Assembly (NCBI GenBank): GCA_017457295.1 | Contig: JAFTHS010000014.1 | Span: 17,264-81,263, forward strand | DNA: 64,000 nucleotides | Origin: Paludibacteraceae bacterium | Lineage (GTDB): Bacteria > Bacteroidota > Bacteroidia > Bacteroidales > Paludibacteraceae | Direction: 5' to 3' | Shown: positions 1 through 64,000 of the stretch, piece after piece | How positions within the stretch are numbered: position 1 is the stretch's first letter | How the letters are laid out: the number at the start of each line of letters is the position of its first letter | Translations under genes and position numbers: made by a program | Notes under the pieces: generated by a model | What the model was told of the DNA's origin: nothing | Database searches by the model: none | The model's input: the letters and a program-made list of their open reading frames with translations, nothing else

Positions 1-2678
1 TCAATCTTAGGATAACCATTTTCATCAACAATAACTTGACCTGCTGCATTGCGTGCATAGTCTTTACCGGTGAGTGCGGTAGTAGAGCCTCCTAAGTAAG
101 CAGATGTGAACACATCACCATACTGAGGGCCTGTGATTTCAGCAACGGACTCTGGAAGATAAGTAACTTTACCACGGTTGAGACCAAAGTTGAGCCCCAT
201 TGTCCAATTGAAATTCTTACGCTTAATAATATCTTGATCCAAAGTAAACTCTACACCATGGTTGCGAATAGCACCCTCGTTGCGAGTTTGGAGAATATAA
301 CCAGAAGATGGAGATACACGAACAGTAACGATTTGATTGTCCACTTTGGTAGAATAATACGCAATATCTAGACGAGTCTTGTTATCAAACAATTTAAGGT
401 CCATACCAACCTCCCAAGAATAGGACATTTCAGGAGCGAGGTCCATAGAAGCAGATGACATAGTAGGATCAATACCATAACCACCATCAGGATATGTACC
501 AAATTGTTTGAATCGACGGTCATAGAGATATGCAGGAGCATCCTTACCTACTACAGCGTAGTTACCACGAAGTTTGAGATAAGAGAGCCAATTGTTCTTT
601 GTCTCGTTCATACCAGGAATCAATTCAGAAAGGATGACACCACCCGTAATAGAAGGATAGAAGAATGGGTTGTTGTTAATGGTAGAAGACCAGTCCCAAC
701 GACCTGTAACAGAGAGAGATGCTAAACCTTTGTAGTCACCACGGATTTCACCAAAGTAACCAAAACGACGACGGCCACTATGACCTAAAGTACGGTCACT
801 CAACTCCATGTAGTCGCGGTTTGTATTGGACAAACTATATGTACCAGGGATGATAAAATCTTGACCATATACCGAAGTAGAGAATCCTTCGGACATCTTC
901 AATTCACCACCGGCCATTACATCGATTGAGAAATCCTTTGGCAACTCAATTTTGTAACTGGCATTAAATCCAGCTGTAAAGAGTTGGCTACGACCTTCCG
1001 ATGCAGAAATAGCACCCAAACTGGATTTGCTCATATTCTTGATATCTTCGCTAGTAAGAACATAATTGTAAGGATATTCATTTTTCATATAATCCAAATA
1101 ATCATTATATGAAAGAGAGTCACTCCGGAAAACAGCATAATCCTTATTGTATTGGCTCAGTGCAGATTGGTAATTAGCCTCACATGTAGGACACATATGT
1201 TCACCATTGCAGTCAGGACATGCATGAACAGATGGAGCTGTTGGGAGGGTAGGCTTTGTAGGTTGAGTAACCGTAGGAAGTACATAAGAATCATCCCAAC
1301 GAGGTACCACATAACTTTCTGAAGTAGTATTCTTAATATCGTAGCTTACGCGACCTATGATTGTCAAATTTTTCACAGGCTTGAGTGTCACACTACCATT
1401 AATCACATTACGAGTCGCTTTTGCCACACCACCATCATTGTAGATACTATACAATGGACTAAAAGGAGCATTGTATTTCTCCACATCGGGCAAATAGCGA
1501 AAACGAGGATAGCCATCTTCGCGTTGATAATCAGTAATATCATCGGTAATGGGCCAACTATATGCAGAACTAACACCACTGGTAGAACGAGACTTAGTAT
1601 CGCTAATATTAATATTCATAGCAAAGGTAATCCAATCTGCTGGAGTAAATTGAGCCTTAATCAGTGCGCCAAAACGTTGTTTATAATCTTCAGGAATAAT
1701 ACCTTCAGACTTAGAATAGTTAGCAGAAGCATATGCTTGGAACTTTTCAGTACCACCATTCACGGAAAAATCATACTTGTGATAGAAACCTGTTTTGAAG
1801 AAATTACCTATGTTATCATATATTTGTTGCCCCTCATTGAGCATAGGTCCCCAACCACCAGAAGTTTTCTCTTTGTAGAATCCTTGTGAACCAGGCATAT
1901 AAGTAGATTGCAATTCGGGAAGACGAGTAGGAGTATCCCATTGCCAACTAGCATTGGCTTGTACCTTGATTTTACCAGCCTCACCTTGCTTAGTAGTAAT
2001 CATAATGACACCATTGGCAGCATCTTGACCATAAAGAGCAGCAGCAGCAGCACCTTTGAGGACAGTGATATTCTCAATATCGTTAGGGTTGATATCTGCA
2101 GCAGCAGAAGCACCACCATTCACAGGCACACCATCAAGAATAAACAATGGCTCGTTGCTTTGGCTGTTGTTCACAGATGAGATACCACGGATGATAATTT
2201 GGCTACCAGAGTTAGGCGAACCACCTGCATTCGTGACAGATACACCAGCAATCTTACCTTGAAGCGAATTAACAAAGTTGGAGTTTTGCGATTCATTAAG
2301 CGACTCACCACCAATGTTTTGCACAGCGAAGTTCAAGCGTTTTTTCTCTTGAACCACACCCATAGCCGTAACAACGACTTCCTCCATTGCGATAGCATCG
2401 CTACTAAGACGGACATCCATTTGAGGGCCAGAAACCGTCAGTTCTTGGGTAGTCATACCCACGTAACTAAACACGAGCACTGCGCCATCTTGTACCGTCA
2501 GTTCATACATACCATCAAAATCGGTAATTGTACCATTTGATGTACCTTTCTCAAGGACAGACGCACCAATAATTGGCAAACCGTCCTCTGTAGAAATCAC
2601 CACACCACTCACCGTGACACTTGCCATCATGGCAACTGACAACAGCGAGCAAGTCAGCACAAAGAATAGTTTCTTCAT
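1..2678 (-). CDS. SusC/RagA-like TonB-dependent outer-membrane receptor (C-terminus off the window)
   Basis: Outer-membrane, TonB-driven importer for oligosaccharides or peptides; the SusD partner would lie beyond the left edge. The minus frame is open from ATG at 2678 to base 1 (about 892 codons). It reads a signal peptide, a carboxypeptidase-regulatory-like domain (VSGVVISTEDGLPIIGASV), a SusC-type segment ending in EEVVVTAMG, a plug domain (LQGKIAGVSVTNAGG, IIIRGISSVN, PLFILDGVPVNG) and then beta-barrel strands. Start chosen at MKKLFFV with a normal signal peptide. It begins only 35 bp after murQ on the same strand with no terminator between, so it is probably cotranscribed with murQ and the sugar kinase. 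Odd feature: a Pro/Thr-rich stretch followed by CPDC and CPTC about 450 codons in. Family assignment is firm; the substrate (amino sugar or muropeptide) is inferred only from the neighbours. Confidence 0.93.
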   Translation of the reverse strand, partial: MKKLFFVLTCSLLSVAMMASVTVSGVVISTEDGLPIIGASVLEKGTSNGTITDFDGMYELTVQDGAVLVFSYVGMTTQELTVSGPQMDVRLSSDAIAMEEVVVTAMGVVQEKKRLNFAVQNIGGESLNESQNSNFVNSLQGKIAGVSVTNAGGSPNSGSQIIIRGISSVNNSQSNEPLFILDGVPVNGGASAAADINPNDIENITVLKGAAAAALYGQDAANGVIMITTKQGEAGKIKVQANASWQWDTPTRLPELQSTYMPGSQGFYKEKTSGGWGPMLNEGQQIYDNIGNFFKTGFYHKYDFSVNGGTEKFQAYASANYSKSEGIIPEDYKQRFGALIKAQFTPADWITFAMNINISDTKSRSTSGVSSAYSWPITDDITDYQREDGYPRFRYLPDVEKYNAPFSPLYSIYNDGGVAKATRNVINGSVTLKPVKNLTIIGRVSYDIKNTTSESYVVPRWDDSYVLPTVTQPTKPTLPTAPSVHACPDCNGEHMCPTCEANYQSALSQYNKDYAVFRSDSLSYNDYLDYMKNEYPYNYVLTSEDIKNMSKSSLGAISASEGRSQLFTAGFNASYKIELPKDFSIDVMAGGELKMSEGFSTSVYGQDFIIPGTYSLSNTNRDYMELSDRTLGHSGRRRFGYFGEIRGDYKGLASLSVTGRWDWSSTINNNPFFYPSITGGVILSELIPGMNETKNNWLSYLKLRGNYAVVGKDAPAYLYDRRFKQFGTYPDGGYGIDPTMSSASMDLAPEMSYSWEVGMDLKLFDNKTRLDIAYYSTKVDNQIVTVRVSPSSGYILQTRNEGAIRNHGVEFTLDQDIIKRKNFNWTMGLNFGLNRGKVTYLPESVAEITGPQYGDVFTSAYLGGSTTALTGKDYARNAAGQVIVDENGYPKI

Positions 2679-2713
2679 ATAAACTAAGATTATTAATTAT
2701 TGTTTTTATCGTT

Positions 2714-3535
2714 TTATTCCTGATTTGCACGATATGCATCCATTGCCTTCTTCACACTTCCGTGTAGGAGAAGCAAATCTTTAGCCTTATCGTATTCGAG
2801 CCCCAGTTCATCCACGAGCATGCGTGTACCACGGTCCACAAGTTTCTTGTTGCTGAGTTGCATATTTACCATCTTGTTGCCCTTTACGCGCCCCATCTTG
2901 ATCATAGTAATAGTGGTAATCATGTTGCAAACGAGTTTTTGCGCTGTGCCTGATTTTAAGCGAGTAGAACCCGTTACAAACTCAGGCCCCACCAATGGTT
3001 CAATAGCAATCTCTGCCACTTGACCAACAGGCGAGCCAGGGTTGCAAGAAACAGAAGCTGTCAAGCAACCAAACTCGCGCGCACGCTCGAGCGCGCCTAT
3101 TACATAAGGTGTAGTACCCGAAGCTGCAATACCTACTACCGTATCAAGTGGAGTTATATCATGCTCAAGGAGTTCTTTCCAAGATTTCTCTGGATCATCT
3201 TCCGCATTCTCCACAGGATTACGCAATGCATGATCACCACCCGCAATCAACCCAATCACAAATGATGGTGGCATACCAAATGTAGGAGGAATCTCGCTGG
3301 CATCCAATACACCAAGACGGCCACTGGTGCCCGCGCCCATATAGAAGATACGACCGCCCTTTTGCATGCGTTCAACAATACCTTCTACCAACTTCTCTAT
3401 TTGAGGAATACAATCACGGACAGCCAACGCTACCTTTTGATCTTCCTCGTTCATCTCACGCAGCAACTCACCCACTGACTTTTGGTCAAGATTATCATGA
3501 AGCGAACTCTGCTCTGTTATTTTTACAAAATCCAT
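2714..3535 (-). CDS. murQ: N-acetylmuramic acid 6-phosphate etherase
   Basis: Cleaves the D-lactyl ether of MurNAc-6-phosphate to give GlcNAc-6-phosphate and D-lactate, in cytoplasmic recycling of cell-wall sugars. The 273-residue protein has the SIS-fold glycine-rich GAGTSGRLGVLDASE at 67-81, where E81 corresponds to the catalytic Glu of E. coli MurQ, plus NAEDDPE near 110-116 for the second acidic residue. The C-terminal helices (RGTRMLVDELGL) are typical. Length is close to the usual 300. It lies about 115 bp after the sugar kinase gene and 35 bp before the SusC-like gene, all on the minus strand. No kinase/PTS for MurNAc is visible, so the source of MurNAc-6-P here is presumably the neighbouring kinase or a distant gene. 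Confidence 0.95.
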   Translation of the reverse strand: MDFVKITEQSSLHDNLDQKSVGELLREMNEEDQKVALAVRDCIPQIEKLVEGIVERMQKGGRIFYMGAGTSGRLGVLDASEIPPTFGMPPSFVIGLIAGGDHALRNPVENAEDDPEKSWKELLEHDITPLDTVVGIAASGTTPYVIGALERAREFGCLTASVSCNPGSPVGQVAEIAIEPLVGPEFVTGSTRLKSGTAQKLVCNMITTITMIKMGRVKGNKMVNMQLSNKKLVDRGTRMLVDELGLEYDKAKDLLLLHGSVKKAMDAYRANQE

Positions 3536-3650
3536 AATTTGTTGTATTTTTTGGTATCACATTTCTTTGTCTTTTCTCGGTGATCCTACAACGCGCCCTC
3601 GTTATGAACCCGCCAAAGCCCCGTGAAAGACAACAAATAGGTGGTTAATT

Positions 3651-4508
3651 TTACATAGTAGGAACTACGTCTTTCTTGTGGTACTCCTTCAAGCCCTCCA
3701 TAGGACCTTGAAGAATCTTACCCACTTGGAAGCCATTATCAGCCAGCACCTTCTTCAATACATCTTGGTAGTAATAAGCGATAGAACCAATAAAGCCAAC
3801 AGGAAGTGCTGGATATTGTGGCAAAATACGCTTAGCGAAGTAGTCGAAGTGATCGTAAACAAGTTGTGCAATCAATGGGTTTTCAAGGTTCTCAGCGCAG
3901 AAACGACTGAGAGAGGCTAAGTAACGATTTGGGAAAGGTTTACGATATACATTGTCAATCACATCCGCAGCCGTGATGCCATATTGATTTTGGAATTTCT
4001 CTTTGAGTTCCTCACTCAGTTGATTCTTGAAGAGGTCAGCCACAAGGCGTTTGCCAAGCACAGCACCACTACCCTCATCACCAAGGATAAAGCCAAGAGC
4101 AGGCACATTCTTCTCAATCTCCTTGCCATTCCAAAGGCAAGAGTTACCACCTGTACCCAAGATACACGCTACACCTCTTTCTTCGCCTAATACACCACAA
4201 GCAGCACCTACCATATCAGAGTACACCTCAATCTTTGCCGATTTGAAAATTGCTTCTAATGCATATTCAACTACTGGAATTTTCTCAGGAGTGCAACCTG
4301 CACCATAGAAGAAAATGCGACTAATGCTTCCCGCCCACAACAAGTGTGAGATTTGTGGTAGAAGCTGATTGTTGACGCTATTTTTAATTGCGTCAGAAGT
4401 TTGTTGAAATGGGTTGATACCATCCGTAAAGAACTCCTCTGAATGACCATTAGCTGCCATTAAGCACCAATGGGTTTTGGTTGAACCAGAATCTGCTATT
4501 AAAATCAT
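3651..4508 (-). CDS. BadF/BadG-type sugar kinase, probably N-acetylglucosamine (or MurNAc) kinase
   Basis: ATP-dependent kinase of the BadF/BadG/BcrA/BcrD fold, the family containing mammalian GlcNAc kinase and the MurK-type GlcNAc/MurNAc kinases. The 285-residue product starts with the phosphate-1 motif ILIADSGSTKTHW, has CILGTGGNS near 127-135 and LGDEGSGAVLGKR near 157-169. The frame opens further upstream (to 4586), but the ATG at 4508 places the phosphate-1 motif at the N-terminus as in homologues. It heads the minus-strand unit kinase-murQ-SusC; a TTTG/TACCTTTG promoter lies at 4612-4642, divergent from the NagB-like gene. Substrate choice between GlcNAc and MurNAc cannot be made from sequence; the adjacent murQ favours a MurNAc role. 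Confidence 0.85.
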   Translation of the reverse strand: MILIADSGSTKTHWCLMAANGHSEEFFTDGINPFQQTSDAIKNSVNNQLLPQISHLLWAGSISRIFFYGAGCTPEKIPVVEYALEAIFKSAKIEVYSDMVGAACGVLGEERGVACILGTGGNSCLWNGKEIEKNVPALGFILGDEGSGAVLGKRLVADLFKNQLSEELKEKFQNQYGITAADVIDNVYRKPFPNRYLASLSRFCAENLENPLIAQLVYDHFDYFAKRILPQYPALPVGFIGSIAYYYQDVLKKVLADNGFQVGKILQGPMEGLKEYHKKDVVPTM

Positions 4509-4611
4509 ATCATTAAAATTTATGTTGTTATCTACTTGTTTGTCCGTTGTTACTCTGTAAAGAGTAGTTAAAAATGGCATCCACAAGGCACTCTATACCA
4601 AAAATAACTCG

Positions 4612-4642
4612 CAAAGGTACGTATTTTTTTTCACACGTGCAA
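4612..4642 (-). promoter_or_regulatory. Bacteroidetes-type promoter for kinase-murQ-SusC unit
   Basis: Minus strand carries TACCTTTG (complement of 4612-4619) with TTG 20 nt upstream (4640-4642), the TTTG-n20-TAnnTTTG arrangement of the Bacteroidetes primary sigma factor. About 105 bp before the kinase ATG. Confidence 0.7.
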
Positions 4643-4710
4643 GCGCAGTTGCCCAATTTATGTTGTATAACATATAAAATCTATTTTTTCAACATAATTC
4701 TCCGCAACCG

Positions 4711-4742
4711 TTTGCATGAATCGGAATTTTTCCGTACCTTTG
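4711..4742 (+). promoter_or_regulatory. Promoter for the NagB-like/PIG-L gene
   Basis: TTTG at 4711-4714, a 20-nt spacer and TACCTTTG at 4735-4742, 38 bp before the ATG at 4780. It is back to back with the promoter of the kinase/murQ unit, so one regulator site between them could control both directions. Confidence 0.75.
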
Positions 4743-4779
4743 CAGCACGATATATTGTACAAAAACAAAATTTTATGAT

Positions 4780-6771
4780 ATGAGAAATAATCTTAGCCAA
4801 TTGATTTCTCTGAGCAAAGTCGAAGAGAAATTGTATCGTCCTGCGGATGCATTTGAGCAATCTCGCGTCACCCGCATGGAACATGTAAAAACCACCATCT
4901 ACGAAACCCCTCAAGAGGGTATTTCGGGCGTAGCCAATCACATTGCTAACGTTATTCGCCAACATGATGCTAATGGTAGGAATACCGTTTTATCGTTGGC
5001 CTCTGGTCGCTCGATGCGCGATCTATTCGCAGAACTCGTTCGTCTACACAAAGAGGAGGGATTGAGTTTTAAGAACGTGATTGTATTTGGTTCGTATGAG
5101 TTTTACCCTCTGAGCGATGCCTCATTGGGCAGTATGGCACAAATACAAAGCCAACTGCTTGACCATGTTGATATTAAAGCCGAAAACGTTTACACTTTCC
5201 CACTCGATTTGCCAAGAGAGACCGTATTCTCATTCTGCGAGGAGTATGAGAAAACTATTGCACAAGTGGGCGGTATTGATATTCAAGTTTTGGGTATTGG
5301 TCAATGCGGAAACATTGCAATGAATGAGCCAGGCACACAATCCAATTCATATACTCGCTTGGTGATTATGGACAACAACTCGCGCATGGATGTGAAGTCG
5401 CTCTTTGGTAATGCAGAGCAAGTGCCTAACTGCGCTATCACATTGGGTATCAACACCATTCTCCAGGCAAAAGAGGTTATCCTCATGGCATTTGGCCAAC
5501 ACAAAGCGAGCATTGTAAAACAAGCTATTGAGGAAGTAGTTTCTGCAACCTGTCCTGCTTCGTATTTGCAACTCCACAAAAAAGCATCGTTCGTTCTTGA
5601 CTTGGATGCAGCTAACAAACTGACCCGTATTAATCATCCTTGGAAAGTGACTAACTGCGAGTGGACAGACCAACTAGTACGTCGTGCTGTAGTATGGCTC
5701 TGTGAACAAACACAAAAGCCAATCCTTAAACTCACCAACAAGGATTATAATGATTTCGGATTGAGCGAACTCATTACCAAATTTGAATCCGCATACAACT
5801 GCAACATCAAGGTATTCAATGACCTGCAACATACTATTACTGGTTGGCCAGGTGGCAAGCCAAATGCAGATGACTCCAATCGTCCAGAACGTGCTAATCC
5901 ATACCCAAAAGACGTAGTAATCTTCTCTCCTCACCCTGATGATGATGTAATTTCTATGGGTGGTACATTCCAACGCCTTATCAAACAAGGTCATAACGTA
6001 CACGTAGCATACGAAACCAGCGGTTGTATAGCAGTTTGCGATGAAGAAGTTGTACGTTTCATGGACTTTATGAAGGGCTATAAGCAAATGCTTATTCCTG
6101 AAGATCAAGTGATTGAGAAGAAATATGACGAGTACATGAACTTCTTTAAGAACGAGAAGGTTGGCGATAATGACACTCGCGAGATTCTTAACCTTAAGGC
6201 ACTTATTCGCCGTGGTGAGGCAACCGCAGCATGCCGCTACATGGGCTTGCCAACCGACCATATCCACTTCCTCAACTTGCCATTCTATGAGACTGGCACT
6301 ATCAAGAAAGGTCCTCTCTCACAAGCAGACGTGGATATCGTGAAAGCATTGCTTGAAGAGGTGAAACCACAACAAATCTTCGCTGCTGGCGACTTGGCAG
6401 ACCCTCACGGCACACACCGTGTCTGCTTGGACGCCGTATTGGCAGCTTTGGATGAATTGAAGCATACTGCAGCATGGGATGAGTGGTTGAAAGACTGCCG
6501 CATCTGGATGTACCGCGGTGCATGGATGGAATGGGAGATGGATCTCGTTGAGATGGCTGTGCCAATGTCTCCAGAGGAGCTCCGTTCGAAACGAAACGCT
6601 ATCCTTCGCCACGCTAGCCAAATGGAATCTGCTCCATTCCTTGGAGACGATGAGCGCCTCTTCTGGCAACGTGCAGAAGATCGTAACCATGATACAGCTA
6701 AAGTGTATGCTGACCTTGGATTGGCTGAATATGAGGCTATCGAGGCATTTGTACAATACCATATTCTATAA
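4780..6771 (+). CDS. NagB-like domain fused to PIG-L/LmbE-type N-deacetylase
   Basis: 663-residue two-domain protein. Residues ~35-285 have the fold signature of glucosamine-6-phosphate deaminase (VLSLASGRSM, HKEEGLSFKNVIVF, DHVDIKAENVY, NEPG). Residues ~375-600 are a PIG-L domain with the metal motif SPHPDDDVISMGGT (HPDDD at 385-389). PIG-L enzymes remove acetyl groups from GlcNAc-type substrates using Zn2+. The same fusion is common in Bacteroides, annotated as NagB (recalled, not searched). In the NagB half the catalytic residues of E. coli NagB are replaced: Asp72 by Tyr107, Asp141 by Cys176, His143 by Asn178; only the Glu148 equivalent (E183) remains. It is therefore likely a sugar-phosphate-binding or altered enzyme rather than a deaminase. 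The nagB symbol is withheld for this reason. Confidence 0.9.
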   Translation: MRNNLSQLISLSKVEEKLYRPADAFEQSRVTRMEHVKTTIYETPQEGISGVANHIANVIRQHDANGRNTVLSLASGRSMRDLFAELVRLHKEEGLSFKNVIVFGSYEFYPLSDASLGSMAQIQSQLLDHVDIKAENVYTFPLDLPRETVFSFCEEYEKTIAQVGGIDIQVLGIGQCGNIAMNEPGTQSNSYTRLVIMDNNSRMDVKSLFGNAEQVPNCAITLGINTILQAKEVILMAFGQHKASIVKQAIEEVVSATCPASYLQLHKKASFVLDLDAANKLTRINHPWKVTNCEWTDQLVRRAVVWLCEQTQKPILKLTNKDYNDFGLSELITKFESAYNCNIKVFNDLQHTITGWPGGKPNADDSNRPERANPYPKDVVIFSPHPDDDVISMGGTFQRLIKQGHNVHVAYETSGCIAVCDEEVVRFMDFMKGYKQMLIPEDQVIEKKYDEYMNFFKNEKVGDNDTREILNLKALIRRGEATAACRYMGLPTDHIHFLNLPFYETGTIKKGPLSQADVDIVKALLEEVKPQQIFAAGDLADPHGTHRVCLDAVLAALDELKHTAAWDEWLKDCRIWMYRGAWMEWEMDLVEMAVPMSPEELRSKRNAILRHASQMESAPFLGDDERLFWQRAEDRNHDTAKVYADLGLAEYEAIEAFVQYHIL

Positions 6772-6789
6772 CGCATGTTCGTAGAACAC

Positions 6790-6855
6790 TTTCTCTGATA
6801 ATCTGCGCTGCATCAGCAGAGATTATGCTGATGTTGCGCTGATATTAGAGAGAAA
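6790..6855. repeat. 66-bp imperfect inverted repeat between NagB/PIG-L and GT2 genes
   Basis: The left arm begins TTTCTCTGATAATCTGCGCT and pairs with a right arm ending ATATTAGAGAGAAA; the arms share CATCAGCA/TGCTGATG next to a loop GAGATTA. It forms a long hairpin in either strand. There is no U-tract, so it is less likely a simple terminator than an attenuator or mRNA-processing/stabilising structure between two cotranscribed genes. Confidence 0.6.
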
Positions 6856-6897
6856 ACACAACAAAGAAACAACCAATTTTTATTTATCCATACTAAT

Positions 6898-8322
6898 ATG
6901 AAAAATATCACATGTTTTATTCCTTTCCAAAGTGAGGAACAAGTACAAGCTACTGTGGCTAACTTGAAAGCTCAAGAACTGGTAGCTGACATTCATTTCT
7001 TGCACGGTGATATCCGCTCTACAGCTAATGTACGCGAGATTGCAGCTAAAGCTAACACCGAGTACACTTTGATCTACACCAAGTACACCACCCTCTCATT
7101 CGTTCTCTTCGCACTTGAGCGTATGGAGGCTCTTATCGAGGACACACAAGCTGCTATGGTTTACGCGGACCACTTCAACCAAGTAGGTGAGGTTCGTACC
7201 AACGCTCCTGTGATTGACTATCAACTCGGTTCTGTTCGAGATGACTTTGAGTTCGGTTCTGTTCTCTTCTATCGCACCAGCGCTCTCAAGGAGGCTGTTG
7301 CTCGTATGGATGTAGATTATCAATACGCTGGTCTGTATGACCTCCGCCTCAAAGTGAGCCAAAAGGGTGCTTTGGAGCATATCAACGAGTACCTCTATTA
7401 TGATGTAGAGCTCGACAACCGTACCACTGGCGAGAAGAACTTCGACTATGTAGATCCTAAGAACCGTGGCGTACAAATCGAGATGGAGAAGGCTGTTACC
7501 CAACACCTCAAAGACATCAACGGTTACCTCGCTCCTGGTTTCAAGGATGTAGATTTGCTCGGTGGTGGCTTCGAGTATGAGGCATCTGTGATTATCCCTT
7601 GCAAAAACCGCGTTCGTACCATCGGTACCGCTATCAAGAGCGCGCTCAGCCAAGTGGTGAAAGCTCCTTATAAATACAACGTTATCGTTGTAGATGACAA
7701 CTCTGAGGACGGTTCTGTAGATGTAATCAAGAGCATTGTGGCTGAGGGTCACGACAACCTCGTTTATATCGCTCAAGACAAGACTTGGCACGCTATCGGT
7801 GGCAACTGGAACGTAGCTCTCCACCACGAGAAATGCGGTCGCTTCGCTATCCAACTTGACTCTGACGACACTTACTTCGATGAGAACACCGTTCAAAAGT
7901 TCATTGATGCTTTCCACGAGCAAAACTGCGCTATGGTAGTAGGTACATACCAACTCACCGACTTTGATGGTAATATGATTCCTCCTGGAGTAATCGATCA
8001 CAAAGAGTGGACACCAGACAACGGTCGCAACAACGCTCTCCGCATCCACGGTCTTGGCGCACCACGTGGTTTCTATACTCCAATGCTCCGCACTATCAAC
8101 TTCCCAACCACCAAGTATGGTGAGGATTATGCAGTTGGTTTGCGTGTAAGCCGCGAGTATCAAATCGGTCGTATCTATGACGTAGTGTATAACTGCCGTC
8201 GTTGGGATGACAACTCTGATGCTAACTGCGATATCGTGACCATGAACAACAACCACTTGTACAAAGATCGTATCCGTACATGGGAGTTGAAGGCACGTAT
8301 CCAAATGAACGAGGGTAAGTAA
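6898..8322 (+). CDS. Family 2 glycosyltransferase with a degenerate N-terminal GT-like half
   Basis: 474 residues, no signal peptide, so cytoplasmic. Residues ~226-330 are a clear GT2 (GT-A) domain: YEASVIIPCKNRVRTIGTAI, VVDDNSEDGS and a D-x-D-like IQLDSDDTYF at about residue 322. The first ~220 residues resemble a second GT-A domain (TEYTLIYTKYTTLSF, AAMVYADHFN, FEFGSVLFYRTSAL) without a clean catalytic motif. It is followed after 1 nt by the DUF4922 gene and then a SpoIID gene. In Bacteroidetes this trio tends to cluster (recalled). Acceptor and donor are unknown; the context suggests a nucleotide sugar linked to cell-wall recycling. Confidence 0.8.
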   Translation: MKNITCFIPFQSEEQVQATVANLKAQELVADIHFLHGDIRSTANVREIAAKANTEYTLIYTKYTTLSFVLFALERMEALIEDTQAAMVYADHFNQVGEVRTNAPVIDYQLGSVRDDFEFGSVLFYRTSALKEAVARMDVDYQYAGLYDLRLKVSQKGALEHINEYLYYDVELDNRTTGEKNFDYVDPKNRGVQIEMEKAVTQHLKDINGYLAPGFKDVDLLGGGFEYEASVIIPCKNRVRTIGTAIKSALSQVVKAPYKYNVIVVDDNSEDGSVDVIKSIVAEGHDNLVYIAQDKTWHAIGGNWNVALHHEKCGRFAIQLDSDDTYFDENTVQKFIDAFHEQNCAMVVGTYQLTDFDGNMIPPGVIDHKEWTPDNGRNNALRIHGLGAPRGFYTPMLRTINFPTTKYGEDYAVGLRVSREYQIGRIYDVVYNCRRWDDNSDANCDIVTMNNNHLYKDRIRTWELKARIQMNEGK

Positions 8323-8323
8323 T

Positions 8324-9223
8324 TTGACACTTTATCAACAAATATTTGACATGTTCTCCCGCGAGCTCAGTGCTCACGGGAGAGCATTTCTTAATTATGA
8401 ATCACTTGCAGGAGTCGAGGTCAAGGATATGACTATCGACGGTTTCCCTGCCAAATTGTTTTTCAACCCTGCTCGTGTCCGCAGCGTCATGGCTGACGTC
8501 AGCCCCGAAGCTCTGCAACAGCGCGCATGCTTCCTCTGCCCCGATGGCGTAGAGGAAAACCAACTCACCCATAATTGGGAATCCTCAACAGGGCACACCT
8601 ATTATATACGCGTAAACCCCTTCCCTATTTTCTCCCCGCACTTCACCGTTTCTTCTTCCGTACACGAACGCCAAGAACTATTGCCTCACCTTGAGGCCAT
8701 GTTGCATTTGGCAAAGGAACTACCCGAGATGACCATTTTCTACAATGGTCCTATGTGCGGTGCCAGTGCCCCCGACCATATGCATTTCCAAGCTGTGCCT
8801 CGCCACAGTCTCCCCATAGAAGACCATTTCTCCACCAACTATGCCAACGCTATCTTGGTGCAAGAAACGGATTTACAAACTCATTTGGCAGCCGTCAAGC
8901 GCGTGCTTGCTATGGGCACTATCCCCGAAGAAGCCAGCCAAACGGGCTCTCTGACTATCGGTGCTTCTCACTCCGAAGAATACGAACCCCGATGGAACAT
9001 TGTCACTTGGTACGAAGATATGTGGCATACAGTGATTTTCTTCCGCCGCGAATCCCGTCCAATGTGTTTCTTTGCTCCAGAGGAAGAGCGCATATTGTTC
9101 TCTCCTGCTACTGTAGAGATGGGCGGTATTGGCATTGTAGCTAACCGCGAGAGTTTTGACCGCCTCACCCCTGCCCGCCTCCGCGACATCATCCGTGAAG
9201 TGGCAGATAATCCGTTGGCATAA
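8324..9223 (+). CDS. HIT-like nucleotidyltransferase/phosphorylase (DUF4922 type)
   Basis: 299 residues. Two motifs suggest a HIT/GalT-fold enzyme acting on nucleotide-linked substrates: ACFLCPDG at 68-75 and GPMCGASAPDHMHFQAVPR around 142-160, whose HMHFQ is the H-x-H-x-Q triad of phosphorylases and GalT-like nucleotidyltransferases. Start: the TTG at 8324, 1 nt after the GT2 stop, gives an N-terminus (MTLYQQIFDMFSREL) like that recalled for the family; the first ATG in frame is at 8351 and would lose nine residues. A TTG start with translational coupling is preferred. Possible role: activation or breakdown of a nucleotide sugar used by the adjacent GT2. Confidence 0.75.
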   Translation: MTLYQQIFDMFSRELSAHGRAFLNYESLAGVEVKDMTIDGFPAKLFFNPARVRSVMADVSPEALQQRACFLCPDGVEENQLTHNWESSTGHTYYIRVNPFPIFSPHFTVSSSVHERQELLPHLEAMLHLAKELPEMTIFYNGPMCGASAPDHMHFQAVPRHSLPIEDHFSTNYANAILVQETDLQTHLAAVKRVLAMGTIPEEASQTGSLTIGASHSEEYEPRWNIVTWYEDMWHTVIFFRRESRPMCFFAPEEERILFSPATVEMGGIGIVANRESFDRLTPARLRDIIREVADNPLA

Positions 9224-9240
9224 TTTCACTACTCTTGCAC

Positions 9241-9248
9241 TACCTTTG
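9241..9248 (+). promoter_or_regulatory. Possible internal promoter -7 box before the SpoIID gene
   Basis: TACCTTTG lies 45 bp before the ATG at 9293, with TTGG about 22 bp upstream. This is weaker spacing than the other promoters of the window. Confidence 0.4.
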
Positions 9249-9292
9249 CGCTAGGAATAACAACATGAAGAACTAAGTTAAAAAATACTATA

Positions 9293-10483
9293 ATGAAACA
9301 CGAAATTGCAGTGGGCGTAATGACCGCCCCAAAGATTGAAGCAGTCATACCAGGTCCTCACTCTACACCAGAGCGTCCTACCTTCCTACTCAAGAATGTG
9401 CGTATTGGCATTGGCTTCCACTGGGATCGCCTCGAAGACCAAGAGTTTGAAGGCACACTCGAAATACGCGATAACGCCGATGGCACACAGACCGCTATCA
9501 ACCGCCTTGATGTGGAAGACTATCTCAGTTCGGTAATCACCTCCGAGATGTCCGCTACCTCATCATTGGAATTATTGAAAGCCCACGCCGTCATCTCCCG
9601 CAGTTGGGTTCTTCGTCCTATCATCAGCCCATCAACGGGCACCGACAAACCTGATTTGAGCGACCCTGATCGCCATGTCATCTGGTACGAAAGAGACGCA
9701 CACGAGGGCTTTGATGTATGTGCCGATGACCACTGCCAACGCTATGAAGGTATCACCCGTCGTGATGAACACCCAGAGGCAGCAGCCAACGTGCAAAAAG
9801 CCATTGATGCGACACGCGGACAAGTGCTGATGTATGACGGCAAAGTGTGCGATGCACGCTTCTATAAGTCGTGCGGCGGTGCTACCGAACTCTTCGAGAA
9901 CGCTTGGGCAAACGAACATTATCCATACCTCGAGGCTGTTCGCGATGAGATAGGCACTCCCCTACCCGACTTGACTATCGAGGAGAATGCGCAGGAGTTC
10001 ATCCGTACTTCACCATCGGCATACTGCAACACTACCGATGAGCGCGTTTTGGGTCAAGTACTCAACAATTATGACCAAGAGACCAAAGACTTCTACCGTT
10101 GGACAGTGCAATACACCGCAGCCGAACTGAGCGAGATTATCCGCGAGCGTTCGGGCATTGACTTCGGCGAGATACTAGACTTGGTGCCTATCAAACGTGG
10201 TCCTTCGGCTCGTTTGTACGAGATGCAAATCGTAGGCAGCAAGCGCACGATGGTGATTGGCAAGGAGTTAGAAATCCGCAAATGGTTGAGCAAGAGCCAC
10301 TTGTACAGTAGCGCCTTTGTAGTAGATCGCAACGAACAAGGCGACTTCATTCTCACAGGTGCTGGCTGGGGTCATGGTGTAGGACTGTGCCAAATCGGTG
10401 CCGCCGTCATGGCAGACAAGGGCTACACATACGAACAGATTCTTGCCCATTATTTCCCTGGTAGTGAAATAAAAACAATCTAA
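9293..10483 (+). CDS. SpoIID/LytB-domain protein (putative peptidoglycan-active)
   Basis: 396 residues. SpoIID-family hallmarks are present: EDYLSSVITSEMSATSSLEL with LKAHAVISRSWVL near 76-105, RYEGI, ATRGQVLMYDGKVCDARFYK followed by SCGG near 180-200, and a C-terminal GAGWGHGVGLCQIGA. SpoIID proteins are lytic transglycosylases or amidase enhancers acting on peptidoglycan. No signal peptide or membrane segment is visible (MKHEIAVGVMTAPKIE), unlike classical SpoIID, so either export is atypical or it acts on muropeptides in the cytoplasm, which fits the recycling genes upstream. It ends just before a strong terminator. Confidence 0.88.
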   Translation: MKHEIAVGVMTAPKIEAVIPGPHSTPERPTFLLKNVRIGIGFHWDRLEDQEFEGTLEIRDNADGTQTAINRLDVEDYLSSVITSEMSATSSLELLKAHAVISRSWVLRPIISPSTGTDKPDLSDPDRHVIWYERDAHEGFDVCADDHCQRYEGITRRDEHPEAAANVQKAIDATRGQVLMYDGKVCDARFYKSCGGATELFENAWANEHYPYLEAVRDEIGTPLPDLTIEENAQEFIRTSPSAYCNTTDERVLGQVLNNYDQETKDFYRWTVQYTAAELSEIIRERSGIDFGEILDLVPIKRGPSARLYEMQIVGSKRTMVIGKELEIRKWLSKSHLYSSAFVVDRNEQGDFILTGAGWGHGVGLCQIGAAVMADKGYTYEQILAHYFPGSEIKTI

Positions 10484-10502
10484 GAAAGAAAATAACAAGA
10501 AA

Positions 10503-10530
10503 AGGGTGTATCGATGATACACCTTTTTTT
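10503..10530 (+). terminator. Rho-independent terminator after the SpoIID gene
   Basis: GGTGTATC-GAT-GATACACC stem followed by eight T, 20 bp after the SpoIID stop codon. Confidence 0.9.
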
Positions 10531-10621
10531 TGTGCAAAATACTTAATCATAATTTAATTCATAGGCATAGAGGCGATTTTTTGATGATATAGGTTATGGT
10601 TTTCTTATGTTAAACATAGGT

Positions 10622-10710
10622 TAATCACTAACTAATCACTAATTAATCACTAATCAATCACTAATTAATCACTAATTAATCACTAATTAATCACTAATTA
10701 AAGTCAGGTA
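10622..10710. repeat. 11-bp tandem array, copy 1 (TAATCACTAAT x7) with AGTCAGGTAA trailer
   Basis: Seven consecutive 11-bp units (first TAATCACTAAC, fourth CAATCACTAAT, the others TAATCACTAAT) span 10622-10698 and are followed by TAAAGTCAGGTAA. This occupies most of the 336-bp gap 10484-10819 between two convergent genes, flanked by two terminators. The same unit recurs at 20677-20743 and 48351-48421, and the same trailer at 48422-48430. Confidence 0.92.
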
Positions 10711-10754
10711 ATTGATAGGGAAGAAATAGGAAAGCCTAAGATAAGAGAAAACAA

Positions 10755-10789
10755 AAAAGAGTGTGCCTTAAATTATGGCACACTCTTTT
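10755..10789. terminator. Bidirectional terminator after the AMP ligase gene
   Basis: AAAAGAGTGTGCC, 9-nt loop, GGCACACTCTTTT, with A- and T-runs on both sides. It mainly serves the minus-strand gene train ending at 10820. The same stem (GAGTGTGCC/GGCACACT) is reused at 49618-49656. Confidence 0.85.
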
Positions 10790-10819
10790 GCTATGGATGT
10801 ATGACTATTTAGACTAAAA

Positions 10820-12454
10820 TCACTTGTACAAGAAACGCTTGATACTCTTTTTAGGAGTCTTCTCAAATGGTTCTTGCTTGACCTCAATATCGTGCACACG
10901 CGAGTAGGAAGGAAGCAAGTCGTTGAGTTTTTTGAGATTCTCCTTCATCATTCGCTCGATCTCTGCGAGAGAAAAACCCTTAGTGGTTTCTTCATCGGGG
11001 AACACCAAACCAATGAGCTTGCCTTCACGTTCCACCACAATGGATTCTGCTACACCTGTTTGATTATTAAGTTTATCTTCGATTTCTTCGGGGTAAATGT
11101 TTTGACCCGAAGCGCCCAAAAACATGCTTTTGATACGCCCACGGATAAAAATATTCTGCTTCTTATCCATATAGCCAAGATCGCCTGTGCGCAACCATCT
11201 ATCTTCGGTAAAGGCAGCCACAGTGGCATCAGCGTTTTTGTAGTAGCCCATCATGACATTTTCGCCACGAACCAAAATCTCTCCTTCACCTTTCTCGTTA
11301 GGATTATCAATCTTTGCCTCCATGCCTGGTACAGGCGCACCACATGAGCGACGCTTGAAGTATTTAGGCGGCAAGCCACTCACCAGAGGACCACACTCCG
11401 TCATACCAAAGCCAATAGTCAAAGGGAAATTCACATCCATCAAGCACTTCTCCACCATAGGATTCATGGCTGCACCGCCACAAAGGAAATAACGCACCTG
11501 CCCACCAAAAGCCTTCACAAGCGATTTGCGTACATGATTGCGAATGATATTCATAATACCAGGGGTGTACCAACAGAATTTCAGCACAGGTTTGGACAAT
11601 AGTGGATCGAGTTTCTTCTTGTGAATCTTCTCTATTACCAATGGCACTGTTGCCACCAGATATGGCTTGACATCTGCCATCGCCTTGAGCAAAATATTTG
11701 GGGTTGGGGCTTTGGTCAAATAATAAATCGTAGCACCCGCACTGAATGGATACAAGAAGTCAGCCAACTGACCAAACATATGCGCCAATGGCAACATACT
11801 CACTACTCGTTGCCCTGGCTCTACAGGCAAGATGTGTAAGCCATTCTCCGTGTTGTTGCTCAGCGAACGATGGCTAATCATCACGCCCTTCGGCGAACCC
11901 GTACTGCCCGAAGTATAGTTGATCAGTGCCAATGAATCAAGGTCGATCTCACCATCCCTAACGAGTGAGAAGAAAGTATTTTCTGTCAGTGTAGATGGTT
12001 CGCTCATTATGTGCTCTACATTGCCTTTGTATGGCTCTGCAAGATGGATGAAAGAAAAGTCATCCATTGACATTATTACTTGTAATTCAGGTAGTTCTTG
12101 GTGCTGCAATTCACGCCATACATATGGTCCAACGATGAGCATTTTGGCATCAGAGTGCTCAATCAATCGAGCTAAATCCTCCGCTTTGAAATCTTGCAGC
12201 AGCGTCACAGCCACTGCTTTGTAGGACATAATAGCCATGTAGGAAACTACCCAGTTGGAGCAATTACGACTGGCAATAGCGATCTTATCTCCTGGCTGAA
12301 TACCTAATAGGCGAAATAATTTGTGAAAACGTTGCACTTGTTGTGCCACTTCGCCATGAGTGTATTGTTTTTTCTCCCCGTAATCCACAAAGGCAATATC
12401 GCGCCAACGATTGTGGATGACTTGGTCCATATAATGCAAAAAGTGATGTTTCAT
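10820..12454 (-). CDS. AMP-forming acyl-CoA/acyl-carrier ligase
   Basis: ANL-superfamily adenylating enzyme activating a carboxylic acid, probably a fatty acid, as acyl-AMP. 544 residues with the P-loop-like YTSGSTGSPKGVMISH near residue 184-199, GFGMTECGP (A5-type), DRWLRTGDLGYMD and a C-terminal lysine-rich end (EKTPKKSIKRFLYK) holding the expected catalytic lysine. No carrier-protein domain is attached. It is the last gene of the serA-led train, 54 bp after a hotdog thioesterase, so acyl-thioester metabolism is the shared theme. Substrate chain length cannot be read from the sequence. Confidence 0.9.
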   Translation of the reverse strand: MKHHFLHYMDQVIHNRWRDIAFVDYGEKKQYTHGEVAQQVQRFHKLFRLLGIQPGDKIAIASRNCSNWVVSYMAIMSYKAVAVTLLQDFKAEDLARLIEHSDAKMLIVGPYVWRELQHQELPELQVIMSMDDFSFIHLAEPYKGNVEHIMSEPSTLTENTFFSLVRDGEIDLDSLALINYTSGSTGSPKGVMISHRSLSNNTENGLHILPVEPGQRVVSMLPLAHMFGQLADFLYPFSAGATIYYLTKAPTPNILLKAMADVKPYLVATVPLVIEKIHKKKLDPLLSKPVLKFCWYTPGIMNIIRNHVRKSLVKAFGGQVRYFLCGGAAMNPMVEKCLMDVNFPLTIGFGMTECGPLVSGLPPKYFKRRSCGAPVPGMEAKIDNPNEKGEGEILVRGENVMMGYYKNADATVAAFTEDRWLRTGDLGYMDKKQNIFIRGRIKSMFLGASGQNIYPEEIEDKLNNQTGVAESIVVEREGKLIGLVFPDEETTKGFSLAEIERMMKENLKKLNDLLPSYSRVHDIEVKQEPFEKTPKKSIKRFLYK

Positions 12455-12508
12455 AATTTGGTAAATGTTGCTATGCTCACGCTGGTGAGCAAGCTGCTAG
12501 TTATTAAT

Positions 12509-13015
12509 TCAACGTTGTTCTATAATCTCCTCTTTTGTTACCTCCTCGCCTACAAGTTCGGTAGGAAGGTAAGGTACTTGCTCAGGAGCATGCGCTGCAT
12601 CAAATGTGAAATAAGTACACGTGCATTCCACTAAGATTTCCCCCTCCGCACTGCGGATCTCACCATCCACAATAGCGATATTGCGTCGCATTTCACGCAA
12701 CCGTGCACGCATCTCAATATACTTTTGACGAATTGCCACGGGTTTACGAAAACGGGTCTCCATCTTTGCGGTTACACCCGAGGCTTGCAACTTATGGAAG
12801 ACTACCCATCCACACACTTCATCCAACAACACAGACTGGACGCCTCCATGCAATGTATTGTCCCACGATTGATAACGTGCTGAAGGATGCCAAATACATA
12901 CCACGTCGTCGCCCTCTTCGTAGAACTGCATTTTCAGTCCGACAGGGTTAGTCGGGCAACAACCAAAGCAATGGTAGCCTTCTGCGTCCAACCATGGATT
13001 TTTAATTAATCGCAT
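12509..13015 (-). CDS. Hotdog-fold (PaaI/4HBT-type) thioesterase
   Basis: 168-residue single hotdog domain: DNTLHGGVQSVLLDEVCGWVVF at about residues 52-73 is the HGG..D/E active-site segment of PaaI-like thioesterases. An N-terminal YHCFGCCPTNPVGLKM is typical of the Bacteroidetes subfamily. It hydrolyses acyl-CoA or acyl-ACP in the cytoplasm. It is directly upstream of the acyl ligase on the same strand. The C-terminal tail (EQVPYLPTELVGEEVTKEEI) extends past the fold. Confidence 0.85.
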   Translation of the reverse strand: MRLIKNPWLDAEGYHCFGCCPTNPVGLKMQFYEEGDDVVCIWHPSARYQSWDNTLHGGVQSVLLDEVCGWVVFHKLQASGVTAKMETRFRKPVAIRQKYIEMRARLREMRRNIAIVDGEIRSAEGEILVECTCTYFTFDAAHAPEQVPYLPTELVGEEVTKEEIIEQR

Positions 13016-13066
13016 ATAATAATATTTAATAGTTTGATATGCTTGGGTTCACACTCACTCAAATTC

Positions 13067-13768
13067 CTAAAGTTTTTTCGATGTCAAATCCGCCATTAAA
13101 GTTTGAAAGATCAAACAATTAGGTTCTTCCTTTAGGAATAACTCGCATTGTTGTTTGGCCTCTTCCGCCCTATTCATCTTAGCCAAACATTGCACGATAG
13201 TCATTTGCACAGCTCGCACGTTCCAAAGTTCCTTTGCATCAGGCATTTGATGATAAAGGGTATTGGACTTTTGATAGTATTCCAATGCCTTTTTCTTGTT
13301 GCCGAATGGACTATAGAACTCCACATTTCCCAACATAGATAGCACAAAAGGATTATCTGGTTGCAACTCTGCAGCTTGCTTGATATTGTCGAAAATCCCT
13401 CTGCTATACTTCAACAGTTGCGTTTTATCCAGCGATAGTTTATAGCTATACAAGCCCGATAAATAAGCATGATATTCTGCGTCAGGTATTATTCCCTTAC
13501 TCGCATGCAAATGGTTCTCATACAGCTCAAGCATTTCCTTTGCATCATTGCCACCCTTCGTTACACAATATGCAGCGAACCCATACTCGTAGTTTAGCAA
13601 TTGCTTCTGCTCCTCATTGCTCATCTTCTCCCACTCTGCCGAAGCTATATATTGCTGCCATACATTCATATCTCTCGTGAGATATGCTTGATACAACTGA
13701 TGGTTCGAATATTGCGCATAGCATATACTCGGAACCATCAGTAATATGAACAATTTTAGAAGTTTCAA
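13067..13768 (-). CDS. Exported TPR-like protein of unknown function
   Basis: 233 residues with a cleavable signal peptide (MKLLKLFILLMVPSICYAQ) followed by helical repeats of TPR character (ELQPDNPFVLSMLGNVEFYS, KKALEYYQKSNTLYHQMPDA, CLAKMNRAEEAKQQCELFLK). Probably a periplasmic protein-protein interaction module. It starts 9 bp after the PPi-PFK stop, within the minus-strand train. No enzymatic motif is visible. Confidence 0.75.
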   Translation of the reverse strand: MKLLKLFILLMVPSICYAQYSNHQLYQAYLTRDMNVWQQYIASAEWEKMSNEEQKQLLNYEYGFAAYCVTKGGNDAKEMLELYENHLHASKGIIPDAEYHAYLSGLYSYKLSLDKTQLLKYSRGIFDNIKQAAELQPDNPFVLSMLGNVEFYSPFGNKKKALEYYQKSNTLYHQMPDAKELWNVRAVQMTIVQCLAKMNRAEEAKQQCELFLKEEPNCLIFQTLMADLTSKKL

Positions 13769-13777
13769 TCTACAATC

Positions 13778-15436
13778 TTATTTCTCTTGTTGCTCAAGCA
13801 TGAGGGTACGTGTAGGTTGATCACATACCTCTGCTGGACCATAATATTGGATTGGACCTGGATAGATGTAACTCAAGTTAGGATCAGCCCAATCAGCACG
13901 ATGAGCAGCCAAATACTTGAATGGCGCACCATTGAGATCAACTAATGCCTTTTGGATTACTGGTTTCATCTTGCCGTGGCGACGCTCCATGTTCATCATC
14001 ATGGTTACAGGTACACCACCAGCTACCCATTCTGTTGCAGGCTTGGTGAGGTTCTTCACTAATGCCATATAACCCGTTTTACCTGCAGCAATGAGGTGAG
14101 CGGCAGTATTACCGAGGCTATAGCAGTAGTCAGCATCGAAGTTACTTGGCATAGCGCAACGACCTTCATAACCAAAGAAGTGGTTGAGCGCAGAGAATTT
14201 GCCTTTGTAAGTACCAGCCGCTTTGAGTTGAGCAAGACGCTTTTGCACCATCTCGATGAGAAGTTTCTCAGTCTCAATTTGGCTAACCATTACATTTCCG
14301 TGAGGGTCACGATCGAGGGTCAATTGTTTAGCAATGCCCTTTGGCAGGCTGCGATAAAGTTCACAACTTGCTGGGCTGAGCATTGACTTTACATACTCAC
14401 GCTTAGCATCGTCGCCTTCAAGAGCAGCAAACTCCTCATTCTCAGCAAGCATGTCATTGAGTTCTTGGATGAGTACACGCATAGCAGGGATAAACTCGAT
14501 TAACCCCTCTGGGATAAGTATAGTACCGAAGTTGAGTCCTGCATTAGCACGCTCTACAATTACCTCTACTATTTGTTCTACTACATCATTGAGAGTCATC
14601 TCTTTAGCTTCTACTTCCTCAGAAATGAGGCATACGTTTGGTTGTGCTTGCAATGCGCACTCGAGTGCGATATGGCTGGCAGAGCGACCCATGAGGCGGA
14701 TGAAGTGCCAGTATTTCTTAGCAGAGTTAGCATCACGTTGGATGTTACCAATAAGCTCAGCAAAGGTCTTACAAGCAGTATCGAAACCAAATGAGGTCTC
14801 AATCATCTCGTTCTTGAGGTCACCATCAATAGTCTTTGGGCAACCTATCACTTGGATACCACAGTTCTTTTGGAGATAGTACTCAGCGAGCACGCATGCG
14901 TTGGTGTTAGAGTCATCACCACCGATAATCACAATAGCCTTGATACCGAGTTCGTAGCAAACCTTAATACCATTGTCGAATTGCTCGGTCTCCTCGAGTT
15001 TGGTACGACCAGAACCGATGATATCAAAACCACCTGTATTACGATACTCATCAATAATATCAGCAGTGAGTTCAGCATACTTGCCATCTACTAAACCGCT
15101 TGGTCCGCCAAGGAAACCATAAAGTTTGTTTGCTGGGTTGATGCGTTTGAGAGCGTCAAACAAACCGCAGATTACGTTATGGCCACCAGGGGCTTGACCA
15201 CCAGAGAGGATTACACCTACGTTGAATGGTGCGACCTCAACTGCTTGAGCTGCAGGTTCAAACTCGATTACTGGCATTCCGTAGGTGTTAGGGAAGAGTT
15301 TTTGAATCTCCTCTTGATCTGCTACAGATTGTGTTTTTGCGCCTTCTTTGAGGCTTACATTTCCTTGCAACGCCACTGGCATCTTGGGTTGATACGCAGC
15401 ACGAGCGATTTGCAAAGGGCTTTTTGTCATTGTCAT
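13778..15436 (-). CDS. pfp: Diphosphate-fructose-6-phosphate 1-phosphotransferase
   Basis: PPi-dependent phosphofructokinase of glycolysis, reversible. 552 residues, the long PFP class. Motifs: [15 protein letters not shown] near 73-87, [17 protein letters not shown] near 170-186 (the second Asp of GGDD is the PPi-type signature where ATP enzymes have Gly), [10 protein letters not shown] and [14 protein letters not shown]. The start could be the ATG at 15436 or the in-frame ATG two codons later. It lies 30 bp after the M3 peptidase gene and 9 bp before the TPR gene. Confidence 0.95.
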
Positions 15437-15466
15437 AAGCGTTTTTAGTTATAATTGAGTTAATAT

Positions 15467-17596
15467 TTATTTCTTTGTAATGCCGTCACGTTCGAGAAGA
15501 GCATCAATAGATGGTTCGCCACCTCGGAATGCGCGATAAAGTTCCATTGGTTTCGCACTACCACCCTTCTCCAAGATATTCTTGCGGAAGAGATCGGCCG
15601 ACTTCTTATCGAAGATACTACCGTTTTTTGCTTTCGCGGCTTTGAATACTGAGTAAGCGTCTGCATCCAACAACTCTGACCACTTATAGCTGTAATAACC
15701 AGCGGCATAGCCACCAGAGAAGATATGGGTGAATGCAAACTCCATCTGTGTACCAGCCACGAGTGGCAATACCTGTACACATGCCATTGCATTGTCACCG
15801 AAGCGAATCACTGCCTCCGAAGCAGTCAGGCTAGAAGGCACTTCGAATGGAGAAGTCAATGTATGCCATGCCATATCTAAATAGCCGAAGCTGAGTTGGC
15901 GTACGCACGCATAAGCAGCATGGTAGGTAGCAGCACGCTGAATCTTATCTACCAAGTCTTGTGGGATGACTTCGCCTGTCTCATAGTGCTTGGCAAAGGT
16001 ATCAAGGAACTCTTTCTCGCCGAGGAAGTTCTCGTTGAATTGGCTTGGCAACTCTACGAAGTCGCGTGGTACGTTCGTTCCGTTTTGTGCAGCGTATTGG
16101 CATTGAGTGAGCATACCATGCAAGCCATGACCAAACTCGTGGAGGAAGGTCTCTACCTCATCGTAAGAAAAGAGTGCAGGCTTGGTATCTGTTGCACGGG
16201 TGAAGTTCATGACATTGACTACATGAGGACGGACATTCTTCTTGCCAAGCATATATTGCTCTTGGAAGTTGTTCATCCAAGCGCCACCGCGTTTGCCCTC
16301 ACGTGGGTGGAAGTCAGCATAATACACAGCGAGGAACTTGCCTTTTTGGTCAAAGACCTCGTAGGCAGTCACCTCTGGATGATATACTTGGATATTCTTG
16401 TTCTCTTTGAAAGTCACGCCATACAAACGTTTAGCCAATCCAAAGACACCTTCAATCACTTTTTCTTTTTGGAAATATGGACGGATGAGATCATCGGAGA
16501 TAGCATATTTCTCCTCTTTAAGTTGCTTTGAGTAGAAACTCCAATCCCATGGTTGTATGGTAGCATAAAAGCCCTTGGATGTTGCAAACTCTTGCAATTC
16601 AGCCACTTCTTGTTTAGCCACAGGCATATAACTGTCGCGGAGTTGGTCAAGGAAATTCATCACATTCTCCTTGCTCTCAGCGCAAGTCTTGGTAAGGGAC
16701 TTGTCAGCATGACAGTTTTTCTCGAATAGTTGTGCCAATGCATGACGAGTATTCACAATGTCAATAATCACTTGTGTGTTGTCAAACTCGCCACCGATGC
16801 AACGGCTGTTGTAAGCGGTGTATAGTTCGCGACGAATATCGCGGTTTTGGCAATCCTCCATCACTGGGATATAAGTAGTTGGCTTGAGGTCAAGCAACCA
16901 ACCCTGCATGCCTTTCTTCTCTGCATTGGCTTTCAACATTGCTTTGGTATCATCCTTCAAACCTGCAAGATCCGCTTCGTTGGTGATGAGCATCGTCCAA
17001 GCGTTTGTAGCTTTCAGCACATTCTGACCATAGATAAGGGTGAGTTGAGAGAGCTTTGCACTGAGCTCTTTATATACTTGCTTTTGCTCGTCATTGAGGT
17101 TAGCTCCGTTGTTAGCAAACGACTCGTAGATGTCCTCAAGCAGTTTTTGCTGCGCAGGATTTAGTTTCAGTTTGTCCTTTTGGTCATACACTGCTTTGAT
17201 ACGTTGAAAGAGTCCTTCGTTGAGGCGGATAGAAGCTGAATATTCCGACATCTTTGGCGAGAGTTCCATCGCGATGGCTTGCAGTTCATCGTTGGTCTCA
17301 GCAGAAGTGAGGTTATAGAAGCAACCAGCCACTACGCTGAGGAGTTCGCCCGACTTCTCGTATGCCTCAATGGTATTCTTGAATGTTGGAGCAGCAGGAT
17401 TATTCACAATAGCATCAATCTCTGCCAAACCTTGCTTTATGCCTTCTTCAAATGCAGGCATATAATGCTCTGGCTTAATTTCATTGAATGGATAAGTCTT
17501 GTGTGGGGTTTTCCACTCTTTGTAGTGGAAAAATGGATTGGCGCTTGCCAATGTAGTCACTGCTAAGGCAGCCATAATTACAATAGATTTTTTCAT
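15467..17596 (-). CDS. M3-family metallopeptidase, dipeptidyl carboxypeptidase (Dcp)-like
   Basis: Zinc oligopeptidase of 709 residues with a signal peptide (MKKSIVIMAALAVTTLASANP), so probably periplasmic. HEFGH at 486-490 in VETFLHEFGHGLHGML is the zinc site; the downstream FVELPSQFNENF supplies the third ligand. The N-terminal EEGIKQGLAEIDAI and the all-helical body fit the Dcp branch, which cuts dipeptides from peptide C-termini. Length is normal. It is surrounded by metabolic genes without an obvious functional link. Confidence 0.93.
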   Translation of the reverse strand: MKKSIVIMAALAVTTLASANPFFHYKEWKTPHKTYPFNEIKPEHYMPAFEEGIKQGLAEIDAIVNNPAAPTFKNTIEAYEKSGELLSVVAGCFYNLTSAETNDELQAIAMELSPKMSEYSASIRLNEGLFQRIKAVYDQKDKLKLNPAQQKLLEDIYESFANNGANLNDEQKQVYKELSAKLSQLTLIYGQNVLKATNAWTMLITNEADLAGLKDDTKAMLKANAEKKGMQGWLLDLKPTTYIPVMEDCQNRDIRRELYTAYNSRCIGGEFDNTQVIIDIVNTRHALAQLFEKNCHADKSLTKTCAESKENVMNFLDQLRDSYMPVAKQEVAELQEFATSKGFYATIQPWDWSFYSKQLKEEKYAISDDLIRPYFQKEKVIEGVFGLAKRLYGVTFKENKNIQVYHPEVTAYEVFDQKGKFLAVYYADFHPREGKRGGAWMNNFQEQYMLGKKNVRPHVVNVMNFTRATDTKPALFSYDEVETFLHEFGHGLHGMLTQCQYAAQNGTNVPRDFVELPSQFNENFLGEKEFLDTFAKHYETGEVIPQDLVDKIQRAATYHAAYACVRQLSFGYLDMAWHTLTSPFEVPSSLTASEAVIRFGDNAMACVQVLPLVAGTQMEFAFTHIFSGGYAAGYYSYKWSELLDADAYSVFKAAKAKNGSIFDKKSADLFRKNILEKGGSAKPMELYRAFRGGEPSIDALLERDGITKK

Positions 17597-17623
17597 TTTA
17601 GTATATTTAGTTCAATTTTGTTT

Positions 17624-18247
17624 CTACTCATCAAATAGTATCTCACCAAAGTACTCAGGTAAGTGAAATGCAGGTGCTTCTGCCTCTATCGGATTCCACG
17701 AAGCATAGTGTTTCATTGGAGTTCTGTCGCCACACTTGTACAAGTTCGCACGACGCGTATGCTCACTTCTATCAAACTCTATCAACGACAGCGGAATGGC
17801 TACCAGCAACGACCAGTGCGCTGCGCACAATTGTACGGGGAAGCGCTTTATTGATTGCAGTTGCTCAGTATTCAGACGTACCACATCCTCTTTGCGTGAT
17901 TTACGATGTGAGGCATTGCACACTCCCGCAGCATTAAATTCGAAGTTCCAATATCGCGAATTATCGGCATTAGCAATAAAAATCTCCACACACGCATCTT
18001 CATTCACATGTTCCAAGTCTTCAGTTTTTGTTGCCAGTGGCACTTCTCCTTTCACTTCAAAGCGCACGTACAACATTTCATCAGTATGCGCCAAGGTGAA
18101 TTGGGTATCTGGTGCTGTTGGATACTGTTCCTGCCAATTGAGTATATCTATCACACCCGCCACAGGCATAGCAGCCATCAGTTGGTCAATCTTCGCCAAC
18201 GACAAATCTTGCCAATGCGCTTGATATATTGATTTTGTCTGTTTCAT
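17624..18247 (-). CDS. CBM9-like carbohydrate-binding domain protein
   Basis: 207 residues resembling family-9-like carbohydrate-binding domains: LYVRFEVKGE, VNEDACVEIFIA, YWNFEFNAAGVCNASHR and WSLLVAIPLSLIEF follow the strand pattern of the fold. No signal peptide, so cytoplasmic or exported by an unknown route. It lies between an M3 peptidase (26 bp downstream) and the gliding-type C-terminal-domain protein (9 bp upstream). Ligand unknown. Confidence 0.75.
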   Translation of the reverse strand: MKQTKSIYQAHWQDLSLAKIDQLMAAMPVAGVIDILNWQEQYPTAPDTQFTLAHTDEMLYVRFEVKGEVPLATKTEDLEHVNEDACVEIFIANADNSRYWNFEFNAAGVCNASHRKSRKEDVVRLNTEQLQSIKRFPVQLCAAHWSLLVAIPLSLIEFDRSEHTRRANLYKCGDRTPMKHYASWNPIEAEAPAFHLPEYFGEILFDE

Positions 18248-18256
18248 TTCTAAACA

Positions 18257-19564
18257 TCACTTCCCTCCTCGCAGAAGGTTAATTGATCCCGACAACTGAT
18301 AAACGCCTATGATTGACTCATCTTGTTTCTTTACTTTCTGCTTATACACAGGTTTCATAGTGTATTTAGCATCAGCCGCAGCATCTGTTCCTAATGCGCG
18401 AATCACGTAGAAGTACGCACCTTCCGCAGCGGGTTTGCCACCGATAGTACCATCCCAACCTTTGGCAGGGTCGCTCCATTCATACACCAAAAATCCCCAA
18501 CGATTATACACCCAACAATGGAACTCTTTAATTGAGCGATAGGCCACACGAAACTCATCATTAGTGCCATCGCCATTAGGTGTAAACACATTGGGTACCA
18601 GCAGCATAGACTCGCTAATAGATATATCAAACTCCACCGAATCCAATGCACAATCGTAGTTGCTGATTGCCACTACTGCCCGATACTGCCCATGTTCCAT
18701 AAAGGTGTATCGATGTTCTGCTTCGCTGCGTGTCAGCAGCAGTTCACCACCTTTGTATAGTTTCCATAGATAGTAATCGGCATTGATAGCATTCGCTTTG
18801 AACAGTACTTCCAGTGGAGCCGACATATTCACCACATCATCCTCGCTATAAGGTCTGTTTACCTCGTTGCTTTTCTCGCTAATTTTCCCTCTTGTAGTGG
18901 TGATTGTCAATGGATTAGCTTTTATTGCTACAGGTTGATACAACTCTGTACGCAATGTATCTTCGCTCAACTGCAACTGCTCTGCCAACATATCGCTGAT
19001 AGCATAATCGGTCACTACGGGCGAAGCCCCCACGGTCAATTCTTCCGAAAACTTCATTTCCTCCACTGCTACCGAATCCACCCACGTTTCCGACTCGGCA
19101 TCCCACGCGGCACTTTGATATGTCACGCGGCACATGCGGGGATACGTACGCTTTTGGCTGTTTGCACTACGATAGTCCATAACTGGCACTTCTCCCTCCA
19201 GAGTCAAGATTGTATTCTCGCATTCCAATTCGGCATCAATGCCAATTATTGCGGGGCGCAAACTGTCATAGTCAAACACCCAAAACACATCTCGCATGCC
19301 ATTTTTCTTCAGCATATACCCTTCCCCATGTTCGGGATAAAGATAGTCTGTACCTGTTTGTATAGGGTTGATTGTATCGGGCAGGCGATACCAATCCACT
19401 TCGCCTACGCTCTGCAAGGTCTTCACTTCGGGTTTCGAGGCAAAGAGCAGCAGCGTATCGCCTTGATTGGTCAGTTGTGCGGCATTACCTACGCACTCCA
19501 CATGGAGCGCGTAGCACGAAATGGCGCAAATCACAACGACTAATACTGATAATAATTTTCTCAC
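18257..19564 (-). CDS. Secreted protein with gliding-motility-type (type B) C-terminal sorting domain
   Basis: 435 residues with a signal peptide (MRKLLSVLVVVICAISCYALHVEC). The last ~110 residues are the type B T9SS cargo domain: LLVPNVFTPNGDGTNDEF, WVYNRWGFLVYEW, GWDGTIGGKPAAEGAYFYVI. Upstream is a PKD-like beta domain (YYLWKLYKGGELL, HGQYRAVVAISNYDCA). The rest is unassigned beta-rich sequence. The C-terminus predicts secretion by a type IX system whose machinery is not in this window. It is embedded 24 bp after serA, an unusual partner. Confidence 0.85.
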   Translation of the reverse strand: MRKLLSVLVVVICAISCYALHVECVGNAAQLTNQGDTLLLFASKPEVKTLQSVGEVDWYRLPDTINPIQTGTDYLYPEHGEGYMLKKNGMRDVFWVFDYDSLRPAIIGIDAELECENTILTLEGEVPVMDYRSANSQKRTYPRMCRVTYQSAAWDAESETWVDSVAVEEMKFSEELTVGASPVVTDYAISDMLAEQLQLSEDTLRTELYQPVAIKANPLTITTTRGKISEKSNEVNRPYSEDDVVNMSAPLEVLFKANAINADYYLWKLYKGGELLLTRSEAEHRYTFMEHGQYRAVVAISNYDCALDSVEFDISISESMLLVPNVFTPNGDGTNDEFRVAYRSIKEFHCWVYNRWGFLVYEWSDPAKGWDGTIGGKPAAEGAYFYVIRALGTDAAADAKYTMKPVYKQKVKKQDESIIGVYQLSGSINLLRGGK

Positions 19565-19588
19565 CTTCTCGTTTTTGCTTATTCGTTT

Positions 19589-20518
19589 TCAATTCACTTG
19601 AAAGCGTGTATTACCATTTTGGAAGAAGTCCACTATTTGCTTTGCTGCGGCTATTCCAGCATTGATATTAGCTTCTGCGGTTTGTGCTCCCATTTTCTTT
19701 GGGGTAGCAAAATAGCGCGACTCAAACAGTTCGGTCATTTTCTGATCGGCTGCAGGCATAATATCGGTTACATAGCGGAAGTCGTGGCGTTCTTGCATAA
19801 ACTGTATCAACTCGGCTTCGTTGATCACCTCTTTGCGTGCTGTATTCACCAGCAATCCGCCCTTGGGCATCTTCGACAGCAACGCATAGTTGATGCTACC
19901 TTTGGTTTCTGCGGTGGCAGGGATATGCAAACTAATCACATCGCATGTCGCATACAAATCTTCTGCGGAATGTAAAGGAGTTACACCATCATTCAGCATC
20001 GCCTCATCGGGGCAATAAGCATCATAGGCATATATCTCCATACCAAATCCTTTGGCGATACGTGCCACGTTGCGACCCACGTTGCCATAGGCGTGGATAC
20101 CCAATTTCTTTCCTTTCAGTTCGGTTCCGCTAGTTCCGTTATACATGTTACGCACTGCCATCACCATCAGTCCCAATGCCAACTCTGCCACAGCATTCGA
20201 GTTCTGACCTGGGGTATTCATTGCCACCACATTGTGGGCGGTAGCAGATGCCAAATCTATGTTGTCATACCCTGCCCCTGCACGTACTACAATCTTCAGG
20301 TTCTTGGCTGCTGCCAACACTTCTGCATCCACATTATCCGAACGAATAATGAGTGCATCCACGTCTGCCACTGCTTCCAGCAGATGCCCTTTCGAGCTAT
20401 ATTTCTCCAGCAGAGCCAGTTCATAACCTGCTTGTTCTACTACTTCACGGATTCCATCCACGGCCACACGGGCAAAAGGTTTTTCGGTAGCTACTAATAC
20501 TTTCATATTCTTATTCAT
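19589..20518 (-). CDS. serA: D-3-phosphoglycerate dehydrogenase
   Basis: NAD-dependent first enzyme of serine synthesis. About 309 residues, the short form without an ACT domain. Motifs: VVRAGAGYDNIDL, KLGIHAYGNVGRNVARIAKGFGMEI (Rossmann GxGxxG variant AYGNVG), HIPATAETKGSINYALL and GGLLVNTARKEVINE. The frame continues upstream to 20563, but ATG 20518 (MNKNMKVLV) or 20506 (MKVLV) give the normal N-terminus and lie just after the promoter. First gene of an eight-gene train; serC is on the same strand 13 kb away. Confidence 0.93.
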   Translation of the reverse strand: MNKNMKVLVATEKPFARVAVDGIREVVEQAGYELALLEKYSSKGHLLEAVADVDALIIRSDNVDAEVLAAAKNLKIVVRAGAGYDNIDLASATAHNVVAMNTPGQNSNAVAELALGLMVMAVRNMYNGTSGTELKGKKLGIHAYGNVGRNVARIAKGFGMEIYAYDAYCPDEAMLNDGVTPLHSAEDLYATCDVISLHIPATAETKGSINYALLSKMPKGGLLVNTARKEVINEAELIQFMQERHDFRYVTDIMPAADQKMTELFESRYFATPKKMGAQTAEANINAGIAAAKQIVDFFQNGNTRFQVN

Positions 20519-20540
20519 TTTATTCACATTATTTTCGCTG

Positions 20541-20571
20541 CAAAGGTACAACAAAAAATGCACATTTGCAA
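20541..20571 (-). promoter_or_regulatory. Promoter of the serA-led gene train
   Basis: Minus-strand TACCTTTG (complement of 20541-20548) with TTG 20 nt upstream (20569-20571). Intergaps of 9-54 bp downstream to 10820, with no visible terminator, suggest one long transcript of eight genes. Confidence 0.75.
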
Positions 20572-20676
20572 GTAAATGAGCGAAAATTTATTTGCAAGCG
20601 AAATTATATTGGCAAATGGGCGGCATTAAGCGGCTGTAACTTCTCGCTTATCGACACCTATCGTTATGCTATCCTT

Positions 20677-20743
20677 AATTAGTGATTAATTAGTGATTAA
20701 TTAGTGATTAATTAGTGATTAGTTAGTGATTAATTAGTGATTA
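20677..20743. repeat. 11-bp tandem array, copy 2 (inverted: ATTAGTGATTA units)
   Basis: About six units of the same 11-mer as copy 1 but on the other strand (TTAATTAGTGATTAATTAGTG...), one unit reading GATTAGTTAGT. It lies in the 426-bp gap 20519-20944 between divergent serA and the TPR/HTH regulator. On the array strand, AACATAGG precedes both this array and copy 1. The trailer AGTCAGGTAA is not present here. The rest of the gap holds the two promoters and no gene. Confidence 0.9.
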
Positions 20744-20872
20744 ATATATGTTCACCCTATGTTCTACCACACAAAATTCCTATTTGGAGCGCAGAAATGG
20801 CTTCTAACAACACCACAGTGGGTATCTTTTACCTTCTTATTTACAGACAAATCACGCTAAAGTACACAATAA

Positions 20873-20904
20873 TTTGCAAAATCAAAATAAAAGTACTAAC
20901 TTTG
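20873..20904 (+). promoter_or_regulatory. Promoter of the TPR/HTH membrane regulator gene
   Basis: TTTG at 20873-20876, 20-nt spacer, TAACTTTG at 20897-20904, about 40 bp before the ATG at 20945. Confidence 0.75.
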
Positions 20905-20944
20905 CAAAAATTATTTCAAGTCACAAAATAACATCTTTACCACA

Positions 20945-22333
20945 ATGAAATCCATCTTCATCATAGCCATCTGTACATTTTCATCGCTCCTAACCTTACT
21001 TCATGCACAAAATCCATATGATTTGCGACAAGAGGCATTGCTCGATTTCAATGCGGGAAGAAGCAAAGAGGCACAAAAAAAACTCATTCAAGCATACGAT
21101 ATTTTCTATTCTGAAGCAAATTGGGATATGGCTTCCATGTGCCTATACGAACGAGCCATCGACTATATGAACGTCGGAGACTTAACAAATATGTGGCTGC
21201 AAACCAAGCAACTACATACACTCATGAGCGAACATCACTCTGCCATGGTGGCGTACAACTACCACTCCGTAGCGTCTGGATACTATTCCTACATCGACAG
21301 CATTGACTTAGCTATTATACACGGAAAGAAAGCTATTCATGCGTTAGAACAGATAGAGGACCCACACTTATATAATATTGTACCCGTGTGGAGTTACTAC
21401 AATATGGCATTTTTCTACGACTCCTATTTTCAGCCACCTATCGTGGACAGTGTTCGACACTATTTGGCTCTAGCGAGGGAAGTCACCAAATCCTCACGTA
21501 CATACAAAGATTCCATTGAAGCATTAGTCAGTATTATGGATTTAGAGGCATGGCAAGAATATTACGTAGGCCATTATGATCTCGCAGAGCAGATGATGAA
21601 TCAAGTCTTAGACATGATAGACACCATAGCAAAAGTCTCCCCAAACACGATTATCACCGAACGAGGAGAAGCTCTTGCTTTTTTGGCAATGCTGTATGAA
21701 GAGCAAGGAAAGTGGAAGCAAGCACTTGAATATCAGCACAAAGCATCGGAAAACAACGAGATGCGATACAGCCTAGAAAAACGACGAGTATTACAAGAAG
21801 TGCAGACGCAATATGAGGTAGAAAAGCAGCAACTCGAGATGGAGAAACTCGAAACTTCAAACCGACTGATGAGATGGTTTTTTGTCGCATTGGGGTTATT
21901 AATCTTGGTGCTACTACTCAGCTACTTGCTATTGGTTATGCGCAAAAAAAACATAGAAGCGCAGTTGTACGAAGCGGCGCTGGAGGCTGATAATATGCGA
22001 CAAACAATATCGCAACTCGAACAAAAAACGGATATCGAACCTTTAAGTATATTAACAGAAGGACTGATAAAGCAGTTGCGACATGGAGCCAACAGAGAAT
22101 ATACCGTCACTGCTATACAGCATTTGCAGCAATTGAATCTACCAGAAATACAGGTTCTTCTTAATCACGGCAACAAAATCACAACGATGGACAAACGTTA
22201 TATCCTATGTTTTGCTGCGGGAATGACGGTGGAGCAGATTGCTGATTTTATGTCTTTAGAACCCCCAAGTGTGTACACGGTTAGATATCGGTTACGCAAA
22301 AAATTCCCCTCGGAATACCCTTTCCCATATTAA
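20945..22333 (+). CDS. Membrane TPR sensor with C-terminal HTH output domain
   Basis: 462 residues: signal peptide (MKSIFIIAICTFSSLLTLLHAQ), a periplasmic helical TPR-like region to ~300, one membrane helix at ~309-332 (WFFVALGLLILVLLLSYLLL), a short coiled coil, and a cytoplasmic helix-turn-helix at ~418-462 (ILCFAAGMTVEQIADFM, VYTVRYRLRKKF) of LuxR/sigma-4 character. The layout matches Bacteroidetes TPR transmembrane regulators that signal from periplasm to DNA. It is followed by a small gene encoding only a paralogous HTH, then by a surface LRR protein. The ligand is unknown. Confidence 0.82.
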   Translation: MKSIFIIAICTFSSLLTLLHAQNPYDLRQEALLDFNAGRSKEAQKKLIQAYDIFYSEANWDMASMCLYERAIDYMNVGDLTNMWLQTKQLHTLMSEHHSAMVAYNYHSVASGYYSYIDSIDLAIIHGKKAIHALEQIEDPHLYNIVPVWSYYNMAFFYDSYFQPPIVDSVRHYLALAREVTKSSRTYKDSIEALVSIMDLEAWQEYYVGHYDLAEQMMNQVLDMIDTIAKVSPNTIITERGEALAFLAMLYEEQGKWKQALEYQHKASENNEMRYSLEKRRVLQEVQTQYEVEKQQLEMEKLETSNRLMRWFFVALGLLILVLLLSYLLLVMRKKNIEAQLYEAALEADNMRQTISQLEQKTDIEPLSILTEGLIKQLRHGANREYTVTAIQHLQQLNLPEIQVLLNHGNKITTMDKRYILCFAAGMTVEQIADFMSLEPPSVYTVRYRLRKKFPSEYPFPY

Positions 22334-22382
22334 TTTGTGTATTTGTCTATATTTGTCTATATCATTTTAGCCAAAAATGTAG

Positions 22383-22390
22383 TAACTTTG
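22383..22390 (+). promoter_or_regulatory. Promoter -7 box before the small HTH gene
   Basis: TAACTTTG 28 bp before ATG 22418. A direct repeat ATTTGTCTAT at 22341-22350 and 22351-22360 sits just upstream, with the second copy 22 bp before this box; it could be a regulator site. TTTG spacing is longer than standard. Confidence 0.5.
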
Positions 22391-22417
22391 CAGCGCAATT
22401 TCAAATAAAATGCGCTC

Positions 22418-22735
22418 ATGAATAGTACACAACTAATAATTCAAAATGCTATTACGCAACTTTGTCTTCTAATCAAATCATCCTCTTTAGCAAATACTGA
22501 GAAGACCACCGTTGTTGAACGAGTACACGCAATAGACGTTGTTCTATTGGAACGCTTATGTCAAAAGTCTTCTCGTCCACTAACGACTACTAATTTGTCA
22601 TATATCATTTGCTTCTTGGCAGGATTGAGTACACATACGGTTGCCGCCATATTCAAAATTGAACCGGGCACAGTCTATACCGTGCGCTACAGACTACATG
22701 CCTACTTCACAACGGATGCGGTTCTGCCATTCTGA
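22418..22735 (+). CDS. Small stand-alone HTH protein, paralogue of the upstream regulator's output domain
   Basis: 105 residues. Its C-terminal ~50 residues (SYIICFLAGLSTHTVAAIF, TVYTVRYRLHAYF) align with the last 50 residues of the preceding membrane regulator (RYILCFAAGMTVEQIADFM, SVYTVRYRLRKKF). The N-terminal half is helical with no known domain and no membrane segment, so it is a soluble cytoplasmic DNA-binding protein or a dimerisation partner. It has its own -7 box. Function inferred only from the paralogy. Confidence 0.72.
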   Translation: MNSTQLIIQNAITQLCLLIKSSSLANTEKTTVVERVHAIDVVLLERLCQKSSRPLTTTNLSYIICFLAGLSTHTVAAIFKIEPGTVYTVRYRLHAYFTTDAVLPF

Positions 22736-22790
22736 GTGTACGAAGGTACATTACACTATTGCTACAACACACACTATATCTCAAAACATC

Positions 22791-22820
22791 AAATATAATC
22801 AAATATAATCAAATATAATC
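22791..22820. repeat. Three exact decamers (AAATATAATC) upstream of the BspA-like gene
   Basis: Three exact AAATATAATC units in a row, preceded by a partial match (CATC) and followed by AACCATATTT, ending 13 bp before ATG 22834. The 10-bp period puts each unit on the same helix face, so this could be an operator or leader element. No TAnnTTTG box is obvious between the HTH gene and this repeat. Confidence 0.85.
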
Positions 22821-22833
22821 AACCATATTTTCA

Positions 22834-25800
22834 ATGCGTATGAAAAAGACTTTCTCTCTTGTTGTGCTTCTCCTTTGCATGACATTGGGTGTAACCGCCC
22901 AAAGTAGTGGCACATGTGGTGCCAATCTCAACTGGTCGTTTGAGGGAAATACCCTCACTATCACAGGCTCTGGTGCCATGACCAATTATGAGTCGTATAA
23001 CTCCGCTCCTTGGTATTCCATTCGCGAGAGTATTGTGCAAGTATCTTTGCCAGAAGAACTTACCACTATCGGAAAGAACGCATTCAATAGTTGCACCAAA
23101 CTCCGATTGGTAACCATCCCTGCTAAGGTAACTACCATTGCAAACAATGCGTTTGATAATTGCCAAGTCATGAGTAGGGTAATTTTCGCTCAAGGTTCTA
23201 CGCTCCAAACGATTGGAGAATATGCTTTCACCAGATGTTATGCACTGACTTCTATTTCGCTTCCTTCTTCTCTAAAAACTATCAAAAGAGCTGCGTTTCG
23301 GTACTGCAACAAACTAACTTCCATCACAATCCCTGCATCATGTAGTTCCATCGAGCAAGAGGCATTTCAAGAATGTAGCGAACTTAGCGAAGTCGTTCTA
23401 AAAGAAGGTGTAAAAACAATTGCTTCCAACGTGTTCACGAGTTGCCCAAACCTAACATCTGTCACGCTCCCTAATTCATTAATAGCCATCGGAACAGACG
23501 CATTCAATGGTTGCAGTTCTTTGACACATATTACCATTCCAAAGAATATCAAAAGCATTGCTGAAAGGACATTCGCCAACTGTACTTCCCTCGCAACGAT
23601 CTCCTTGCCTGATAGTCTGACTACCATTGGTTATCAAGCATTCTATCGTTCAGGATTAACCGAAATCGATCTCCCTAATTCTATTACTTCGTATGCTAAC
23701 AACTGTTTTCAAGAATGTAGGAATCTAACCTCTGTCACCATCCCTGCAGGAATAACCTCCATACCCAACGAAATGTTCATCGAATGCAACAACCTAACAT
23801 CGGTGTCTATCCCAGAAGGAGTAACGACTATTGGTGGTGGTGCGTTTAAGAACTGCAATTTGCTCTCTGTACAACTTCCTAATTCATTAACAAAAATTTG
23901 TAGCGATAGTTATTATGGGAATCCCAATCTTTCCGTACTCATCATTCCTAACAACGTAACTACCATTGAATCATATGCTTTTAATCGTTGCTATGCTCTC
24001 AGAACTGTGGTGTTTGGCAACAACGTAACCACTTTGCAGCCCTATGTTTTCCAATATTGTTCATCGTTGGCAGAGATCACCCTACCAACCAAACTAACCA
24101 TTCTGCCAACATATTGTTTTGATGGCTGTACCTCGCTTTCTAAAGTCAATCTTCCAGAGGGACTTACCACAATCGAGGCATCAGCATTCGCTAGTTGCTC
24201 TTCGCTGCAAACCATCAAACTACCAAACTCAATTCGTGTTCTAAATGGCGCGTTTTCTGGCTGCACGGGACTACAAGAAATTGAGATTCCTGAAGGTGTC
24301 AGCATGCTGAACAATACTTTTAATAGTTGTTCAAACCTCAGCAAAGTGATTTTGCCTTCTACCCTCACCACAATAGGCAACGATGTATTCCGTAGCTGCA
24401 CCAATTTAGCTTCGATTGATATTCCTCAAACTGTAACCAGCATTGGCTCGACTGCTTTTGATAATTGTAATTCGATGAGCGAAATTGCACTACCACACAA
24501 CCTTGCAACCATCGGTAGCGGTGCATTCCAGAATTGCACATCCCTCCGTCAAATCACATTGCCAAACAAGATTACAACCATTGAGCATTATACATTCGGT
24601 TATTGTACATCACTCTCATCTATCACTTTACCACCCAACTTAAAAACAATTAACGAATCCGCATTCCAGCATTGTACCTCATTAAGCAATATTGAGTTGC
24701 CAGAAGGTGTTTCGTCGATAGGTCGCTATGCATTCCGGCGTTGTGAAGGACTTGCTTCGCTTACCATACCAAGCACAGTGCTCAATTTAGGGGAGTGTTT
24801 CGTTGGGTATTGCGCTGGTTTAGCAGAAGTAAATATGCTCCCACTCTCGCCTCCTACCATGCAATACAACAACTCTTTTGGTTATGCTCCAAGTTCTATG
24901 GTTATCAATGTATTGTGTGGCAACAAAGAGTTCTATATTACAGACCCTGCATGGGCTAAACTTCCAATCCACGAGATACCATCCTATCGCGTGAAAGTGA
25001 AATCATCCAACAATCGCATGGGTGAAGCCGTTGTCCTCACTCCTAACACGTGTACCAACGATGATGCCATAATCCAAGCTATTCCACGCGAGGGTTGCCA
25101 ATTTGCTGCATGGCACGATGGCAACACCGACAACCCACGTACTGTGACTGTAGTCGATAACGCTGTATATACCGCCACCTTCGAGGCGCGCACCACCTAC
25201 CAATTGACTGTAAACTACGACAATACACAAGGTCACATAGCAGGTACAGGTGCTTACTTCCCTGGCGAAGAGGCAACACTGACGGTTACTCCTTTCGGCG
25301 GTTACCGCTTCCTCAAATGGAGCGATGATAATACCGATAACCCTCGCAACATCGTTATGGATAAGGACCTCACGCTGGAAGCTACCTTCGTGATTGGCGA
25401 CTACTGCGGTGACAACATCCTTTATACCTTTACTAATGATACGTTGGCATTGAAGGGAACTGGCGAGATGTACAACCTCAGCGAATATGGTTGGGATATG
25501 TATGCTGACGAAGTAGCGACAATCACATTATCCGAGGGCATCACTTCCTTAGGAACCAACGCTTTCATGGACTTGATGTTTGTTTCTGAGGTAACTATTC
25601 CTGCTTCTGTCAAAACCATTCACAAGCGTGCATTCGAGAATTGCCGCAGCTTAGCAGAGGTGAATTTTGCACAATATAGCAAACTCAAGACCATCGACAA
25701 TTGGGCATTCTTCCAATGTATCAATTTGCAGGCAATGGCTATTCCTGAAGGAGTAACCACCATCGGAAATGGTGCATTCTATGGTTGTGCATATCTCGAA

Positions 25801-26151
25801 ACGCTACTTATACCTGCATCCATGCAATCTATTGCTGATAATGGATTCGCTCTATGCTCCAAGTTATCACAAATCACGGTTAATGCTACCGAACCTCCTG
25901 TAGTAGAGAGCAAAACATTCGATAGCGTAGATCGCGACATTCCTGTATATGTACCCGATGGCACAGGACCTAAATATCGTTCTGCGCCTGTATGGAAAGA
26001 GTTTAACATTCAAGACAAAGCAGACTCTCCTACTAATATAGACAATGTACAAAGCGAAACAATCAAAGTAGAAAAGATTATTCGCAATGGTCAATTGTAT
26101 ATACTCCGAGATGGTAAGACATATACCACCACTGGACAAGAAGTCAAATAA
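22834..26151 (+). CDS. BspA-like leucine-rich-repeat surface protein with InlB-type B repeats
   Basis: 1105 residues with a signal peptide (start 22834 or the in-frame ATG at 22840). Residues ~25-690 carry about 26 BspA-type LRR_5 units (pattern xAFxxCxxLxxIxLPxxLxxI). Residues ~710-850 hold two divergent InlB B-repeat domains (FAAWHDGNTDNPRTVTV; FLKWSDDNTDNPRNIVM). From ~855 a second, shorter BspA module restarts (CGDNILYTFTNDTLALKGTG) with five more LRR units. The C-terminus is a short tail (KIIRNGQLYILRDGKTYTT) like those at 54.3 and 58.1 kb, probably an outer-membrane/type IX sorting signal. BspA-like proteins act as adhesins. A strong terminator follows. Confidence 0.9.
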   Translation: MRMKKTFSLVVLLLCMTLGVTAQSSGTCGANLNWSFEGNTLTITGSGAMTNYESYNSAPWYSIRESIVQVSLPEELTTIGKNAFNSCTKLRLVTIPAKVTTIANNAFDNCQVMSRVIFAQGSTLQTIGEYAFTRCYALTSISLPSSLKTIKRAAFRYCNKLTSITIPASCSSIEQEAFQECSELSEVVLKEGVKTIASNVFTSCPNLTSVTLPNSLIAIGTDAFNGCSSLTHITIPKNIKSIAERTFANCTSLATISLPDSLTTIGYQAFYRSGLTEIDLPNSITSYANNCFQECRNLTSVTIPAGITSIPNEMFIECNNLTSVSIPEGVTTIGGGAFKNCNLLSVQLPNSLTKICSDSYYGNPNLSVLIIPNNVTTIESYAFNRCYALRTVVFGNNVTTLQPYVFQYCSSLAEITLPTKLTILPTYCFDGCTSLSKVNLPEGLTTIEASAFASCSSLQTIKLPNSIRVLNGAFSGCTGLQEIEIPEGVSMLNNTFNSCSNLSKVILPSTLTTIGNDVFRSCTNLASIDIPQTVTSIGSTAFDNCNSMSEIALPHNLATIGSGAFQNCTSLRQITLPNKITTIEHYTFGYCTSLSSITLPPNLKTINESAFQHCTSLSNIELPEGVSSIGRYAFRRCEGLASLTIPSTVLNLGECFVGYCAGLAEVNMLPLSPPTMQYNNSFGYAPSSMVINVLCGNKEFYITDPAWAKLPIHEIPSYRVKVKSSNNRMGEAVVLTPNTCTNDDAIIQAIPREGCQFAAWHDGNTDNPRTVTVVDNAVYTATFEARTTYQLTVNYDNTQGHIAGTGAYFPGEEATLTVTPFGGYRFLKWSDDNTDNPRNIVMDKDLTLEATFVIGDYCGDNILYTFTNDTLALKGTGEMYNLSEYGWDMYADEVATITLSEGITSLGTNAFMDLMFVSEVTIPASVKTIHKRAFENCRSLAEVNFAQYSKLKTIDNWAFFQCINLQAMAIPEGVTTIGNGAFYGCAYLETLLIPASMQSIADNGFALCSKLSQITVNATEPPVVESKTFDSVDRDIPVYVPDGTGPKYRSAPVWKEFNIQDKADSPTNIDNVQSETIKVEKIIRNGQLYILRDGKTYTTTGQEVK

Positions 26152-26186
26152 CGTATTAGTACAACCACTAAACGAATATTAAATCT

Positions 26187-26226
26187 AAAAAGCCCCACAA
26201 ACATCGCAAGTTTGTGGGGCTTTTTT
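26187..26226 (+). terminator. Terminator after the BspA-like gene
   Basis: AAAAAGCCCCACAAAC, short loop, GTTTGTGGGGCTTTTTT; 36 bp after the stop codon. Confidence 0.92.
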
Positions 26227-26341
26227 ATACCTTCTTTTATATTCGATAAGACTACTTCACACAAAAAACACATAAAAAACATAGCAAATCTTTAGAAAGA
26301 GTTTGCAAAACTTATTATTCGTATCTATAAAGGCAAAAATA

Positions 26342-26373
26342 TTTGGAAGTTCAAAATAATTATATTAATTTCG
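26342..26373 (+). promoter_or_regulatory. Probable promoter upstream of a gene remnant and the OMP/giant-repeat pair
   Basis: TTTG at 26342-26345, 20-nt spacer, TAATTTCG at 26366-26373 (one mismatch to TAnnTTTG). The first intact gene downstream starts at 26641, so the leader would be about 260 nt and would contain the remnant at 26481-26612. Confidence 0.5.
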
Positions 26374-26480
26374 CAACGTTTTTTAAAAGAATAAAGGTAA
26401 TCAAACTTACAAAATCTTAAAAATATTCACCTTTTTCTCAAAAAACATAGCCACGAAATAGTGTTATATAACATATATAA

Positions 26481-26612
26481 AATTATACCACAACTGCGAT
26501 TGATGAACTTCACACTCCACAATCCACCACACAAAAAATCCTCCGAAATGGCGTGGTATATATCATCCGCGACAACAAGACCTATAGTATTACAGGACAA
26601 GAAATAAAATAA
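26481..26612 (+). pseudogene. Orphan C-terminal sorting tail of a lost secreted protein
   Basis: An open stretch of 43 codons without a start, preceded by an in-frame TAA (26478-26480). It reads TTTAIDELHTPQSTTQ followed by KILRNGVVYIIRDNKTYSIT and GQEIK-stop. This matches the tails of the BspA-like protein (KIIRNGQLYILRDGKTYTT), the phosphodiester glycosidase and the endonuclease. The body of the gene is absent and a promoter-like sequence remains 100 bp upstream, so it looks like a large deletion of a secreted-protein gene. It accounts for part of the 489-bp gap 26152-26640; the rest holds a terminator and the promoter. Confidence 0.8.
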
Positions 26613-26640
26613 CGACAAACAAGTAAAATTTTGGAATACC

Positions 26641-27588
26641 ATGACAAATATTCACAACAATCTGTTGCGTAGTTTTGCCGTGCTTTTGCTTCTCTTTATC
26701 TGCAACTCTGCGTTTGCTGATAAGATTGTAAGGAAAATTACCAAAAACAATGCCATGTTCAAGTCAAAGAAAACAGTGGACATGCGTCACTATGGCTGGG
26801 CGTCTATTGAAGGAGGATATCATCTGCTCCAAGAAGATTTTGACGACTTAAATACCCTTGGCGGAAGTGCTGTGCATTTTGGAACTGGCTATGAATTTCA
26901 ACTCCACGGGATCTACACCTCAATAGGTGTAGATTTTAATTTATGGACATCCTCTGCCACCACGCAACCTTATAACTTTGACCAACGCATGTACGACACC
27001 CAAGGCAAACTGATGACATACCACTTCAATATCTCAGGAAGCACCGAACGTTCATCGGGAGTGATTGCCGCGTTTCCAATAATGATTGGCTATTCCTTCC
27101 AAGGCATCCATATTGGAGGAGGAGTGAGTTTTGGATACAACCTATCGGCCAAAAGTCGTGTCAAGCGCGAATATGTCACTTCTGCCACATACCCCCAATA
27201 CATCGAGGACTTTACCAATATGCCTAACCACTTCTACACCAACTACGAATCTACCAACACCGAAAAACTAGCAATGAAAACACCTATAAATATTTTAGGA
27301 GAAATCGGATACAATGTATTGCGGAGCAACAAATATCAAAAATACCAAAATATGCAAAGCACAATCTTAAAAGTAGGAGCTTTTATAGAATATGGATTAT
27401 GCAATGTGTTTGAAAACGAATTGGATGGAGCACTGGCAGACCCCAATCCTGAGCATCCTACACAACTAAGTCTGCATTCCTATTACAACAACAAATCCAC
27501 ATCCAACCACAATATTATCCCTATCTCTGCAGGTATAAAAGTAACCTATATGATGCGAATACCTACTAAAAATTGTCATTGCTACTAA
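26641..27588 (+). CDS. Putative outer-membrane beta-barrel protein, unknown family
   Basis: 315 residues with a signal peptide (FAVLLLLFICNSAFA). The mature part alternates amphipathic strands typical of small barrels (GWASIEGGYHLLQ, GIYTSIGVDFNLW, GVIAAFPIMIGYSF, GIHIGGGVSFGYNL, NIIPISAGIKVTYMM). No PorP/SprF signature was recognised. It precedes the giant repeat protein by 10 bp, so the two are almost surely cotranscribed, and it could help anchor or export it, by analogy with membrane partners of large type IX cargo. Function otherwise unknown. Confidence 0.7.
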   Translation: MTNIHNNLLRSFAVLLLLFICNSAFADKIVRKITKNNAMFKSKKTVDMRHYGWASIEGGYHLLQEDFDDLNTLGGSAVHFGTGYEFQLHGIYTSIGVDFNLWTSSATTQPYNFDQRMYDTQGKLMTYHFNISGSTERSSGVIAAFPIMIGYSFQGIHIGGGVSFGYNLSAKSRVKREYVTSATYPQYIEDFTNMPNHFYTNYESTNTEKLAMKTPINILGEIGYNVLRSNKYQKYQNMQSTILKVGAFIEYGLCNVFENELDGALADPNPEHPTQLSLHSYYNNKSTSNHNIIPISAGIKVTYMMRIPTKNCHCY

Positions 27589-27598
27589 ACAAACACCT

Positions 27599-30500
27599 AT
27601 GCGCAGAATAATTATTACAACCATATTTTCTATCCTACTCAACACATTGGCTCTTGCGCAATGTATTGACTTCACGAATCTCCGTTCTGAAAATGTAACA
27701 TGTACCTATGGCTCATTCAACAACCCTTATCAATATATTGGTATTATAGATGACGGACCAGACAAAGAATCAAGTAGGCATACTATACACCGAGACGCAA
27801 ATGAAACTGACCCTCGCACGGGCAATCAGTTGCATACGGTTCCTCCTGGAGAAATCGCATCTGTACGATTGGGTAACTGGCACACAGAAGCTCAAGCCGA
27901 AAGTATCACATACCAATACTTTGTTGATCCAGACGAGACACCTATCTTGGTTTTCAAATACGCAGCCGTCATGCAAGATCCAAACCACACTCCTCAAGAG
28001 CAACCTCACCTGAAATTAGAGATCTTGGACGAATCTAACAATCTCGTAGATAGTTATTGTGGTGCATTCGACTTTATCGCAAGTTCATCACTTGGATGGA
28101 ATCAAAGCAACGATGGGGTGTTATGGAAAGATTGGACGGCTGTTGGCTTAGATTTATCAGATTACAAAGGCCAAACCGTTCGAATTCGTTTTACAAATTA
28201 TGACTGCAAAAGAAGAGGACATTATGGATATGCCTATATCAATATTTCCTGTCAAAAAAAGAAAATTCAATCTTTGACATGCGGACTGAATAATATGACT
28301 ACCTTTTCTGGACCAGATGGTTTTGATTATATGTGGTACAAGATGGAGGGAGCATACAAAGCGCCCATTAGTACAAATCAAGAAATTACGGTACCAACAG
28401 ATGAAACCACATATTATTGCGAAGTAAGCCAAACAGGCAAACCCACTTGTAGTTTCACGTTAGACGTCAAGGCCAATCCTCGATTGCCATTAGCCAATTT
28501 CAGCTACACCCGAAGGGGGACCTGCGTGGATACATTATATTTCACCAATCTAAGTTCTGTTTCGAAAGACGGACAGACACCCAATAATCCCATCGAAGAT
28601 TGTGATGAATATATTTGGGATTTAGGTGATGGTAGAGATGTCATTCACGCAAAGGACATAACAACTCCTATCATCTACAGAAAAACAGGCACTTATACGG
28701 TTCGCCTTATAGCCAGACTCACCAATGGCAACTGCGAAGATATTTGTGAAAAAAAGATTCATGTACACGGATACGATGATAATCATACGAGCGAGATATA
28801 CGACACTATTTGCGAAAATCAATATTTGCTATTTGGCTCTGAGAAACTAACCAAAGCTGGTAAGTACACACGAACAATTGGAACATCCTACGGTTGTGAT
28901 AGCACCATAATCTTATATTTGCATGTGAATCCTACATATTTTTATGAGGACACAGTCACCATTTGCGACAATAGTGTATATTATTTTCACGGCAAACGAC
29001 TCAACAAACCTGGAGTATATTACGATAGTTTGACTGCCAAAACTGGTTGCGATAGTATTTATAAATTAGTACTAAAAACAAATCCTACATATTTCTTCGA
29101 GAAGACCGTTACTACCTGCGACAACCAACCATACTATTTTGCGGGGAAACATTTAGATAAAACAGGAGTGTACTACGATAGTTTAGTATCAACTCAAGGA
29201 TGTGATAGTATTCACAAACTTAATTTGATTGTCTATCCTACATATAAGAAGGACCTTTTTGTAAACATATGTAGAGGCGAGAGTTATCTATTCAATAATA
29301 TAGAGATTAAGAATAGTGGCGTATATTATGACACATTACAGACCATACATGGATGCGATAGCATTATTCGACTATTACTGAATGTCCACCCAACATACCT
29401 ATTCGAAAAAACAGCAACTATTTGCGAGAATGCTGTTTATGATTTCAGAGGTAGACAGCTCAACAAACCTGGAGTGTATTACGACAGTTTGATTGCATCT
29501 ACGGGATGCGATAGTATCTATAAATTAGTACTAAAAAAGAGCCCCACATATTTCTTTGAAAATACAGCTACTACCTGCGAAGGCCAACCATATTATTTCG
29601 CAGGAAAATACTTGAACCAATCTGGAGTATATTACGATAGTTTAGTATCTACACTAGGATGCGATAGTATCTATAAACTTAATTTAACTGTACACTCCAC
29701 ATATTACAAAGAAATTCGAAAAACCATATGTAACGGAGAAAGCTTCTATTTTGGCGGCGAAGAAAGGAGAACCAATGGTGTATATTATGATACGCTAACC
29801 ACAATCAATGGATGTGATAGTATCATTCGACTAGTGCTAAAAGTCAATCCTACATATTTCTTTGAGGAAACGAAAACAATATGTAGGAATGATGTCTATA
29901 ATTTTCATGGTAAATTAATTAGCGAACCAGGAATATACTATGACAGTTTAATTGCATCTACAGGATGCGATAGTATCTATAAACTAGTATTAAAAACGAA
30001 TCCTACATACTTCTTTGAAAGACGTATCACCACATGCGATAATCAACCTTATTATTTCAAAGGAGAGTTCTTAACAAAACCAGGAATATACCACGATACT
30101 CTACCAACTATCCATGGATGCGATAGCATTATTCGCTTGGTACTTACAGTAAACCCAACATACCTAACAAAAATATCCGAAAGTATCTGCGAAGGAGACA
30201 GTTACAGATTCAACGGAAGGGAATTAAAGAGTAGCGGAACCTACTATGATACACTACAAACTATCAACGGATGCGACAGCATCATTAGACTATCACTAAA
30301 CGTTACTCCAACATACTTCTACGAGGAAACCAAAACTATTTGCGAGAATGACGTCTATAACTTTCATGGTAAACTTGTTAATAAACCTGGAATATACTAT
30401 GATAGCTTGACCACGTCTGCAGGATGTGATAGCATCTACAAACTCGTACTAAAAACGCACCCTACATATTTCTTTGAAAAGACGGTTACCACATGTGAAG

Positions 30501-33091
30501 ATCAACCCTATTATTTTGCAGGAAAACATTTAAATAAAACAGGTGTATATTTTGACACTTTAGTTTCTAACAACGGATGTGATAGTATTCACAAACTCAA
30601 TCTTACTGTTCATCCTACATATCACAAGGACATTTCCGCTAACATTTGTAGAGGAGAAAGTTATATGTTCAACGGAAGGGAATTGAAAAATAGCGGAGTA
30701 TATTATGATACACTGCAAACTATCAATGGTTGTGATAGCATTATCAGACTTAGGCTAAATGTCAACCCAACATATCTCTTTGAAAGTACTGAAACTATTT
30801 GTGATAATGATATCTATGACTTTAGGGGTAGGCAACTCAACAAACCTGGAGTGTATTACGATAGTTTGATCGCCACTACAGGATGTGATAGTATCTATAA
30901 ATTGGTATTAAAAACGAATCCTACATTCTTTGAAGAGTTTAGCGCAATAATCTGTGCTGATGAATATTATGACTTTGCAGGAAAACATTTAAATAAAACG
31001 GGAGTATATTATGATAGTTTAATATCAAAATACGGATGCGATAGTGTTTACAAACTCAACCTAACCGTTCATCCTACATATCAAAAAGATATTTCCGCGA
31101 ACATTTGTAGAGGAGAAAGTTATATGTTCAACGGAAGGGAATTGAAAAATAGCGGAGTATATTATGACACACTAAAGACTATAAATGGATGCGATAGCAT
31201 ATTCCGACTTGCACTAAATGTAAACCCAACATATATTTTTGAAGACACTATTACCATTTGCGATAATGAAGTGTATCACTTTAGGGGGAGACAACTTAAT
31301 CGCCCTGGAATATATTGTGATAGCTTGATCGCCACTACCGGATGTGATAGTATTTACAAATTGGTACTAAAAACAAATCCTACATTCTTTAAAGAAACCT
31401 TCGCCACTATATGCAAAAACGAATATTATAATTTCAGAGGTCGATTATTATACGAGAGCGGAGTGTATTATGACAGTTTGTTATCCGTTCATGGATGCGA
31501 TAGTGTCTATAAATTAAACCTCACGGTACATCCAACCTATCTAAATAGCATTTCAGAAACAATATGCCGAGGGGAAAGTTTCTACTTTGGAGGAAAAGAA
31601 TTAAAAATGACTGGTATATACTATGATACATTAACCACCATAAATGGATGTGATAGTGTGATTAGACTAGCTCTAAATGTTAGACCTACATACCTATTTG
31701 AAGAAAATGTATCCATTTGCAAGAACGATACATACAATTTCCGTGGACAGATACTCGACAAAGCTGGAACATATTACGATAGATATGAGACTATAGATGG
31801 TTGCGATAGTATCTATAAGGTAAATTTATCTGTCAATCCCACATACCTTTTTGAAACAAAAGCAACTATCTGCGACAATCATCCTTATCATTACAGAAAC
31901 CGAACGTTTAATCAAACAGGCATCTATTATGACAGTTTGCTTACAGTAGCAGGATGCGACAGTGTCTATAAATTGGATTTAACAGTTAATAAAACATATT
32001 CTTTCACAGAATATGCTAATATCTGTGACTATGAGCGATATAAATTCCACAGCAAGTTACTCTACAAAACGGGAACATATATTGACACCTTGTACACATC
32101 TTGTGGCTGCGATAGTGTTTTTACACTCAACTTGCATGTACAACCCACATTGAGAGATACCACAGAAGCGACTATCTGCCTCGGAGACTATTATGTATTT
32201 GGAGGAAATATGTTATATAGTGATGGTATATATTCAGATACTATCTATCACCCAGAAACCAATGAGTGCGAAATAGACATGCTTAAGTTGTATGCCATCC
32301 CTGAAACAAAACTAATTGAAGCTTACGTAGAGGATGCTTGTGCCAATAATTCACAATATCAGATTAAATATCGCTATGAAGGAGCCAGACCAAAAACGTA
32401 TAGTCTATATTATGACGCCAATGCACACATGGCTGGATTCAAGGATGTGAATGATGCTATATTTACAGGAGAACTTTATGATTACATTCCACAATACTCC
32501 AATGACCAATACCTGCGTCCTGACATGTACAATGTACGTATTGAGTTTGACAATGGAACATGCGATCCATCTATTCATGCATATGATTTATCATTCATGA
32601 TTAAATACCCTTCTTGGGTTATCGAACAAAACTGGAATGATGTAGTGGCACTTCTCAATCAAGATTATAATGGTGGATATGTATTTAAGGATTACGATTG
32701 GTTTGTTAATGATCAACAAATTGTATCAGAAAGCAAATCTTACATTTACCTGCCTCAATACTTACGCAACGGAGATCGTGTATATGCCAGTTTAACTCGT
32801 CAAGAAGATGATTATGCGATTTGTACATGCCCTATCACTATTGAAGATTTGAGCAGCGAAATGGTGTATGAAGAACCTGTATTGATTTCCATTAGTCCGT
32901 TAAAAATGAAAATTTATACTCCTAAGCAAAGCACATGTACAATATACGATATACTAGGACATTTTATTTATCAAACAAAAATTGATATTATTGGTGAAAA
33001 TATCATTGATTTGCCTTCTCTACGAAGTGGCGTCTATATATTAGAATTTAAAGAAAATGATCATTCTATCACACACACATTCATGCTTTGA
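27599..33091 (+). CDS. Giant secreted repeat protein: jelly-roll, PKD, 22 x 51-residue repeats, T9SS type A C-terminal domain
   Basis: 1830 residues with a signal peptide (MRRIIITTIFSILLNTLALAQ). Residues ~20-220 are a beta jelly-roll-like region, ~298-390 a PKD-type domain (DEYIWDLGDG, TGTYTVRLIARL). Residues ~398-1560 are 22 tandem units of exactly 51 residues (consensus TICDN..YYFxGKxLNKxGVYYDSL followed by xxxxGCDSIYKLxLxVNPTY) plus a degenerate last unit. Each unit has two cysteines, suggesting one disulfide per unit. The end (ISPLKMKIYTPKQSTCTIYD, RSGVYILEFKE) is a type A sorting domain, predicting type IX export and surface attachment. Probably a long stalk-like adhesin. It shares an operon with the OMP-like gene upstream. 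Confidence 0.9.
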   Translation: MRRIIITTIFSILLNTLALAQCIDFTNLRSENVTCTYGSFNNPYQYIGIIDDGPDKESSRHTIHRDANETDPRTGNQLHTVPPGEIASVRLGNWHTEAQAESITYQYFVDPDETPILVFKYAAVMQDPNHTPQEQPHLKLEILDESNNLVDSYCGAFDFIASSSLGWNQSNDGVLWKDWTAVGLDLSDYKGQTVRIRFTNYDCKRRGHYGYAYINISCQKKKIQSLTCGLNNMTTFSGPDGFDYMWYKMEGAYKAPISTNQEITVPTDETTYYCEVSQTGKPTCSFTLDVKANPRLPLANFSYTRRGTCVDTLYFTNLSSVSKDGQTPNNPIEDCDEYIWDLGDGRDVIHAKDITTPIIYRKTGTYTVRLIARLTNGNCEDICEKKIHVHGYDDNHTSEIYDTICENQYLLFGSEKLTKAGKYTRTIGTSYGCDSTIILYLHVNPTYFYEDTVTICDNSVYYFHGKRLNKPGVYYDSLTAKTGCDSIYKLVLKTNPTYFFEKTVTTCDNQPYYFAGKHLDKTGVYYDSLVSTQGCDSIHKLNLIVYPTYKKDLFVNICRGESYLFNNIEIKNSGVYYDTLQTIHGCDSIIRLLLNVHPTYLFEKTATICENAVYDFRGRQLNKPGVYYDSLIASTGCDSIYKLVLKKSPTYFFENTATTCEGQPYYFAGKYLNQSGVYYDSLVSTLGCDSIYKLNLTVHSTYYKEIRKTICNGESFYFGGEERRTNGVYYDTLTTINGCDSIIRLVLKVNPTYFFEETKTICRNDVYNFHGKLISEPGIYYDSLIASTGCDSIYKLVLKTNPTYFFERRITTCDNQPYYFKGEFLTKPGIYHDTLPTIHGCDSIIRLVLTVNPTYLTKISESICEGDSYRFNGRELKSSGTYYDTLQTINGCDSIIRLSLNVTPTYFYEETKTICENDVYNFHGKLVNKPGIYYDSLTTSAGCDSIYKLVLKTHPTYFFEKTVTTCEDQPYYFAGKHLNKTGVYFDTLVSNNGCDSIHKLNLTVHPTYHKDISANICRGESYMFNGRELKNSGVYYDTLQTINGCDSIIRLRLNVNPTYLFESTETICDNDIYDFRGRQLNKPGVYYDSLIATTGCDSIYKLVLKTNPTFFEEFSAIICADEYYDFAGKHLNKTGVYYDSLISKYGCDSVYKLNLTVHPTYQKDISANICRGESYMFNGRELKNSGVYYDTLKTINGCDSIFRLALNVNPTYIFEDTITICDNEVYHFRGRQLNRPGIYCDSLIATTGCDSIYKLVLKTNPTFFKETFATICKNEYYNFRGRLLYESGVYYDSLLSVHGCDSVYKLNLTVHPTYLNSISETICRGESFYFGGKELKMTGIYYDTLTTINGCDSVIRLALNVRPTYLFEENVSICKNDTYNFRGQILDKAGTYYDRYETIDGCDSIYKVNLSVNPTYLFETKATICDNHPYHYRNRTFNQTGIYYDSLLTVAGCDSVYKLDLTVNKTYSFTEYANICDYERYKFHSKLLYKTGTYIDTLYTSCGCDSVFTLNLHVQPTLRDTTEATICLGDYYVFGGNMLYSDGIYSDTIYHPETNECEIDMLKLYAIPETKLIEAYVEDACANNSQYQIKYRYEGARPKTYSLYYDANAHMAGFKDVNDAIFTGELYDYIPQYSNDQYLRPDMYNVRIEFDNGTCDPSIHAYDLSFMIKYPSWVIEQNWNDVVALLNQDYNGGYVFKDYDWFVNDQQIVSESKSYIYLPQYLRNGDRVYASLTRQEDDYAICTCPITIEDLSSEMVYEEPVLISISPLKMKIYTPKQSTCTIYDILGHFIYQTKIDIIGENIIDLPSLRSGVYILEFKENDHSITHTFML
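28790..32160 (+). repeat. 22-fold 153-bp tandem repeat with 459-bp higher-order period
   Basis: The Cys codon of the GCDS motif occurs at 28895 and then every 153 bp to 32108 without any indel. Units fall into three alternating types: A ending KLVLKTNPTY, B ending KLNLTVHPTY, C ending IRLxLNVNPTY. These repeat as ABC from unit 2 on; the A-type Cys codons are at 29048, 29507, 29966, 30425, 30884, 31343 and 31802. Confidence 0.93.
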
Positions 33092-33137
33092 TTATATAAA
33101 TAAACTACAACTATAAAATTCTATGAATCTACTTTAT

Positions 33138-33170
33138 ATAACAAATGCACCTTTGAGGTGCATTTGTTAT
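33138..33170. terminator. Terminator after the giant repeat gene
   Basis: Perfect 14-bp stem ATAACAAATGCACC/GGTGCATTTGTTAT around a 5-nt loop, between convergent genes, so it may serve both directions. Confidence 0.8.
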
Positions 33171-33233
33171 TATACAAAAACTAGTCTATTATAATCCGAT
33201 TGTTATCGGCCAGTTACTAATCACACAGATATA

Positions 33234-34325
33234 TTAGCCTATCTGTTGCTCGTACTCTTTCATGCAGTCCACAAGGGCTTGTACGCCTTCGAGAGTCATT
33301 GCATTGTAGGTACTTGCGCGGAAGCCTCCCACGAGGCGGTGACCTTTGATACCTACCATACCTTTGGCAGTAGCGAACTTGAAGAAGTCGTCTTGCAAGT
33401 GTGCGTACTCAGGCTTCAATACGAAACAGATATTCATCATCGAGCGGTCTTCTGGCTTAACTGTGCCGACAAAAATCTTGCTCTCGTCGATGGCTTTGTA
33501 GAGCAACGCAGCTTTTGCCTGATTGCGCTCTAACGCTGCCTCTAATCCGCCGTTGGCTTTTAGCCAACGCAGCGTAAGCATTGCAGTATAAATTGGCAAT
33601 ACAGGAGGGGTATTGAACATACTGCCATTCTCTACGTGAGTGCGGTAATCCAACATTGTTGGGATATGGCGAGTAACCTTACCAAGGAAGGATTCTTTTA
33701 CGATCACGAAGGTGACACCCGCAGGAGCGAGATTCTTTTGTGCACCACCGTAGATAATATCGTATTTGCTCACATCAATTGGGCGAGAGAGGATATCAGA
33801 AGACATGTCTGCGATGAGAGGTACGTCGCCCTTTTTCTCGTAGATAGATTGGAGTTTCTCGTCAGAAATCTCGGTACCATAGATGGTATTGTTGGTAGTG
33901 ATATGCAGATAATCAGCATCTTGTGGCACTTCGAAATCCATAGGGATATGTGTGAAGTTATCCGCAGCAGAGGTAGCCACTTCTACCACTTCGCCAAAGG
34001 CCTTTGCTTCTTTGATAGCCTTCTTCGACCATACGCCCGTATTGAGGTATGCGGCTTTATGCTCCAGGCAGTTGAAAGGCACCATGCAGAATTGCAGACT
34101 GGCACCACCGCCTACGAAAATCACGCGGTAGCCCTCTGGGATATTCAGCAACTCTTTCATGAGTGCTTCTGCCTCATCTACCACGGGTTGGAAATACTTG
34201 GCGCGGTGAGAAATCTCGAGGATACTCAGGCCTTCGCCTTGAAAATCAATCACAGCTTCTGCTGTTTGTTTGATTACTTCTGCGGGCAGGATACTTGGTC
34301 CTGCATTGAAATTGTATTTCTTCAT
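33234..34325 (-). CDS. serC: Phosphoserine aminotransferase
   Basis: PLP enzyme converting 3-phosphohydroxypyruvate to phosphoserine. 363 residues starting [18 protein letters not shown], the standard N-terminus; the frame is open to 34445 but that upstream part overlaps the preceding gene and is not conserved. Motifs: [22 protein letters not shown] and the PLP-lysine segment [14 protein letters not shown]. The ATG is 1 nt after the stop of the OadA-like gene, so the pair is translationally coupled. It works with serA (20.5 kb) in serine synthesis. Confidence 0.95.
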
Positions 34326-34326
34326 A

Positions 34327-36243
34327 TTACTTATGATTTTTCGTGAATTTCCATTTACTATCAGCACCCTCAATGACTTGGTCATCTGCTTTCTTGACTG
34401 CATCTTTGATGGCGTCTTTGACTTTCTTGGCAGCACCTTTGACATCGGTGATAATTTCCTCTACTAGGTCGGCTTTCTCCACCCAGCAGAGTGCATCGCC
34501 TTTGACCGCAGTAGCACCTTGCTCTTTGTCAATAGCCACTACGCGGCAGTGTTCAAACGCACGGATTGGCTCGATGCCATGAGGTGTTTGCAGGTAGCAT
34601 ACTACATCGCCTTGTTTGTAGAAAGTACCCAAGGCAGGGGCTTTACTGTCCTCGTTGAAGTCGAGTTCCCAAAGCACTTTACCAGAGAGCGTTGCCTCCA
34701 ATGGTTCAGCATTAGGATGCAAGATCGCGCGTTTGTCGGCAGCAGAGATAAAGGTAACTTGTTTGCCTCCTTGTGCGGCTTTCTCCATGCGCTCGAGCAA
34801 ATCTTTATTGAACTGCTCTTTAGCTTGACCCGATTTGTATTCGCGATATTGCTTCTCGTGCATTGCGAACTCAAAGAGTTCTTCGTCATCTTGACCACGA
34901 TCCCAACCTTTCTCTTCCATCTCTGCGATGAATTGTGGGAGAACATCTGGATAGAGAGCTTGTGGGTCATCGGTGTAGAACTCCATGCCTTTCTCTTTGG
35001 CGAGTTCGATAATCTCTGGTGCGAGTTCACCTGGTAGTTTACCCGACTTGCCAAGAATCATGCCCCACATAGCAGGGTCCATGCGAGTGAATGGCTTCTC
35101 GCCCATAGACTTGCTGTAGAGGTTCATGAGCGCAGCGTTCTTCACATATTGCGAGAATGGCGTTACGAGGCAAGGAGTACCGAGCATAGGCCAGATACGT
35201 TGTACCTCGTCAAAGAGTTCAACTAGCAGTTCATCTTCGCTGAGGGCACTTTGGCCACGTTTTACGAGGTTGGCATTGATAGCCGCATGCATGCCCTTGA
35301 GGTCAGCCATGAGCGAGCCCATCATACCACCTGGCAGACCACAACCTACGAGGAGCGAAGTCATCTTCGAGTTGCGTGGGTCAATCCAGTAGCCAAGGAA
35401 GTCATCAATGAAAGATTGGGTGAGCGAACGTGCCTCCATATACGCTTTCATATTGATATCCTTCACGAGGAATCCTGCATCTTTGAGCATAGATTGGATG
35501 GTAATCACATCTGGGTGCACCATACCCCAGCTGAGTGGCTCCATAGCTACGTCCAGCACATCGCCACCTGCTTTAGCTACCTCCAGCATACTTGCTACGG
35601 AGAAGCCAGGACCCGAGTGGCCGTGATATTGGATAATGATATCAGGATGTTTCTCCTTGATGGCTGCTACAATAGTGCCTAGCATTGCAGGGCGACCGAT
35701 ACCCGCCATATCCTTGAGACAGATCTCTTGTGCGCCGTTGGTGATAAGTTCTTCTGCGAGGTTGATATAGTATTCCGCATTGTGCACCTTAGAATAGGTA
35801 ATACACATAGTCGCTTGTGCGGTCATACCCGCTTCTTTCGCCCATTTGATGGATGGGATAATATTGCGAGGGTCATTCAAACCGCAGAAGATACGTGTGA
35901 TATCCACACCTTGCGCATGCTTTACCTTATACATCAGTCGGCGCACATCGGCAGGCACAGGGTTCATACGCAGTGCGTTGAGACCACGGTCTAGCATATG
36001 GGTCTTGATACCTGCCTCGTTGAAGGGCTTGGTAAAAGTGCGTACTGCTATATTAGGATTCTCGCCATAGAGAAGATTGACTTGTTCGCTGGCACCGCCA
36101 TTGGTTTCTACACGGTCAAAGCATCCCATATCAATGATAACGGGAGCAATTTTTGCCAATTGATCTTTGCGTGGCACATACTTGCCACTACTCTGCCACA
36201 TGTCGCGATAGACAAGGGAGAATTGAATTTCTTTTTTAGCCAT
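34327..36243 (-). CDS. OadA-like carboxyltransferase (oxaloacetate decarboxylase alpha / pyruvate carboxylase B type)
   Basis: 638 residues. The N-terminal ~450 residues are an HMGL-like TIM-barrel carboxyltransferase: [22 protein letters not shown] near 204-211 with metal ligands, CLKDMAGIG near 174-182, then the PYC_OADA conserved domain ([28 protein letters not shown]). The C-terminal ~75-residue segment ([31 protein letters not shown]) follows a biotinyl-domain outline but lacks the AMKM-type lysine. It ends with a Lys-rich amphipathic tail. A TTTG-n20-TACCTTTG promoter lies at 36312-36343, 69 bp upstream. It is coupled to serC. Confidence 0.88.
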
Positions 36244-36311
36244 ATTGTAATTAGTTTTAAGGATTCGAACGATAAATTTTAATGCTCAACAAATTCCTAA
36301 CAATTATTGTG

Positions 36312-36343
36312 CAAAGGTACAATTTATTTCGCACATAGGCAAA
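36312..36343 (-). promoter_or_regulatory. Promoter of the OadA-like/serC operon
   Basis: Minus-strand TTTG (complement of 36340-36343), 20-nt spacer, TACCTTTG (complement of 36312-36319). Confidence 0.8.
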
Positions 36344-36401
36344 CAAAAATAAAAAATAATAAGAAAATTTTATTTTATTTTCTTATATGAGAACTTTTTT
36401 G

Positions 36402-36409
36402 TAACTTTG
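36402..36409 (+). promoter_or_regulatory. Promoter -7 box of the AI-2E permease operon
   Basis: TAACTTTG 58 bp before ATG 36468; the -33 element is only weakly matched in the preceding T-rich sequence. Confidence 0.55.
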
Positions 36410-36467
36410 CGCCAAATTTGACTATTGAAAGTCATCGATTTCAATTTGTAATTGCCTAACAATCATC

Positions 36468-37637
36468 ATGTCAGAACATCCATCCAATAACACTCACACT
36501 ATTTTCAATCGTACTACGATTATTCATAGTATTATTACCGTCATTGTATTGATAGCATTATACCTGCTAATTCGTAGGTTGAGCGGTGTACTACTACCTT
36601 TCTTAATCAGTTTTGTAGTGGCTTATATGCTCGCACCAATAGTGAATTTCTTTCAGCACAAATGCCGATTGAAAAATCGCGTATTGTCGGTAGTGGTAAC
36701 GATATTGCTAGTAGCCAGTCTGCTTACGGGTGCGGTGGCAGCTGTGGTACCAACTATCAGTCGCCAAGCTACAGCGCTTTCGCAGAGTGTAAAGACCTAT
36801 GTTAGTCAATGGGATGGAAACGAGTATTTCTCGCCACGCGTTAATGAACGCATCGAGCAAATCATCCAAAGCATGGACATCAAGGCACTACTTCGTTCAG
36901 AGGAAATGCAAGAAGGCATCAAAAAAGTGCTTCCTGTATTAGGAGATTGGATTAGTAGTGGAGTGAATGCAGTAATGAGTTTAGCAGTCGTGTTTGTGTG
37001 CTTATTGTATGTAATATTCCTTTTGATAGACTATGAGAAAATCACTACCAATTGGCATAAATATATCCCTAATCGTTTCCGCGATAGCATTGTGATGTTG
37101 ATGGGCGATTTAGACCGAAACATGAATGCCTATTTTCGTGGTCAAGCTCTTGTAGCAGGGATTGTAGGAATATTGTTTGCGATTGGTTTTCAGATTATTG
37201 GACTACCTATGGGAATAGGTATTGGATTGTTTATTGGTGTACTGAACTTAGTGCCTTACCTGCAAGCATTAGGCATACCTCCATGCATTATTTTAGGGTT
37301 GATTCAATCCGCCGAAACAGGAAGACCTGTGTGGGTGGTATTGCTCTGTGTAGCTGCTGTATTTATTGTTGTGCAAACCATTCAAGATATGGTATTAGTA
37401 CCTAAAATCATGGGCGATGTTACAGGAATGGGACCCGCATGGATATTACTTAGTCTGTCCGTATGGGGGTCATTGCTCGGATTCGTAGGCATGATTATCG
37501 CCTTACCAGTAACTACCCTACTCGTTTCGTACTACAAGCGTTTCGTATTGGGAATGCCCAACAACACAAGCCACAAAGTATCCAAACCATGTGCATTATT
37601 AGCAAAGAAAAAACAGAAAACATCAAATAAGAAATAA
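36468..37637 (+). CDS. AI-2E family (PerM/YdiK-type) membrane permease
   Basis: 389 residues, polytopic inner-membrane protein with about eight hydrophobic segments: two near the N-terminus (IITVIVLIALYLLI, VLLPFLISFVVAYMLAP), one at ~75-95, a soluble loop, one at ~165-185, and the C-terminal group with the family motif GIGIGLFIGVLNLVPYLQA and VLVPKIMGDVTGMGP. Members include the Na+/H+ antiporter-like and TqsA exporters; the substrate cannot be deduced. The DUF4837 gene starts 1 nt after its stop codon. Confidence 0.9.
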   Translation: MSEHPSNNTHTIFNRTTIIHSIITVIVLIALYLLIRRLSGVLLPFLISFVVAYMLAPIVNFFQHKCRLKNRVLSVVVTILLVASLLTGAVAAVVPTISRQATALSQSVKTYVSQWDGNEYFSPRVNERIEQIIQSMDIKALLRSEEMQEGIKKVLPVLGDWISSGVNAVMSLAVVFVCLLYVIFLLIDYEKITTNWHKYIPNRFRDSIVMLMGDLDRNMNAYFRGQALVAGIVGILFAIGFQIIGLPMGIGIGLFIGVLNLVPYLQALGIPPCIILGLIQSAETGRPVWVVLLCVAAVFIVVQTIQDMVLVPKIMGDVTGMGPAWILLSLSVWGSLLGFVGMIIALPVTTLLVSYYKRFVLGMPNNTSHKVSKPCALLAKKKQKTSNKK

Positions 37638-37638
37638 C

Positions 37639-38778
37639 ATGAACAAGATTAGTATTCAATTAGTTGCAGCATTTGTAACTATTATCGTCTGCGCCAGTTG
37701 CAGCAAAGGCAATGGCAGAACTCTAACTTCCGCTACGGGAGCAATATACGAATGCTTAGTAGTAATGGACGACAATGCCCTAACTCAAGAGCAACTGAAC
37801 GAAGTGGCAAAACTATCGTTAGTAAACGAAGCATCGGGGTATACCAAACCTATAGCAAACCTATACGATTTGGTGGAGGCCGTGATGGCCGCAGACATGC
37901 CATGTATGCCACAAGTGGAACCATATTTCCGACTGACACACGTGACTACTGCACTATTTGATGATATGTTCAAGCCAACACGAAACATATTGTTTGTGGA
38001 TATCAATCCAGAGAAATACACCCAAACAAAAGCGAAAGTGTCAAAGGACTATTGGTCAACTCCTCAAGCCATATGCCGTATACAAACACCATCACAAGAA
38101 GAGTTTGTAGCATACTGGTTAGAGAATGGAGAAGACATACGTGAATGGTTTGTAAATCAAGAAATCACACGCCAAACAAAGTTCTACCGTGCTAGCACAA
38201 ACAAAGCTGCGAGGGCTGCATTGCAAGAGCAGGGATATGATTTGCTCATTCCAGAAGATTATATGCTGATCATGGACACCGTATTAGGTGGAGCCACCAC
38301 ATATAGTTTGCGTAATCCTATTACTGTAGCTCCAGAAGTGCGCCTTCTATGGTGCTGCAACAACAAGGGCAGTATGCGTCGCGACATAGTGGTGTATAGT
38401 TATCCATATACAGATCAAAATACGTTTACCCAAAGATTCTTAAATGCCAAACGAGATGAAATACTTAGCCGCATTGTAACTGGCAGCGTAGAGGGTTCGT
38501 ATATGGGTACAGAATATAAGGTGATGCCTCCTGTGATGCGTACTGTAAGCGTGCAAAATGGTGAGCAAGCTACAGAGATACGTGGTCTTTGGCGTATATT
38601 GAATGGCGAGGCTATGGGTGGTCCATATGTAAGTCATACAAGATTGGACCAAGTGAATGGACGCGTAGTAACCGCAGAAGCATTCCTATATGCCGCAGGA
38701 CAAAAGAAACGTACCGCACTTAGACAAGCAGAGGCGATTCTATATACATTGCAATTGCCACAAGATACTATTGAGTAA
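37639..38778 (+). CDS. DUF4837-family lipoprotein
   Basis: 379 residues with a lipoprotein signal (VTIIVCASCSKG, lipobox Cys at about residue 22). The body matches the Bacteroidetes DUF4837 pattern as recalled (NILFVDINPEKY, KDYWSTPQAICRIQTPS, GLWRILNGEAMGGPYVSHTR). Cell-envelope location is expected; function unknown. It is coupled to the permease upstream and followed 30 bp later by the ABC-F gene. Confidence 0.8.
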   Translation: MNKISIQLVAAFVTIIVCASCSKGNGRTLTSATGAIYECLVVMDDNALTQEQLNEVAKLSLVNEASGYTKPIANLYDLVEAVMAADMPCMPQVEPYFRLTHVTTALFDDMFKPTRNILFVDINPEKYTQTKAKVSKDYWSTPQAICRIQTPSQEEFVAYWLENGEDIREWFVNQEITRQTKFYRASTNKAARAALQEQGYDLLIPEDYMLIMDTVLGGATTYSLRNPITVAPEVRLLWCCNNKGSMRRDIVVYSYPYTDQNTFTQRFLNAKRDEILSRIVTGSVEGSYMGTEYKVMPPVMRTVSVQNGEQATEIRGLWRILNGEAMGGPYVSHTRLDQVNGRVVTAEAFLYAAGQKKRTALRQAEAILYTLQLPQDTIE

Positions 38779-38808
38779 TTTAGAACTTAGTTTTTAGCGT
38801 TTAGAAGA

Positions 38809-40515
38809 ATGGCAGTGGTAACTCCATATTTATTAGTGGAGGACCTCACAAAGTCGGTGGGGTCGAAAATGCTATTTAGCAATATTAGTTTCGCCATCAA
38901 CAAAAGCCAACGCATAGCACTAATTGCACGAAATGGTATTGGGAAGAGTACGTTGCTAGATATTTTAATGGGCAACACTGACTATGATAGCGGTAAAATC
39001 ACTTGGCGCAAAGACCTAAAAGTGAGATACTTACCACAACATCCATCTCCCACACCAGAAATGATTCACCTAAGCGGGGGACAGCAAAAGAAGTTACTCT
39101 TGCAGCACGTACTAGATGACGAACCAGACATTTTGTTATTAGATGAGCCCACCAACCACTTGGACTTGGATACGGTAGTATGGTTGGAAGATTATTTAGG
39201 CGACAAGCGTGTAGCACGGGGTGAACGACCATTAACGATCCTGATGGTAACGCACGACAGATATTTTCTAGACAACGTGTGCACCGACATCTTCGAACTG
39301 GATGAACATAATCTCTATAGCTACCATGGCAACTATACCTACTATATAGAGAAACGGACAGAGCGAATAGAAGCACAACAAGCGGAAGTAGAGAAGGCAC
39401 GCAACCTATACCGAACCGAATTAGAATGGATGCGGCGCATGCCACAAGCACGCGCACACAAGGCACAATATCGTATTGACAATTTCTACGAATTAGAGAA
39501 GAAAGCCAAACAACAACGCACGGAATCTGATGTACGGTTGGCCGTAAAGTCGGGTTATATTGGCAATAAGATATTTGAGGCGAAGGATGTATGCAAGACC
39601 TATAAATCTCCTCGCACGGGTGAAGAGAAAGTCATCTTGCAGCATTTCAACTATGTCTTTTCGCGCTATGAAAAGCTGGGTATCATTGGCAATAACGGTA
39701 CGGGTAAGAGTACCTTTATCAAGTTGCTATTGGGCGAAGTACCTGTAGATAGCGGATGTTGGGATGTGGGTAGCACGGTCAAATTTGGCTATTACGCACA
39801 GACCGGATTGAAATTTGACGAAGGCAAGAAAGTAATTGATATTGTGCGTGATATAGCCGAAGTAGTGGATTTGGGCAATGGGCAACGAATGACCGCTAGT
39901 CAGTTTTTGCAAATGTTTTTATTTTCCCCCAATCAACAATATGACTTCGTAAGTAAATTATCAGGAGGAGAGAGGCAACGGCTGCACCTATGTACGGTAT
40001 TGATGCGTAGTCCAAACTTCTTGATACTGGATGAGCCCACCAATGACCTTGACATACCGACCTTAAATGTACTGGAAGAATACTTAATGAACTTTCAAGG
40101 TTGCCTGATTGTGGTAAGTCACGACCGCTACTTTATGGACAGAGTGGTAGACCACCTGTTTGTATTCCATGGGAATGGCGAGATACAAGACTTTCCTGGA
40201 AATTATACCCAATATAGATTAGAAGGGCAGAATGACAGCAACCCAGCTAAGGTAGAAAAAACAATCGCAAAAGTAGAAAAAGTAAAGACGGAGAAGAAAA
40301 GGCGACTAAGTTTCAAGGAAAAGCAAGAATTAGAGGAGTTAGAAAAGCAAATGCCTATATTGGAAGAAGAGAAAGCACAATTAGAAGCCCTTCTATCTGG
40401 TGGGGCAACCGACCCAACCGAAATAAGTAAAGCATCTGCACGCTACAAGGAAGTGCAAGAAACATTAGATATGGCAGAAATGAGGTGGTTGGAACTAAGC
40501 GAAGTGGAGAGTTAA
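38809..40515 (+). CDS. ABC-F ATPase (ribosome-associated type) with truncated first ATPase domain
   Basis: 568 residues, two ATP-binding domains, no membrane segments, so a cytoplasmic translation-factor-like ABC-F. NBD1: Walker A ARNGIGKST at 40-48, Q-loop glutamine at 77, signature LSGGQ at 88-92, Walker B ILLLDEPTNHLD. NBD2: Walker A GNNGTGKST, signature KLSGGERQR, Walker B FLILDEPTNDLD. In NBD1 only ten residues separate the Q-loop from LSGGQ (LPQHPSPTPEMIHLSGGQ), where about 70-80 (the helical subdomain) are normal; NBD2 is intact. The linker (YRTELEWMRRMPQARAHKA) and coiled-coil C-terminus are normal. Unless it is an assembly error, this is an in-frame loss of the NBD1 helical subdomain. 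Confidence 0.9.
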   Translation: MAVVTPYLLVEDLTKSVGSKMLFSNISFAINKSQRIALIARNGIGKSTLLDILMGNTDYDSGKITWRKDLKVRYLPQHPSPTPEMIHLSGGQQKKLLLQHVLDDEPDILLLDEPTNHLDLDTVVWLEDYLGDKRVARGERPLTILMVTHDRYFLDNVCTDIFELDEHNLYSYHGNYTYYIEKRTERIEAQQAEVEKARNLYRTELEWMRRMPQARAHKAQYRIDNFYELEKKAKQQRTESDVRLAVKSGYIGNKIFEAKDVCKTYKSPRTGEEKVILQHFNYVFSRYEKLGIIGNNGTGKSTFIKLLLGEVPVDSGCWDVGSTVKFGYYAQTGLKFDEGKKVIDIVRDIAEVVDLGNGQRMTASQFLQMFLFSPNQQYDFVSKLSGGERQRLHLCTVLMRSPNFLILDEPTNDLDIPTLNVLEEYLMNFQGCLIVVSHDRYFMDRVVDHLFVFHGNGEIQDFPGNYTQYRLEGQNDSNPAKVEKTIAKVEKVKTEKKRRLSFKEKQELEELEKQMPILEEEKAQLEALLSGGATDPTEISKASARYKEVQETLDMAEMRWLELSEVES

Positions 40516-40519
40516 TGAA

Positions 40520-40590
40520 TCATTGCTAAATCACATAGTAGTAATATAGTAATCACATAGTAATACCATAGTAGAGGCAGGTAAATGAAG
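40520..40590. repeat. Degenerate intergenic repeat (CATAGTAAT-like) with GCAGGTAA trailer
   Basis: AATCACATAGTAGTAATATA, then AATCACATAGTAATACC and GTAGAGGCAGGTAAATG. It is short, irregular and AT-rich. GGCAGGTAA resembles the AGTCAGGTAA trailer of the two TAATCACTAAT arrays, and ATCAC is shared with their unit. Confidence 0.5.
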
Positions 40591-40593
40591 AAT

Positions 40594-40627
40594 AAAAGAT
40601 AGGGTTGCGGTCGCAACCCTATCTTTT
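40594..40627. terminator. Bidirectional terminator between convergent genes
   Basis: Perfect 16-bp stem AAAAGATAGGGTTGCG/CGCAACCCTATCTTTT around a 2-nt loop. Confidence 0.9.
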
Positions 40628-40672
40628 GTTTATCTTGCTGAATTAGGCAAGAATAATCTATACTCAAGCATA

Positions 40673-42601
40673 TTATTCTGGTTCGCTGAGGAGCAAGTTC
40701 TTGATTTCCCAAGTACCAGAAACACCGTTGGAAGTGGTGTAACGGAAAGCGATATTGATTTTCTCGCCAACGTACTCAGACATATCGAAGAAACCTGAGG
40801 TTTGGAATACCCATGATGTACCACCAGGTACGTTGAGAGTACCATCCTCGTTCAAGTTCCACTCGAGTTGAGTCCAATCGCAAGTAGTCACATCACCATT
40901 ATAGTTGGTAGATACGAATACAGCACACTCCTCGGTAAAGTTAGGAGCCTTGTTGAAGGCTTGATCGAAGCTGAATTGAGGAGTTTTGGCACGTGTCAAG
41001 TCGATTTGAGGAGTTACCAACCAAGAATCAGAGTCATAGCTTGCACCATCCTTGTATGCAGAAGCACACATACCATATGCTGCAGAATAGTACCAAACAT
41101 AGGTCAACGGCTCTTGCAACTTCACATTTTGGATAGTCAATTTGCCTTGGCCATCACCCATAATAGCTTGTTTGTAATAGATAGTAGAGCCCCAAACATC
41201 GCTAAGCGAGAAGGTAGTAGTAGTTTGGCTCATACCCAAGTTCTCAACGAAAGTAGCACCATCATAGATGAACTCAATAGCGTTGTATGCATCCTTTTCG
41301 GTAGCCACATATACTACGGTAAATGCCTTGCCAGTTTGTGCATAAGGGAACTCTTGTGCGAGGAAAGTGGTAAGGATGTTTTTGTTCTTGTCAAGCAAAT
41401 AGGTGTAACCTACAGCAGCATACACATCCTCTGGGAGTGCTACGACAGTAGCAGCATCGTTCTTGTAAGCTGCCCATTTACCGCCAGAGTATTGGTAGAG
41501 AACAGTCTTCTTGCCATTAGCTGCAGCAGCTTTTTTAGGAGCAACATTTGCTTTGGTCTTCAAAGGACGATGCTCCAACAAATAGCAACCACTCTTGAAC
41601 TCATATACATTATAATTAGCATAATAGGTCAAAGCGCCAATACCGATTACGGTATCACCCAAATTAAACTCACGACCAGAGGCATCAATACATGTAGCGT
41701 TATACTCATCTACAAAGTCATAAACAGGGAAAGAGTCTCTGTTCACAGAATAGGAATTGTACATCTCGAATACGCTATCGTTGTTGTCTGTGATGTAGTA
41801 AGATACATTCAAAAACTCGTCGAAACGTGAGGATTTTTTATACCATTTATTGATGATACCGCCAACCTTTATGGTGTCGCCTTCACCCAGGTCACCACTC
41901 TTATAGGCTGCGATAACCTCAGTTGGAGTATAAAAACCACGGCTCTCTGGTGTTCCCAAGAAGAAATTAGGGTCTCCACCAGGAACAAAGGGCTCCTCAC
42001 CGCCACCGAAAGAAGGCTCGCTATCTTTGTAGTCATAAACTACAGCCAAGATAGCACCTTCTTCTGCCTCAGTAGGGAGTACAGATGTGAGTTGCGTGAT
42101 GGTAGCTGGAGTAAGATAGTAAGTACCTGTCTTACCCTCGCCCCAAATTGCATCGTAATCAGCAGTCGAAAGGGTGTATTTGGTAGTAGCCGCAAATGTG
42201 CTCAAGTAAGCAGGAGCTCCCTCGCAAGTCTTATAGGTAATATTGAAGAGTGAACCCTTAGACAATTGTGGGAACTTAGAGCCTAAAAATGCAGGTACAT
42301 ATACATCAGCCACCGCAATCTTGTTGAAAGCCAAATCGTTAGCAATTTGGAAGAATGCATTGTATTCGGTAGAATCAACTACTCCCAAAGAATCCGCTAC
42401 CAAAGTAGCTTCAGCAATAGCGATATTGCTCTTGTTGCTTACGATGGCTTTGTAATCAGCATCGGTAAGGGTGTAATCGATAGTACGAACATCCGTTGGA
42501 TTGTAGTCAGAGCCACCCAAATTTTGATCTATATAGAAGTTCTCGCACGATGCAAACATTAGCACAGTAGCGAGGAAAAATAAAATCTTTTTCATTGTCA
42601 T
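40673..42601 (-). CDS. Surface lipoprotein with OB-fold-like and anchor-J-like domains
   Basis: 642 residues with a lipoprotein signal (LFFLATVLMFASCEN). Start at 42601 or the in-frame ATG at 42595. Near residues 225-350 is an OB-fold-like module (KSGDLGEGDTIKVGGIINKW, YYITDNNDS, NLGDTVIGIGALTYY) as in Bacteroidetes DUF6359-type proteins. The last ~150 residues resemble choice-of-anchor-J beta domains (SDSWLVTPQIDLTRAKTPQF, WVFQTSGFFDMSEYVGEKINI, GTWEIKNLLLSE). It follows the TonB-dependent receptor by 51 bp and is probably its surface-exposed ligand-binding partner. Ligand unknown. Confidence 0.75.
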   Translation of the reverse strand: MTMKKILFFLATVLMFASCENFYIDQNLGGSDYNPTDVRTIDYTLTDADYKAIVSNKSNIAIAEATLVADSLGVVDSTEYNAFFQIANDLAFNKIAVADVYVPAFLGSKFPQLSKGSLFNITYKTCEGAPAYLSTFAATTKYTLSTADYDAIWGEGKTGTYYLTPATITQLTSVLPTEAEEGAILAVVYDYKDSEPSFGGGEEPFVPGGDPNFFLGTPESRGFYTPTEVIAAYKSGDLGEGDTIKVGGIINKWYKKSSRFDEFLNVSYYITDNNDSVFEMYNSYSVNRDSFPVYDFVDEYNATCIDASGREFNLGDTVIGIGALTYYANYNVYEFKSGCYLLEHRPLKTKANVAPKKAAAANGKKTVLYQYSGGKWAAYKNDAATVVALPEDVYAAVGYTYLLDKNKNILTTFLAQEFPYAQTGKAFTVVYVATEKDAYNAIEFIYDGATFVENLGMSQTTTTFSLSDVWGSTIYYKQAIMGDGQGKLTIQNVKLQEPLTYVWYYSAAYGMCASAYKDGASYDSDSWLVTPQIDLTRAKTPQFSFDQAFNKAPNFTEECAVFVSTNYNGDVTTCDWTQLEWNLNEDGTLNVPGGTSWVFQTSGFFDMSEYVGEKINIAFRYTTSNGVSGTWEIKNLLLSEPE

Positions 42602-42652
42602 AATAAATTAAATCGTTTCAATGTTTCAAAGTTTCAATACCTCTACATACTA

Positions 42653-45406
42653 TTAGAAGTTAACTTTCAAACGGATATTGTATGTAGTACCCTTAGAGAA
42701 GTAGAAATACACATTATCAGCATTCACCTCGGTGATATTCTCTGAAACAGTATTTGGGTTCCATGCTTTCTCAATATAGAGTTGGTTGAGCACGTTGTTG
42801 ATGTTACCAGAAAGCGTAGCTCTTACGCCACCGATCTCGAAGCTATATGAAGCACGCATATCCAAGCTACCAGCAGTAGGGATACGCCATGGCTCGAGCA
42901 AGTTCATCTCTTTGCCAAGTTGCAAGTTGCTACCAGAGAATGAGTAGTATGCGTAGTTGCGATCATACAATGTGTACTCAGCACCAACGCGGAAGCCCTT
43001 GAAAGGCTTGAAGGTAACGCCCAAGTTAGCAGTAGTTTGTGCAGAACCACCTACGTTGATACCCTTCATATTGATAAGAGCCCAGCCATGGTTAGGAGCA
43101 CCAGGATCAGTGATTTCAGCATCCATAGTGAGCGCTTGACCATGCTTGTCGTAGATGTAACCAACAACAGAGTCGCTATCCCACTTCCAGTCACCAAGTG
43201 ACAACATTGCAGAAATCTCTAACCATTTAGTAGGACGTGCCTTTACCTCGAACTCAAGACCCATGTGGCGAGCGTTTACACCCGTCATGTTCATGAAATA
43301 TTCTGTTTGTGCAGGATCACTCAAAGTACCCGATTTGGTCATAGTCTTATCCATCCACTCGGTAAAGTAACCGTTAACAGCGACATTTACATACTCGTTG
43401 TGGAAACCATAACCAATTTCAGCACTTGCGATTTGCTCGTTTTTAGCTTCTACGTTTACGGCATTGCTGGTAGAAGCGTTCATGAATGCTCCGTAGTCCA
43501 AGTTTGGTGCACGAGAGATATAACCCAAGTTGATGAACGCATTGTGGTGTTTGTTGAACTCGTAATTAGCACCCGCTTTGATAGTTCCACCTAAGAAACC
43601 AAGAACTTCTGATTTACCTTTCTCAGCATCGTAGTAGAAATAATCAACTTTCCAATAGTGGTTGTAGTTAACAGATCCATTAACGAAAGCAGACCAACGG
43701 TTTTGGTTGTACTCCAATTGAGCAAACGCACCCTCTTGAACTACAAAGCCATCGTAGTTACGATATGCGATATCACCAATAGTGAGTTTCTCGTATTGCC
43801 ATGCAGGGTCAAGAGCAGCGGCGTTGTTGACACCTTTTACCTTAGCACGAGTAGCATCAATGAAGTACTCACCACCAAGGAGGTCAGAGATAGTAGCATT
43901 GTGCTTACCTTGATAGTAACGAACATCAATACCAGCATAGAAATCGAACATATCTGCAAACTTGTTGGAATATGTAGAAGTCAAACCATACCAGTTGTGG
44001 TCGTTGCGGTTTTCGCAGATAACCAATTGAGAACCAGCATACATCTTCTCATATTGGTCGGATGATGGGTCATAGATTGGGTTGTCAGGATTGTTTGCCC
44101 ACATAACAGCTCCGTAGTCGAAAGTACCATCTGCACGACGGAAAGTGTGTGACAAAGTACCATAGTTAGCACCATAGGTCAAATCGGTATAACTGTAAGA
44201 AGAGTTCAAACCTGGCTCTGCAGTACGACCATAACCACGACCGAGAGATACATAGGCTGTGGTAGAAAGAGAAGACTTGTGGTCGATTTGCCATACGTGG
44301 TTCAAAGAGATTTGCGGTTTGTGATATACGTTGTAGTTAGCAGAATTCTGGTTGCCATTGTCATCATAACCATATGTTGGGTTGTAACGAGAGAAGTGCA
44401 TACCATCTTTCATATACTTGCGCACATTGTTCCATTCTTTCATAGTCAAACCAGAAGAACGTTGATAGTGCTCTTGTGGCGCACCAAAAGCAGTCAGAGA
44501 GAGTTGGTGGTTCTCATTGATACGCTTAGAGATGTTAGCGAAGTAGTTGTATCCCTCGAAGCTGGTACCTTGGATATAACCATCACCCCAAGTACGAGCC
44601 CCCATTACTGTGATAGCCCAACCGTTTTGCATCAAACCAGTAGAAACAGAGAATGTTACCTTGTTGTAGCCATTGTCACCCATAGAATAAGAGAATGAGC
44701 CACCTTTCTTAGCATCAAGACCTTTGGTAACGATATTGATAGTACCACCTACAGAAGGAGCACTCATCTTGCTGGCACCAAGACCACGTTGCGTTTGCAT
44801 TACAGAAGTAACATCAGCCAAACCTTGCCAGTTGGACCAATAGACTTTACCGTTCTCCATACCGTTCATAGGTACACCGTTGATCATCATAGCGATGTTG
44901 GTGTTGTCGAAACCACGCATCCAAATTTCGCTATCACCCCAACCACCACCATTAGCATTGGCGTGTACACCAGGAGTATTCTTAAGAACCTCAACGAACT
45001 CACCACCACCAAGACGCTCTTCAATCTCAAGAGCAGTAACTTGGCTCACAGCGATAGGAGTCTTTCGTTGTACTGCGATTTGACCAGTGATAGTAACGTC
45101 TTCAAGACCAACTGCCTCTGGCAAAAGTTCGATTACTCCAAGGTTGGTTTTCTTACCAACATTGATTTCTTGGGTCTCATAACCCACATAAGAGAGTTGC
45201 AAGGTAGTACCAGAAGCAACAGAGATTTGGAAGTAACCATCCAAATCGGTAATCATACCGTTGGTAGTACCCACTTCAAGGATAGACACACCAATAAGTG
45301 GCTCCTTGCTGTCAGCATCAATCACTGTACCCGATACAGCAACTGATTGAGCAAACATGGCAACAGTTGCCATTACGCCCAGAAAAAACATTAGTGCTTT
45401 CTTCAT
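42653..45406 (-). CDS. TonB-dependent outer-membrane receptor
   Basis: 917 residues: signal peptide (MKKALMFFLGVMATVAMFAQ), carboxypeptidase-regulatory-like domain ~22-100 (VSGTVIDADSKEPLIGVSIL), plug domain ~105-240 (EFVEVLKNTPGVHANANGGG, IAMMINGVPMNGMENG, SVGGTINIVTKG), then a beta-barrel ending in NIRLKVNF with terminal Phe. It lacks the SusC insert. It is followed by a lipoprotein gene. A TACTTTTG box upstream at 45446-45453 gives it its own promoter separate from the SGNH gene. Substrate unknown. Confidence 0.93.
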   Translation of the reverse strand: MKKALMFFLGVMATVAMFAQSVAVSGTVIDADSKEPLIGVSILEVGTTNGMITDLDGYFQISVASGTTLQLSYVGYETQEINVGKKTNLGVIELLPEAVGLEDVTITGQIAVQRKTPIAVSQVTALEIEERLGGGEFVEVLKNTPGVHANANGGGWGDSEIWMRGFDNTNIAMMINGVPMNGMENGKVYWSNWQGLADVTSVMQTQRGLGASKMSAPSVGGTINIVTKGLDAKKGGSFSYSMGDNGYNKVTFSVSTGLMQNGWAITVMGARTWGDGYIQGTSFEGYNYFANISKRINENHQLSLTAFGAPQEHYQRSSGLTMKEWNNVRKYMKDGMHFSRYNPTYGYDDNGNQNSANYNVYHKPQISLNHVWQIDHKSSLSTTAYVSLGRGYGRTAEPGLNSSYSYTDLTYGANYGTLSHTFRRADGTFDYGAVMWANNPDNPIYDPSSDQYEKMYAGSQLVICENRNDHNWYGLTSTYSNKFADMFDFYAGIDVRYYQGKHNATISDLLGGEYFIDATRAKVKGVNNAAALDPAWQYEKLTIGDIAYRNYDGFVVQEGAFAQLEYNQNRWSAFVNGSVNYNHYWKVDYFYYDAEKGKSEVLGFLGGTIKAGANYEFNKHHNAFINLGYISRAPNLDYGAFMNASTSNAVNVEAKNEQIASAEIGYGFHNEYVNVAVNGYFTEWMDKTMTKSGTLSDPAQTEYFMNMTGVNARHMGLEFEVKARPTKWLEISAMLSLGDWKWDSDSVVGYIYDKHGQALTMDAEITDPGAPNHGWALINMKGINVGGSAQTTANLGVTFKPFKGFRVGAEYTLYDRNYAYYSFSGSNLQLGKEMNLLEPWRIPTAGSLDMRASYSFEIGGVRATLSGNINNVLNQLYIEKAWNPNTVSENITEVNADNVYFYFSKGTTYNIRLKVNF

Positions 45407-45445
45407 AAATAGTTTGTTTTATTTTTATATAGTGTTTATTTTTTG

Positions 45446-45453
45446 CAAAAGTA
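45446..45453 (-). promoter_or_regulatory. Promoter -7 box of the TonB receptor operon
   Basis: Minus-strand TACTTTTG 40 bp before the receptor ATG; no clear -33 element. Confidence 0.5.
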
Positions 45454-45503
45454 ATGCGAAAATATTAAGTAATTGTTAACTTGAAATTAAGTATTCGTTA
45501 ATT

Positions 45504-46703
45504 TCAACGAAACAAATCAAGGAAGCGTTGCCACCATGATTTTGGTCGAACGATATTATATGCAGGTTCAAGATCGTAATCCACATCGGTATCATCTAAC
45601 GCCTCTTTGATATGAATCTCAAGCAAATCAGCGTATGCACGGAAACCATAATCGGTCATATGGATACCATCCACTGTACCTTCCATATCAGGACCTGTTT
45701 GTCCTTCCCATGTCATATAATACATTCCTTTTGGGTTTTCTGCTTTGTGTTGTTCAAAACCACGACGGAAACATTCGTTCTTTTGTGGCAAATATGTTGC
45801 ATGGAAGCTGTCATGGCGTGCATAAGGATACATCAATCCGTCCACCATGATGATTGGCACTTCGGGACGAAGGGTACGCAAGATTTTAACAAATTCGTAC
45901 GTTGCAGTATCACAACGGTCTTTTGTGCAGTTTGGCACAGGATCTAACACATAACAGATAGCATCTTCAATGCTAGCCATCGCCTCCGCAATATAGAAAT
46001 CCATACGCGCTTGACCAGAAGTAGCCAAGTTTACACATTCAAGATTGAAGTCACGTTGAATCATAGCAGAAGATACCATACCTGTTCGGCTGGCGCAACC
46101 ACCTTGTTGGATGCTTGTACCATAGATAACAATCTTACCCATTGAGCGAGGGTTATCTACTTGAGGTTGGATGAGTTGGGCAGTAGAATCCACACCAATC
46201 TGCAGCCAATTGATGCCATCGTAAAGAGGCAAGTAAATCATATATTCGTGCATCTCTCCATCCAAATTTTCTACATATAGTTTGGACTGGATGGAATCTG
46301 CCTTGAAGTTCTTCTCTTGCGGGCGAGCAGTATTTACATACTCCCATTTGCCTGTTTCTTGGTTTAAGGTATAGAGGTCAGTACCCTTGATACCCGTCAT
46401 TGCCATGTGCTGCATATGGAAATTGTTTTTGAGATTCCATTGCGCTGCGATACGTTTGCTATTAGAAGCAAAGCGAACAGCAATACCTGAAGAATGGTCG
46501 TAGAGCCATTGTTGGTCCTTGCGACAACTATCCATATATGCCTGAGGCAGACGGGTATATGCTTCGGAAGTGTTTTCCCAACCCTTGTTGATAATACGGA
46601 AGTTCTTTGCATCCTCGTAGCGAAATCCCGGTAGTTCAGCCGCCGATGCAAACATAGATGATAGCACAGCCATCATCAATAGAAAACGACGTGAGTTTTT
46701 CAT
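45504..46703 (-). CDS. Exported SGNH/GDSL-type hydrolase
   Basis: 399 residues from ATG 46703 (MKNSRRFLLMMAVLSSMFASA signal peptide); the frame stays open to 46805 but upstream codons are not signal-like. An N-terminal beta domain (~25-170) precedes the SGNH domain: IVIYGTSIQQGG (block I, catalytic Ser), NLATSGQARMD (block II, Gly), IMVDGLMYP and DGIHMTDYGFRAYADLL (block V Asp-x-x-His). This is the two-domain form common in Bacteroidetes esterases acting on glycans. It probably deacetylates or de-esterifies a carbohydrate in the periplasm. It is adjacent to the TonB receptor pair but has its own leader. Confidence 0.88.
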   Translation of the reverse strand: MKNSRRFLLMMAVLSSMFASAAELPGFRYEDAKNFRIINKGWENTSEAYTRLPQAYMDSCRKDQQWLYDHSSGIAVRFASNSKRIAAQWNLKNNFHMQHMAMTGIKGTDLYTLNQETGKWEYVNTARPQEKNFKADSIQSKLYVENLDGEMHEYMIYLPLYDGINWLQIGVDSTAQLIQPQVDNPRSMGKIVIYGTSIQQGGCASRTGMVSSAMIQRDFNLECVNLATSGQARMDFYIAEAMASIEDAICYVLDPVPNCTKDRCDTATYEFVKILRTLRPEVPIIMVDGLMYPYARHDSFHATYLPQKNECFRRGFEQHKAENPKGMYYMTWEGQTGPDMEGTVDGIHMTDYGFRAYADLLEIHIKEALDDTDVDYDLEPAYNIVRPKSWWQRFLDLFR

Positions 46704-46841
46704 ATGATATGTATTCTTATGATTCATTCGAATTAGTTTCCCTTGTGCGCTTTTATTCATGCTCTCGCGTGCATACGTAACGCGCGCATACGCACATACA
46801 CACAAAAAATATAAAAGGTGCTAACCTTTTCCAAAAAATCG

Positions 46842-46876
46842 AATAAGGTGTCTTGCGACTGCAAGAACACCTTATT
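46842..46876 (-). terminator. Terminator after rplT
   Basis: On the minus strand AATAAGGTGTTCTTGC pairs with GCAAGACACCTTATT around GACT/AGTC, 19 bp past the rplT stop codon. Confidence 0.85.
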
Positions 46877-46895
46877 TGTCATGATTCACATCTGA

Positions 46896-47249
46896 TTAGA
46901 TGGACTTTTTAGCTTGTTCAACGATAGCTTTGAACGCAGCAGGTTGGTTCATCGCCAAGTCTGCGAGGACTTTGCGGTTGATTTCAATACCCGCTTTCTT
47001 CAACGCTCCCATGAGTTGGCTGTAGCTGAGACCCTCGAGACGCGCAGCTGCGTTGATACGTTGGATCCAGAGAGCACGGAAGGTGCGTTTTTTGTTCTTA
47101 CGATCGCGATAAGCGTACTGGAGACCTTTCTCCCAAGTGTTTTTGGCAACTGTCCAAACGTTTGCACGGCCACCAAAATTGCCTCGTGTGAGGCTCAAAA
47201 TCTTTTTACGACGGTTGCGCGAAGCAACGTGATTTACTGATCTTGGCAT
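46896..47249 (-). CDS. rplT: 50S ribosomal protein L20
   Basis: 117 residues with the characteristic [20 protein letters not shown] start, arginine-rich long helix ([20 protein letters not shown]) and C-terminal globular domain ([16 protein letters not shown]). It binds 23S rRNA early in 50S assembly and in many bacteria represses its own operon. It lies 33 bp after rpmI. Confidence 0.98.
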
Positions 47250-47282
47250 AGTTTTACTACATTAAAATTTGGTGGTTAATAC

Positions 47283-47480
47283 TTAACGGAGAACCAACAT
47301 TTCGCGAACAGAGCGCAAGTTAGTTGAATCTACCAATGCAACGTGAGTCAAGTTGCGTTTTTGTTTTTTAGTCTTCTTTGTCAGAATGTGACTCTTGTAA
47401 GCGTGTTTACGCTTGATTTTACCTGTTCCGGTAAGAGTGAATCTTTTTTTAGCACCGGAATTAGTCTTTACCTTTGGCAT
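47283..47480 (-). CDS. rpmI: 50S ribosomal protein L35
   Basis: 65 residues, typical [20 protein letters not shown] start followed by [20 protein letters not shown] and a normal length. Middle gene of infC-rpmI-rplT. A hairpin precedes it at 47514-47545. Confidence 0.98.
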
Positions 47481-47513
47481 TTTGTTAAAATTTAATTAGT
47501 TATTATTTATTTA

Positions 47514-47545
47514 AGTCCTAGGCAGCCATTGGTAGCCTACGGACT
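47514..47545 (-). promoter_or_regulatory. Hairpin in the infC-rpmI spacer, candidate L20 autoregulatory site
   Basis: AGTCC-TAGGC pairs with GCCTA-C-GGACT (one bulged C) in the 116-nt spacer before rpmI. In other bacteria L20 represses translation by binding a leader structure at this position; equivalence here is inferred from position and structure only. Confidence 0.45.
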
Positions 47546-47596
47546 ATGGTATAAAATTCAAAAATTTTTAAGCGCTTCAAGGGTTTCAAAGGAGCA

Positions 47597-48154
47597 TTAC
47601 TTCTTAGGAGAGATATTGACAATCATACGTTTACCCTCGAGCTTTGGCATAGCCTCCACCTTTCCATACTCTTCTAAATCATTTGCGAACCGCGCGAGTA
47701 GCAATTCGCCCTGCTCCTTGAAAAGAATACTGCGTCCACGGAAGAACACATATGCCTTCACTTTGTTGCCATCCTTCAAGAACTCTTGCGCATGCTTGAG
47801 CTTGAAATTGTAGTCATGCTCGTCGGTTTGAGGTCCGAAACGAATCTCTTTGATAACAACTTTAGCAGAGTTGGCTTTGATTTCCTTCTCTTTACGTTTC
47901 TTTTGGTAGAGAAATTTCTGATAGTCCAAAATGCGGCACACTGGGGGAACTGCATTGGCAGAGATTTCTACTAAATCCAAATTCATATCGTCCGCGATGC
48001 GCATCGCAGTCTCGAATGAATATACTCCTTGTTCTACATTGTCGCCAACGAGGCGAACTTCTTTCACGCCACGAATCATGTCATTGATTCGGTTAGGCAT
48101 CTCTTTTTCTACGCGGCCACGACGTTGTTGCGGGCCTTTTTGTGGGTTTGCTAT
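47597..48154 (-). CDS. infC: Translation initiation factor IF-3, probable AUA start
   Basis: IF-3 N-domain ([20 protein letters not shown]) and C-domain ([32 protein letters not shown]) are complete. The first ATG (48100) gives 167 residues and begins abruptly at the conserved RIN motif. The frame continues upstream to an ATA at 48154 (ATA-GCA-AAC-CCA-CAA-AAA-GGC) placed 8 nt after AGGAGG at 48163-48168, giving 185 residues with a Gln/Arg-rich N-terminal extension like those of related IF-3 proteins. A strong Shine-Dalgarno is exceptional in this window. infC in many bacteria uses a rare AUU/AUA-type codon for autoregulation. No thrS precedes it here. Confidence 0.9.
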
Positions 48155-48162
48155 AGTTTTAC

Positions 48163-48168
48163 CCTCCT
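48163..48168 (-). promoter_or_regulatory. Shine-Dalgarno AGGAGG deciding the infC start
   Basis: AGGAGG (complement of 48163-48168) lies 8 nt before ATA 48154. There is no comparable sequence before the ATG at 48100. Confidence 0.75.
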
Positions 48169-48233
48169 AAATAGTAATTAATAAATAATGCTCTCGAACT
48201 GCACCTTATTTCTCTCGCGCGCAATTCAGCGTG

Positions 48234-48264
48234 CAAAGGTACTGCTTTTTTCTCATTCCACAAA
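48234..48264 (-). promoter_or_regulatory. Promoter of infC-rpmI-rplT
   Basis: Minus-strand TACCTTTG (complement of 48234-48241), 19-nt spacer, TTTG (complement of 48261-48264). The transcript would have a leader of roughly 70 nt. Confidence 0.7.
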
Positions 48265-48350
48265 ATATTTTTGGAAAAAAAGTAAAAAAAACAAAAAACG
48301 CAGTACGGTTGCGGTTGCATTTGGCCTTGTTGTTCCCACGTTTAAGTATG

Positions 48351-48430
48351 ATTAATCACTAAGCAATAACTAATTAATCACTAACTAATCACTAATTAAT
48401 CACTAATTAATCACTAATTAAAGTCAGGTA
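48351..48430. repeat. 11-bp tandem array, copy 3, with AGTCAGGTAA trailer
   Basis: TAATCACTAAG, an imperfect unit (CAATAACTAAT), then TAATCACTAAC and several TAATCACTAAT, ending TAAAGTCAGGTAA exactly as copy 1. It sits in the 395-bp gap 48155-48549, 35 bp upstream of the TTTG of the lipoprotein promoter. The remainder of the gap is the infC leader and promoter. Confidence 0.9.
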
Positions 48431-48465
48431 AAAGAAAGGAAATTATTCACTTTTGTTTCAATATA

Positions 48466-48497
48466 TTTGCGGTTATCAAAAAAATATAGTACCTTTG
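48466..48497 (+). promoter_or_regulatory. Promoter of the 48.5-kb lipoprotein gene
   Basis: TTTG 48466-48469, 20-nt spacer, TACCTTTG 48490-48497; 52 bp before the ATG. Confidence 0.8.
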
Positions 48498-48549
48498 TGC
48501 CCAAATTGCGAAATTTGCGACTAAATTAACAACACTTAATACAACAACA

Positions 48550-49596
48550 ATGAAATTGAACAAATTCTTTTCAGCATTCGTGCTGATTGCTGCAGTAGCA
48601 TTTGCAGCTTGCGAAGGACCAGACATCAATATGGGCGGTCCTGGTGAGAAACCCGAAGAACAAGACACAACCAAGGTAGAAGGCACAGCTCCAGACACCA
48701 TAGGATGGAATATTCCTGCTGGCGCACTGACAGTAGCTCAAGCACGTGAGAAATGTGCAGCATTGGAGAGCGGTGCTACCACTGGAGAAAAATTCTATGT
48801 AATGGGTTATGTGAAGAAAATTCACGACAAACACGCTAGTGGTATTTCTAGTTATGGAAATGCACAATTCTACATGGAAGATGTGAAGGGTGCTAACTCT
48901 CGCGATGATTTCATGGCATATCAAGTGTATGGTCTTGATGGAAAGAAAATCAACAATCCAGATGCTGTAGCAGTAGGCGATTTCGTGGTAATCTATGGAG
49001 AATTGACCAACTATATGGGCAATACATTTGAGACCGTAGGTAAAGGTGCTGCGTATATTTGGAAATCTACCAACCCATTGCTCGCAGAAAGCAGCACTGG
49101 CGAAACTGGTGGCGGTAATACAGGTTCTGGAGATACTGGCAATACTGGCAATGGTGGAACCAGCATCGATAGCGATATTGAGATTCCTGCAGATGCACTC
49201 GTATTCTCTGCTGGTACTGATCAAGGAAATGCTACAACTGACTACAATCAAGCAGGTCCATATGAAGTCACTAAAGATGGTATAACAATCGCTGTTACCA
49301 AAGGTTGTATAGGTACTTATAACAATGTAAATCACTATCGTATCTACAAAAATGAAAAACTTACTATCACTTCAACCGAAGGTAATATTAAAGAGGTTGT
49401 ATTCACTTGTACAGGAAATGTTGGCGATGAAAAGTATGGTCCTGATTGCTTCTCTGTTGATAGCGGTGATTATGTATATTCTGGTGCCAATGGTCAGTGG
49501 AAAGGCAATGCTTCTACAGTAGTATTTACCGCTTCGAAGAACCAACTTCGTGCAACTCAAATTGCTGTGGTACTTGAAAGCGAAACAAACGAATAA
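48550..49596 (+). CDS. Lipoprotein with OB-fold-like domain
   Basis: 348 residues with a lipoprotein signal (FVLIAAVAFAACEGPD). Residues ~60-170 form an OB-fold-like module (LTVAQAREKCAALESG, KFYVMGYVKKIHD, AVGDFVVIYGELTNYMGNTF) of the DUF6359-type found in Bacteroidetes surface proteins and resembling part of the 40.7-kb lipoprotein. A Gly/Thr/Ser-rich linker (GETGGGNTGSGDTGNTGNGG) leads to a C-terminal beta domain of ~130 residues. Monocistronic, with its own promoter and terminator. Ligand unknown. Confidence 0.75.
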   Translation: MKLNKFFSAFVLIAAVAFAACEGPDINMGGPGEKPEEQDTTKVEGTAPDTIGWNIPAGALTVAQAREKCAALESGATTGEKFYVMGYVKKIHDKHASGISSYGNAQFYMEDVKGANSRDDFMAYQVYGLDGKKINNPDAVAVGDFVVIYGELTNYMGNTFETVGKGAAYIWKSTNPLLAESSTGETGGGNTGSGDTGNTGNGGTSIDSDIEIPADALVFSAGTDQGNATTDYNQAGPYEVTKDGITIAVTKGCIGTYNNVNHYRIYKNEKLTITSTEGNIKEVVFTCTGNVGDEKYGPDCFSVDSGDYVYSGANGQWKGNASTVVFTASKNQLRATQIAVVLESETNE

Positions 49597-49617
49597 TCAA
49601 TACAATATCATCAGACT

Positions 49618-49656
49618 AAAAAGAGTGTGCCAGCATGCGTTGGCACACTTTTTTTG
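49618..49656 (+). terminator. Terminator after the lipoprotein gene
   Basis: AAAAAGAGTGTGCCA, GCATGCG loop, TGGCACACTTTTTTT. The stem is nearly identical to the terminator at 10755-10789. Confidence 0.9.
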
Positions 49657-49673
49657 CTAAAAATGCAAATAAA

Positions 49674-49705
49674 TTTGGTCAATTCAATAAAAAGTAGTAA
49701 CTTTG
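49674..49705 (+). promoter_or_regulatory. Promoter of the PpiD-like gene
   Basis: TTTG 49674-49677, 20-nt spacer, TAACTTTG 49698-49705. Confidence 0.78.
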
Positions 49706-49783
49706 CGGGCAATTTTGGTGTGAAATGCAATTAAAAAAGAATATCGCACTGAAAATCAGAGAAATAAACAACAAAACAATATT

Positions 49784-51793
49784 ATGACAACATTACAAAG
49801 AATTAGAAATCATGGCATTATCCTCCTTATCGTAGTGGGAGTGGCTATGTTGGCGTTCATTCTGGGCGACTTTTTGAACTCGGGTAGTAGTTTTTTTAAT
49901 CGCAGCCGCGAGAATGTGGGTGTGATTGCAGGTCACAAGGTTCACTACACCGAGTATGAGGCAGCAAAAGACCAATTGACCGAAGTGTACAAAATTGAAA
50001 GCGGTAGCAATGATATCAACGAAGAGTTGGGCATGCAAATCCGCAGCCAAGTATGGCAAATGATGTTGATGGACTATACCCTTCGCGAACAAGCACAAGC
50101 TATTGGTATGGACGTTACTTCTGAAGAGTTGAGCAACCTCTGCATTGGCGAAAATCCTCACCAACTTATTACACAACGTCGTGCTTTCTACGATGAGACA
50201 GGCAAGTTCAATCGTTTTGCATTGATCAACTTCTTGAACTCCCTCGCTCAAGAGCCAGAGACTCAAGAGCAAGCAGCAAACATGCAACAAGCTAAGAACT
50301 ACTGGATGTATTGGGAGAATGCTGTACGTTTGACCCACATGCAAGATAAATATGTCAACCTGCTTAGCCAATTGCTAACCGCAAACCCATTGGATGCTAA
50401 GTACGCATTCGACGCTCGCCAAACAACGGTAAATGTAGAGTTCGTACAACAACCATTCTTTGCTGTTGCAGATTCATTGGTGAAAGTGACCGATGCTGAC
50501 ATCAAGAAATTGTATAACGCACAAAAAGAGCAATATAAACGCACTCCAAACCGTTCGTTGGTTTATGTAGGTTTCCCTATCGAGCCATCAGAGGCAGACT
50601 TTTCTGAAGTTGAAAAACTGATGAAGACTCTAGAAAATGACTTCCAAACCAAAGAGGACGTGGCTACTATTGTAAATAGCAATTCAGATATTCTCTATGA
50701 TGGTCGCGACTATTCCGAGACTACCATTCCTGCTGAGTATAAAGAATTTGCGTTTGGTAAAGGAGTGAAGAAAGGTCAATACACAGAACTGACATTCGCC
50801 AATGACACTTACTCTATGGCTCGCATCATGGAGTGCGGTTACAGCAAACCAGACTCTGTGAAATTGGTGCTCGTTGCTAACGGCGAAGGTACTGAGGATG
50901 TAGAATTGGGTTGGTTCCAAGCAAGTGAGCTGCAAAAGACTATTGCAGACCCTGCATTTGCAGGTAAAAAAGGAAGCACGTTTACCGTTTCTAGCGGTAT
51001 GGGTGAGCAAACCTTTAAGATTGCAGATAAAAGCAACCCAACCCCAAAAGTAAAGTTGGCAATCTTAAGTCGCAAGGTGACTCCAAGTAGCAAGACATAT
51101 GGTATTCTATACAATGAGGCAAAGCAATTCATTGTTAATAACAATTCTATTGACTCGTTGCGTCAATCGGCTCAAGAGTTAGGTTTGTCTGTTACTCCAG
51201 CTTTTGCTTTGGATGCTAATGCTGATAAAGTTAATGATTTGAAGAACAGCCGTCCTATTGTTCGTTGGGCATATGAAGCTACAGTAGGTGACTTGAGCGA
51301 TGTGTTTGAGTGTGGAAACCAATTTGTTGTGGCAGCATTGACAGAGATTAACGATGGCGAATATCGCACATTGAACGAGGTTCGTGCTGAGTTGCAAATG
51401 CAAGCATTGGCCAACAAAAAGGCAGATTATATTATCAACCAACTCAACGGAGTTACTACTTTGGAAGCTGCAGCAGAGTTATTCGACGCTGAAATACAAT
51501 CAGCAGAAGGTATCTCTTTGGCATCTTATCGCCTTGGCGCTGCAGGCGTAGAGCCAGCTGTGATTGGCGCAGCATTAGCACTTGAGAGCAACACAACATC
51601 AGCTCCAGTGAAAGGCAATATGGGCGTGTATATGGTTCGTATTGGTGAGAAGACCGTTGCAGAAGGCGAATTGAATGCAGAGCAAGAGATTCAGCAATTG
51701 AACATGCGCACCTCGTACTCTGCTCCTTATCAAGCAATTGCTTTGATTGAGGAGAATGCAGAGGTAGAAGATAATCGCGCACGTTTTCAATAA
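49784..51793 (+). CDS. PpiD/SurA-like membrane-anchored periplasmic chaperone
   Basis: 669 residues. One N-terminal membrane helix (GIILLIVVGVAMLAFILGDF, ~11-30) anchors a periplasmic body. A SurA-N-type helical region (~45-200) is followed by chaperone segments. Bacteroidetes homologues normally contain a parvulin PPIase domain; here the corresponding part (KLVLVANGEGTEDVELGWFQ at ~360-380) keeps only the LGWF hallmark and has lost the HILV strand, so isomerase activity is doubtful. The role is probably folding of outer-membrane proteins. Monocistronic. Confidence 0.85.
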   Translation: MTTLQRIRNHGIILLIVVGVAMLAFILGDFLNSGSSFFNRSRENVGVIAGHKVHYTEYEAAKDQLTEVYKIESGSNDINEELGMQIRSQVWQMMLMDYTLREQAQAIGMDVTSEELSNLCIGENPHQLITQRRAFYDETGKFNRFALINFLNSLAQEPETQEQAANMQQAKNYWMYWENAVRLTHMQDKYVNLLSQLLTANPLDAKYAFDARQTTVNVEFVQQPFFAVADSLVKVTDADIKKLYNAQKEQYKRTPNRSLVYVGFPIEPSEADFSEVEKLMKTLENDFQTKEDVATIVNSNSDILYDGRDYSETTIPAEYKEFAFGKGVKKGQYTELTFANDTYSMARIMECGYSKPDSVKLVLVANGEGTEDVELGWFQASELQKTIADPAFAGKKGSTFTVSSGMGEQTFKIADKSNPTPKVKLAILSRKVTPSSKTYGILYNEAKQFIVNNNSIDSLRQSAQELGLSVTPAFALDANADKVNDLKNSRPIVRWAYEATVGDLSDVFECGNQFVVAALTEINDGEYRTLNEVRAELQMQALANKKADYIINQLNGVTTLEAAAELFDAEIQSAEGISLASYRLGAAGVEPAVIGAALALESNTTSAPVKGNMGVYMVRIGEKTVAEGELNAEQEIQQLNMRTSYSAPYQAIALIEENAEVEDNRARFQ

Positions 51794-51873
51794 TCATCGC
51801 GCGCATACAGTGTGTGACTGAGCACTAATTTGCAAGATTAGGCAACATAACACAAATTATCAAATACATTATC

Positions 51874-51910
51874 AAAAAAGGCATTGAGCGTCAGGCTCAG
51901 TGCTTTTTTT
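51874..51910 (+). terminator. Terminator after the PpiD-like gene
   Basis: AAAAAAGGCATTGAGC, GTCAG loop, GCTCAGTGCTTTTTTT. Confidence 0.85.
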
Positions 51911-51928
51911 ATATAATAGATATAAAAA

Positions 51929-51960
51929 TTTGGATATTTCAAAAAAAAGCAGTACCTTTG
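51929..51960 (+). promoter_or_regulatory. Promoter of the phosphodiester glycosidase operon
   Basis: TTTG 51929-51932, 20-nt spacer ending TCAAAAAAAAGCAG, TACCTTTG 51953-51960. The spacer's A-tract is identical to that of the tRNA-Val promoter. Confidence 0.85.
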
Positions 51961-51980
51961 TGCGCTTAAATTAATGTCAT

Positions 51981-54392
51981 ATGAAAAAACTTATACTATC
52001 CATTACATTAATGCTCTGCCTTCCAATAATGGCACAGCACGGAACAATTAATATCCAAGCCAATTTAGATAGTACAATTAATTACCAGTACTCCATTGAT
52101 ACATTAGAGAGTTACCAAGTAGGACCTGGTATTATCTATACTCGCTTTGATATTACTAATTCATCTTCCACACGCCACTGCTATATCTATGAAGTAGATT
52201 TAGCCAACCCTTATAACACTGTGGAAGAGAGCCATAGCACCACCATTGGCAATACCGAGCGTATGGCTGATGCTCATGTGCGATTAGACGCTCCAGGGCA
52301 TCGCTCTATTGGTTCGGTGAACTGCAATTTCTGGATAGTATCAACAAACGATTATGGGCAAGGGCTTGTAGGAGTAGCATGTACGGGTCAAGTGAGCAAT
52401 GGCAGGATAGGTGCCAACATCACAGATTGGAATATTGGTCATGGCAGTCCGGATCCTATACTGGGTCGCACACAAGACATCGGCTACTTGATGATTGATG
52501 ACCAAAAGCGTGCACATATTGATCAGTTTTCATGGGATGCACATTGCGCAATTGGCGATCTACAAATGCCTATTAAGGAAACTAATCGCAATAGGAAAGA
52601 CCCTACAGAAAATGAGTTAGTGTTATTCAATTCTGATTTAGGAACTAAAGCTACTTTGACAAAAGAATATATTGATGCAAATCTTGGCACTAATGTAGAA
52701 ATGATAGAGGTTGTTGTCAAGTTAGATCAAGAGTGGGGCATCAATCAACATCTATTTGCAGAAGTCGTTAGTACCAACACAGTTGGCGGAACTATGATTC
52801 CAGAAGGTTATGCTGTTCTTCGTGGTCGCGGAACAGGAAAAACATTCCTTGAGAATGCAAAAATAGGAGAAAAAGTGCAATTCATAATTGGTATGTATGA
52901 ATCTAGTACGGGTGAACGTCCTAATATCAAGCAACTTAGTGCAGGCAATTGCTACGTAATGCGCGAAGGACGTTTGACAAACCGCAACTGGAATGAAGAT
53001 TACAACAACAAGAATTATCCTCGTACAGGTTTTGGAGTAAGCAAAGACCACAATACCCTTTGGATGATGGTTATGGAGAAACCAGGTATGTACACCCACG
53101 AGATGGCATCTATCCTTCGACACTTTGGTGCATGGGAAGCAGCAGGTGCTGATGGCGGCGGCAGTGCACAATTCAACTTAGGTGGTAAAATCATTAACCC
53201 AACTACCGAAGGTGTGCCTCGCGCTGTAGGAAATAGCATTTTCCTTTTCTCTACCGCCCCAGATGATAGTATTGTAACCGAGATGCGTACTGCCTCTACT
53301 TTTATGCGCTTGCCTAAATACGCTGCAATCAAGCCCGACTTCTTGGGTTACAACCAATATGGAATGCTGATAGACAAACAACTGCAAGGTGTAAAACTGA
53401 GTTGCAATCCAGAAACAGGATACATCACGGATGATGGTCATTTTGTATGTCTTGGTAGTGGCAAGCTTACTGCCTCTTTTGGCAAGGCATCCCTTCCTAT
53501 AGATATCGTATTGGTAGATGAAGGCAATCCTTCGTTGCGTCTAAACGATGTTCTTATTTCTAACAAGACAAAATATCCCATTGAAATCAATGGCACTCTA
53601 GATAACAAACAATTTATGATTCTCCCATCTGCAGTTGAGTGGATTGTGGACGACTCTTCTATTTGCAGCGTTGATGAAGATGGTGTGCTAACAGGCATAA
53701 CTAATGGTACTACCACCGTGCGTGGTACACTTGGAAACACCTCTCTCACATTAGGAGTAAAAGTAGAAACAATTGATAACAACAAACTTCTTTGGGAAGA
53801 TATGATTGGTATCGAACATTGGACAATCAAAACATCCGTTTCAGGATGGGATACCGAAATGCGCATCAATGAAGATAGTTTAGCAACCATGTATCTCAAC
53901 TATACAGGAGGACGCGCGCCAAAAATCACCATTACAGCCGATTCGACTCTATATGCTACTCCACGATTCTTTGAATTGGCAATGACTCCTCCAAGTGATT
54001 TAATTTCACGTTTGGATATCAAACTGATTGCTAATAATGGCATAGATGGACAATTTACAATGTTAGACCCTACTCCAGACCAACCATTGAATATACAAAT
54101 CAATTTGGATAGTCTATTCAACACGAACAATGATATCGCAATCTATCCTGTCACATTGAAGAATATTATGTTTACTCTCAATTCCAAAGCAGAGAAAAAA
54201 GAGTACAACATTCCATTTGAGGGTATTTATTTGCACTATGGTGAAAATATTATTTCTGGACTGGAGCAGCCATTGGTTCAGCCAAGTGAAAGTACCACTG
54301 CACAAAAACTTCTCCACAACGGTCAATTAATAATCATTAAAAACAATAAAATTTATAACATTTTAGGCCATGAAATCACTGAAAAGTATTAA
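51981..54392 (+). CDS. Secreted phosphodiester glycosidase (NAGPA-like) with Big_2 domain and sorting tail
   Basis: 803 residues with a signal peptide (MKKLILSITLMLCLPIMAQ). Residues ~120-440 are an NAGPA-like domain, ending in the signature EMASILRHFGAWEAAGADGG followed by GSAQFNLGG near 375-400; such enzymes uncover GlcNAc-1-phosphodiesters or cleave other sugar phosphodiesters. Residues ~520-600 are a bacterial Ig-like (Big_2) domain (AVEWIVDDSSICSVDEDGVL). The C-terminus (KLLHNGQLIIIKNNKIYNI) is the short sorting tail. It overlaps the AmpG-like gene by 23 nt, suggesting coupling of extracellular cleavage and uptake. Confidence 0.88.
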   Translation: MKKLILSITLMLCLPIMAQHGTINIQANLDSTINYQYSIDTLESYQVGPGIIYTRFDITNSSSTRHCYIYEVDLANPYNTVEESHSTTIGNTERMADAHVRLDAPGHRSIGSVNCNFWIVSTNDYGQGLVGVACTGQVSNGRIGANITDWNIGHGSPDPILGRTQDIGYLMIDDQKRAHIDQFSWDAHCAIGDLQMPIKETNRNRKDPTENELVLFNSDLGTKATLTKEYIDANLGTNVEMIEVVVKLDQEWGINQHLFAEVVSTNTVGGTMIPEGYAVLRGRGTGKTFLENAKIGEKVQFIIGMYESSTGERPNIKQLSAGNCYVMREGRLTNRNWNEDYNNKNYPRTGFGVSKDHNTLWMMVMEKPGMYTHEMASILRHFGAWEAAGADGGGSAQFNLGGKIINPTTEGVPRAVGNSIFLFSTAPDDSIVTEMRTASTFMRLPKYAAIKPDFLGYNQYGMLIDKQLQGVKLSCNPETGYITDDGHFVCLGSGKLTASFGKASLPIDIVLVDEGNPSLRLNDVLISNKTKYPIEINGTLDNKQFMILPSAVEWIVDDSSICSVDEDGVLTGITNGTTTVRGTLGNTSLTLGVKVETIDNNKLLWEDMIGIEHWTIKTSVSGWDTEMRINEDSLATMYLNYTGGRAPKITITADSTLYATPRFFELAMTPPSDLISRLDIKLIANNGIDGQFTMLDPTPDQPLNIQINLDSLFNTNNDIAIYPVTLKNIMFTLNSKAEKKEYNIPFEGIYLHYGENIISGLEQPLVQPSESTTAQKLLHNGQLIIIKNNKIYNILGHEITEKY

Positions 54393-55698
54393 TCCTTGGT
54401 TATGGGTGCCTACCTTGTATTTTTTGGAGGGTATTCCCTATTTCTTAGTCAACAACATCTCCATGGTTATGTTCAACCAAATGGGTGTACCCAATGGCGA
54501 GATGTCATTCTTTACCACGCTGCTCTACTTCCCTTGGGCACTGAAGTTCTTGTGGGCTCCATTCGTAGATCTCATCAAGACCAAACGTTGGTGGTTCCTC
54601 ACTATGCAATTCCTCATGTTGGGATTAGCTGTGCTGACCATCTTCTCTATTCCTCAACCAGACCCTGCTACTATCGCTGCGATGGCGACTGAGGTTAAGC
54701 TATTTACGGGTGTACTGATTGCCTTCATTATCATGGCGTTTGCTTCTGCTACTCATGATATAGCAGCTGACGGTTTCTACATGTTGGCTCTCACTTCAGG
54801 TGTACAAGCCGAGATGATTGGTTGGCGTAGTGTATTCTACCGTCTTAGCAATGTATTCTGCAACTCTGCACTCATCGCTATCCCTGGTATCATCTATGAT
54901 TGGACTATCAAACAAGGCGAAGCAAATATGCCTATGGCATGGAAAGTAACCATGGTTATTACAGCCGTTATCTTTGCTATCATGGCAGTATGGCACGTGT
55001 TCTTCACGCCACGTCCAGATACCGATAAACCCAATGCTGACACTACAGCCAAAGATATCGTTATTGGTTTTGGTAAGGCCTTTGCTACCTATTTCACCAA
55101 ACCTGCATTGTGGGTGGCTATCGCTTTCATGCTTCTCTATCGTTTGCCAGAGGGCTTCTTGATGAAGATGATTTATCCATTCTTGCTCGGTGCACGCGAC
55201 ACTGGCGGTTTGGGTATGACTATGCAAGAGTTGGGCGTAGTGTATGGCGCTATCGGCGTGATTTTCTTGCTATTAGGAGGCATCTTGGGTGGTTATTATA
55301 TCTCTAAAGTAGGTTTGAAGAAGGCATTCTGGTGGATGGCACTCGCAATGACTCTACCATGCTTGAGCTTTGTTTATCTGAGTATGTTCTTACCAACTAA
55401 CATGGTATATATCGCTATCGCTATTGCTATTGAGCAATTCGGTTATGGCTTCGGTTTCACCGCATATATGATGTACATGATGTTCTTCTCTGAAGGTGAG
55501 TTCAAGACTTCACACTATGCTATCTGCACCAGTTTCATGGCTCTTAGTATGATTCTCCCTGGTTTGGTAGCAGGTTATATCCAAGAAGCTATTGGTTACC
55601 AACACTTCTTCTGGATGGTGATTGCATGTAGCGTGGCTACCTTCACCGTAACCTTCCTTGCTCGCCGCATCGTGGATGGCAACTACGGTAAGAAGTAA
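54370..55698 (+). CDS. AmpG-like MFS permease (muropeptide/sugar uptake)
   Basis: 442 residues, about 12 membrane helices. The N-terminus NPWLWVPTLYFLEGIPYFLV, LLYFPWALKFLWAPFVDLIK and FASATHDIAADGFYM are hallmarks of the AmpG branch of MFS, importers of anhydro-muropeptides. The ATG at 54370 lies inside the last 23 nt of the glycosidase gene in another frame, and the conserved N-terminus begins right there, so the overlap is genuine. A role in cell-wall recycling or in taking up the glycosidase product is inferred. Confidence 0.87.
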   Translation: MKSLKSINPWLWVPTLYFLEGIPYFLVNNISMVMFNQMGVPNGEMSFFTTLLYFPWALKFLWAPFVDLIKTKRWWFLTMQFLMLGLAVLTIFSIPQPDPATIAAMATEVKLFTGVLIAFIIMAFASATHDIAADGFYMLALTSGVQAEMIGWRSVFYRLSNVFCNSALIAIPGIIYDWTIKQGEANMPMAWKVTMVITAVIFAIMAVWHVFFTPRPDTDKPNADTTAKDIVIGFGKAFATYFTKPALWVAIAFMLLYRLPEGFLMKMIYPFLLGARDTGGLGMTMQELGVVYGAIGVIFLLLGGILGGYYISKVGLKKAFWWMALAMTLPCLSFVYLSMFLPTNMVYIAIAIAIEQFGYGFGFTAYMMYMMFFSEGEFKTSHYAICTSFMALSMILPGLVAGYIQEAIGYQHFFWMVIACSVATFTVTFLARRIVDGNYGKK

Positions 55699-55746
55699 AC
55701 AGATCACTCATCACTTATAACTCATAGTTCATAACTAAATAGTTAT

Positions 55747-56451
55747 ATGCAAATTAAACGTATCATACCGAACTCACTGACCTGCGCAAATCTTTTGTGC
55801 GGGTCGGTGGCGGTATATATGGCAACCCAAGAGCAGTTCCTCTTGACATTTGCCTTGATTATTGCAGGAGCAATCTTCGATTTCTTTGATGGAGCATCTG
55901 CCAGATGGCTGAAAGTGCCATCACCATTAGGAGTACAACTCGATTCGTTGGCCGATGACATCACATTTGGTCTTGCACCATCGATGGCACTCATGTGCTA
56001 TCTCAAGCCTATTATTGGTTGGTGGTCGCTAATCGCCCTACTCATGGCAGCATTTTCTGCCCTGCGTTTGGCTAAATTCAATATCGACGAACGCCAAACA
56101 ACCTCTTTTATCGGTCTTGCGACTCCACCAAACGCCATTCTTTGGGCTTCTATCGCAGCGTACCCTGCTGCCGTTTCTCAAACAACCGCATGGATATTAT
56201 TGGCTTGCAGTGTGATGTGCTGCTACGAGTTGGTCTGTGAGACACCATTCTTCAGTTTTAAATCAGTTAGCCAACATCGCACACGCATAATAATATTTCT
56301 TATTGGTTGCCTTGTATTGATTGCAGGCTCTATCGCATGGGCTATATACAGCAAACAACTACAAAATATGGTCGTGGCTGGTGCATTATGTGTATTTTGG
56401 TATATTTGTTTCAATGGTATTATAGTATCTTTTGACAAAAAACGTCAATGA
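55747..56451 (+). CDS. pssA: CDP-diacylglycerol-serine O-phosphatidyltransferase
   Basis: 234 residues, integral membrane. The CDP-alcohol phosphotransferase motif is complete: FFDGASARWLKVPSPLGVQL followed by DSLADD (D-G-x2-A-R-x8-G-x3-D-x3-D) near 46-72. The N-terminus RIIPNSLTCANLLCGS and NIDERQTTSFIGLATPPNA are typical of PssA. It makes phosphatidylserine, the precursor of phosphatidylethanolamine. Its TGA overlaps the ATG of the next gene (ATGA). Confidence 0.95.
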   Translation: MQIKRIIPNSLTCANLLCGSVAVYMATQEQFLLTFALIIAGAIFDFFDGASARWLKVPSPLGVQLDSLADDITFGLAPSMALMCYLKPIIGWWSLIALLMAAFSALRLAKFNIDERQTTSFIGLATPPNAILWASIAAYPAAVSQTTAWILLACSVMCCYELVCETPFFSFKSVSQHRTRIIIFLIGCLVLIAGSIAWAIYSKQLQNMVVAGALCVFWYICFNGIIVSFDKKRQ

Positions 56452-58202
56452 AATCTTTAAAATTTCTTTGCTCTATATTACTATTTAGTTACACGGCATA
56501 CCTATATGCGGAAGACATGCCTATGGGCTACTATAACGCCATTCAAGACACCCAAGATTCTGTGCTCAAAGCCACTCTGCATCAAATCATCAAAGGTGGA
56601 GAGCGTCTGCAATATGGTCCTAACGAGTATCATACTACCACCAAAGTAGAAAATGGAGATACCATTTGGAGGCCTGGTGATTTTGAGGCCTACGGCACAT
56701 GGCATGGATTCCAACTCGCTGATCAACTCAGCAATGGATGCGTATGGGATATGTATTCCACTACCAAGCGATATTTTCCCATACAAGGCGGTAGTGTTGC
56801 AGGTATGAATATTGAGCACTGTTTACCCAAATCATGGTGGGGAGGAACCGAAAACGATGCCTACAAAGACCTTTATCATCTTAATCCTGCGGATCAAGCG
56901 GCTAACAATAACAAATCCAACTTCCCACCCGGTATTCTCAATGACTCCAATAAAGTCAACAATGGCATCTTCTTCATGGGACAAGATTCTCAATGGGGAG
57001 GACTAGCTTTCTCTGTCATAGATGAATACAAGGGCGATTTTGCTCGCGCGTATTTCTATGTAGCCACAGCTTACCACGATATGCAGTGGGATGCCACCTA
57101 TTCCAAATATGTAACCAACGATTCGTATCTCACTTTCACCCCTCACCTCGTAGAGGTACTACTCCTATGGCATCGTATTGACCCCGTCAGCGAGAAGGAG
57201 ATCAATCGTTTAGACGCTATCTCATCTATCCAGCACAACAGAAATCCATTCATCGAATATCCTGAACTTGTAGAATATATTTGGGGTAATATGCAGGGGC
57301 ATGCTGTAGAACTATCTAGACTACAATGTGCTACTTCGGACCAGTATGCCTTGCCTATTGACACTATAAACCCCATCGCTTTCCCGGCCACAGAAGTTAC
57401 CCAACACAGTTTTGTTGCACATTGGAAAGACCAAGCGCGCGTTTCGTATGAGTTGCAGGTGTTTACCCTACAAGAATCTGGTCATAATGATACGCTCATT
57501 ACCATGCACGGTTTTAATAAAGATATTGTTATTGCCTCTGGCGACAAGATTCAATGGCTAAAAGAAGACGGAACTTCGGCTCAGTATCGCCAAATGGATG
57601 GAACTCATGCCACATGCCTCTCCAGCACTACAGAGAAACGACAAATTCGTTTCACTAATTTTGGCTATGCTCCTGCCAACACCTATCTTACTGTCAAATG
57701 CTGTGTGTACAAAGGTGATGAAACAGCCGACCTACTCGTGCGCGGAAATAATGACCAAGTGCTTTACACTCAACCTCTCACACTAGATGAGAAGTATTAC
57801 ACTTTTGCTATTCCAGAAGGAACAACAACCATATCTATGATTCAAAAGGAGATAGGAACCAAAGCCAAAGGATATCATCGCATCTCTTTTCAACAAGCCT
57901 ACCTATATCATGGTGACTATATTTGCCAAGAGGTTGACATCAGTGGTTCGCCTTTTACTGTATATGGAATATCGTGCTCGGTAAAACATACACTCTCTAT
58001 TGGCACTCCTATCTATTATCGCGTGGTACCACAAGGGCTGCGTACATCAAACATAGTTACCGTATATCCAGAGTTAAGTACTGGAGTTGCAAATATGGAT
58101 ACTCATTCAAAAAAGAACGAGAAGATTATTCAAAACGGACAACTATTCATTTTGCAAGATAGCAAGAAATACAATGTACTTGGGCAACCATATGACAAAT
58201 AA
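56448..58202 (+). CDS. Secreted endonuclease I (EndA/NucM-type) with sorting tail
   Basis: 584 residues with a signal peptide (LKFLCSILLFSYTAYLYAED). The endonuclease I domain covers ~25-300 with NIEHCLPKSWWGGTENDAYK near 119-138 and DLYHLNPADQAANNNKSNFP (beta-beta-alpha metal His and Asn). The remainder is a beta-sandwich region (HSFVAHWKDQARVSYELQVF, fibronectin-like) and a C-terminal tail KIIQNGQLFILQDSKKYNV. It probably degrades extracellular DNA for nutrition. The start overlaps pssA (ATGA) and the end overlaps the PAP2 gene by 11 nt. Confidence 0.92.
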   Translation: MKSLKFLCSILLFSYTAYLYAEDMPMGYYNAIQDTQDSVLKATLHQIIKGGERLQYGPNEYHTTTKVENGDTIWRPGDFEAYGTWHGFQLADQLSNGCVWDMYSTTKRYFPIQGGSVAGMNIEHCLPKSWWGGTENDAYKDLYHLNPADQAANNNKSNFPPGILNDSNKVNNGIFFMGQDSQWGGLAFSVIDEYKGDFARAYFYVATAYHDMQWDATYSKYVTNDSYLTFTPHLVEVLLLWHRIDPVSEKEINRLDAISSIQHNRNPFIEYPELVEYIWGNMQGHAVELSRLQCATSDQYALPIDTINPIAFPATEVTQHSFVAHWKDQARVSYELQVFTLQESGHNDTLITMHGFNKDIVIASGDKIQWLKEDGTSAQYRQMDGTHATCLSSTTEKRQIRFTNFGYAPANTYLTVKCCVYKGDETADLLVRGNNDQVLYTQPLTLDEKYYTFAIPEGTTTISMIQKEIGTKAKGYHRISFQQAYLYHGDYICQEVDISGSPFTVYGISCSVKHTLSIGTPIYYRVVPQGLRTSNIVTVYPELSTGVANMDTHSKKNEKIIQNGQLFILQDSKKYNVLGQPYDK

Positions 58203-58863
58203 GGCATATACAAACATATTGCCATTTCTTATCCCCACTTTGATTTTAGCCCTCTGTATTGCATTATTGTTGGCTATTATTCCTAAGGGAGAATTACATT
58301 TATTGCTATGCCAACCACATACGCCATTTCTTAATGCTGTAGTGCCTATATTCTCCGATTTGGTGGATTGGTTGCCTTATCTAGTTGTTGTACTATTACT
58401 ATTTTACCGCGCAGGCTGGACGACCTTCTTAGCAAGTAATTTGTTGCTTTCTACCCTCATCGTGCAACCCATTAAGCACCTCATCAATGCCCCACGTCCA
58501 CTCACTTGGTTTGCCGAAAATATGCCTGATGTGGCACTCCCATTGGTAGATGGAGTAAAGATGAACCTTTGGCTATCATTTCCATCTGGGCATACAACCA
58601 CTTTCTTTGTGCTATTTTTTAGCATAAGTATTATTCTTTGTGCTGAAAACATCAGAGGGAAAAATATCCTATCTCTCCTTTGCTTCCTTTTAGCCACTTT
58701 TGGCGCATACACGCGAATTTATCTTTCACAACACTTTGCATTGGATGTGTTCGCTGGAATCTTGATTGCAAGTTTCTCTACTATATTGTTGTACTATTTC
58801 CTCGCTCTGAAGACCAAAAACACCCTATTTTGGGCTTGGAACCTGCAAAAATTGAAAAAATAA
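58192..58863 (+). CDS. PAP2-family membrane phosphatase
   Basis: 223 residues from ATG 58192 (MTNKAYTNILPFLIPTL); the frame opens earlier at 58087 but inside the nuclease gene. About six membrane helices with the three phosphatase motifs: KHLINAPRP, PSGHTTTFF and SQHFALDVFAG. Such enzymes dephosphorylate phosphatidate, undecaprenyl pyrophosphate or lipid A; its place in a train with pssA suggests a phospholipid or undecaprenyl-PP substrate. Start overlaps the nuclease stop. Confidence 0.92.
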   Translation: MTNKAYTNILPFLIPTLILALCIALLLAIIPKGELHLLLCQPHTPFLNAVVPIFSDLVDWLPYLVVVLLLFYRAGWTTFLASNLLLSTLIVQPIKHLINAPRPLTWFAENMPDVALPLVDGVKMNLWLSFPSGHTTTFFVLFFSISIILCAENIRGKNILSLLCFLLATFGAYTRIYLSQHFALDVFAGILIASFSTILLYYFLALKTKNTLFWAWNLQKLKK

Positions 58864-58893
58864 CACTTTTTTTTGCATTTTTTCGCCAAAATA

Positions 58894-58925
58894 TTTGGTC
58901 ATGTCAAAAAAAAGCAGTACCTTTG
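58894..58925 (+). promoter_or_regulatory. Promoter of tRNA-Val
   Basis: TTTG 58894-58897, 20-nt spacer ending TCAAAAAAAAGCAG, TACCTTTG 58918-58925; 40 bp before the tRNA. Confidence 0.85.
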
Positions 58926-58964
58926 CACTCGCTTTCGAAAAGGAAGTACCCAAATAAAATTTGA

Positions 58965-59039
58965 GGGCGTTTAGCTCAGCTGGTTTAGAGCATCTGCCTT
59001 ACAAGCAGAGGGTCGGCGGTTCGAATCCGTCAACGCCCA
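58965..59039 (+). tRNA. tRNA-Val (anticodon TAC)
   Basis: 75-nt cloverleaf: acceptor GGGCGTT/AACGCCC, D-arm GCTCAGCTGGTTTAGAGC, anticodon stem CTGCC with loop containing TAC and stem GGCAG-type pairing, T-arm GGCGGTTCGAATCCGTC. Discriminator A; CCA is not encoded. Confidence 0.95.
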
Positions 59040-59050
59040 CAAACAAACTG

Positions 59051-59078
59051 AAAGGACATCATTGATGTCCTTTTTTTG
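59051..59078 (+). terminator. Terminator after tRNA-Val
   Basis: AAAGGACATC-ATT-GATGTCC followed by seven T. Confidence 0.9.
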
Positions 59079-59151
59079 TTGCTTATAACAGACAATAGTT
59101 TACTAATTTGGATGTTGTAAGCGACAAAAGGATAGGCTGCAAGCCATGTGC

Positions 59152-60036
59152 CTACAGATACCGTTTGATCTTAGCCAGATGGTGTGTCATCTTGCCGTTG
59201 GCGAGGTATATGCCGTTCTCGTCTATTCTATCCACATGCACGCATCCGGAGCAGTGCAGCACTTCTGTTGGGCTGATCAGCATGCCCACATGGGTGATTC
59301 GGGTGGCATTGGGGTCGCGATCGGCATGGTCGAAGAACACCAAGTCGCCGGGATGTGCTTCGGCCAACGAACGCACATCTTCGCCTTGTGTCACCTGTTC
59401 GCGAGCATTACGCAGCAGGTCGATGCCAAACACGCTATATACCGTCTGTGTAAAGCCCGAGCAGTCGTAGCCCATCATGTTCTTGCCGCCCCATAGGTAC
59501 GACACGTTCAGCAGTTGTCGGGCCACGCGCACCACATCTTCGCCGGTTGCTTTCTTGCCATTCACCTCGCCGCTCTCCAGTCGATACACGCCACGAGGAT
59601 CAATCTTATATTTCTTTCCCAGCAATTCGAAGCTACCTTTTCTGTAGTTTGGCAGTCGTGTACCGATGCTCAGCATGCGTTTCTCGCCCGTCTCTATCTC
59701 GATAGCCACGGCCATGGGTACGGCCACCACACCTTCGCCGTTCGCTGCGCGGCTTTCTGTTAATAGTTGTACCACTTCTTCGCTTACGGGTGTCATCATT
59801 TTGGCGCTCACCCATCCTATTTGTCCATCTTTGGTGGAACATATCTTGGCCCAACTAGAGCGTCTTTCCACAATCTCGCATAGTTCGCCGAAGAGCAGTT
59901 GTGTGGCTTGTTCTGCGGCTTCGGAGGGTTCTTCGCGTACGGGTGTTACGGGGGTATTGCTAATGGCATACTCTGCGCCATTGACTAGGCATATACATGC
60001 CACGAGGGCGAATGATAAAGTCAGGATTTTTTTCAT
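59152..60036 (-). CDS. SH3-NlpC/P60 endopeptidase (YkfC-type, muropeptide)
   Basis: 294 residues with a signal peptide (MKKILTLSFALVACICLVNG). SH3-like domains (~25-85, QLLFGELCEIVERRSSWAKI; and ~105-155) precede a C40 peptidase domain: YLWGGKNMMGYDCSGFTQTV with catalytic C192, THVGM with H249 and a third polar residue near H261. This layout matches gamma-D-glutamyl-L-diamino-acid endopeptidases that trim stem peptides during peptidoglycan recycling. Own promoter at 60065-60095. It thematically joins murQ, SpoIID and the AmpG-like gene. Confidence 0.93.
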   Translation of the reverse strand: MKKILTLSFALVACICLVNGAEYAISNTPVTPVREEPSEAAEQATQLLFGELCEIVERRSSWAKICSTKDGQIGWVSAKMMTPVSEEVVQLLTESRAANGEGVVAVPMAVAIEIETGEKRMLSIGTRLPNYRKGSFELLGKKYKIDPRGVYRLESGEVNGKKATGEDVVRVARQLLNVSYLWGGKNMMGYDCSGFTQTVYSVFGIDLLRNAREQVTQGEDVRSLAEAHPGDLVFFDHADRDPNATRITHVGMLISPTEVLHCSGCVHVDRIDENGIYLANGKMTHHLAKIKRYL

Positions 60037-60064
60037 GGTAGTATAGTTTTTATGATTTCGGTTA

Positions 60065-60095
60065 CAAAGGTACTAAAAAATATGCAAATACGCAA
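60065..60095 (-). promoter_or_regulatory. Promoter of the NlpC/P60 gene
   Basis: Minus-strand TACCTTTG (complement of 60065-60072), 20-nt spacer, TTG (complement of 60093-60095). Confidence 0.75.
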
Positions 60096-60240
60096 CCTTT
60101 TCGATCATATTTTTTGTGGAAGTGTAGAAATCCATCCCTACCCTAGCAGGGTGCTCTCTCTATCCCTCCCCTAGTCGCGAGCTATGTTGCTGCTTGCGAA
60201 AAAGTTGTTGGATCATGTTGTTTAAGTTGTTGTTAATTAT

Positions 60241-60318
60241 CCCTCCCTTCCTCCCCTAGCGGGGTCCCCGACGACACTTAGTGTCGTGGGGTGCTTCTGA
60301 AGGGGAGGTTAGGAGGGG
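60241..60318. repeat. ~78-bp GC-rich imperfect palindrome (REP-like)
   Basis: Outer arms CCCTCCCTTCCTCCCC and GGGGAGGTTAGGAGGGG; inner arms CCCCGACGACACT and AGTGTCGTGGGG. A related fragment (CCCTCCCCTAG) occurs at 60164-60174. It fills most of the gap before the small gene at 60322. Similar palindromes recur in many Bacteroidales genomes (recalled, not searched). Confidence 0.75.
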
Positions 60319-60321
60319 TCT

Positions 60322-60534
60322 CTAATTCTTCTTCGCGTTATACGACTCGATGGTTTTGGTTTGTATAATCACGGCGGTATCGCCTCGGGTGAGTGACTTA
60401 CTCTCGGAGGTGATAGTTCGTATGACATTGCACGAGGTGAGTCCCAGTGCCATGGCGATGGCAGTTGCCACGGCCAATGCCAGGTACTTGATGGCCTTTA
60501 CCAGGCGTTGTTTCTGAATTTCTGTTAGTTTCAT
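60322..60534 (-). CDS. Small membrane/lipoprotein-like protein, resembles 'smalltalk' proteins
   Basis: 70 residues: charged N-terminus (MKLTEIQKQRLVKAIKYLA), a hydrophobic segment LAVATAIAMALGLTSC ending in a lipobox-like Cys, and a polar tail (NVIRTITSESKSLTRGDTAV). The AVATAIAxALGLTSC pattern resembles the Bacteroidetes 'smalltalk' small proteins found near mobile-element genes, though those are usually shorter; the match is from memory. It is 21 bp downstream of the 104-residue orphan gene on the same strand. Confidence 0.55.
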   Translation of the reverse strand: MKLTEIQKQRLVKAIKYLALAVATAIAMALGLTSCNVIRTITSESKSLTRGDTAVIIQTKTIESYNAKKN

Positions 60535-60555
60535 AGATTTTAGTGTTTAGGGGTC

Positions 60556-60870
60556 TTAGTTATTCATTTCCTCCGCGACTTTTGCCCAAACATACTTGCG
60601 CAAGGTGCTGTGCTCGGTTTGGTTCTTGAAGTCGAGTTGGTCTTGTGGTTGCTTGGTTGGATCTTGAAGGCGTGCTGCCACGGCGGAAGCCAACTGTCCC
60701 CAGTAGGTGCGATATTGCTTCTCGTCGTCGCTGACGGGTGTGCTACGTTGTCCGTAGCTGGTGGTGTAGTTCTTGCCTGACTCTTTGCGGTGTGCAAAAC
60801 CGATTTTGTGTTTCTTACTGATACGTCCGTGGACCGCATCCACAGGGAATGCATATTCTACTTGTGCCAT
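60556..60870 (-). CDS. Orphan 104-residue protein, distant paralogue of the gene at 61049
   Basis: Start chosen at ATG 60870 (MAQVEYAFPVDAVHGRISKK); the frame is open to 60990 but that part contains the repeated CCTCCATGCCGTGGGAGGGG element and is unlikely to be coding. Shares with the 61049 product: an M-x-Q start, a short SG/GRI(C)-K segment, a basic GF/FQ-K-x-GK stretch, an L-x-DP motif in the middle and a C-terminal Y-V-[WF]-A-[KQ]. No known domain recognised. Probably part of an accessory element. Confidence 0.6.
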   Translation of the reverse strand: MAQVEYAFPVDAVHGRISKKHKIGFAHRKESGKNYTTSYGQRSTPVSDDEKQYRTYWGQLASAVAARLQDPTKQPQDQLDFKNQTEHSTLRKYVWAKVAEEMNN

Positions 60871-60982
60871 TCGTGTTCGGCAATCTCGCGCATTGACCGA
60901 CGACCATGTCGTCGTTAGGGCGCTCGATGTCTCCACTCTATCCTCGAGCTCACGAAGCTCTCGGATGTTTTCGAGGGGAGAC

Positions 60983-61004
60983 TCCTCCATGCCGTGGGAG
61001 GGGG
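60983..61004. repeat. Short dispersed repeat CCTCCATGCCGTGGGAGGGG, copy 1
   Basis: The 20-mer is near-palindromic (CTCC...GGAG) and recurs at 61698-61718. Immediately downstream is an AATTAAGAATTTTG tandem (61022-61049). Confidence 0.8.
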
Positions 61005-61048
61005 TTAGAGGTTTAAGGAATTAAGAATTTTGAATTAAGAATTTTGAA

Positions 61049-61357
61049 TTAGTTGAGTTTTTTGTACTCTTGTGCGAAGACATATCCATAGAGAGAATAG
61101 TATTTCTTTTGTGCTTTGAACGCAGCTTCGTAAACGGCACGTTGCTCTGGATCAGCCAGTGCAGTTTTGGCATTAGCTTGAGCTGTTTTGAACTTGTTTT
61201 GTACAGCCAGTTGCGCGTCGGTTGGTTCTTTAGTAGAAGGATAGCAGCGTTTGCCAGAGAATACTTTACCATTTTTTTGGAAGAAGTACATGTCGGAGTG
61301 GCCGCAGATTTTGCCACTCATGGACTCAACGAGTCCCATAGGTTTGATTTGTGACAT
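61049..61357 (-). CDS. Orphan 102-residue protein, paralogue of the gene at 60556
   Basis: MSQIKPMGLVESMSGKICGH start, basic aromatic segment (MYFFQKNGKVFSGKRCYP), central helix with ALADPEQRAVYEAAFKAQKK and C-terminal YGYVFAQEYKKLN. The helix-rich C-terminal half with L-x-DP is shared with the neighbouring 104-residue protein. No signal peptide, no known domain. The regulatory-looking hairpin element copy 1 lies upstream on its 5' side. Function unknown. Confidence 0.65.
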   Translation of the reverse strand: MSQIKPMGLVESMSGKICGHSDMYFFQKNGKVFSGKRCYPSTKEPTDAQLAVQNKFKTAQANAKTALADPEQRAVYEAAFKAQKKYYSLYGYVFAQEYKKLN

Positions 61358-61487
61358 AATGTATTCGGCAATGAACAGGAGTATGAATTTAATACAATTG
61401 ATGACAATTCAAAGATTATTTTGTAACAAAAATACGCAGCGCTACGCTTGCTACAAAAATAATTAAAAATCAAGGATTTGTTTTGAA

Positions 61488-61672
61488 GACAATTGTCGTC
61501 AATTTGGTTCTTATCTCGCCATACGGCTCGAACGATCTGGCTCATTCGTCCGTACGTCAATTAGTGTCAATTTCGGGAATATTTTTGAGTGGGGACAGAA
61601 GAATGCATGCTGCATTAATGTCCCAAATCAAAAAATGATTTTGATATATCACATTGGTAGGCAAAACAAAAT
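61488..61672. repeat. GTCAATT-iteron plus hairpin element, copy 1
   Basis: GACAATT 61488 and GTCAATT 61498, then GTCAATT 61556 and 61566 (10-bp spacing within each pair), a 19-bp gap, a hairpin with outer stem GGGACA/TGTCCC (61592-61597/61619-61624) and inner stem AATGCA-TGC-TGCATT (61602-61616), and downstream GGCAAAACAAAA. It occupies most of the 475-bp gap 61358-61832, 5' of the minus-strand gene at 61049; nothing coding is seen in the gap. The second GTCAATT repeat copy of this short dispersed element (CCTCCATGCCGTGGGAGGGG) follows at 61698. Confidence 0.75.
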
Positions 61673-61697
61673 GAGATATTCATACTCGGGTTCGGAA

Positions 61698-61718
61698 TCC
61701 TCCATGCCGTGGGAGGGG
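61698..61718. repeat. Short dispersed repeat CCTCCATGCCGTGGGAGGGG, copy 2
   Basis: Same 20-mer as at 60983-61004, again followed by GTT. Both copies lie 5' or 3' of small orphan genes in the accessory patch. Confidence 0.8.
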
Positions 61719-61832
61719 TTGGTGCGTGAGCGTACAGGGTATAGGTGATAGGTTATAGGCTATACGGATACGCTTACGCAGGGTTAATAAATAAGGTTAA
61801 TTGGTGTAAGGTGTAGAGTGTAAAGGCTAGGG

Positions 61833-62096
61833 TTAATTGATTGTATGGAGTGTACAGGTCCAGCAGTGGTTGAAGGTGAGGGACTGGGCGAGAGTTTGGC
61901 GGATGATGTCGCATGCCTCGTCGGGAAGGAAGAGTTGAGGGTCGAGAGGAATGACCTTGACTGTGAGGGTGGTGCCCTCGGCAGAGTACTCGGGATTGAG
62001 GGTTTCCAAATGAAAGAAGACTGCCTCTTTGGCTTGGAGCATCTCTTCTGCGCTTTGGCAGGGAATGGAGATGAGAACGAAATGTTTTTGGTTCAT
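61833..62096 (-). CDS. Orphan 87-residue protein
   Basis: Start at ATG 62096 (MNQKHFVLISIPCQSAEEML); the frame is open to 62135 without conservation cues. The sequence alternates strand-helix-strand (FVLISIPCQ, AEEMLQAKEAVFFHLETL, TTLTVKVIPLDPQLF), a ferredoxin-like small fold is possible. No signal peptide or known domain. Iteron/hairpin copy 2 is directly upstream. Function unknown. Confidence 0.55.
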   Translation of the reverse strand: MNQKHFVLISIPCQSAEEMLQAKEAVFFHLETLNPEYSAEGTTLTVKVIPLDPQLFLPDEACDIIRQTLAQSLTFNHCWTCTLHTIN

Positions 62097-62183
62097 ATTG
62101 ATAGGATATATAAAATTTAAAAACAACTTAAACAACTTCCGCTCGAATCAACTTCCTCGAGCGGCGAGGGAATTTGTTGTAAA

Positions 62184-62310
62184 GACAATTCAGGTCAATT
62201 GGGTTGTCAATTTATGTCAATTCGAGGATACATTTTGTTGGTTTGGAAGAATGCGCTGGGCGCATTGGCAACCCAAACAAAATATGTAGTCATTAGTGGA
62301 CAAAACAAAA
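62184..62310. repeat. GTCAATT-iteron plus hairpin element, copy 2
   Basis: GACAATT 62184, GTCAATT 62194, 62206 and 62216; 18-bp gap; hairpin with outer stem GTTTGG/CCAAAC (62241-62246/62273-62278) and inner stem AATGCGC-TGG-GCGCATT (62250-62266); downstream GGACAAAACAAAA. Collinear with copy 1 but without the ~46-bp insertion between the iteron pairs. Located in the gap 62097-62515, 5' of the minus-strand gene at 61833. Confidence 0.75.
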
Positions 62311-62404
62311 ATTATAACAATGTTTGTAATTCTTTCAAGTAATTTAACTTTGTCGTGCTGGGTAGTGTCCTCTGTGGACGCATTTCTATAATAATGCTGC
62401 AAAA

Positions 62405-62504
62405 AGTAGCGGCAACAATAAAAAAAGTTGCCGCCGATTTGCGTTTTATGGCTTGTGAAGTGCGATGAATACTAATAAAATTTTTTTTTGCATTTGCCGC
62501 TACT
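62405..62504. repeat. Inverted repeat AGTAGCGGCAA/TTGCCGCTACT enclosing a GC stem
   Basis: Perfect 11-bp arms at 62405-62415 and 62494-62504 enclose CGGCAAC...GTTGCCG (62410-62435) and a nine-T run. It lies just 3' of the minus-strand gene at 62516 and may act as its terminator region. A weak plus-strand promoter-like TTTG-n18-TAACTTTG is at 62323-62352. No gene is seen in 62311-62515. Confidence 0.55.
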
Positions 62505-62515
62505 TCTGCCGCTAG

Positions 62516-63052
62516 TTAGGTATTTGGGTTGAGTAGTTCTGCCATTTGCTCCACCGCAAGCTTTGATTTTGTAGGTATATGCAGACTGTTTAGTCGGGGG
62601 AGTTGACGGCTGTTTTTATCCACAAAGTGGTTATATACACAAGTCCATTTGCCGACTCGTTTTGGAATGGAGATATAGTTTCGCTCTGTCATTACTCGTA
62701 TGAGGTATGCGAGTTGAAGATTGGAACCTGTCCATTTGATTCGAATATTAGATGCTTTGCCTGTAAAAAGAGTGAAGAAGTCATCGGGCTGGGTGTCCGC
62801 AGCAATCCATTGTGCACAGAGAAGATACTGATAGAGCATTGTGATGCGTTGGGGTGCAGTAGCAAGCCAACGATAGGTGAAAGTAGCATTGGTCACACGA
62901 GGTGCAGGGCACTTTGCTGGAGTTTTGCGAGGAGAAGTGAGAATAGGAGTTGGCGCATAGTGCCTACGGAAATTGATAGCAAGCGCATCGTTACTTGTAG
63001 AGAGATAAGAGGCAAGGAGTTTGCCGAGTTGGGCACATGTTGGTGTTGTCAT
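62516..63052 (-). CDS. Hypothetical protein, accessory-element type
   Basis: 178 residues, basic, no signal peptide. The C-terminal half contains IRIKWTGSNLQLAYLIRVMT, a winged-helix-like stretch, and NHFVDKNSRQLPRLNSLHIP; the combination W-x-G-x-N-x-Q-L-x-Y and F-V-D-K-N-x(7)-SL recurs in hypothetical proteins of Bacteroidetes mobile elements (from memory). The N-terminal half has no recognised domain. A DNA-binding or replication-accessory role is possible but unproven. Confidence 0.6.
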   Translation of the reverse strand: MTTPTCAQLGKLLASYLSTSNDALAINFRRHYAPTPILTSPRKTPAKCPAPRVTNATFTYRWLATAPQRITMLYQYLLCAQWIAADTQPDDFFTLFTGKASNIRIKWTGSNLQLAYLIRVMTERNYISIPKRVGKWTCVYNHFVDKNSRQLPRLNSLHIPTKSKLAVEQMAELLNPNT

Positions 63053-63093
63053 AACAAAAACAGGTATTAATTGGTTAAACTTGAATTAATTTC

Positions 63094-63118
63094 TGTGGGC
63101 AAGTTTTATGAGCCCACA
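63094..63118. repeat. Hairpin upstream of the 178-residue gene
   Basis: TGTGGGC, 11-nt loop, GCCCACA, 42 bp 5' of the ATG at 63052 on the minus strand; it could be an operator or leader stem. Confidence 0.5.
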
Positions 63119-63200
63119 CAATACGCCAATAATACTATTTTAGGTTTACTTTTGAAAGTTATGGTTGGTTTACGGATAGATTTTACATGTTTTATGGGGA

Positions 63201-63231
63201 CAAAAAAAACAGCACCATATTTGGGTGCTGC
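63201..63231 (-). terminator. Terminator after the ORF6N gene
   Basis: On the minus strand CAGCACC-CAAATAT-GGTGCTG followed by eight T. Confidence 0.85.
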
Positions 63232-63318
63232 TGGAGGATAAGGTACAAATACTGAAGAAAGGACGATAGTTATGCTTGCGGGAACATCCGCGAGGGCGGA
63301 ACAAGTGCGCGAGTTTGA

Positions 63319-64000
63319 CTATACGGGTAATTTTTGTAATAGTTCGGTGGTGGGCATCTCCATGCGGTTGAAGGCGAACCATTTCTTGCCGAGGTCTTTG
63401 ATGCTGGCACCAAGGTGATAGACCGTCTCGTCAATGCATAGGAAGCGGTCGTGTGAGCGGTTGAACTCTATGACACTTATTGGAGGATATTGCGCATTGT
63501 GCTTCTGGATGTCCAGTTGCAGTTGTGCGGATGGTTTCTTGGTGTAAATCGTCGCAGTTACCTTGTCTGCTCGTTTGGATAGTATGGTGAGGACACTATC
63601 GTCAATGTAATTGTCAATGAGAATGATGCGCGTGGTGGCTTCGCGTATGCGATCGTTGATGAAAGTATAGGCATCGAAGATTTGTCCATCGTAGAAGATA
63701 CCTTGGTGGGGTTGCACATTACCGCTATCCAAACGACGGAATACCTCTTCGAGTTTATGGTCAGTTTCTACTTGATGAGCAGTAAGTGCCAGTTGGTTTT
63801 GCTCCATCACATCCAGGCGTTGGAATATTTGTGCATTTGATGCAATGAACTGGCGCATGGCGGTAAAGGCACGCATGATACGGATGTTGACTTGAATAGC
63901 TATTGGCGAACGCAGAACACTACTGAGCATAGCAATTCCGTTTTCTGTAAAGGCATAAGGAAGATAGCGCACGCCTCCATGACTTGATGTCACAATTTGT
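63319..64000 (-). CDS. ORF6N-domain protein, N-terminus off the window
   Basis: Reads in from the right edge: QIVTSSHGGVRYLPYAFTEN followed by GIAMLSSVLRSPIAIQVNIR, the end of an ORF6N (KilA-N-like, phage-derived DNA-binding) domain. Then a short coiled segment (RLDVMEQNQLALTAHQVETD) and a C-terminal domain (GIFYDGQIFDAYTFINDRIR, ILIDNYIDDSVLTILSKRAD, HDRFLCIDETVYHLGASIKD with LGKKWFAF) that is PLD-like in outline. At least 227 residues are visible. Such proteins are common in Bacteroidetes accessory regions. Confidence 0.9.
   Translation of the reverse strand, partial: QIVTSSHGGVRYLPYAFTENGIAMLSSVLRSPIAIQVNIRIMRAFTAMRQFIASNAQIFQRLDVMEQNQLALTAHQVETDHKLEEVFRRLDSGNVQPHQGIFYDGQIFDAYTFINDRIREATTRIILIDNYIDDSVLTILSKRADKVTATIYTKKPSAQLQLDIQKHNAQYPPISVIEFNRSHDRFLCIDETVYHLGASIKDLGKKWFAFNRMEMPTTELLQKLPV

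Follow-up and report, generated by a model that had tools for sequence, protein, structure and literature searches.

What are the two iteron-and-hairpin repeats that stand among small orphan genes in this Paludibacteraceae genome, and does their fold mark them as regulatory RNA, as replication or transfer origins, or as mobile DNA? We compared both copies in the window, by which we mean the whole 64,000-nucleotide stretch analysed here, with relatives in other genomes. The copies lie where a preliminary description of the DNA had placed them, with their parts in the same order, and the two iteron patterns gave no matches when read backwards as a control. Each copy has four GWCAATT heptamers with a hairpin next to them (Table 1). 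The common layout that had been described is right in that both copies consist of four iterons, a hairpin and a tail, but the 10/12/10 heptamer spacing of copy 2 is not that of copy 1, whose iteron pairs are 51 bp apart instead of 5 (46 extra bp); a similar element in L084 has TGGTT alone in place of the 51-bp spacer. To the left of copy 1 (61393-61460) are a degenerate iteron pair and another repeat module, which we call module A. Folded as DNA on either strand, both hairpins were better than 200 of 200 dinucleotide shuffles (z from -3.3 to -4.6), and they have a four-over-two internal loop in common (GAAG/AA and GAAG/GG). The outer stem of copy 1 and both inner stems were described correctly, whereas the GTTTGG/CCAAAC stem assigned to copy 2 is an alternative register; folding favours the register typical of the family, GG-T-TTG/CAA-C-CC, which has a single T.C mismatch and a 4/2 internal loop.

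Table 1. The two repeats and their immediate surroundings, in window coordinates.
Feature	Position	Strand	Basis or remark
Small orphan protein, 102 aa	61049..61357	-	By eye, resembles genes beside other copies
Degenerate iteron pair TACAATT-GAT-GACAATT, probable older-element remnant	61393..61409	+	Read directly
Module A: ACAAAAATACG-(weak palindrome)-CTACAAAAAT	61426..61460	+	Read directly; among 41 distinct A modules
Copy 1 iterons 1-2, GACAATT-GTC-GTCAATT	61488..61504	+	Read directly, motif scan
Copy 1 spacer, 51 bp, begins TGGTT	61505..61555	+	Read directly
Copy 1 iterons 3-4, GTCAATT-AGT-GTCAATT	61556..61572	+	Read directly, motif scan
Copy 1 bulged hairpin: GGGACA/TGTCCC, internal loop GAAG/AA, inner AATGCA/TGCATT	61582..61634	+	Folding, model match
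Copy 1 tail GCAAAACAAAA	After hairpin, to 61672	+	Read directly
Right half of a second, distinct hairpin of this family (CATTGGTAGGCAAAACAAAA) in copy 1 tail	61652..61671	+	Sequence match
Small orphan protein, 87 aa	61833..62096	-	No Pfam/NCBIfam match above curated cut-offs
Copy 2 iterons 1-2, GACAATT-CAG-GTCAATT	62184..62200	+	Read directly, motif scan
Copy 2 iterons 3-4, GTCAATT-TAT-GTCAATT	62206..62222	+	Read directly, motif scan
Copy 2 bulged hairpin: internal loop GAAG/GG, inner stem AATGCGC/GCGCATT	62229..62288	+	Folding, model match
Right half of a second, distinct hairpin of this family (CATTAGTGGACAAAACAAAA) = copy 2 tail	62291..62310	+	Sequence match

The repeats stand in a cluster of small minus-strand genes (60322-63052) encoding proteins of 70, 144, 102, 87 and 178 aa. 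Pfam and NCBIfam searches with seven window proteins gave nothing above the curated cut-offs for the small genes beside the copies; the 70-aa protein has a sub-threshold smalltalk match, and by eye similar-looking small genes accompany elements in L088, L092, L098, L102, L104 and L123. A palindromic repeat, CCTCCATGCCGTGGGAGGGG, occurs at 60980-61003 and 61695-61718, and sequence resembling it lies to the right of copies in other genomes (for example L092, L098 and L035). Directly right of copy 2, at 62404-62505, is an imperfect inverted repeat with 23-bp arms that are 83% complementary. In the window each copy does precede a small orphan gene, but the family as a whole follows no such rule: elsewhere, copies also adjoin the 2-oxoacid:ferredoxin oxidoreductase gene pair (korA-korB), a ribosome-binding-type GTPase gene, tsaE and a sigma-70-type gene (families checked).

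A search for exact four-iteron matches in a collection of species genomes yielded 78 stretches, which contain 90 distinct sites once repeats are removed. Every stretch has Paludibacteraceae or Bacteroidales in its title, and many carry ruminant-gut sample names; viral contigs gave no matches for two exact patterns. With up to 2 mismatches, the four-iteron pattern was found in 2 of 61 genomes (the window's own and others of its genus and order), both from one genus, and a looser pattern gave one control match in each of two of nine genomes, among the matches listed. The window's own genome has the iteron motif on contigs C36, C42, C50 and C64 as well. The hairpin accompanies it on C50 and C64 but is missing from C36, C42 and one of the C64 sites. 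In line with the search proposed in the preliminary description, we made a covariance model of the hairpin from 14 copies, both window copies among them, and it gave strong matches in three genomes of the genus: on the native strand, leaving out weaker opposite-strand echoes, there were 5 hairpins in G000, 15 in G014 and 1 in G025. Three more genomes gave one weak match each (E 0.05-0.09), which we take as chance. Because copies are many and scattered, with the 15 hairpins of G014 spread over 8 contigs, we dropped the replication or transfer origin that had been among the readings first offered.

Of 73 distinct hairpins in the iteron-selected set, 69 have an iteron pair upstream on their own strand, at a distance of no more than 260 bp, as do 9 of the 15 model-found hairpins of G014. 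Nine sites have another architecture (L076, L083, L097, L110, L122, L126, L127, L144 and L146); included as sources in the hairpin search, they yielded none, and five of them (L083, L126, L127, L144 and L146) carry exact iteron pairs in both directions. A related iteron repeat, whose heptamers run in both directions (GTCAATTACCGTCAATT...AATTGACGGTAATTGAC), occurs in these same five loci and in genomes G175-G178; it often adjoins GC-rich hairpins and, with up to 2 mismatches, reaches 22 to 90 sites per genome among the matches listed, with one control match (G175). In L117 and L089, hairpin copies stand in tandem about 170-182 bp apart. The iteron-hairpin family itself is short (under about 600 bp), non-coding and present in many dispersed intergenic copies, as MITEs are.

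Orthologous sites with and without the unit were found, as the preliminary description had suggested looking for. At tsaE, the unit reads RTTAAAGACAATT, iterons, hairpin, ...GG and stands between two copies of ATTATTTT, exact in three occupied genomes (L085, G095 and G084); the second 8-mer is one mismatch off in L087, L112 and G123. In G014, ATTATTTT is single and the unit absent, and in G000 the spacer is shorter and altered. The genus provided 12 tsaE loci, of which 3 were occupied, that of G014 was cleanly empty, that of G000 was altered and 7 were beyond comparison (L100 and L142, identical to G095 and G123, were counted once). Between korA and korB, G014 alone has the unit (iterons, module A, hairpin) and the gap is empty in 10 other relatives, from 11 of 30 returned loci examined. 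Upstream of an EngB-like GTPase gene, the full unit is present in L143 and two iterons in G000, with no unit in G085, G081, G025 or G014. MITEs have a basic architecture of terminal inverted repeats (TIRs) and flanking direct repeats, according to a review (PMC10969869). Because the bare unit has no TIR, its ends at tsaE (RTTAAAG... and ...GG) not being inverted, we call it MITE-like rather than a MITE.

The target duplication of the bare unit is clear at tsaE and barely above chance elsewhere. A blind search for 8-bp duplications covered 47 distinct elements, derived from 101 sites of which 50 passed the hairpin finder. It gave 4 perfect duplications where re-paired controls had 1.2, and 14 that matched at 7/8 positions or more where the controls had 9.9; the 4 include two tsaE orthologues and one tandem duplication. 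Good evidence of target duplication among the 47 elements thus comes only from tsaE and perhaps L094. So slight an excess is expected if most insertions are old, and is no proof of movement. Of the readings in the preliminary description, a MITE-like folded substrate is the one supported by the dispersed copies, the occupied and empty orthologous sites and the 8-bp duplication at one locus.

We looked for an enzyme that could move the unit. Among 20 proteins scanned with Pfam, 12 came from multi-site regions of G123 and G095 (3 regions, among the sites listed) and included no transposase; other ORFs beside copies were inspected by eye. No autonomous relative was found in multi-site regions, and no transposon sharing the ends of the bare unit. 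Some units lie inside a frame with ends GGGAACTATATACnnGTTGACACT and AGTGTCAACnnGTATATAAATCCC, whereas many iteron-hairpin units have no frame. Allowing up to 1 mismatch, 8 of 151 genus genomes carry the frame TIR pattern; G095 has 48 sites, the control gave no match, and the window's own genome has none either. Frames also hold other interiors, the shortest among those listed being 77 bp (G014). In L091, L100, L109 and L129, whole TIR frames or lone frame ends accompany other interiors, several of which contain a GC-rich palindrome and then GTTGTT-type repeats.

The outer-frame TIRs look IS1595-derived, as far as a sequence comparison goes, and we treat this as a lead only. Members of the IS1595 family make 8-bp target duplications. 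Genes of the IS1595 family (PF12762) are present in 10 of 151 genomes, G077, G084 and G123 being three of these, and one copy in G123 (L302) has 36-bp arms, 32 positions matching, flanked by the direct repeat ATTCTACTA. The frame TIR matches that of L302 at 16 of the 24 first positions, as good or better in 5 of 100,000 shuffles, a comparison that rests on this one chosen IS1595 copy; the TTGGCACT motif is present in L302 and L300 and absent from the six other IS1595 loci among the 8 inspected. L302 (G123:C68) is an insertion about half a kilobase from a framed iteron copy. Among the 7 framed copies listed, the two 8-bp flanks were identical in L075 and L105 and not in L091, L096, L133, L221 and L229, a count with no chance control. 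In its TIR and these flanks the frame is like IS1595-family MITEs; unlike them, many units are frameless and the window's genome lacks the frame pattern. As a mover, IS1595 was kept as a lead for the outer frame alone; PF12762 was not found in element-bearing G000 and G014 in the profile search of the 151 genomes.

In module A, of which 41 distinct examples are listed, two ACAAAAATA-type repeats enclose a palindrome that varies. Nested forms occur as well. Further palindromes lie within hairpin tips or module A loops in L086, L105 and L137. Comparable loci in relatives were paired with those of the window by eye, through flanking sequence or an adjacent gene. In L125 and L119 the iterons are followed by an intact TGGGCAAAACAAAA- or TGGACAAAACAAAA-type hairpin, and the second L084 site has iterons, module A and then such an intact hairpin, whereas the first L084 site has the two-hairpin form of copy 1. 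In both window copies and in L077, a new hairpin is followed, after a few bases, by the right half of an older one, which begins at its CATT.

Pairing is maintained across the family. An alignment fitted to the covariance model contained 81 hairpin matches, 77 of them distinct and some of them model-building copies; because it is fitted to the model it favours the structure. In it, 93.5% of 1362 cells were paired against a shuffle mean of 73.4 (0 of 500 shuffles reached 93.5), two-sided changes occurred at 17 of 18 pairs, 264 cells had changed on both sides against a shuffle mean of 72.2, and covariation reached 0.518, compared with 0.174 for shuffles and no more than 0.119 for slid controls. 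An unfitted MAFFT alignment of 60 of the 81 model-found copies, without the model-building rows and folded afresh, agreed: 94.7% of 716 cells were paired (shuffle mean 77.5), 11 of 12 predicted pairs had two-sided changes, 134 cells had changed on both sides (shuffle mean 37.0), and covariation was 0.499 against 0.182 in shuffles and at most 0.165 in slid controls. The number of further pair types was not above shuffles in either alignment (265/500 for the model, 266/500 for MAFFT). The preliminary description had named lack of homologues and loss of pairing as grounds for doubt; there are 90 sites, and the hairpins aligned stay paired. It had also read compensatory changes from the two window copies. 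These are right as changes, but the window copies carry different invading hairpins, so that the two-copy comparison spans two different hairpins.

Selection on structure, which had been concluded from those stems, fits the covariation in both alignments, but correction of quasi-palindromes by template switching within hairpins could contribute to it and is a real alternative to selection on the fold. If paired changes arose largely in this way, the element would be mobile and its fold passive. The 264 two-sided cells against 13 one-sided standard-pair cells in the model alignment speak for such correction, and module A likewise varies yet stays palindromic (161 of 236 arm positions paired, against 46% in re-paired controls). 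Correction would tend to erase loop asymmetry, however, and the asymmetry of the internal loop is exactly 2 nt in 72 of 77 distinct hairpins of the model-fitted alignment. The kept asymmetric loop argues against palindrome correction as the sole cause, and even as the main one we think it rather improbable. The covarying hairpin would also suit a transcribed structured RNA, either a small RNA or a riboregulator family. We consider this very unlikely: an RNA-like wobble signature is absent from the plus strand, where mismatch cells comprise just 17 G.T/T.G, 36 A.C/C.A and 53 other among the 1362; Rfam at gathering scores gave one tRNA and no other family in the whole window; and presence and absence are of the insertion type. 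The A.C excess on the plus strand could equal G.U on the minus strand, but this reading is weak because some A.C cells look like register shifts and the rows, sharing ancestry, are not independent. The regulatory RNA leader first entertained for the window accordingly finds no support in these mismatch counts or in gene orientation.

Gene orientation bears equally on a cis-regulatory role, with the iterons as operator and the hairpin in a regulated leader or promoter region of adjacent small genes. Direct repeats about 10 bp apart are bound by some response regulators. The unit recurs at the same gene across species (sigma-70-type in L079, L087, L113 and L149; tsaE); in the small-gene cluster its iteron end is mostly toward the gene start, by eye; and the minus strand of the window's module A reads TTTG-N19-TATTTTTG, resembling a Bacteroidetes promoter. 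From 81 sites, the nine of other architecture being excluded, 69 had an ORF of at least 90 aa on both sides by a simple ORF caller, and 12 were at edges. The flanking ORFs read '--' at 36 sites, '++' at 26, '-+' at 4 and '+-' at 3. Gaps between co-directional genes therefore predominate (62/69), and the element's orientation relative to genes is free, with or against its neighbours. Relatives also lack the unit at the same genes (korB in all 10 others read; tsaE in G014), and the neighbours have no evident common function, so that we regard a cis-regulatory role as unlikely. Intergenic hairpins with a conserved stem irregularity would also be explained by an element of REP/REPIN type, whose hairpins a Y1 (RAYT/TnpA-REP) transposase mobilises in single-stranded form. 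This reading is highly improbable here, as Y1_Tnp (PF01797) was not found in G000, G014 and G025 (4 of 41 genomes have it; G095 and G123 were outside this set), GTAG is at the 5' side of the hairpin foot in 0 of 73 hairpins (GTAG or CTAC is on the 3' side in 5 of 73), and target duplication, seen at tsaE, is not expected of Y1 chemistry. Finally, hairpins interleaved with small genes might be attC-like recombination sites that join cassettes into arrays. Such interleaving occurs in G014:C17 (L034:1389-3559), where five hairpins lie in about 2.2 kb; nearby genes, some of them of toxin-antitoxin or nuclease type, encode DUF3791 and DUF3990 proteins and a PDDEXK_3 nuclease. The attC R''/R' boxes read RYYYAAC...GTTRRRY, and the hairpin base here is, by eye, TTTTGTT...AACAAAA and not 5'-AAC...GTT-3'; tyrosine recombinases would not be expected to leave an 8-bp target duplication. 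Given the duplication at tsaE and the many copies in ordinary gene neighbourhoods, we set integron-like cassettes aside and give them almost no credence.

Taken together, these data make it likely that the family consists of short, non-coding, non-autonomous mobile elements of MITE/REP-like kind. Counted against this reading are the lack of an autonomous relative and of a TIR on the unit, the weak blind duplication test, the co-directional gap skew and the further pair types at shuffle level. The basic unit has a fixed polarity: on the left, four GWCAATT iterons (10/12/10), usually after a TTAAM-like end, and on the right a hairpin of about 55 nt with a conserved asymmetric internal loop of the 4/2 type; module A sometimes joins it. 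The nearest described relatives in kind are BrickBuilt and the REP hairpins with a required stem bulge. BrickBuilt, a MITE of Porphyromonas gingivalis for which promoter activity is reported, is made up of unspaced 23-nt tandem repeats and bears small TIRs that resemble those of ISPg1 and ISPg9 (PMC4596501). Like it and other P. gingivalis MITEs (PMC4596501), the present elements are short, intergenic, non-coding, multi-copy repeats of narrow host range in Bacteroidales, and like BrickBuilt they have direct repeats between distinct left and right ends; unlike it, they have four heptamers set apart by spacers, a basic unit that lacks TIRs and, at one end, a bulged hairpin that covaries. With REP/REPIN and TnpA-REP (PMC8266576, PMC3116915) they share intergenic hairpins and a conserved stem irregularity, and in Escherichia coli REPs the stem bulge is needed for TnpA-REP activity (PMC8266576). 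They differ in lacking the 5'-side GTAG and, in three genomes checked, a Y1 gene, and in having an 8-bp target duplication (one locus) and an iteron block at fixed polarity.

On this mobile-element reading, a transposase of DDE type with an 8-bp stagger would act in trans, IS1595-like enzymes being the leading candidates. The iterons would be clustered protein-binding sites, and the folded or cruciform hairpin the other recognition element. The simplest history that we infer for the window copies, from their arrangement, is insertion into an older hairpin followed by recombination between iteron blocks: a newer unit may have entered the older hairpin, and iteron-iteron recombination may then have removed the old left part; the iterons and the new hairpin would remain, followed by the right half of the older hairpin. 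We found no published description of the iteron-hairpin repeat in the open-access literature. The family looks new, but small passenger repeats that depend on the enzyme of another element for their movement are a known kind. It is doubtful that it represents a new transposition system, with a four-iteron protein-binding array at one end, a bulged DNA hairpin recognised by shape at the other, and a preference for inserting into hairpins including its own; that preference is based on three loci, the two window copies and L077. What the family does suggest is that uncultured gut Bacteroidales harbour many small, nested, palindromic mobile elements whose fold is kept while the sequence of the stems changes. 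The family is also a warning that covariation between intergenic repeats need not mean RNA. Should the hairpin be recognised as DNA, these copies would be a natural dataset for how a transposase reads structure.
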